Under the pieces are notes generated by a model that saw only the letters and a program-made list of their open reading frames with translations, searched no databases and had not been told where the DNA came from. Shown in pieces: positions 1-20,677 of a DNA stretch of 20,677 nt. The DNA is from a virus. A program made the position numbers and the translations under genes. The first letter of the stretch is position 1; each line of letters begins with the position of its first letter. The stretch lies in IMG/VR virus record IMGVR_UViG_3300023174_006624, positions 1 to 20,677 of that record. One strand, given 5' to 3'.

Positions 1-712
1 TCTTGTGCCAGTGTGCTTTTGCTAATATTCCATTAGTGATAATTTCAATTTCAACATCTTTATTGTTTACATCTAAGCCACTGAGTAATTCTCTATAGAT
101 TAAACTAGCAAATGGATCACCGTCACCGCTGACACTAAACTTTAAAAATTGACCGTGATTTTCGATTAGCTTGGTAATATGTTTGACAATCATCATCTTT
201 AAATCATACGCAGGGCCTTCGTTAATGAATACAAATTCTTTGCGACAGCTAGGACATGTTAAATTACAACTACTATCAATTGCAAAATTAATCCAATTGA
301 TGGTGTCCGGTTTATGGTCTATCCTGCCACTTAGATCGTTACTAGCAATCAGCCCGCAGATGTTATTGTCACAATACTTATAACTGCCGTCTAGGATAGA
401 CCTTTGAATTTCCCTTGCTCGAGCAATGCGTGGGATATCATCTAAAGAATCGAATTCCCAAATTTTGCCTAAACTAATTGGCAACCATGCTTGGCATATA
501 CAAGGAAATACATCTCCATTACCGTCAATGGTTATGGTGTTAAACGGATGATAGCAATAGCGGCCTTTTAAATTTAAGTCTTTTTCAAACGTGCCGCCAC
601 GCTGACCCCAGACACCGCGGAATTCTGGCAGGATCTGCTCTTCGCTTATAATGTTTGCATTTTTATATGCATTATTTGCGACATTGACTAGTGTGATTAT
701 TTTCTTACTCAA
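1..712 (-). CDS. Radical SAM protein with N-terminal auxiliary Fe-S-like region (partial, runs off left edge)
   Basis: The minus-strand frame is open from a TTG codon at 712 to the window edge, giving 237 residues. The radical SAM core is recognisable from CNLTCPSC (C149, C153, C156), the classical CxxxCxxC that binds a 4Fe-4S cluster and S-adenosylmethionine. SGDGDP at about 195-200 sits where the family has its GGEP-like SAM-binding loop. Upstream are further cysteines (C53, C71, C73, C114, C119), with GDVFPCIC resembling SPASM/twitch-type auxiliary cluster regions, here placed N-terminally. TTG at 712 overlaps the polymerase stop by eight bases, so translation is probably coupled to the polymerase gene. 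The substrate is unknown. The gene at 10206-11321 has the same architecture. The family is clear; the TTG start is an inference, because the frame has no better initiator. Confidence 0.8.
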   Translation of the reverse strand, partial: MSKKIITLVNVANNAYKNANIISEEQILPEFRGVWGQRGGTFEKDLNLKGRYCYHPFNTITIDGNGDVFPCICQAWLPISLGKIWEFDSLDDIPRIARAREIQRSILDGSYKYCDNNICGLIASNDLSGRIDHKPDTINWINFAIDSSCNLTCPSCRKEFVFINEGPAYDLKMMIVKHITKLIENHGQFLKFSVSGDGDPFASLIYRELLSGLDVNNKDVEIEIITNGILAKAHWHK

Positions 713-3386
713 AACTAAAAAAGCTATCAAATGTTGTGTTGATATTTGTGTTCTCGGTAATGTTCCAACTGAGCACACCTAATAAGTTTTCTACCTTTTG
801 ATCCACAATGCCAGATTCCATTAAATCTTGATCGAATGGCAAATCTTTAAACCAGCGTGGAATGTGTGTTTCGTCTGTTGGATAAGCTATGCTAGTATAA
901 CCCAATGGGTTAACCTTCATCTTACAAACGATAACCTTCATGCCGTCGACGATTTGCATGGCATAATTATCGCCATGCATCTTGCGTAACTTGTTCCAGT
1001 TCATGGCAGCACGAACGTGCCCAGGCATGTTGGCTTTGCCCAATCTATCTTCTTCCGCAGTATATTTGGTCAAGTTATTCACACGCTTGGGTGTACCCTT
1101 TTCCCATGCAGGCCGCTGTTGGAACAATATTTTAAATTCTTTAATTTTCTCGATAATCTCTTCTCGACCTGTACCTGTCAGCACATCATTAAGAATGCCG
1201 CTCAAGAAGTCTTGCACTACCTTGGGAGTATCACTACGTTTCAAATCCAACCCCATGGCCTTTACTTTGCCCGGCTTGCCTCCTGTGTCCAATCGCTTGC
1301 CTTCTTTGTCATAGATAAGAACAGCATAACGTTTCTTTTTAATAAACAAACCTTTGCTGGCAACTAGTTCCCTGCCACCTTTGATAATAGAACCGTTAGC
1401 TCTCGGGCAATGGCAAGCACGTTCCATGAACGCAGGAAATGACTCATTGACTTGGTCTGCGATACTGTCATATAGTTGCACACAAATATCTTTATTCCAT
1501 TCCATACGTCCAGCAGCCACATCTTCTTTGACTGCGGGCCATGCACTAAAATATACAGAGTCAGTATCACCGTAGATAACAGCTTCCCCCACATGATCAT
1601 ATGTACCAAAAATACATTCGTTAACAAAACTATCCATGTGCTTGGCAATAGTGCGTCCTGTCAAGGTAGTTGACTGTCCGATCCTGTGGTCAAAGAAACG
1701 ACAACCAGGATTAAGAATAGCACCATACAAACTGTTCAAGTTAATTTTCTTGACCAACTGACGTTTGTCCCAGTACTCTTGATCCTCTTTAGTGGTAGCT
1801 TCTTTAAGTTTGGCCTGCATTTCTTTACGTTCAGCATACCAACGTTCTAGCAAACCCGGAATAATACCTTTACGTTCATGAGTAAAGATAGTGCCGTTCG
1901 CACTGATGGTCCAGGGTTTGTTACTGTCAAACACAATACGCCAAACATCAGCAGCACTGCAAACGTCACTGGAGCCATCCACTTCCCAGTCGACGGTTAT
2001 TTCTGTACCGGACTCCCCGGCCATAACAGCTTCGTATTCGAGACTGCCAAACAAACCTTCCCAAGCACCAGCAAAGCTCATACCCGATGACATTCTGTCG
2101 CCGATTAGCTTATCCGTCATTATGGGTCTTAGCTGTCCAATAATTGTTTCTGGGCCCATGTTAAGGGCCCGAATAGCCGAGGGGTAGAGCGAGTTAATGT
2201 CAATGGCTCCGATGTATTCATGGACACCCTTTTTGGGATGAGCAACATAGGCACCTGCTGCTTGTGTTTCGCTGGGCTCATCCTCGTTTGTGTGGTCAAT
2301 TCTTGCTTTTCGGTTAGGTACGACCAATCCTTGACTGTGTGCTTCATTGATAATTGCCTGTTCTGTAGTTGCTACCGCGCCCATTGTTGTCTGCAATAAC
2401 ACCGTGTTATCGTGAGCAATGGTATTTGCCAAATCCAAGAAACGCAACTTCTTGTCTAACTTGGCTAGCAAGCGAGTGTCTTGTCTGTTGTATTCCAGGA
2501 ACTTGGGAAAATCTTTATTGTACAATTGATCCAATGTGCCTTCGTAGGCAGTCTTGCGTTCATCTAATTCGTATTCGCCGATGGCATCCAAACTGTAACT
2601 ATGGCGTTCTTCGTAGGTGTACTTTCGATATAGTTGCATGTAGTCCATATGCACACGACCAATCAAGTCAAATGTCGTGTTGGTGGCACCAAAACGATCA
2701 AATTCGCGTTGTTTAGGAAATTGTCCCCATAAGCATAAACGTCGAGTGTCATCCTTACTCAGCACACGAGTAATACGACCGATTGTGTAAGGAATATCAT
2801 AGCCCTCGCTGTTCCATCCGCTGAGAATGTCTGCTTCGTCAATTAGATTCAGGAATGTGTCCAGCATATCTTCTTCCCTATCAAAGATATAACAGTCCTC
2901 AAATTTGGCACAAATTTCTTCGGCAGTTTCCCAACTCATGCTCTTGGGTGGAATTGCCAATGTAACTAACTTGTCTAACCAGTCCAAATATACAGATATA
3001 GCAGTGATATTATTAAACGGATCAGTGGTTGGGGCAAATCCTCGTTCTGGATCAAAGTTTGCCTCAATGTCGAAAAATGCAGTATGCAGTTTGGGAGGTT
3101 CAAAACCCAAGTAATTTTCTTCAAGGCATCTGAACACAGGTTTAAAATCGCTTTCCCACACTCGTTTGTTGTTCTGTAGCCTAAGTTCTTTTTGGAATTC
3201 TTTATGACTCCTGGTGGTAAATTTAGTTACAGGTGTGCCGTAAATGGTTGAATGTTTACCCCTTGGGTCATCATAATAAAATGTGTAGTTAACCGGATAT
3301 TCCTGGTATACCCGTTGACCGTTTACACGTTCCACTACGTGTATTCGATCCTTCTGTTTGTCGTAAAGTGCGTCGATGTAACTAAT
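705..3386 (-). CDS. 43: T4 gp43-like family B replicative DNA polymerase (proposed ATT start)
   Basis: This is the phage replicative DNA polymerase with 3'-5' proofreading. With the ATT start at 3386 it has 893 residues; T4 gp43 has 898. Exonuclease motifs are FFDIEANFD (D106, E108), the NSEGYD segment (D197) and YNRQD (D303). Polymerase motif A is DINSLYPS (D396), motif B is KKINLNSLYG (about 546-555), and motif C is YGDTDS (D607, D609). KKKRY follows. The C-terminus, FDSFFSFE, resembles the aromatic clamp-binding tail of T4 gp43. The first conventional initiator is a GTG at 3335, which would discard 17 plausible N-terminal residues (starting SYIDALYDKQ) and leave no good ribosome site. ATT lies 8 bases after GAGGG. 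A near-consensus promoter lies upstream. The stop overlaps the downstream radical SAM gene. Function is very secure; the exact start less so. Confidence 0.96.
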   Translation of the reverse strand: MSYIDALYDKQKDRIHVVERVNGQRVYQEYPVNYTFYYDDPRGKHSTIYGTPVTKFTTRSHKEFQKELRLQNNKRVWESDFKPVFRCLEENYLGFEPPKLHTAFFDIEANFDPERGFAPTTDPFNNITAISVYLDWLDKLVTLAIPPKSMSWETAEEICAKFEDCYIFDREEDMLDTFLNLIDEADILSGWNSEGYDIPYTIGRITRVLSKDDTRRLCLWGQFPKQREFDRFGATNTTFDLIGRVHMDYMQLYRKYTYEERHSYSLDAIGEYELDERKTAYEGTLDQLYNKDFPKFLEYNRQDTRLLAKLDKKLRFLDLANTIAHDNTVLLQTTMGAVATTEQAIINEAHSQGLVVPNRKARIDHTNEDEPSETQAAGAYVAHPKKGVHEYIGAIDINSLYPSAIRALNMGPETIIGQLRPIMTDKLIGDRMSSGMSFAGAWEGLFGSLEYEAVMAGESGTEITVDWEVDGSSDVCSAADVWRIVFDSNKPWTISANGTIFTHERKGIIPGLLERWYAERKEMQAKLKEATTKEDQEYWDKRQLVKKINLNSLYGAILNPGCRFFDHRIGQSTTLTGRTIAKHMDSFVNECIFGTYDHVGEAVIYGDTDSVYFSAWPAVKEDVAAGRMEWNKDICVQLYDSIADQVNESFPAFMERACHCPRANGSIIKGGRELVASKGLFIKKKRYAVLIYDKEGKRLDTGGKPGKVKAMGLDLKRSDTPKVVQDFLSGILNDVLTGTGREEIIEKIKEFKILFQQRPAWEKGTPKRVNNLTKYTAEEDRLGKANMPGHVRAAMNWNKLRKMHGDNYAMQIVDGMKVIVCKMKVNPLGYTSIAYPTDETHIPRWFKDLPFDQDLMESGIVDQKVENLLGVLSWNITENTNINTTFDSFFSFE

Positions 3387-3394
3387 TTTAAAAA

Positions 3395-3399
3395 CCCTC
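3395..3399 (-). promoter_or_regulatory. Ribosome binding site that supports the ATT start of the polymerase
   Basis: On the minus strand GAGGG is followed by eight bases and then ATT (3386-3384). The spacing is normal for a Shine-Dalgarno site. There is no ATG, GTG or TTG at this distance, so the site argues that ATT initiates translation. A sequence error changing ATG to ATT cannot be excluded. Confidence 0.6.
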
Positions 3400-3425
3400 T
3401 TTTTTAATAAATATTTTTGCAGTCA

Positions 3426-3432
3426 CTAAATA
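3426..3432 (+). promoter_or_regulatory. Late-type promoter motif CTAAATA upstream of the di-iron protein gene
   Basis: CTAAATA on the plus strand is close to the T4 late consensus TATAAATA and to the motif reported for T4-like cyanophage late genes. It lies 42 bases before the ATG at 3475, inside the region transcribed early from the opposite strand. No clear Shine-Dalgarno sequence is visible before the gene. A seven-base motif alone is weak; the position and the lack of any other signal support it. Confidence 0.45.
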
Positions 3433-3446
3433 CTTATTAGCAGTGT

Positions 3447-3475
3447 ATTATATAACATAAAAAAGCAAAAGTCAA
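3447..3475 (-). promoter_or_regulatory. Sigma70-like early promoter for DNA polymerase
   Basis: Read on the minus strand: TTGACT (3475-3470), a 17-base spacer, then TATAAT (3452-3447). This is 11 of 12 matches to the bacterial consensus with ideal spacing. Transcription would begin near 3440 and leave a leader of about 54 bases before the ATT start. The -35 box overlaps the start codon of the divergent gene at 3475. The hexamers and spacing are identical to those at 10142-10170. Confidence 0.82.
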
Positions 3476-4314
3476 TGATTTCATTAGAAGTATATAAATT
3501 CCTCGAAGCCAATCGTTGGCACAGTCATGAAATTCCCTGGGACCAGTTCGATGGTTCCATAACCGATATCCAAGCTCGCTGGATGCGTAACAACTGTTTG
3601 AGCGAATTCAGCACAGCACCAGGCACTTATGCATTCATGAGAGACTTTCAAGACGATCCCGATTTCTATAGTTTCCTGGGAGTTTGGTTATTCGAAGAAC
3701 AAAAACATTTTTTGACGCAGTACGAATATTTACAACGATTTAGACCGGATCTTGTTCCTACAAAAAAACAAGTACAAGATATTAACTTTACCTTTCAACC
3801 TGCTCAGAATAGATATTCTATTATATTCTTGCACCACTGCGAAGAATTGGCAGTTATGAGTTTTTATGTCAATGCTGCCAAAGACGTAACTGAACCGGTC
3901 TTTAAGAAAATTTTATTATTGCTGGCTGCAGACGAATCTAGACATAGTAAGGTATTCTTCGACTTCTGTGCCAAGTACCTTGAAGAAGATTACTACAAAG
4001 CTGCCGACGGCATCAGTAAAATGGCCTTGTTCTTGACCAGTAACAGAAAGTCCAAGCACCCTGTGGTCAATTCCCTTGCTAACGACAGTGATAGACCCAC
4101 TGTACAGTCTAGAAAACCTGAACCAGATTTGCTGTCAGTCACGTGGAGCAAGAGTGTACAAGAAATAGATCCTGCAATTCTAAACAATAAGTTTTTAAAC
4201 TCATTGAGTAAGCTGTTGGGCAGAGAGTTTGCATGTTCTAAAGATATTCTTGAATTCAGACGAGAATTACGAGCTCAACATCCTGACGAGGCCGACAGTG
4301 TCGATTGCGGTTAG
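3475..4314 (+). CDS. Ferritin-like di-iron protein, acyl-ACP desaturase-like
   Basis: This 279-residue protein is the only convincing plus-strand gene. It has the paired carboxylate-histidine motifs of ferritin-fold di-iron oxidases: FEEQKH (E75, H78), CEEL (E123/E124), and ADESRH (E154, H157). Spacing and context resemble soluble acyl-ACP desaturases, whose motifs read EENRH, QERAT and DEKRH; the third helix of this protein (AADESRH) is especially close. A first-helix iron ligand could not be assigned with confidence. The C-terminal 80 residues (about 190-279) are polar and have no recognised fold. If active it would use O2 to oxidise a substrate, perhaps an acyl chain; N-oxygenases of the AurF type and other ferritin-like enzymes are alternatives. 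It appears to be a late gene (CTAAATA upstream) and its 3' end overlaps the convergent gene by 48 bases. Confidence 0.72.
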   Translation: MISLEVYKFLEANRWHSHEIPWDQFDGSITDIQARWMRNNCLSEFSTAPGTYAFMRDFQDDPDFYSFLGVWLFEEQKHFLTQYEYLQRFRPDLVPTKKQVQDINFTFQPAQNRYSIIFLHHCEELAVMSFYVNAAKDVTEPVFKKILLLLAADESRHSKVFFDFCAKYLEEDYYKAADGISKMALFLTSNRKSKHPVVNSLANDSDRPTVQSRKPEPDLLSVTWSKSVQEIDPAILNNKFLNSLSKLLGREFACSKDILEFRRELRAQHPDEADSVDCG

Positions 4315-4557
4315 CAAGATATAGTTAGCCAGCATACCAAAGCTCTTCCTAGTGTAAGCAGCCCATGCATACATAGCACAGCCACTAATCCAGATAGGGT
4401 ATAGTACAATAAGAGGAGGATTAGGCACGGTGACTGCCATGATGATTGAGCAACCAACACTAACAGCCCAAGCGAGCAACTCAATAGTAAAACGTATTGG
4501 ATTGGTTCTATAATCATCCCTGATCCATTTGAAGATGTCAGCTACAATATTGTTCAA
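4267..4557 (-). CDS. Small three-helix membrane protein, unknown function
   Basis: The protein has 96 residues. After a polar, amphipathic N-terminus (1-22) there are three hydrophobic segments at about 23-43, 48-68 and 73-93, so it is most likely an inner-membrane protein. The ATG overlaps the stop of the dsbA-like gene by four bases (ATGA), which implies translational coupling. Its last 48 bases lie under the end of the convergent plus-strand gene. Another frame over the same stretch is open for 68 codons but lacks this coupling. I do not recognise the family. A role in lysis timing, superinfection exclusion or transport would be guesswork. Confidence 0.75.
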   Translation of the reverse strand: MNNIVADIFKWIRDDYRTNPIRFTIELLAWAVSVGCSIIMAVTVPNPPLIVLYPIWISGCAMYAWAAYTRKSFGMLANYILLTAIDTVGLVRMLSS

Positions 4558-4820
4558 AGAGTCTTGCCCACAGTTTCCAGAATAGTGTTTAATTCATCGT
4601 GGTCGCGATTGGTTTCACCCAGTCTGGCCTTGTGTGCAATACGAATTGCTTTCTTCAAGGTGCCTGGTTTAATTTCTAATTCTTCAGCAATAGCTTTGAC
4701 TGTGTCACTGAGGCCAGCATTTAAATCTTCGATTTCTTGAAGAACTACCATGCCCTCGTTGATAAGTTGTGTAAGTTTGATTTTGGCTTCGCCATTGAAA
4801 CTGCGGTTGTAGTCGCTCAT
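4554..4820 (-). CDS. dsbA: DsbA-like double-stranded DNA-binding protein
   Basis: At 88 residues it matches the size of T4 DsbA (89), a small DNA-binding protein that binds near late promoters. The sequence is helical and charged, with a likely helix-turn-helix-like stretch at about 40-67 (KAIAEELEIKPGTLKKAIRI). T4-like marine phages carry a very similar small protein usually annotated as a dsDNA-binding protein; that match is from memory, not from a search. A strong ribosome site (AGGAGA, five bases before the ATG) and a sigma70-like promoter precede it, so it can be expressed independently of the sugar cassette upstream. It is coupled to the membrane protein gene downstream. Confidence 0.68.
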   Translation of the reverse strand: MSDYNRSFNGEAKIKLTQLINEGMVVLQEIEDLNAGLSDTVKAIAEELEIKPGTLKKAIRIAHKARLGETNRDHDELNTILETVGKTL

Positions 4821-4839
4821 ATATTTCTCCTAATTGTTG

Positions 4840-4868
4840 ATTATAAACTATTTACTCAGTGAATTCAA
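4840..4868 (-). promoter_or_regulatory. Sigma70-like promoter for dsbA
   Basis: Minus strand: TTGAAT (4868-4863), 17-base spacer, TATAAT (4845-4840). The -10 box is perfect and the -35 matches four of six positions. The -35 box lies inside the end of the upstream gene. Transcription would begin near 4833, just before AGGAGA. A GTAAATA sequence between the boxes resembles the late motif with one mismatch, so dual early/late use is possible. Confidence 0.65.
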
Positions 4869-5937
4869 GTGATTGCATGTGAGGATTTAACCATTTGACA
4901 GGTGGATGGTTTGATTCATCAAAGCTCACGCCCATGTGTGGCCAATCAAAATGCAATCTTGACATCAATAATAGATGTTTATCTCTTGCCTCTGACATTG
5001 CATCTTTGTTGATTCCTGGTGCGGTGATAATTTCTTTAATATAAGGAGACCAAAATTCAGGAATATCTAACAGCGTCCACTTATAATCTGTGCCTTTGCC
5101 GTCAGCAGCGTACAATGTGTCAACACATGGATTAATATTGACACATGCAGGGTCTCGCTCTTCGAATCCATATTTAATAACAATGTTTTTCTCAAAGAAT
5201 CCAGGCGGAATCTCCAGAGGAGGAGCATAGTCTGGACCTATGCCCACATGCCCGTATCCATCGAAATGTCTAAATTGTTCTTTAGTGGGCACAATCATGA
5301 GGTTGTTAGGCAGTACTAAACTATTCCAATGTTCAGTTCTAAAGATAAACATATCAGGATTTTTGACTTGATCCAGATACCAGTCGAAAAATTCTTTCCT
5401 CATGACCCTTAATGCATCGTTGTTGCCTGTGTTATATCTGACTAGACCTTCAGATAAGTATTCTCCGTCAAAATGACAACATGCTCGAATACTTTCCGGA
5501 TAATGGCTAGTCATAAAAGTTGAATCGATACGATCACCATAACCCACTCTCTTAATAGCATCACCCATGATCAAAATATTAGAGTCCATGAAAATATGAT
5601 CTTCATTACCAGCAGGAAAAATTATATCGTCACCGAGGTCATTCATTTCGGTTTGAATCTCCCTCCATTGTGCAATATTGTTGCATCTATACCAATGCAA
5701 ACTTAATTTTTCAGCTGGGAAGATAGAGCGGAGCCAGTGTTCCATTTCTTCCTGTTGATGTGCATGCCCGTCAGCCATTTCTAAATTAAAAATGAATTTA
5801 TTGATCAGTGGAATCAACGGTGCAAAACTAGCAAAACTGTATCTTGCTATATCAAATCGATTATCATTTCGCAAGTGATATCGCGGCTGTGGGTTAGGAC
5901 GTATGTCGCTTATTTTACAATTAAACCAAACTATCAT
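4852..5937 (-). CDS. Putative glycosyltransferase-like protein of surface-glycan loci
   Basis: The protein has 361 residues. No textbook domain is obvious. The stretch GDDIIFPAGNEDHIF (D103, D104) resembles the acidic motif plus aromatic residues of GT-A type glycosyltransferases. The N-terminus reads like a nucleotide-sugar-binding Rossmann start (MIVWFNCKISDIR). I recall similar proteins in bacterial polysaccharide loci, but this cannot be confirmed here. It overlaps the upstream GatZ-like gene by 17 bases and is the last gene of the sugar cassette, where a transferase that uses the activated sugar would make sense. It could also be another nucleotide-sugar enzyme. The 3' end carries the dsbA promoter. 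Confidence 0.5.
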   Translation of the reverse strand: MIVWFNCKISDIRPNPQPRYHLRNDNRFDIARYSFASFAPLIPLINKFIFNLEMADGHAHQQEEMEHWLRSIFPAEKLSLHWYRCNNIAQWREIQTEMNDLGDDIIFPAGNEDHIFMDSNILIMGDAIKRVGYGDRIDSTFMTSHYPESIRACCHFDGEYLSEGLVRYNTGNNDALRVMRKEFFDWYLDQVKNPDMFIFRTEHWNSLVLPNNLMIVPTKEQFRHFDGYGHVGIGPDYAPPLEIPPGFFEKNIVIKYGFEERDPACVNINPCVDTLYAADGKGTDYKWTLLDIPEFWSPYIKEIITAPGINKDAMSEARDKHLLLMSRLHFDWPHMGVSFDESNHPPVKWLNPHMQSLEFTE

Positions 5938-6919
5938 ATAAATTCTCGTAATATAAATCTAAACAGGCTGTGATTGCCCGGTGTACTTCTTTGTCTACAT
6001 CACAATGATGTGTGAGACTGTCTTCCAACTTAGCGTAAGCTGTACTATTATAACAATAATGACCTGCAATTGCAATTTTTAATCTGTCATTGTTATCTGC
6101 AGGGTCAATCATCCACTTGTGCCATTTGCCGCTTTCCAACACAGTTCTTTTAAATGGTTCTGCATCGACGTTGTGTTTTTCTGCCAAGTCAATAATGGTT
6201 TTGGTCTGGATGACGCCAAGCTGGGGAGCAATATTACATGCGTGGACGCCGGCTTGGTGCCTTAGTTTAATTTGATCGCCTGTTAGGTAATCGGCATTAT
6301 GTTCCTTCAACTTGACCCCCGCTGTAGTTGCATAGCCCACTAGTCGTTTAACCATGGGAACATCGAAGCTGCCCACTTGCCTGTCCTCCATGGTCAAACT
6401 GCCTGTTTGTGCAACCACAAACTGCATATTGGGAAATTGGCTAGCGAACTTAACATCCTGCTGATATTTTTTTACACCAGCAGCCACGCCTACGTTTTCT
6501 TCAGTTCCAAATTCAAACTTGATATTGGGATTTAGGTTTAAACAAAAATTAAATAACTCATCTGCTACATGGTAAGCATCTTCGCAACGGCTAGTGTCGA
6601 TGTGTATTAAATCAAATTCGTTTTCGATATCGCCAGCAATAGTCTTTTTAGTTGCTTCTATAGCAGCCCGTTGACTCAATGATTTTTCGACATCTAAAAA
6701 GTATGGTCCGCAATGGTCTCTGCACACCATCAAATATTCGCTACGCAACGGCTTTAATTGTTCGGCTAGTTGCTGTGTGTTCATAACATAACCGCTGGAG
6801 GCGTCAACTTGGTTTCGACTGGCAATAAACATTAACGGTCTTTGATTTGCAGCCGCATATCGTGCTAGGATATCGTTGATCATCAGGCTCATAGGCCCGA
6901 ATCCTAGTTTAAAATTCAT
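5921..6919 (-). CDS. GatZ/KbaZ-like class II tagatose-bisphosphate aldolase family protein
   Basis: The protein has 332 residues and appears to be a TIM barrel of the GatZ/KbaZ type (D-tagatose-1,6-bisphosphate aldolase, non-catalytic subunit family). Matching segments are ASRNQVDASSGYV (33-45), CRDHCGPY (66-73, where the family has GGDHLGP), EFGTEENVG (136-144), HNADYLTGDQ (207-216) and GVHACNIAPQLG (224-235). GatZ proteins are about 420 residues, so this is a shortened branch. In enterobacteria GatZ supports GatY; no GatY partner is seen, so this branch probably acts alone on a different sugar phosphate. It overlaps the HAD phosphatase gene by 11 bases. An aldolase followed by a sugar-acid phosphatase suggests synthesis of a phosphorylated sugar that is then dephosphorylated. 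The substrate is unknown. Confidence 0.72.
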   Translation of the reverse strand: MNFKLGFGPMSLMINDILARYAAANQRPLMFIASRNQVDASSGYVMNTQQLAEQLKPLRSEYLMVCRDHCGPYFLDVEKSLSQRAAIEATKKTIAGDIENEFDLIHIDTSRCEDAYHVADELFNFCLNLNPNIKFEFGTEENVGVAAGVKKYQQDVKFASQFPNMQFVVAQTGSLTMEDRQVGSFDVPMVKRLVGYATTAGVKLKEHNADYLTGDQIKLRHQAGVHACNIAPQLGVIQTKTIIDLAEKHNVDAEPFKRTVLESGKWHKWMIDPADNNDRLKIAIAGHYCYNSTAYAKLEDSLTHHCDVDKEVHRAITACLDLYYENLYDSLV

Positions 6920-7388
6920 AAGGAATTCCCATTTGTTTCATGATAGCGATGCTAGCATCCAAGTATGCTCCTTCTCCTCCCCTGCTGGGAGTAACATAAT
7001 CTGCCGCACTGCGAGCTTCTATACGTGCCTGTGCTGGCGCAATACCAAACTTTGCCGCCTTAATAATTTTAGCATCATGTATGCCATCTCCCATATAGGC
7101 AAGATTATCAAAACCGTAAGATTCGACAAATTGATATCTGGTTGCCTCGGGTACATAGTGTAGTTCACATTTCATATGGTCTTGTACTCGAGTTTTAATA
7201 ATATCCCAACCGTGTTTATCGGCACTGATAAAAATAAGTTTAACATGGCCACGCAGTAATTTAACACCATCGTGGTCGTAATTGCCAAATGCCTTGAAAG
7301 GTTTCAGTCCTCCAGAATCCCAATAGATATTGCCGTCGTTTAAGCAACCGTCGATGTCTGAAATAAAACACTTAAACATCGAATACAT
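6909..7388 (-). CDS. HAD-family phosphatase, KdsC-like (sugar-acid phosphate phosphatase)
   Basis: The protein has 159 residues. The HAD nucleophile motif is DIDGCLNDGN (D11 nucleophile, D13 acid), ISADK supplies motif II, and GDGIHDAKI is motif IV. SRGGEGAYLDA near the C-terminus matches the R-GG-GA signature of KdsC and related nonulosonate phosphatases, which lack a cap domain and act as tetramers. KdsC hydrolyses KDO 8-phosphate; relatives act on sialic-acid-type 9-phosphates. The start at 7388 overlaps the upstream gene by 17 bases; a second ATG at 7379 would also fit. It probably dephosphorylates the product made by the neighbouring aldolase-family protein. The specific substrate is inference. 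Confidence 0.82.
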   Translation of the reverse strand: MYSMFKCFISDIDGCLNDGNIYWDSGGLKPFKAFGNYDHDGVKLLRGHVKLIFISADKHGWDIIKTRVQDHMKCELHYVPEATRYQFVESYGFDNLAYMGDGIHDAKIIKAAKFGIAPAQARIEARSAADYVTPSRGGEGAYLDASIAIMKQMGIPYEF

Positions 7389-8118
7389 TCCTTGCTATTA
7401 ATTTTAATACGTCCTCATCGGGATCTTGCTCTGTGTATAATTTAAACTGATACCTAAATTGTGCAATGTAAATGTCGGCACCAGTTATTACACTTTTTCC
7501 GGATTGTTTTGCTTGCTTGATTAACTGTGTATTACCTATTACACAATCCACAATCAAGTTGGCATTCGGATCTTCAACAGGCGATTCATTGCTACCCATT
7601 CCGATACTGGTAGTATTAATCAAGATATCACATTTATCGCGTCTAATTTCCCATGTATTTTTACGCCTACTAGCTACTTGTACTGTTGGTACTTGACTGC
7701 AAAGTTCCTGGATATTGTCTGCCATGGCTCCGTCGCCTAGGATGATTATTTTTTTATCTTTAATTTGTTCACTGAGCAAATCTTTTAATCCCATATAATC
7801 GCAATTATAACCCGTCAAAAATTTATCTTTATTAATCACAGTGTTAATTGGCATGCCATATCCAGCCCAACTCATACCTATGTGTTTTTCTACTTGTCGT
7901 TTGAACGGCATAGAAATGCTAGCACCTGCACAGTGTTCGCGCACCAGTTTCATATCTGCCGCCAAATCAATACATTCACAAGCAACATATTCTGCATTGA
8001 TGTTATGATGCTTGAACAAGGTATTATAAAACTGTTCACCTGTTTTACCAGGTTTGGCTGAAAGGCTTACAAATAAATTTTCCGCGTGTTGCCATTCAAT
8101 TGCTTGTTGTAACTTCAT
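7372..8118 (-). CDS. Shikimate dehydrogenase (AroE)-like oxidoreductase
   Basis: Starting at the ATG at 8118 the protein has 248 residues (AroE is about 270). SLS at 18-20 matches the substrate-binding SxS, SMPFK contains the catalytic lysine (K73), INTV holds N92, and GYNCDYMG supplies the catalytic aspartate (D107). ILGDGAMAD (126-134) is the glycine-rich NADP loop, with an aspartate in place of one expected small residue. INTTSIGM matches the INATS-GM motif. An ATG at 8169 is possible but would overlap the upstream gene by 74 bases; 8118 gives a 23-base overlap. Since it sits in a sugar cassette rather than with aromatic biosynthesis genes, its substrate is probably a cyclic polyol or sugar acid; genuine shikimate activity is the alternative. 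Confidence 0.78.
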   Translation of the reverse strand: MKLQQAIEWQHAENLFVSLSAKPGKTGEQFYNTLFKHHNINAEYVACECIDLAADMKLVREHCAGASISMPFKRQVEKHIGMSWAGYGMPINTVINKDKFLTGYNCDYMGLKDLLSEQIKDKKIIILGDGAMADNIQELCSQVPTVQVASRRKNTWEIRRDKCDILINTTSIGMGSNESPVEDPNANLIVDCVIGNTQLIKQAKQSGKSVITGADIYIAQFRYQFKLYTEQDPDEDVLKLIARNVFDV

Positions 8119-9640
8119 TAAAAAATCTTTCGAAGTGTAGCTGAGCCAATGCAAACAGGTATTTGTCAAACGGTGCTTCGTGCAACGGACTCATATTCAA
8201 ATAGATAATGGGAACTAGTAATCGAACCTTGTTCCAATCCAACTTTGATTTTGTACAAAATGCAGCCAACTGCTCTACATAATCGTTAGACGAATTGATA
8301 CTGCAATCGTTTAATGTTGCAATTTCTGCATTTTCGTTATATTCTAACTTGTCTGCTTTAACTGCTTGGTAGTCTAATAGAATTCCGCCCATCATCTTGG
8401 CTAAGTCATAATACACATCACCATAACTATCGCCACCGAAGTCTGTGCGCCAATCGATGGCAGTAAACGTATCAGTGTGCGGACTATAAATTACGTTTTC
8501 AAATTGGAAGTCACCGTGTATAAATGCCCATTCGGTAGTATTACATAACCAATCCCAGTCAATCTTGTCAAGATATCGATCAATTGATTCAACAGTTTGG
8601 CCGTTGACTGTGCAGGGTTCGCTCCAGTCGCTGTACTTAACACGGAATTGTTGTAAACGATCCTGTGTCTTTTTGTGATAGAAATCTCTGCAAATATTTT
8701 CTGTATTGGGAAACCATTTGCGTTTCCATAATTCTTTGTCTGCCCATTGCAATAACTTGCTCATGAGAGTGGGATTCAATTGACTGTATATAATATCACC
8801 GTCTACGTAATTGTAAACTAAAAATTGACCACTGCGTCTAATACCGGTAGGCATACATGCAGGATTTAATAAAGCCCTGTTGGTCTTTTTGTCAGTCAAC
8901 GTACTATCTGTGGTAAACTTAACAATCTTTTTATTGTCGCTGTAAAATAATTCATTGGGCTTGAGGAAACTGACTTCTTTAAGGTCTGCACTTAATTCAA
9001 TCCATTTGTCGTAAGTGCCAAAATCCTTCCAGTCTCTCACAGTGTGAGCACGTAGTTCTAAATTATCAGTCAATCCCTGATATGCTTCTTTGGCATTCAC
9101 TGCTTTTAAATTATCAACATATTGCATATCTTTGCAATACATTAAACCAATGAATGCATCAACTGCTTGCTTGCTTGGTTCTTTGTTTTTGATTTCTGTA
9201 ATGGTTTCGCCGTCACGTCGAACCCAACAGTAATCTTGTGCAATGTCGCTATCGACTGGATGTACACCGATCCAGTTGTGATCCATTTTGTCTTTATAAT
9301 CAAAGTCGAATAAGGTATCACAACTGAGCCACATAAACGGCCCATTGATATGTTTAGCACATTGTTGGATGGTAGTAGCAGGCCCCGTGCTTCCTTCAGC
9401 ATAGTCTGGAATGTCCACGTAAACAATTTGTTTGTCCGTGTGTACAGCACTGACATAGTCTTTAACTTGCTGACCCATATGACCACAAGCAATAACAAAC
9501 TTAGTGCCCAAATCAAATTTTTCCATAATGTGACTAATAAGTGGTTTATTGTCGTAAGGAATTAGGCCCTTATTGACCATGCGGCTAAATGGGCCCATGC
9601 GGCGACCATAACCTGCGGCAAGAATTAAAACTGTTAACAT
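8096..9640 (-). CDS. Sugar nucleotidyltransferase fused to an aminoglycoside-phosphotransferase-like kinase
   Basis: The 514-residue protein has two enzyme halves. Residues 1 to about 220 form a nucleotidyltransferase of the GT-A fold: LILAAGYGRRMG (5-16), NKGLIPYDNKPL (23-34), and WLSCDTL (104-110) with the metal-binding aspartate. Residues about 230-514 form an APH/choline-kinase-like domain: FIHGDFQFENV (H375, D377, N382) is the catalytic loop and AIDWR (D396) the metal-binding motif. Such a pair can phosphorylate a sugar or alcohol and then load it onto a nucleotide, as with LicA/LicC (choline) or AmgK/MurU (cell-wall sugars). The ATG follows the cupin stop by three bases. The fused form and the cassette point to activation of an unusual sugar or polyol; CDP, GDP or UDP chemistry cannot be told from sequence. 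Confidence 0.82.
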   Translation of the reverse strand: MLTVLILAAGYGRRMGPFSRMVNKGLIPYDNKPLISHIMEKFDLGTKFVIACGHMGQQVKDYVSAVHTDKQIVYVDIPDYAEGSTGPATTIQQCAKHINGPFMWLSCDTLFDFDYKDKMDHNWIGVHPVDSDIAQDYCWVRRDGETITEIKNKEPSKQAVDAFIGLMYCKDMQYVDNLKAVNAKEAYQGLTDNLELRAHTVRDWKDFGTYDKWIELSADLKEVSFLKPNELFYSDNKKIVKFTTDSTLTDKKTNRALLNPACMPTGIRRSGQFLVYNYVDGDIIYSQLNPTLMSKLLQWADKELWKRKWFPNTENICRDFYHKKTQDRLQQFRVKYSDWSEPCTVNGQTVESIDRYLDKIDWDWLCNTTEWAFIHGDFQFENVIYSPHTDTFTAIDWRTDFGGDSYGDVYYDLAKMMGGILLDYQAVKADKLEYNENAEIATLNDCSINSSNDYVEQLAAFCTKSKLDWNKVRLLVPIIYLNMSPLHEAPFDKYLFALAQLHFERFFNEVTTSN

Positions 9641-9643
9641 ATT

Positions 9644-10111
9644 TTATTTGTGTTCTGAATCGATGCGTCCGTGTGTACGGTTGGCATCGTCTTGTAATCT
9701 TATTACGTCGTCCAAATGGCAAGTACTGGCTTCGACAAAACGCAATTGGGTGTCTGCAATCATGCGATGAATAGTCCCCGGTTCAATAGTCATTACACTA
9801 CCTGGCCCGTAGATTTCTGTGTGTAAGCCCAAGATAAAATTATCCATTTCCTCCTGACTATAACCGCCTGCGTTATACCACTCACAGTCGAAATACTCTT
9901 TACTGTAGACAATGCGCCCGGAACCCTCGAGGATATAATTGGTCTCTGCTTTGTACTGATGTACTTGTAAACTAGTTTGATGTCCTTGATTAAGAACAAT
10001 CTCTTTGAGCACATATGTATGTTCGTTGGACCCTTGTTGAATCCATTTTTCTTGCCCCCAGGGCTTGGATACGGTTTTGGTTTGTGTTAATGTTTGATGT
10101 ATGATACTCAT
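9644..10111 (-). CDS. Cupin protein, mannose-6-phosphate isomerase-like
   Basis: The 155-residue single cupin resembles the C-terminal isomerase part of type II mannose-6-phosphate isomerase/GDP-mannose pyrophosphorylase. Signs are KPWGQEKW (16-23), the metal-binding SLQVHQYKAE (H51, E56), the EGSGRIVY turn (62-69), and PGTIHR (H115). The tail, HLDDVIRLQDD (132-142), is typical of sugar cupins next to nucleotidyltransferases in surface-polysaccharide loci. It is the first gene of the cassette, about 24 bases downstream of the predicted transcription start. No clear Shine-Dalgarno sequence is visible before the ATG. Isomerisation or epimerisation of a sugar phosphate is the likely role; a non-catalytic sensor is less likely. 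Confidence 0.8.
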   Translation of the reverse strand: MSIIHQTLTQTKTVSKPWGQEKWIQQGSNEHTYVLKEIVLNQGHQTSLQVHQYKAETNYILEGSGRIVYSKEYFDCEWYNAGGYSQEEMDNFILGLHTEIYGPGSVMTIEPGTIHRMIADTQLRFVEASTCHLDDVIRLQDDANRTHGRIDSEHK

Positions 10112-10205
10112 ATTAAATTGAAATATAAAAGCTCACTTTGGATTATACAGTAGCGAATTGCATAAGTCAAGGCAGCAGCCGCCCACCCGGTCCTAAGGCC
10201 AAGGT
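10112..10205. other. Intergenic region with promoter and GC-rich segment
   Basis: This 94-base stretch separates the radical SAM gene from the cupin gene. It holds the TTGACT/TATAAT promoter and a GC-rich part (about 10171-10200). On the minus strand GGCGG and CTGCC can form a five-base stem with one G-U pair, but no T-run follows, so I do not call a terminator. Confidence 0.6.
10142..10170 (-). promoter_or_regulatory. Near-consensus sigma70 promoter for the sugar cassette
   Basis: Minus strand: TTGACT (10170-10165), 17-base spacer, TATAAT (10147-10142). Eleven of twelve positions match the bacterial consensus. Transcription would begin near 10135, upstream of the cupin gene at 10111. It lies in the longest non-coding stretch of the window (10112-10205). 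This implies early expression of the six-gene cassette by host RNA polymerase. Confidence 0.85.
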
Positions 10206-11321
10206 CTAATTTTGTAGTAATGTATTTAACTCAGGCCACAATTCAACAAACGGTTTGTTTGGAGGCATAAATTTTTCCATTTTGTTGGTCCAAATTAAAA
10301 AATCCTTGTCTTTGTTTGGTTGTTCTGTGTTGGCGATTAAACTGGCTTTGATGCCATCTACCACTGGATCATTGACAGCCAATCGTTCTATTTCTTGTAC
10401 AGCTCTGGTTATTAGTGATTTTTTATGGCCAAATGTGGTAAAACTGTCAGTGGCAAATCCATAAGCAGAATCTATTTTGGGCAGTGCCAATTGCCAATTT
10501 ACTCTAAAATTACCACTAGAGGCATATTCATAGTATTCTTCTAAGTTAATGCTATTCCATATAGTATAGACTGGATGAAAGGTCACATGATTGGCACCAA
10601 AGTCATCACATAATCTTTTTACATTGTCCGTGAATACTGACCATAGTCCACCCTGTCTAACATATTCAAACCTATCACCCACATTATCAAAACTCAAATT
10701 CCAATACACATTGGGGAACGATTTTAGTTTTTCGTAGATTTTGTTATTGTCCAGTAGTATACTGAGATTGGTTAGTATATCTATTTTGGTATTCTTATTG
10801 ATAATATCCAACAATCGAATATTATGTTTTTGCATCAGAGGTTCGCCGCCCAACAAATACACACATTCAAGTGTCTCTTTGTTTTCCTCTATTTCTTCAA
10901 ACAACGATGCTGTATAATCTCTATTAACTGATTCGATGGGCAATGAATGTAGTCTGCGCCATTCGCTGCTGTCGTGCGTGTTGCAATATCTGCAAGATAG
11001 ATTGCAAACATTGCTCCAACGAATGTCTGCCAGTTTTAGTTGTCTTTTTTTGGGACTGGAAAATTGATCATTGAATGCACTGCGCTGACTGCTGCCCGGC
11101 GCTATTTGTTCTATACGATCACAGCCACTGCAATAACTGTGACTTTGATTTGTTCTAATAGCAGTTTGAATTTCTATGAATTTTTGTTTGGCAAAAATGT
11201 CTTTGATGGGCTCATTACGTATATTGCCAATTGGCTCAGAACCACTACAGCACAACCCAACTGCGCCTTGTACACTGACAAACAAGCCAGTGTCTACGGC
11301 ACTACAATAATTAGAATCCAT
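10206..11321 (-). CDS. Radical SAM protein with N-terminal SPASM/twitch-like cysteines
   Basis: The protein has 371 residues. CNLSCRYC (C106, C110, C113) is the radical SAM 4Fe-4S motif and LLGGEPLM supplies the GGE loop that holds SAM. Before the core, C6, C24/C25, C64 and C67 (CSGC) look like ligands of an auxiliary cluster, an arrangement usually found C-terminally in SPASM/twitch enzymes that modify peptides or carbohydrates. The C-terminal 120 residues have no clear motif. The ATG follows the Dps stop by three bases, so the two are probably co-transcribed. The substrate is unknown; peptide or protein modification is one option, sugar modification another. The partial gene at the left edge shares the architecture, so the phage carries at least two such enzymes. 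Confidence 0.85.
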   Translation of the reverse strand: MDSNYCSAVDTGLFVSVQGAVGLCCSGSEPIGNIRNEPIKDIFAKQKFIEIQTAIRTNQSHSYCSGCDRIEQIAPGSSQRSAFNDQFSSPKKRQLKLADIRWSNVCNLSCRYCNTHDSSEWRRLHSLPIESVNRDYTASLFEEIEENKETLECVYLLGGEPLMQKHNIRLLDIINKNTKIDILTNLSILLDNNKIYEKLKSFPNVYWNLSFDNVGDRFEYVRQGGLWSVFTDNVKRLCDDFGANHVTFHPVYTIWNSINLEEYYEYASSGNFRVNWQLALPKIDSAYGFATDSFTTFGHKKSLITRAVQEIERLAVNDPVVDGIKASLIANTEQPNKDKDFLIWTNKMEKFMPPNKPFVELWPELNTLLQN

Positions 11322-11324
11322 ACT

Positions 11325-11759
11325 TTATTTTAATGTTGAACGAAGCATCCATGCATGTTTATCGTAAGCATCCATACGTTCTGCCAGGAAGTTGCTAAAA
11401 TCATGTTTAGCGTTTGCTTCAGCTAAATCATATACTAACTTTAACACTTTATAAGTTTTTTCGCTGTCTGCTAACAATTCAGCTAGCATTTGCATTGCAG
11501 GGGGTACTTGTAACTCGTCTTCAATTTGACTAAGCATACTGAATCTTGTAAAACTTCCTGGAGTATACCCTCCCAGTTTACGAATATTTTCTGCAAACGG
11601 ATCAATAGCGCCGTACACTTCTTTGTAGATAGTCTTGAATAATTTGTGGTATTGTGGAAAGTTTGCACCTTCCACATTCCAGTGAAAGTAGTGTGCTTTC
11701 AAATAATAATTAAATTCTGTTGCAAATGCAATCTTGGCTGCTTTGATTAATTCATCCAT
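11325..11759 (-). CDS. dps: Dps-family ferritin-like protein
   Basis: The 144-residue protein has the Dps signature YFHWNVEGANFPQYHKLF (24-41) and DPFAENIRKLGG (53-64). The ferroxidase residues of E. coli Dps (H51, H63, D78, E82) have exact counterparts at H26, H38, D53 and E57, with identical spacing of 12, 15 and 4. It should therefore assemble into a dodecamer that oxidises and stores iron using peroxide. The N-terminus lacks the lysine-rich DNA-binding tail of E. coli Dps, so iron and peroxide detoxification is likelier than DNA compaction. A good ribosome site (AAAGGAAAG) and a late-type motif lie upstream. Whether it acts in the cell or is packaged in virions is not visible. Confidence 0.9.
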   Translation of the reverse strand: MDELIKAAKIAFATEFNYYLKAHYFHWNVEGANFPQYHKLFKTIYKEVYGAIDPFAENIRKLGGYTPGSFTRFSMLSQIEDELQVPPAMQMLAELLADSEKTYKVLKLVYDLAEANAKHDFSNFLAERMDAYDKHAWMLRSTLK

Positions 11760-11783
11760 TTTTCTTTCCTTTGGGCTTTGTTT

Positions 11784-11791
11784 TATTTATT
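11784..11791 (-). promoter_or_regulatory. Late-type promoter motif upstream of dps
   Basis: The minus strand reads AATAAATA, one mismatch from the T4 late consensus TATAAATA. It ends 24 bases before the dps ATG and is followed by AAAGGAAAG. It overlaps the stop codon of the small ORF at 11787-11909. No -35 box is present, as expected for a late promoter. Confidence 0.5.
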
Positions 11792-11909
11792 TGACTATGC
11801 TGCCAACCGGACTGAGATTATTGTCGGGTCCAATAGTGGTAGTAGGGGCACTGAACGCGGCTAAGTTGTAACCTTCAGTTTTGGGTCTCTTCAATTCTTT
11901 TAATTTCAT
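11787..11909 (-). CDS. Small ORF, 40 residues, unknown
   Basis: An ATG at 11909, inside the last codons of the upstream oxygenase gene, opens a 40-codon frame that fills the otherwise unexplained gap before dps. The product has a basic start (MKLKELKRPK) and a Thr/Pro/Asn-rich remainder (FSAPTTTIGPDNNLSP). It overlaps the oxygenase gene by 35 bases, like many neighbouring gene pairs here. The ribosome site is weak (AAAG). The frame does not continue another gene. I do not recognise the product; it may be a small structural or regulatory peptide, or chance. Confidence 0.45.
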   Translation of the reverse strand: MKLKELKRPKTEGYNLAAFSAPTTTIGPDNNLSPVGSIVK

Positions 11910-12696
11910 AGTCTTTAAAATAATCAAATTCAGGATTGCCTATATGATCTCTAAAAGTTCCGTCCCCGAGTATCCACGGTCCTCGATACTTCTTTACAGC
12001 AGATTCTAACATTTGATTAAGTTTTAAATTTATAGGTTGATCATTGGGATGATTTAGGTAAGCGTTCATCCATACATGATATCTATCCTCGTCACTGTTG
12101 TTCTCGACAATATGAAAATGCCAAGGATTTAAATACCATAATTCTCCTTCGCCAAAGTGTGTGGTATGCCATTCTTTGTCTGCAAATGCAGATACTTTAG
12201 CAATAACTTTGGGATTGGTGATAACTGGAATGTGTAGGACTATTTCTGTACATCTTGGAACAATGTCGATGAAATAATGTCGATGAAGCTTAACTGTACC
12301 GCCTGCAGGCAATTTGCTGATTCTGCAACTTGCCGGCATTTCGATAATACTGTTTATAGTTTCTGTGGTAACCGGACAGGCTTTGCTTGATTCCTGTAAT
12401 GTAAATTCGGGATAATAGCCGTTGTTAGTTTTGATATAATCTGAAACTTTTTTAATTAAGGTTTCGCTGGTATCATTGAACAGATAAAATTCATTTTCGT
12501 ATATAGGGCTGAGAGTTAGCCCCATATGGCCATTGTCTTGTAATTTTTTACCCACACTTTCTTGTACAAAAGGTTGATACCTTACTAGATCTTTTTGTGC
12601 TGTGATTTCTGCTTTGAGGTCGGCAAAATTTTCAACTGTGCCCAATTTAAGAAAAGGCACTTGTTTAAGTATACTATAGAGTTTTGTGTGATGCAT
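11875..12696 (-). CDS. Aspartyl/asparaginyl beta-hydroxylase-like Fe(II)/2-oxoglutarate oxygenase
   Basis: The protein has 273 residues. The C-terminal half has the double-stranded beta-helix pattern of the aspartyl/asparaginyl hydroxylase family: SCRISKLPAGGTVKLHRHYF (123-142, with H138 and H140 as iron-ligand candidates), EIVLHIPVITNP (151-162), GELWYLNPWHFHIVENNS (184-201, second histidine among H193/H195), and DRYHVWMNAYL (R205, likely 2-oxoglutarate contact). The N-terminal 100 residues have no recognised domain. It follows the large modular protein gene with one base between stop and ATG, so it is probably part of the same late transcript. It could hydroxylate a protein or amino acid side chain, perhaps in virion proteins made from the same mRNA; that is inference. 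Confidence 0.75.
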   Translation of the reverse strand: MHHTKLYSILKQVPFLKLGTVENFADLKAEITAQKDLVRYQPFVQESVGKKLQDNGHMGLTLSPIYENEFYLFNDTSETLIKKVSDYIKTNNGYYPEFTLQESSKACPVTTETINSIIEMPASCRISKLPAGGTVKLHRHYFIDIVPRCTEIVLHIPVITNPKVIAKVSAFADKEWHTTHFGEGELWYLNPWHFHIVENNSDEDRYHVWMNAYLNHPNDQPINLKLNQMLESAVKKYRGPWILGDGTFRDHIGNPEFDYFKDYEIKRIEETQN

Positions 12697-12697
12697 T

Positions 12698-15600
12698 TTA
12701 TAGACGAGTGGGCTCGCCGAATGCTCTAAATGCTGTCATTAGTCGTTTAATACTAACATCCTCGTTTAGATACCAACCACGATTGTCTTTTCGAAGTCCA
12801 AAATCACTACGCAATTGATTAGCCGGCGTTCCTATTACATTGTAATATAATTTATGTTCTTTAATTGGCTCTTGTGTTGGTTCTGGATTGGGCACAGCTT
12901 CACTGTCGAATTCCATGGCAATATCGTCAATCATCATGTCCACATCGCTCATTGAGTCAATGTCGCCGACTAACTCTACTGCATCCATGACAGTGTTTTC
13001 TAATTCTTTACGGTCGATCTGTGTTACTAAATCAGGATATTTTTCTTCGAATCCTTTTAATAGAATCTCCGCTAATTCAATGCCGCCAACTGCTTCGTAT
13101 ACCATGGCAGTGCCACATTCTTCCAATCCGTGTACTGGGCACATGGCGCCTTCTTCAGTCATTGCGCAAGATTGACCTTCTGCCATGCCACGGTTCTTGC
13201 TTTCGCCACCGCCACCGTCTCCACCACCTTCACCTGATTCCCCTGAGCCATAATAGCCGTAGCCCGGGAAGAAATATCCACCTGTTGCTCTTGAAGATTT
13301 TTTCTTTTTCTTTTTCTTGGCTTCTATTACACCTTGTTCGTCCGGTTTAATGAATTGTATTTTACGGCGCATTCTCATAGCATCAATTGCTTCACCTGGA
13401 TCGTGTTGCCATACTATTTTACCCGTACCATCAATAATTTTCCAATCAGCATCAAATGACTTAGGATCAGCGGTCTGTAAAAACTCTATTTCCTCTTTGG
13501 CTTGATCAAAATTTGGAAATTTCTCTATAAATTCATTGCTAATATACACTTTGAATGGCCCAAATCCACCTTCACCGGGCGCAAATTCGTTCAGTGAATC
13601 TTCCACTACACTTTTTGGTTTTTTGTGATGCTTCTTCATATTGATGGCAATGGCCGCCTGCTGTGCTGGATTGGCCGCTTCTTTGGTGGCCACGTTCTTG
13701 GCTGGACCTGAGCGTTCAGCATTGGGATCTTGTCTGCGTTTTCTTGCGGCAGCACTTGCACGGCCTTTTTTGCCCAGGGCATAAGCCTTGCTCTGTGGCA
13801 AACACTTGGGTTTGCCTTCACTGCTATCACCTCTGGCACAATCACCGCGGATCTTTCCATCTGGACCAAAACGCACCCATTTGTCACTGAACCATTTTTT
13901 CAAGTTCTCATCCAGCTGATCGTATTCTTCTTGTGTGATGCTTTCATTGGCATTGCCCCAGTTGGCAGCACCTTTTTTGCGACACTGTACCAATGCACCT
14001 GATGCATACGCACTGGGCCATACCTTGTATCTGCTTTTTACTTTATGATAGCAAGCATCTTGTTTTTCATCTAATTGAGATTCGGCAACCATATTGCCAT
14101 GGCATACTGGACACACACCTTGATCCACATAGATCTCCAGGCTTTCATCGGTCTTTTTCACACTGTTGATATAGGTTCTGTATATTGCGGCCGCTGATGC
14201 CTTGCCAGCAGCCCGGGCCCGTTGTTCCATGGCCACAGCGGCCTGAACCTTGTGTGCATGGCTACGTCCACTTGATCTTATTTTGGATACACTGGCTTTA
14301 GCATCTTCTACGGTGGCAAACTTCAATCCAGTGATGGTGCCTCGAGGATTTTCATCGGTGTAAAGATCACTGTGTTTTTTGCTGTTGGCAGGCTGTCCTG
14401 CTTTTCTGGCTATGCGACCTTCTTCGTTTGTTTTCTTTTTGTTTTTAACACAGTTGGGATAACGTTTCCCAAACATGGTCTTCATGCCTTCTTTGTGATA
14501 ACCTTTCCAGCAGGCCTCGTCTAGTTCTTCCGAGCCTTCCACATAGTTGCCTTGCCCGCCAATTTGTCGATATTCAGTGGGCCAATCAAACACTATGCGA
14601 TCGTATGCATCAAACACAGTGTCAAGATAATCTCTCAATTCGTCTGGCACACGCTTTTTAGCCCATTCTGGGGGCATTTCAGAATCAATGCCATTGAGTT
14701 CGCCCCAATATATTTTCCAAACACGCGGAGTCCAGTAATCTAGGGCTTCGGTATCCAAGTTGCCTGCTCGCTGTAATGCCGGGGCAACAGACTTGTACCC
14801 TTCTCTGTTGGCCCACGTGGCAAAAATTTTATGATACGGCTTGTTGTTTTTTACTGCCCATTGGTATAGATCTTTTACATCAGTTGGGGGCATTTGTGAA
14901 TCAGGATACTTTGGTTCTCGTTGCATCTGACTCATCATGGTGTCAAACTTTTGATCGCCTGTGGCTTCCGCCACACCTTCAGTTAAATCTTCTGCGGCCC
15001 AGGAGACATAACTGTCGCCATTAACGTCGCCAGCACGTACCACAAACACTCCGCCGTTGTCGTAGCCGCCTTCGTCTTCGCCGATTTCCCAGCCCATTTT
15101 TGCAAGAGCACGTTCAATTTGCATCTGCGTTGCTTCGTCCCCAGCCCACCACATTCTAGCGTACTTGTGCAAGGCATCGTCTTCACCACCGCTGTCACCG
15201 TCATCGGCTGCAAATTCCGTTAGACTTTCGCTTAGATCTTCATCTGAGAACTCCATGTAGTCATATGGTCCCCATTTTTGGCCTGTGCGACTGTCTATGG
15301 TGTCATCGTGATCACCGTGTTCGTAGTAGTCATCGCTAAAAATAACCACACCATCAAAATCTGAGTTGTAGTCTATGTTGTATTTGCGTGTTTTTCCATC
15401 CGGTGCCACAACGCCACGTTGCAGTAGTCGTTCTATATCTTGATTGGTCTTGATGCCTTTTTGCAGGCTGCCTGAATCGTATGCTCCATTGTACCAAGCA
15501 CTGGCTAGTTCTCTAAAATAGTTGCCGGCATCTCCACCGCTTTGATCCGGGGCTAATTCGTTCAATGAATTTTCTGACATTCCTTCTTGGCCAAAATCAT

Positions 15601-15847
15601 CTGCTAACCGATCAAACACAATTTGTTCAATGCGTTCAAAGTCATCATCTGGATGGAGACCTGTGTCAATAACAACATCATTATACATGTCTTGTACAAA
15701 TCGACCAGCTGGAGTGTTGGCAGTGAACAATTCATATAATGCATCAAAGTCTTCGTTGGCCACGATGTCACTTAATTCAATATGAATATCCTTCATTACG
15801 CCTTCTTTAACCTCTCGGCCTTCATTAAAAAAATCGTATAAGTTCAT
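12698..15847 (-). CDS. Large modular polyprotein-like virion protein (candidate prohead-packaged polyprotein)
   Basis: The 1049-residue protein is a chain of unrelated small modules. The leader MNLYDFFNE|G is followed by an acidic helical module (22-90). Junction SLNE (95-98) leads to an FRELASAWYNG module (111-200); SLTE (208-211) to a related KYARMWWAGD module (228-286); GVAE|A (291-295) to a helical module (296-430); ELDE|A (441-445) to a CWKGY...PNC basic module (446-472). Then come a Lys/Ser-rich segment, CPVC (579-582), an ACYHKVKSRYKVWPSAY module (598-630), a basic module with CLPQSKAYALGKKGRAS (682-698), SLNE (751-754) with a PFKVYISNEF module, a Lys8 run (about 844-850), a Gly-rich linker, GMAE|G (887-891), CPVHGLEEC (903-911), and a helical acidic domain (918-980). 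Module borders look like (L/I)-x-E protease sites. No catalytic domain was recognised. The ATG follows the upstream stop by two bases. Confidence 0.75.
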   Translation of the reverse strand: MNLYDFFNEGREVKEGVMKDIHIELSDIVANEDFDALYELFTANTPAGRFVQDMYNDVVIDTGLHPDDDFERIEQIVFDRLADDFGQEGMSENSLNELAPDQSGGDAGNYFRELASAWYNGAYDSGSLQKGIKTNQDIERLLQRGVVAPDGKTRKYNIDYNSDFDGVVIFSDDYYEHGDHDDTIDSRTGQKWGPYDYMEFSDEDLSESLTEFAADDGDSGGEDDALHKYARMWWAGDEATQMQIERALAKMGWEIGEDEGGYDNGGVFVVRAGDVNGDSYVSWAAEDLTEGVAEATGDQKFDTMMSQMQREPKYPDSQMPPTDVKDLYQWAVKNNKPYHKIFATWANREGYKSVAPALQRAGNLDTEALDYWTPRVWKIYWGELNGIDSEMPPEWAKKRVPDELRDYLDTVFDAYDRIVFDWPTEYRQIGGQGNYVEGSEELDEACWKGYHKEGMKTMFGKRYPNCVKNKKKTNEEGRIARKAGQPANSKKHSDLYTDENPRGTITGLKFATVEDAKASVSKIRSSGRSHAHKVQAAVAMEQRARAAGKASAAAIYRTYINSVKKTDESLEIYVDQGVCPVCHGNMVAESQLDEKQDACYHKVKSRYKVWPSAYASGALVQCRKKGAANWGNANESITQEEYDQLDENLKKWFSDKWVRFGPDGKIRGDCARGDSSEGKPKCLPQSKAYALGKKGRASAAARKRRQDPNAERSGPAKNVATKEAANPAQQAAIAINMKKHHKKPKSVVEDSLNEFAPGEGGFGPFKVYISNEFIEKFPNFDQAKEEIEFLQTADPKSFDADWKIIDGTGKIVWQHDPGEAIDAMRMRRKIQFIKPDEQGVIEAKKKKKKKSSRATGGYFFPGYGYYGSGESGEGGGDGGGGESKNRGMAEGQSCAMTEEGAMCPVHGLEECGTAMVYEAVGGIELAEILLKGFEEKYPDLVTQIDRKELENTVMDAVELVGDIDSMSDVDMMIDDIAMEFDSEAVPNPEPTQEPIKEHKLYYNVIGTPANQLRSDFGLRKDNRGWYLNEDVSIKRLMTAFRAFGEPTRL

Positions 15848-15849
15848 AA

Positions 15850-17400
15850 TTATTTTCCCAACTTGGCTGCCAAGCCTGCATTTTGTAGTGCGCTTTTTAG
15901 CTGTCCACTGACGCTGGGAGTTTGTGCTGCCTTCATGACCAATGGAGTCATTGATCCCATGGCCTGTTGTTCTTGTGGAGTCATTGGTTTGCCATCATTG
16001 GCTTTGACGATGCCTGTAGCTGCAGCGTTTGGATCAAATTGAGGACCTAGCACATTTTTAAGTGTAGTAGTGGTACTTTTGGCAGTGGCCATATCAACTG
16101 CTTGATCTTTCATGTTTTGTTGTTGTTGACTTTGTTGACTTGCTGTGCTAGGCCTTGGATCACTTGGGCTAGTCACTTGGGCGTTTGGATCTTGCGCATT
16201 GTCGTATTCTTTAACTGGCTCGCGTTTTTCTATATCACGTAATCTTTGTGCCAGCTTACTAATATCAACAGGCCCATTCTTTTTTTCTTGTCTATGTGCA
16301 AGTTTCCTCACACGGTTAACCATGTCGTCAAAATCATCCGGGTCATAGCGATCAGCAATCTTTTCTTGCTCAATGGACTCGTCGACGTTGAAGTCACCCA
16401 GGCGATATTGTTTGGCCAGTTTGCCCAGAGTGTCGCCTTTGTTAACAGTTACTTTAACACCGTTGGGCATTGTGATTTGCTGTCCAACTTGGATCATGTT
16501 GGGATTTTTTAATTGTGGATTGTTTTTCCAAACATCTTGCCAACTGCCTGCCGCAGGATTCTTTGGCATTTGCGGAATAGTGGCTGTGGGCTTGGTTGCA
16601 GTTGGTTTAACTGCTGCTGTAGCTGGTGCCAGTGTTACTGGCTTTGTTGTTGATCTGTCTGGAACAGGTGTCACTGCAACGCCGGCCGGTTGTGATGTAA
16701 TGGGTGGTCTGGGTGTTATTTGTGTTGGCCTGGGCATGGCTTCTGCACGTTCCCTGTCAGGACTCACTTCATCTGCTGCTCGACCAACTCTAGTTAGTCC
16801 TCCCGATACCACAGGAGATCCAGTACCAGATCTAATGGGCTGACCATCTCCGCTGGTAACAAACGGGGGATTTTTATCTAGATATGTTCGAATTTCATCT
16901 TGGTTTGCAGGTTGCATGCCCATTCTCTGTCTGACAACAGGATCTATACCTGTATATGCAGGAGTTGTGGGTGTGACGGCAGGTGTGGCGACTGCGGGCT
17001 TATTTGGCTCAGTAAAAGTCGAACCACCGGTTTTTGTATTATAAACCTTTAATGTTGAATCAGTAGATGCGTTAGAGGGAGCTGTAGTGGCAGGTGTGGC
17101 GACTGCGGGTTTATTTGGCTCAGTAAAAGTCGAGCCGCCAGTTTTTGTATCATAAACCTTTAAGGTTGAATCATCATTTTTAAGGAATCGATTGAATGCT
17201 TCCCTCAATCGATATTCAGTGGAATTGGCAGTATCGTGTAATTCTTTAATTACACTTTCTTCGTTACCCACAACACGACTACGACTTTTCTTGGCAGAAT
17301 CGGTACCTTTCCAGTAACCTGGAAATTTTGGTCCGGATGATTTTTTTTCTGCTTTTGACATGCTGTCAAATGATTCTAATATTTTTTTAATATCTGCCAT
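15850..17400 (-). CDS. LysM-like modular protein with tandem repeat and leader MADIKKILE
   Basis: The protein has 516 residues. The leader MADIKKILE|S ends in I-L-E. A FPGYWKGTD segment and a charged helix (45-74) follow. Two copies of a 28-residue unit (77-104 and 114-141, both with KTGGSTFTEPNKPAVATP) come from a 111-base tandem duplication. A Pro/Thr/Ala-rich linker spans 142-283. KNNPQLKNPNMIQVGQQITMP (292-312) resembles the end of a LysM repeat and VNKGDTLGKLAKQYRLGD (319-336) its beginning, so one circularly arranged or two partial LysM units may bind peptidoglycan. A charged module (RYDPDDFDDMVNRVRKLA, 351-368) and a Gln-rich tail follow. AGGAAAA precedes the ATG and the upstream stop is one base away. 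Confidence 0.7.
   Translation of the reverse strand: MADIKKILESFDSMSKAEKKSSGPKFPGYWKGTDSAKKSRSRVVGNEESVIKELHDTANSTEYRLREAFNRFLKNDDSTLKVYDTKTGGSTFTEPNKPAVATPATTAPSNASTDSTLKVYNTKTGGSTFTEPNKPAVATPAVTPTTPAYTGIDPVVRQRMGMQPANQDEIRTYLDKNPPFVTSGDGQPIRSGTGSPVVSGGLTRVGRAADEVSPDRERAEAMPRPTQITPRPPITSQPAGVAVTPVPDRSTTKPVTLAPATAAVKPTATKPTATIPQMPKNPAAGSWQDVWKNNPQLKNPNMIQVGQQITMPNGVKVTVNKGDTLGKLAKQYRLGDFNVDESIEQEKIADRYDPDDFDDMVNRVRKLAHRQEKKNGPVDISKLAQRLRDIEKREPVKEYDNAQDPNAQVTSPSDPRPSTASQQSQQQQNMKDQAVDMATAKSTTTTLKNVLGPQFDPNAAATGIVKANDGKPMTPQEQQAMGSMTPLVMKAAQTPSVSGQLKSALQNAGLAAKLGK
16978..17173 (-). repeat. 111-base-period tandem duplication inside the LysM-like gene
   Basis: Two copies of about 85 bases, 16978-17062 and 17089-17173, are offset by 111 bases (37 codons, in frame). 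They differ at only a few, largely silent positions. They encode the repeated 28-residue unit at residues 77-104 and 114-141. The high DNA identity suggests a recent duplication. Confidence 0.9.
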
Positions 17401-17401
17401 T

Positions 17402-18631
17402 TTATATTTTCCTGTTTACAAATCGTTTAAATTCTTTTACTAGTTTATTTACAGATCTGTGTTCGTTAGTTCTTTTTAATTTATGCCTCATCATGGGAAA
17501 AGGATCATCTGACCCACTGGAATTTGACGGGGCAGTGCTGGACCCTGTCCCACTACCACCAACTGAACCACCGCCTGTGCCCGGGCCAGCCCCAGCACCA
17601 GATCCTGGGCCTTGTCCTGATCCAACTCCGCCACCGCCGCCACCACCTGCGCCACCTGCACCTGTACTGCCAGTGTTGCCACCAGTGCCACCACTGCCGG
17701 CACCTTGCATTCTGCCTAATATATCACTGGTGCTGGGCGAAATAGAAGGTCTGGTTTGTGGTCTGTTTATTGGCGGTGTCGCAGCTTGTGGTTGTGGTTG
17801 AATTTGTGGAATAGGCTGGGGCTGTGGTTTTACTATCTCGGGTTTTGTTACCACAAATGGAGAGTTAGGGCCCTGTGGTCCAACTTTGGGCACATCTATT
17901 TCAGAAGACGTAGTAGTAACGGGTTTAGCAACATTACTTGACGGTAGTTTAATATCGGGATCTTTAATATCAATGGAGCCAGGTTCAATTCCCAACACTT
18001 TTAAATCTTCTGGTTTATATAAATCTGCTTGTGGGGGTACTGGTGGGGGACTGCCTGCAGGGTCGCCCGACTCTCCGCCTCCCCCGCCACCTTTTGGCTG
18101 CCCGGGCTCTTGTTTATCGCCTTGGTATAGTGCTGCTGCAAGAGCCGCATGACCTGCAACAGATTTCGCTACGTCGCCTTTTGTAATTTTTTCTTCGGGT
18201 GGTTTTATTGGGGGCGTTCTGCCATCAACTGGTGCGAATCCAGGCTCACGTCTTCCCAATGGATCTTTGGCTGTGGGATTGACTGTTCCTCTACCAGCGC
18301 CTGCGGTGCCGGGTTGTACGCCAGCTGGCAACGGTTGTTGTGTGGGTTTTGCTATCGCACCGGCTGGCAACGGTTGAGGTGTGGGTTTGGGTGGTACTCC
18401 TGCAGGTGGAGTGCTAGATGTTTGTCCAGTTCTTGGGTTCTTCCAAACTTTTGGAAGTGCCTTACCAACAGCAGATCCCAAGCCTGTACTTATAGATCCG
18501 CCACCACCACCGCCGCCTATACCACCTTCGATGTTGGGAACATCTAGTCCCCGTTGTCCAGCTCTGGTTGATCTCATGTCTATTTCCATGATGTTATCCA
18601 TGGATTCGATGAGGCGACGCATATCACTCAT
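17402..18631 (-). CDS. Low-complexity Gly/Pro-rich protein with leader MSDMRRLIE
   Basis: From the ATG at 18631 the protein has 409 residues; an ATG at 18667 would add 12 residues and overlap the upstream gene by 35 bases. The later start lies one base after the upstream stop and aligns with the sister leaders (MSDMRRLIE|S next to MADIKKILE|S). The body is disordered: Gly runs at about 40-50, a Pro/Ala/Thr-rich middle with PLPAG repeats, a short helical part (KGDVAKSVAGHAALAAALYQ), Pro/Gln-rich PQPQPIPQIQPQPQ, and a long Gly/Ser/Thr stretch before a basic C-terminus (KLKRTNEHRS, KLVKEFKRFVNRK). Such composition suits a flexible structural or DNA-contacting virion component. No fold or enzyme motif was recognised. 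Confidence 0.68.
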   Translation of the reverse strand: MSDMRRLIESMDNIMEIDMRSTRAGQRGLDVPNIEGGIGGGGGGGSISTGLGSAVGKALPKVWKNPRTGQTSSTPPAGVPPKPTPQPLPAGAIAKPTQQPLPAGVQPGTAGAGRGTVNPTAKDPLGRREPGFAPVDGRTPPIKPPEEKITKGDVAKSVAGHAALAAALYQGDKQEPGQPKGGGGGGESGDPAGSPPPVPPQADLYKPEDLKVLGIEPGSIDIKDPDIKLPSSNVAKPVTTTSSEIDVPKVGPQGPNSPFVVTKPEIVKPQPQPIPQIQPQPQAATPPINRPQTRPSISPSTSDILGRMQGAGSGGTGGNTGSTGAGGAGGGGGGGVGSGQGPGSGAGAGPGTGGGSVGGSGTGSSTAPSNSSGSDDPFPMMRHKLKRTNEHRSVNKLVKEFKRFVNRKI

Positions 18632-18632
18632 A

Positions 18633-19802
18633 TCATTTGGCTCGCTTTTGTTTATAAGTGCCGCCAAACAGTGTGCCTGTTTTGGCTTTGTTTTTGGGAG
18701 TAGGATTCACTACACCAGCAACACTGCCTGCATTCATTTCAGTTACACTCTTGTTGTCTTTTTTATACTTGTCAAACTGATCTCTGGTAGCATTCATTTT
18801 TTCTTCAGGCGCACCTTCGCGACCCAGTTGAGCCAATTTTTTCATACCTGTTTTGCCGTATTTCATCATGCCCTTGGCTGCTCGACTCATGCCTTGCTCT
18901 CTCAGAGGAGAAAACCTAGACAGACTACGAATAACTTGACTCGTCCAGCCACTGACATCGCTTGAGCCAATTTCGTCAACATTGCCCACAAACTCTGCAA
19001 TTTCGTCAATGGCTAAGCCGACCACTTCGGGACCGTATTTGGCCAACACTTGGGGATGTTGTTGTAATATTCTACGAGTGATGGCATTGGTGACTGCACT
19101 GTAATCATTGCCTTCCGCCATACCTAGTTTCTTATCTCTCTTTACAGCGTCACTGTATGTTTTCAATACACCAGGATTCTTTTTAACAAGTTTGTTTAAC
19201 TCTTTGCCACTTTCAATATCTTTTGACTTTTGAACATCTTTGGCATATTTTTTAGTTAAGTCAGGTCTTGCCTTCAACAAATCTCTTAGCATTTTATCAT
19301 ATTCATCTTCTTCTAATGAGCCTTCCGCCATGCCTTGTTGTTTGGCGGCTTCACGCTTCTTGCGGAAGATTTCACGGAAGTAATCATCATCCTCTTCCCG
19401 GCTGTAAGGATAGTCATTTGGAGCACTACGGCGTTTCGGAGGAGCATTACGTGCGGCATAGTAATCTACGTCACTATCAAAATTGCGAGGATCAACTTCG
19501 TTTAATTTCGATTCTGCTACAGTCATAACACCAATCGGCTCTTGCATCGGAGAACCTGTCATCAATTGATATTCCAGGTACTCTCGAACTGTATTCAAGT
19601 AGTCACTAGCTAACGTGATTTTAGCGGCGACCCAACCTTCTAAACCTTGTTGCTCGCTGATATTGCGTAATAGTTTGTGTAAGGCAATGGCATTATCTGC
19701 GGCTGTGTAACAGTCCTTGCGAGCCATTTGCACTTCATGGTCTAGTTGCATGTCTTGTGCGTCTGTCACAATGTCTTCTTTTAAAAAATCTAGGCTTTTC
19801 AT
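18633..19802 (-). CDS. Modular virion-type protein with GMAEG junctions and leader MKSLDFLKE
   Basis: The protein has 389 residues. The leader MKSLDFLKE|D is followed by a helical module (19-82; GLEGWVAAKITLASDYLNTV) of a kind I recall from T4-like marine phage structural proteins. KLNE (99-102) starts an Asp/Tyr/Arg-rich segment. GMAEG (157-161) precedes a helical Lys-rich module; a second GMAEG (227-231) precedes a helical module ending FVGNVDEIGSSDVSGWTSQV (271-290), related in pattern to the last domain of the 1049-residue protein. A basic module follows (MSRAAKGMMKYGKTGMKKLA, 305-324), then a GSVAGVVNPTPKNKAKTGTLFGG tail (359-381). No catalytic motif was seen. A late-type promoter motif precedes the gene, which probably leads the transcript of the downstream modular genes. 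Confidence 0.75.
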   Translation of the reverse strand: MKSLDFLKEDIVTDAQDMQLDHEVQMARKDCYTAADNAIALHKLLRNISEQQGLEGWVAAKITLASDYLNTVREYLEYQLMTGSPMQEPIGVMTVAESKLNEVDPRNFDSDVDYYAARNAPPKRRSAPNDYPYSREEDDDYFREIFRKKREAAKQQGMAEGSLEEDEYDKMLRDLLKARPDLTKKYAKDVQKSKDIESGKELNKLVKKNPGVLKTYSDAVKRDKKLGMAEGNDYSAVTNAITRRILQQHPQVLAKYGPEVVGLAIDEIAEFVGNVDEIGSSDVSGWTSQVIRSLSRFSPLREQGMSRAAKGMMKYGKTGMKKLAQLGREGAPEEKMNATRDQFDKYKKDNKSVTEMNAGSVAGVVNPTPKNKAKTGTLFGGTYKQKRAK

Positions 19803-19825
19803 ATTTAAATCCGTGAGTAATAGTA

Positions 19826-19833
19826 TATTTATT
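19826..19833 (-). promoter_or_regulatory. Late-type promoter motif AATAAATA
   Basis: On the minus strand AATAAATA lies in the 34-base gap after the small beta-rich protein gene, 23 bases before the ATG at 19802. It matches the T4 late consensus at seven of eight positions and equals the motif before dps. It would drive the modular protein genes. Confidence 0.5.
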
Positions 19834-19836
19834 AGT

Positions 19837-20109
19837 TTATAAAACTATTTGATTTGCTGAGGCTGGTTGTCCGTTAACGGTAACCTTCCCCATAAGGAAT
19901 CCGCCAAAAGAACGGTCCACTGGCGTGATTTTTAGCGAATGCTGTCCTGGTTCAGCCAACACAATTATGTTTTCTTGAACATATTGCTCGGTGTTACGCC
20001 AAAGATAAGTTCTTTCGGTTAACAAATCATCGTCGAAATACACACGATATGCTTTGGGCTCAGCAGTCCAATTGCAGTATAAATCAACAGTGATTTTGGC
20101 TTCAACCAT
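19837..20109 (-). CDS. Small beta-rich protein, unknown function
   Basis: The ATG at 20109 gives 90 residues and overlaps the upstream stop by eight bases (ATGGTTGA); an upstream ATG at 20127 is possible but less economical. The sequence alternates hydrophobic and polar residues as in a beta-sandwich: KITVDLYCNW, AYRVYFDDDLLTERTYLW, ENIIVLAEPGQHSLKITPVD, GKVTVNGQ. Similar small proteins with a WTAEPKAYR-V-DDLLTERT core occur, as I recall, in T4-like marine phages without assigned function. A carbohydrate-binding or virion decoration role would fit the fold but is speculation. Confidence 0.75.
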   Translation of the reverse strand: MVEAKITVDLYCNWTAEPKAYRVYFDDDLLTERTYLWRNTEQYVQENIIVLAEPGQHSLKITPVDRSFGGFLMGKVTVNGQPASANQIVL

Positions 20110-20677
20110 TTTTCTTGGCCTTTGCACGTCCGGCCTTCATGTTGGCCAACCAGTGTGCCATGCGAGCCTTTTCACCTGAGGAATGTTTGGCAGTTTTGCG
20201 TAGACTACTTACTGATGCCTTGGTATTGACACCTGAGCGTTTGGCCAATCCTTTGCGTCCAGGATTCTTACCATCAGCAAAGTTTTCCGTCATGTCTTGT
20301 TTTAATGATTGTTTTAGGTATTGTTCACCTTCACCGGTTACATACCAATATCCATCGTCATCTACAATATAACCGTTACTACTCAAACTATCTAATACAT
20401 TATCATACTCTGAGGTTCTTGATTCATCTTCTTGGAAATCTAATCCCAATTGTGTTGCGGTATAGATAGCATGTAAAACTAATAATTTACCTAATCCTTT
20501 GCCTTTGAATTCTGGATAAACCTCGGCTATGCTACGACCTGTAGTAGCATTATATTGGTATACTCCAACTGGGTTGTTACCCATACTTAAAGTAGTTGCA
20601 AATTTGTTTTTACCTTTTTGTACCTTAAAACTAACTCTATTATCATCCAAGCCTTCCGCCACGCTTGGCTTGCTGTG
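20102..20677 (-). CDS. Modular protein with GNAT acetyltransferase domain and basic C-terminal module (partial, runs off right edge)
   Basis: The frame is open to the window edge, so this is the C-terminal 191 residues of a longer protein. The apparent start at 20662 is a GTG inside the junction PSVAEGLDD and is probably not an initiator. After the junction comes a GNAT-like domain of about 110 residues: beta strands around TTLSMGNNPVGVYQY, then the acetyl-CoA loop YPEFKGKGLGKLLVLHAI (G-x-G-x-G/A type). MTENFADG introduces a strongly basic module (GKNPGRKGLAKR, SSGEKARMAHWLANMK, then AGRAKAKKNG). The (V/M)AEG junction is the same as in the genes downstream. A packaged enzyme released by cleavage, as with T4 Alt, is an inference. 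The substrate of acetylation is unknown. Confidence 0.75.
   Translation of the reverse strand, partial: HSKPSVAEGLDDNRVSFKVQKGKNKFATTLSMGNNPVGVYQYNATTGRSIAEVYPEFKGKGLGKLLVLHAIYTATQLGLDFQEDESRTSEYDNVLDSLSSNGYIVDDDGYWYVTGEGEQYLKQSLKQDMTENFADGKNPGRKGLAKRSGVNTKASVSSLRKTAKHSSGEKARMAHWLANMKAGRAKAKKNG

Follow-up and report, generated by a model that had tools for sequence, protein, structure and literature searches.

Comparative analysis points to an AUU start codon on a phage DNA polymerase gene and to recurrent AUH starts in its family

The window, a 20,677-nt stretch of viral DNA (IMG/VR record IMGVR_UViG_3300023174_006624), carries on its minus strand a gene for a family B DNA polymerase, here called polB (Table 1). 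Its product matches Pfam DNA_pol_B (4.3e-39) and DNA_pol_B_exo1 (2e-17), and the best solved relatives in the PDB are RB69 gp43 chains (E about 1e-63). The exonuclease and polymerase domains of T4 gp43-like family B enzymes are both present, as are the DxE, DxxSLYPS and YGDTDS signatures, found in the window as FFDIEA, DINSLYPS and YGDTDS. The promoter-like sequence ahead of the gene would start the polB RNA at about 3440 and give a leader of about 54 nt, which folds no better than shuffled sequences (z 0.15). This promoter is overlapped by the start of the divergent desaturase-like gene. In the closest relative of the window, locus L107 on another contig, the divergent gene and the promoter region are found in the same layout, with TTGACT kept and TATAAT reading TACAAT. 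Since the desaturase-like gene is present in L107 and a search of L001 gave no DNA match to it, the gene was probably gained together with a new polB leader. For a phage fragment, the window has many genes of metabolic type at positions 5921-12696, coding for a nucleotidyltransferase, a shikimate dehydrogenase-like protein, a HAD hydrolase, a radical SAM/SPASM protein, a cupin, a ferritin and an Asp/Asn hydroxylase.

Table 1. Features of the polB locus, in coordinates of the window
Feature	Position	Strand	Basis
Family B (T4 gp43-like) DNA polymerase, 893 aa from ATT	705..3386	-	Pfam, RB69 gp43 chains, motifs
GTG, first canonical in-frame codon, codon 18 counted from ATT; rejected as start	3333..3335	-	Sequence
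ATT, inferred translation start codon of polB	3384..3386	-	Start-column alignment, L107, codon scans
Shine-Dalgarno-like GAGGG, 8 nt before ATT	3395..3399	-	Sequence
In-frame TGA that ends the polB frame on the 5' side of ATT, immediately before CTG 3422	3423..3425	-	Sequence
Sigma-70-like promoter, TTGACT-17 nt-TATAAT	3447..3475	-	11/12 consensus matches; consensus match only
Divergent ferritin-like/acyl-ACP-desaturase-like gene, 279 aa	3475..4314	+	Pfam Rubrerythrin 1.7e-5, FA_desaturase_2 3.9e-5
Small membrane-protein gene, separated from polB by the desaturase-like gene	4267-4557	-	

ATT, ATC and ATA are very rare, weak start codons. The first-pass annotation had tentatively placed the start of polB at one of them, ATT 3386, 8 nt after GAGGG, and had noted that the frame holds no ATG, GTG or TTG ahead of the GTG at 3335, that a start at ATT yields 893 residues, and that it puts exonuclease residues at D106 and E108. 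All of this held on re-reading of the DNA. The frame is open from a CTG at 3422 to 705 and begins CTG CAA AAA TAT TTA TTA AAA AAG AGG GTT TTT AAA ATT AGT TAC ATC, with 12 sense codons ahead of ATT; in the other two frames, stop codons lie 4 and 20 nt upstream of it. T4-length gp43 chains in the PDB have 898 residues, and FFDIEA begins at residue 104 of the window polymerase.

We compared the start codon with that of related phages. In an alignment with 80 IMG/VR relatives of 74-87% identity, 72 have ATG at this codon, 6 TTG, 1 GTG and 1 ATC, and the ATT of the window falls exactly in this ATG/TTG/GTG column. Of ten cultured relatives, Phosso, Atu_ph07 and SCTP-2 carry ATG in this column, and in the other seven (Vibrio 2.275.O, RaK2, phiKp_21, XaC1, GAP32, PA5oct and Paride) ATG lies one codon later. 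The record of Vibrio 2.275.O annotates its polB start further upstream, and that of Agrobacterium phage Atu_ph07 (L249, MF403008.1) splits polB into two CDS, at 601-2298 and 2317-3570 in locus coordinates. In six loci (L020, L022, L023, L024, L035 and L040), a TATAAT-like box stands 5-8 nt before the polB ATG, as for a leaderless mRNA.

Two scans for an Ile codon in the start column followed by SY[IV]DAL[FY]D returned 46 stretches, 45 of them polB loci and one (L109) unrelated. The polB loci come from about 37 metagenomes, as counted from the metagenome ids in contig names. In 45/45 scored loci with such an AUH codon (AU followed by a base other than G), the window included, a Shine-Dalgarno sequence lies 5-8 nt before the Ile codon. 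Several loci have two or three consecutive Ile codons (as in GGAG AATT ATT ATA), which makes the exact codon ambiguous there; it is unambiguous in the window. An in-frame canonical codon occurs upstream of the Ile start in only three loci of these scans: in L084 (same contig as L050) and L105 it is a GTG that precedes the Shine-Dalgarno sequence, and in L107 a TTG one nucleotide after AAGGA. By sequence comparison, then, alignment, Shine-Dalgarno spacing and codon scans together put an AUH codon at the true N-terminus.

Other codons were sought in the start column in the same way. Searching for CTG or GTG yielded 38 loci with GTG and none with CTG, and a search for ACG, AAG or AGG was empty, both using AGY serine codons only. 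When any NTN codon was allowed, the 80 loci read among the matches listed comprised 61 ATG, 19 TTG and no AUH. The pattern used in the codon scans prescribes the next eight residues, and the scans are a large sample, not a census. Since only NTG or AUH was found, all non-canonical departures in the start column are in the third base; judged by these scans, position 1 of polB accepts NTG or AUH and nothing else, which is the behaviour expected of a start codon. Most of the 38 GTG-start loci (L299-L336) have near-identical leaders (GGAAGGAC...TATA(A/G)TCT directly before GTG).

It is highly improbable that the N-terminus is instead supplied from upstream, by frameshifting or by another near-cognate initiation codon. 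The 12 in-frame sense codons before ATT in the window would permit this; however, in-frame stops lie only 15 nt upstream of the Ile codon in several clades, those of L110 and L115 among them, stops in all three frames occur within 60 nt in 25/45 AUH loci, and an internal position 1 would allow codons other than the NTG and AUH found. In the ATT clade L110-L124, the entire upstream frame is taa AAG GAG TTT CAA ATT, and there is therefore no other plausible start. Somewhat less probable still is a start at GTG 3335 with a product of 876 residues. This GTG is the first canonical in-frame codon and has an AAGGA upstream, though 13 nt away, but a start there would drop 17 conserved residues, and the relatives begin 17 codons earlier. 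Relatives and AUH loci preserve the protein sequence of codons 2-17 while differing at many silent positions, and a GTG at codon 18 occurs in only 3/45 AUH loci; on these two grounds we rejected the GTG. Residues 2-9 sat in the search pattern, so their invariance is partly by construction in the scanned set, in which later residues were free to vary; the 80 IMG/VR relatives were chosen independently of that pattern. Least probable of all is a sequencing or assembly error for ATG: the start region of the window is known from a single record, a search for a second copy on another contig finding none, but L107 has ATT at 80% nucleotide identity and AUH stands in other loci from many metagenomes.

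The AUH codon is retained over considerable divergence. The polB genes of the window and L107, which both start with ATT, share 80% DNA and 92% protein identity and differ at 48% of fourfold sites. A clade of 12 rows is ATA throughout despite up to 60% fourfold difference; a second clade, of seven rows, is all ATT, and a third, of four rows, is mixed ATC/ATT. On a polB tree (FastTree, 209 polymerases, start residue excluded), we count at least 13 switches between AUH and NTG, on the starred branches, and most AUH lineages are dispersed toward the tips. As read from this tree, NTG in the start column has been replaced by AUU, AUC or AUA many times and then kept. The proposed start of the polymerase at ATT thus has strong comparative support from the start column, retention across near-saturated silent sites, Shine-Dalgarno spacing, closed upstream frames and codon scans alike.

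AUH might have been a habit of the whole phage. Homologs were used to place the starts of further ORFs at these loci, within a few kb of polB and for families with at least four homologs. By this measure AUH stood at the inferred start of 31 ORFs other than polB. In the hits of L229, L158, L200 and L018, ATG directly precedes the AUH codon, and most of the remaining ones, judged by reading the list with no filter applied, resemble frames overlapping other genes. We saw no convincing AUH start in these flanking genes, and a whole-phage habit was rejected. A 348-aa ORF on the minus strand of L245 (reverse-complement offset 3629) has ACG where most of its 11 homologs start canonically.

We propose that initiator tRNA(fMet) recognizes AUU 3386 by two of the three codon-anticodon pairs, with the GAGGG site helping initiation, so that the polymerase would still begin with fMet. 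The third-base mismatch would lower the efficiency of initiation and expose it to rejection by host IF3, and polymerase output per mRNA would thereby be held low. IF3 disfavours weak third-base pairs, AUU/CAU included (PMC10158994), and in reporters of three S. aureus genes AUU or AUA starts gave about 10% of AUG, with ccpN reaching up to 30% in rich medium (PMC13009471). The suggestion of the first-pass annotation that the codon may limit polymerase output or make it sensitive to IF3 fits this behaviour; low polymerase output per mRNA is inferred by analogy with such measurements. The good Shine-Dalgarno sequences near AUH could partly offset the weak codon. A low polymerase level would have precedent, because T4 gp43 limits polymerase synthesis by binding its own leader (PMC3014915). 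We consider the account as a whole, from an AUU start read by tRNA(fMet) through weak initiation and low output to recurrent replacement of NTG by AUH in the family, quite likely to be correct. The part drawn directly from sequence comparison comprises the position of the start, its recurrence and retention, the third-base restriction and the absence of a convincing case in flanking genes.

Partners encoded by the phage itself were also considered. The 18 phage records examined, possibly fragments, yielded no IF3 gene, and a phage IF3 as partner of the AUH start was rejected. Three AUH phages have CAT tRNAs with an initiator-type 1-72 mismatch, but initiator-like tRNAs with a CAU anticodon also occur in 6/8 control regions from ATG/TTG phages. 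They are therefore a group trait and do not explain AUH; a phage initiator tRNA that reads AUH was rejected, as all carry the same CAU anticodon. Such tRNAs were seen in L284 (4562-4636), L285 (c6607-6682) and L286 (8139-8212), and also in L287, L288, L289, L290, L291 and L293; they stand in clusters of up to 39 tRNAs. A search of GTDB genomes for relatives, as a clue to the host, gave none.

Why AUH is kept is a separate question, on which two readings appear equally possible to us, each with odds somewhat against it. In the first, AUH is used as a start and has drifted in without regulation, being tolerated, not selected, as little polymerase is needed and the Shine-Dalgarno sequence is adequate. 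The position of AUH lineages mostly near the tips, and their absence from the 80 loci read among the matches listed in the NTN scan, which makes them a small minority, are consistent with drift; clades that keep AUH across near-saturated silent sites, and the lack of a convincing parallel in neighbouring genes, argue against it. In the second, AUH would be selected as a switch sensitive to IF3 or growth state, coupling polymerase synthesis to host translation by analogy with infC autoregulation. Both infC, which itself starts at ATT or ATC, and Streptomyces sigR, which starts at GTC, are established cases of a non-canonical start repressed by IF3 (PMC5472188), and the efficiency of the ccpN AUA depends on the medium (PMC13009471). 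Against a switch, a phage IF3 gene was found in none of the 18 records and nothing ties IF3 level to polymerase demand. Active regulation of the polB start by IF3 or host state is speculative.

In many relatives a covarying hairpin with an 8-nt loop GCYNNAAR lies immediately ahead of the polB Shine-Dalgarno sequence or overlaps it (e.g., L110, L108, L017, L137 and L132). Selection of loci by the loop motif alone gave 95 distinct sequences; the three pairs nearest the loop form in 95-96% of them, versus 43-72% after shuffling. In 37 hairpins, hand-picked for diversity after viewing, all six pairs change on both sides, with 59 such cells versus 22 in shuffles, a control that leaves relatedness in. 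The hairpin had no Rfam match (eight sources). It resembles the T4 gp43 operator in position and is a candidate polymerase operator. It is present in 21/45 AUH loci; the window and L107 lack it, and no T4-type operator hairpin was found there. AUH was associated with absence of the hairpin in 4.0 independent pairs, against 0.3 in the opposite direction, a trend that is not significant (p about 0.125), and hairpin loss as the cause of AUH was not accepted on this test. The trend points, though not significantly, toward interchangeable devices that throttle polB: a hairpin operator at the Shine-Dalgarno sequence or, after loss or replacement of that leader (in the window by the divergent gene and its promoter region), an AUH start that would tie polymerase dosage to host IF3 or translation state. 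We regard this idea as tentative and rather unlikely.

On the comparative evidence, then, a phage replicative polymerase has a real AUU start, and AUH recurs as a habit in a family of uncultured large phages. To our knowledge, the documented AUH starts belong to a few cellular genes, infC being the best documented, and our search of the open-access literature found no report of AUU or AUA starts of phage polymerases. A core replication gene with at least a dozen switches between NTG and AUH inside one phage family would be a natural replicated experiment on start-codon discrimination. Gene callers restricted to ATG, GTG and TTG truncate this core phage gene. If the codon is IF3-sensitive, it would tie phage replication to the translation state of the host.

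The nearest known parallel is infC (AUU in E. coli, AUA in S. aureus, ATC in Streptomyces), which like polB has a third-base-mismatched AUH behind a Shine-Dalgarno sequence, conserved within lineages. The product of infC is IF3 itself, which closes a feedback loop, whereas polB encodes the phage replicase and the 18 phage records gave no phage IF3. In E. coli pcnB (AUU; as cited in PMC13009471) and in S. aureus cvfC1 (AUU), ccpN and citZ (both AUA), AUH limits the output of a gene other than infC, as proposed for polB; these are cellular genes and polB is a phage gene. The GTC start of Streptomyces sigR belongs to the same third-base mismatch class and was likewise missed by gene finders (PMC5472188). 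There the effect of IF3 was shown experimentally, whereas the ATH start of polB is known from sequence. Finally, the T4/RB69 gp43 operator (PMC3014915) resembles the arrangement in many polB relatives, with a replicative family B phage polymerase and a hairpin by the Shine-Dalgarno sequence; translation initiation of gp43 is limited, as proposed for polB. In T4 the polymerase acts as repressor together with a hairpin, whereas polB of the window, which has no such hairpin, has an AUU start.
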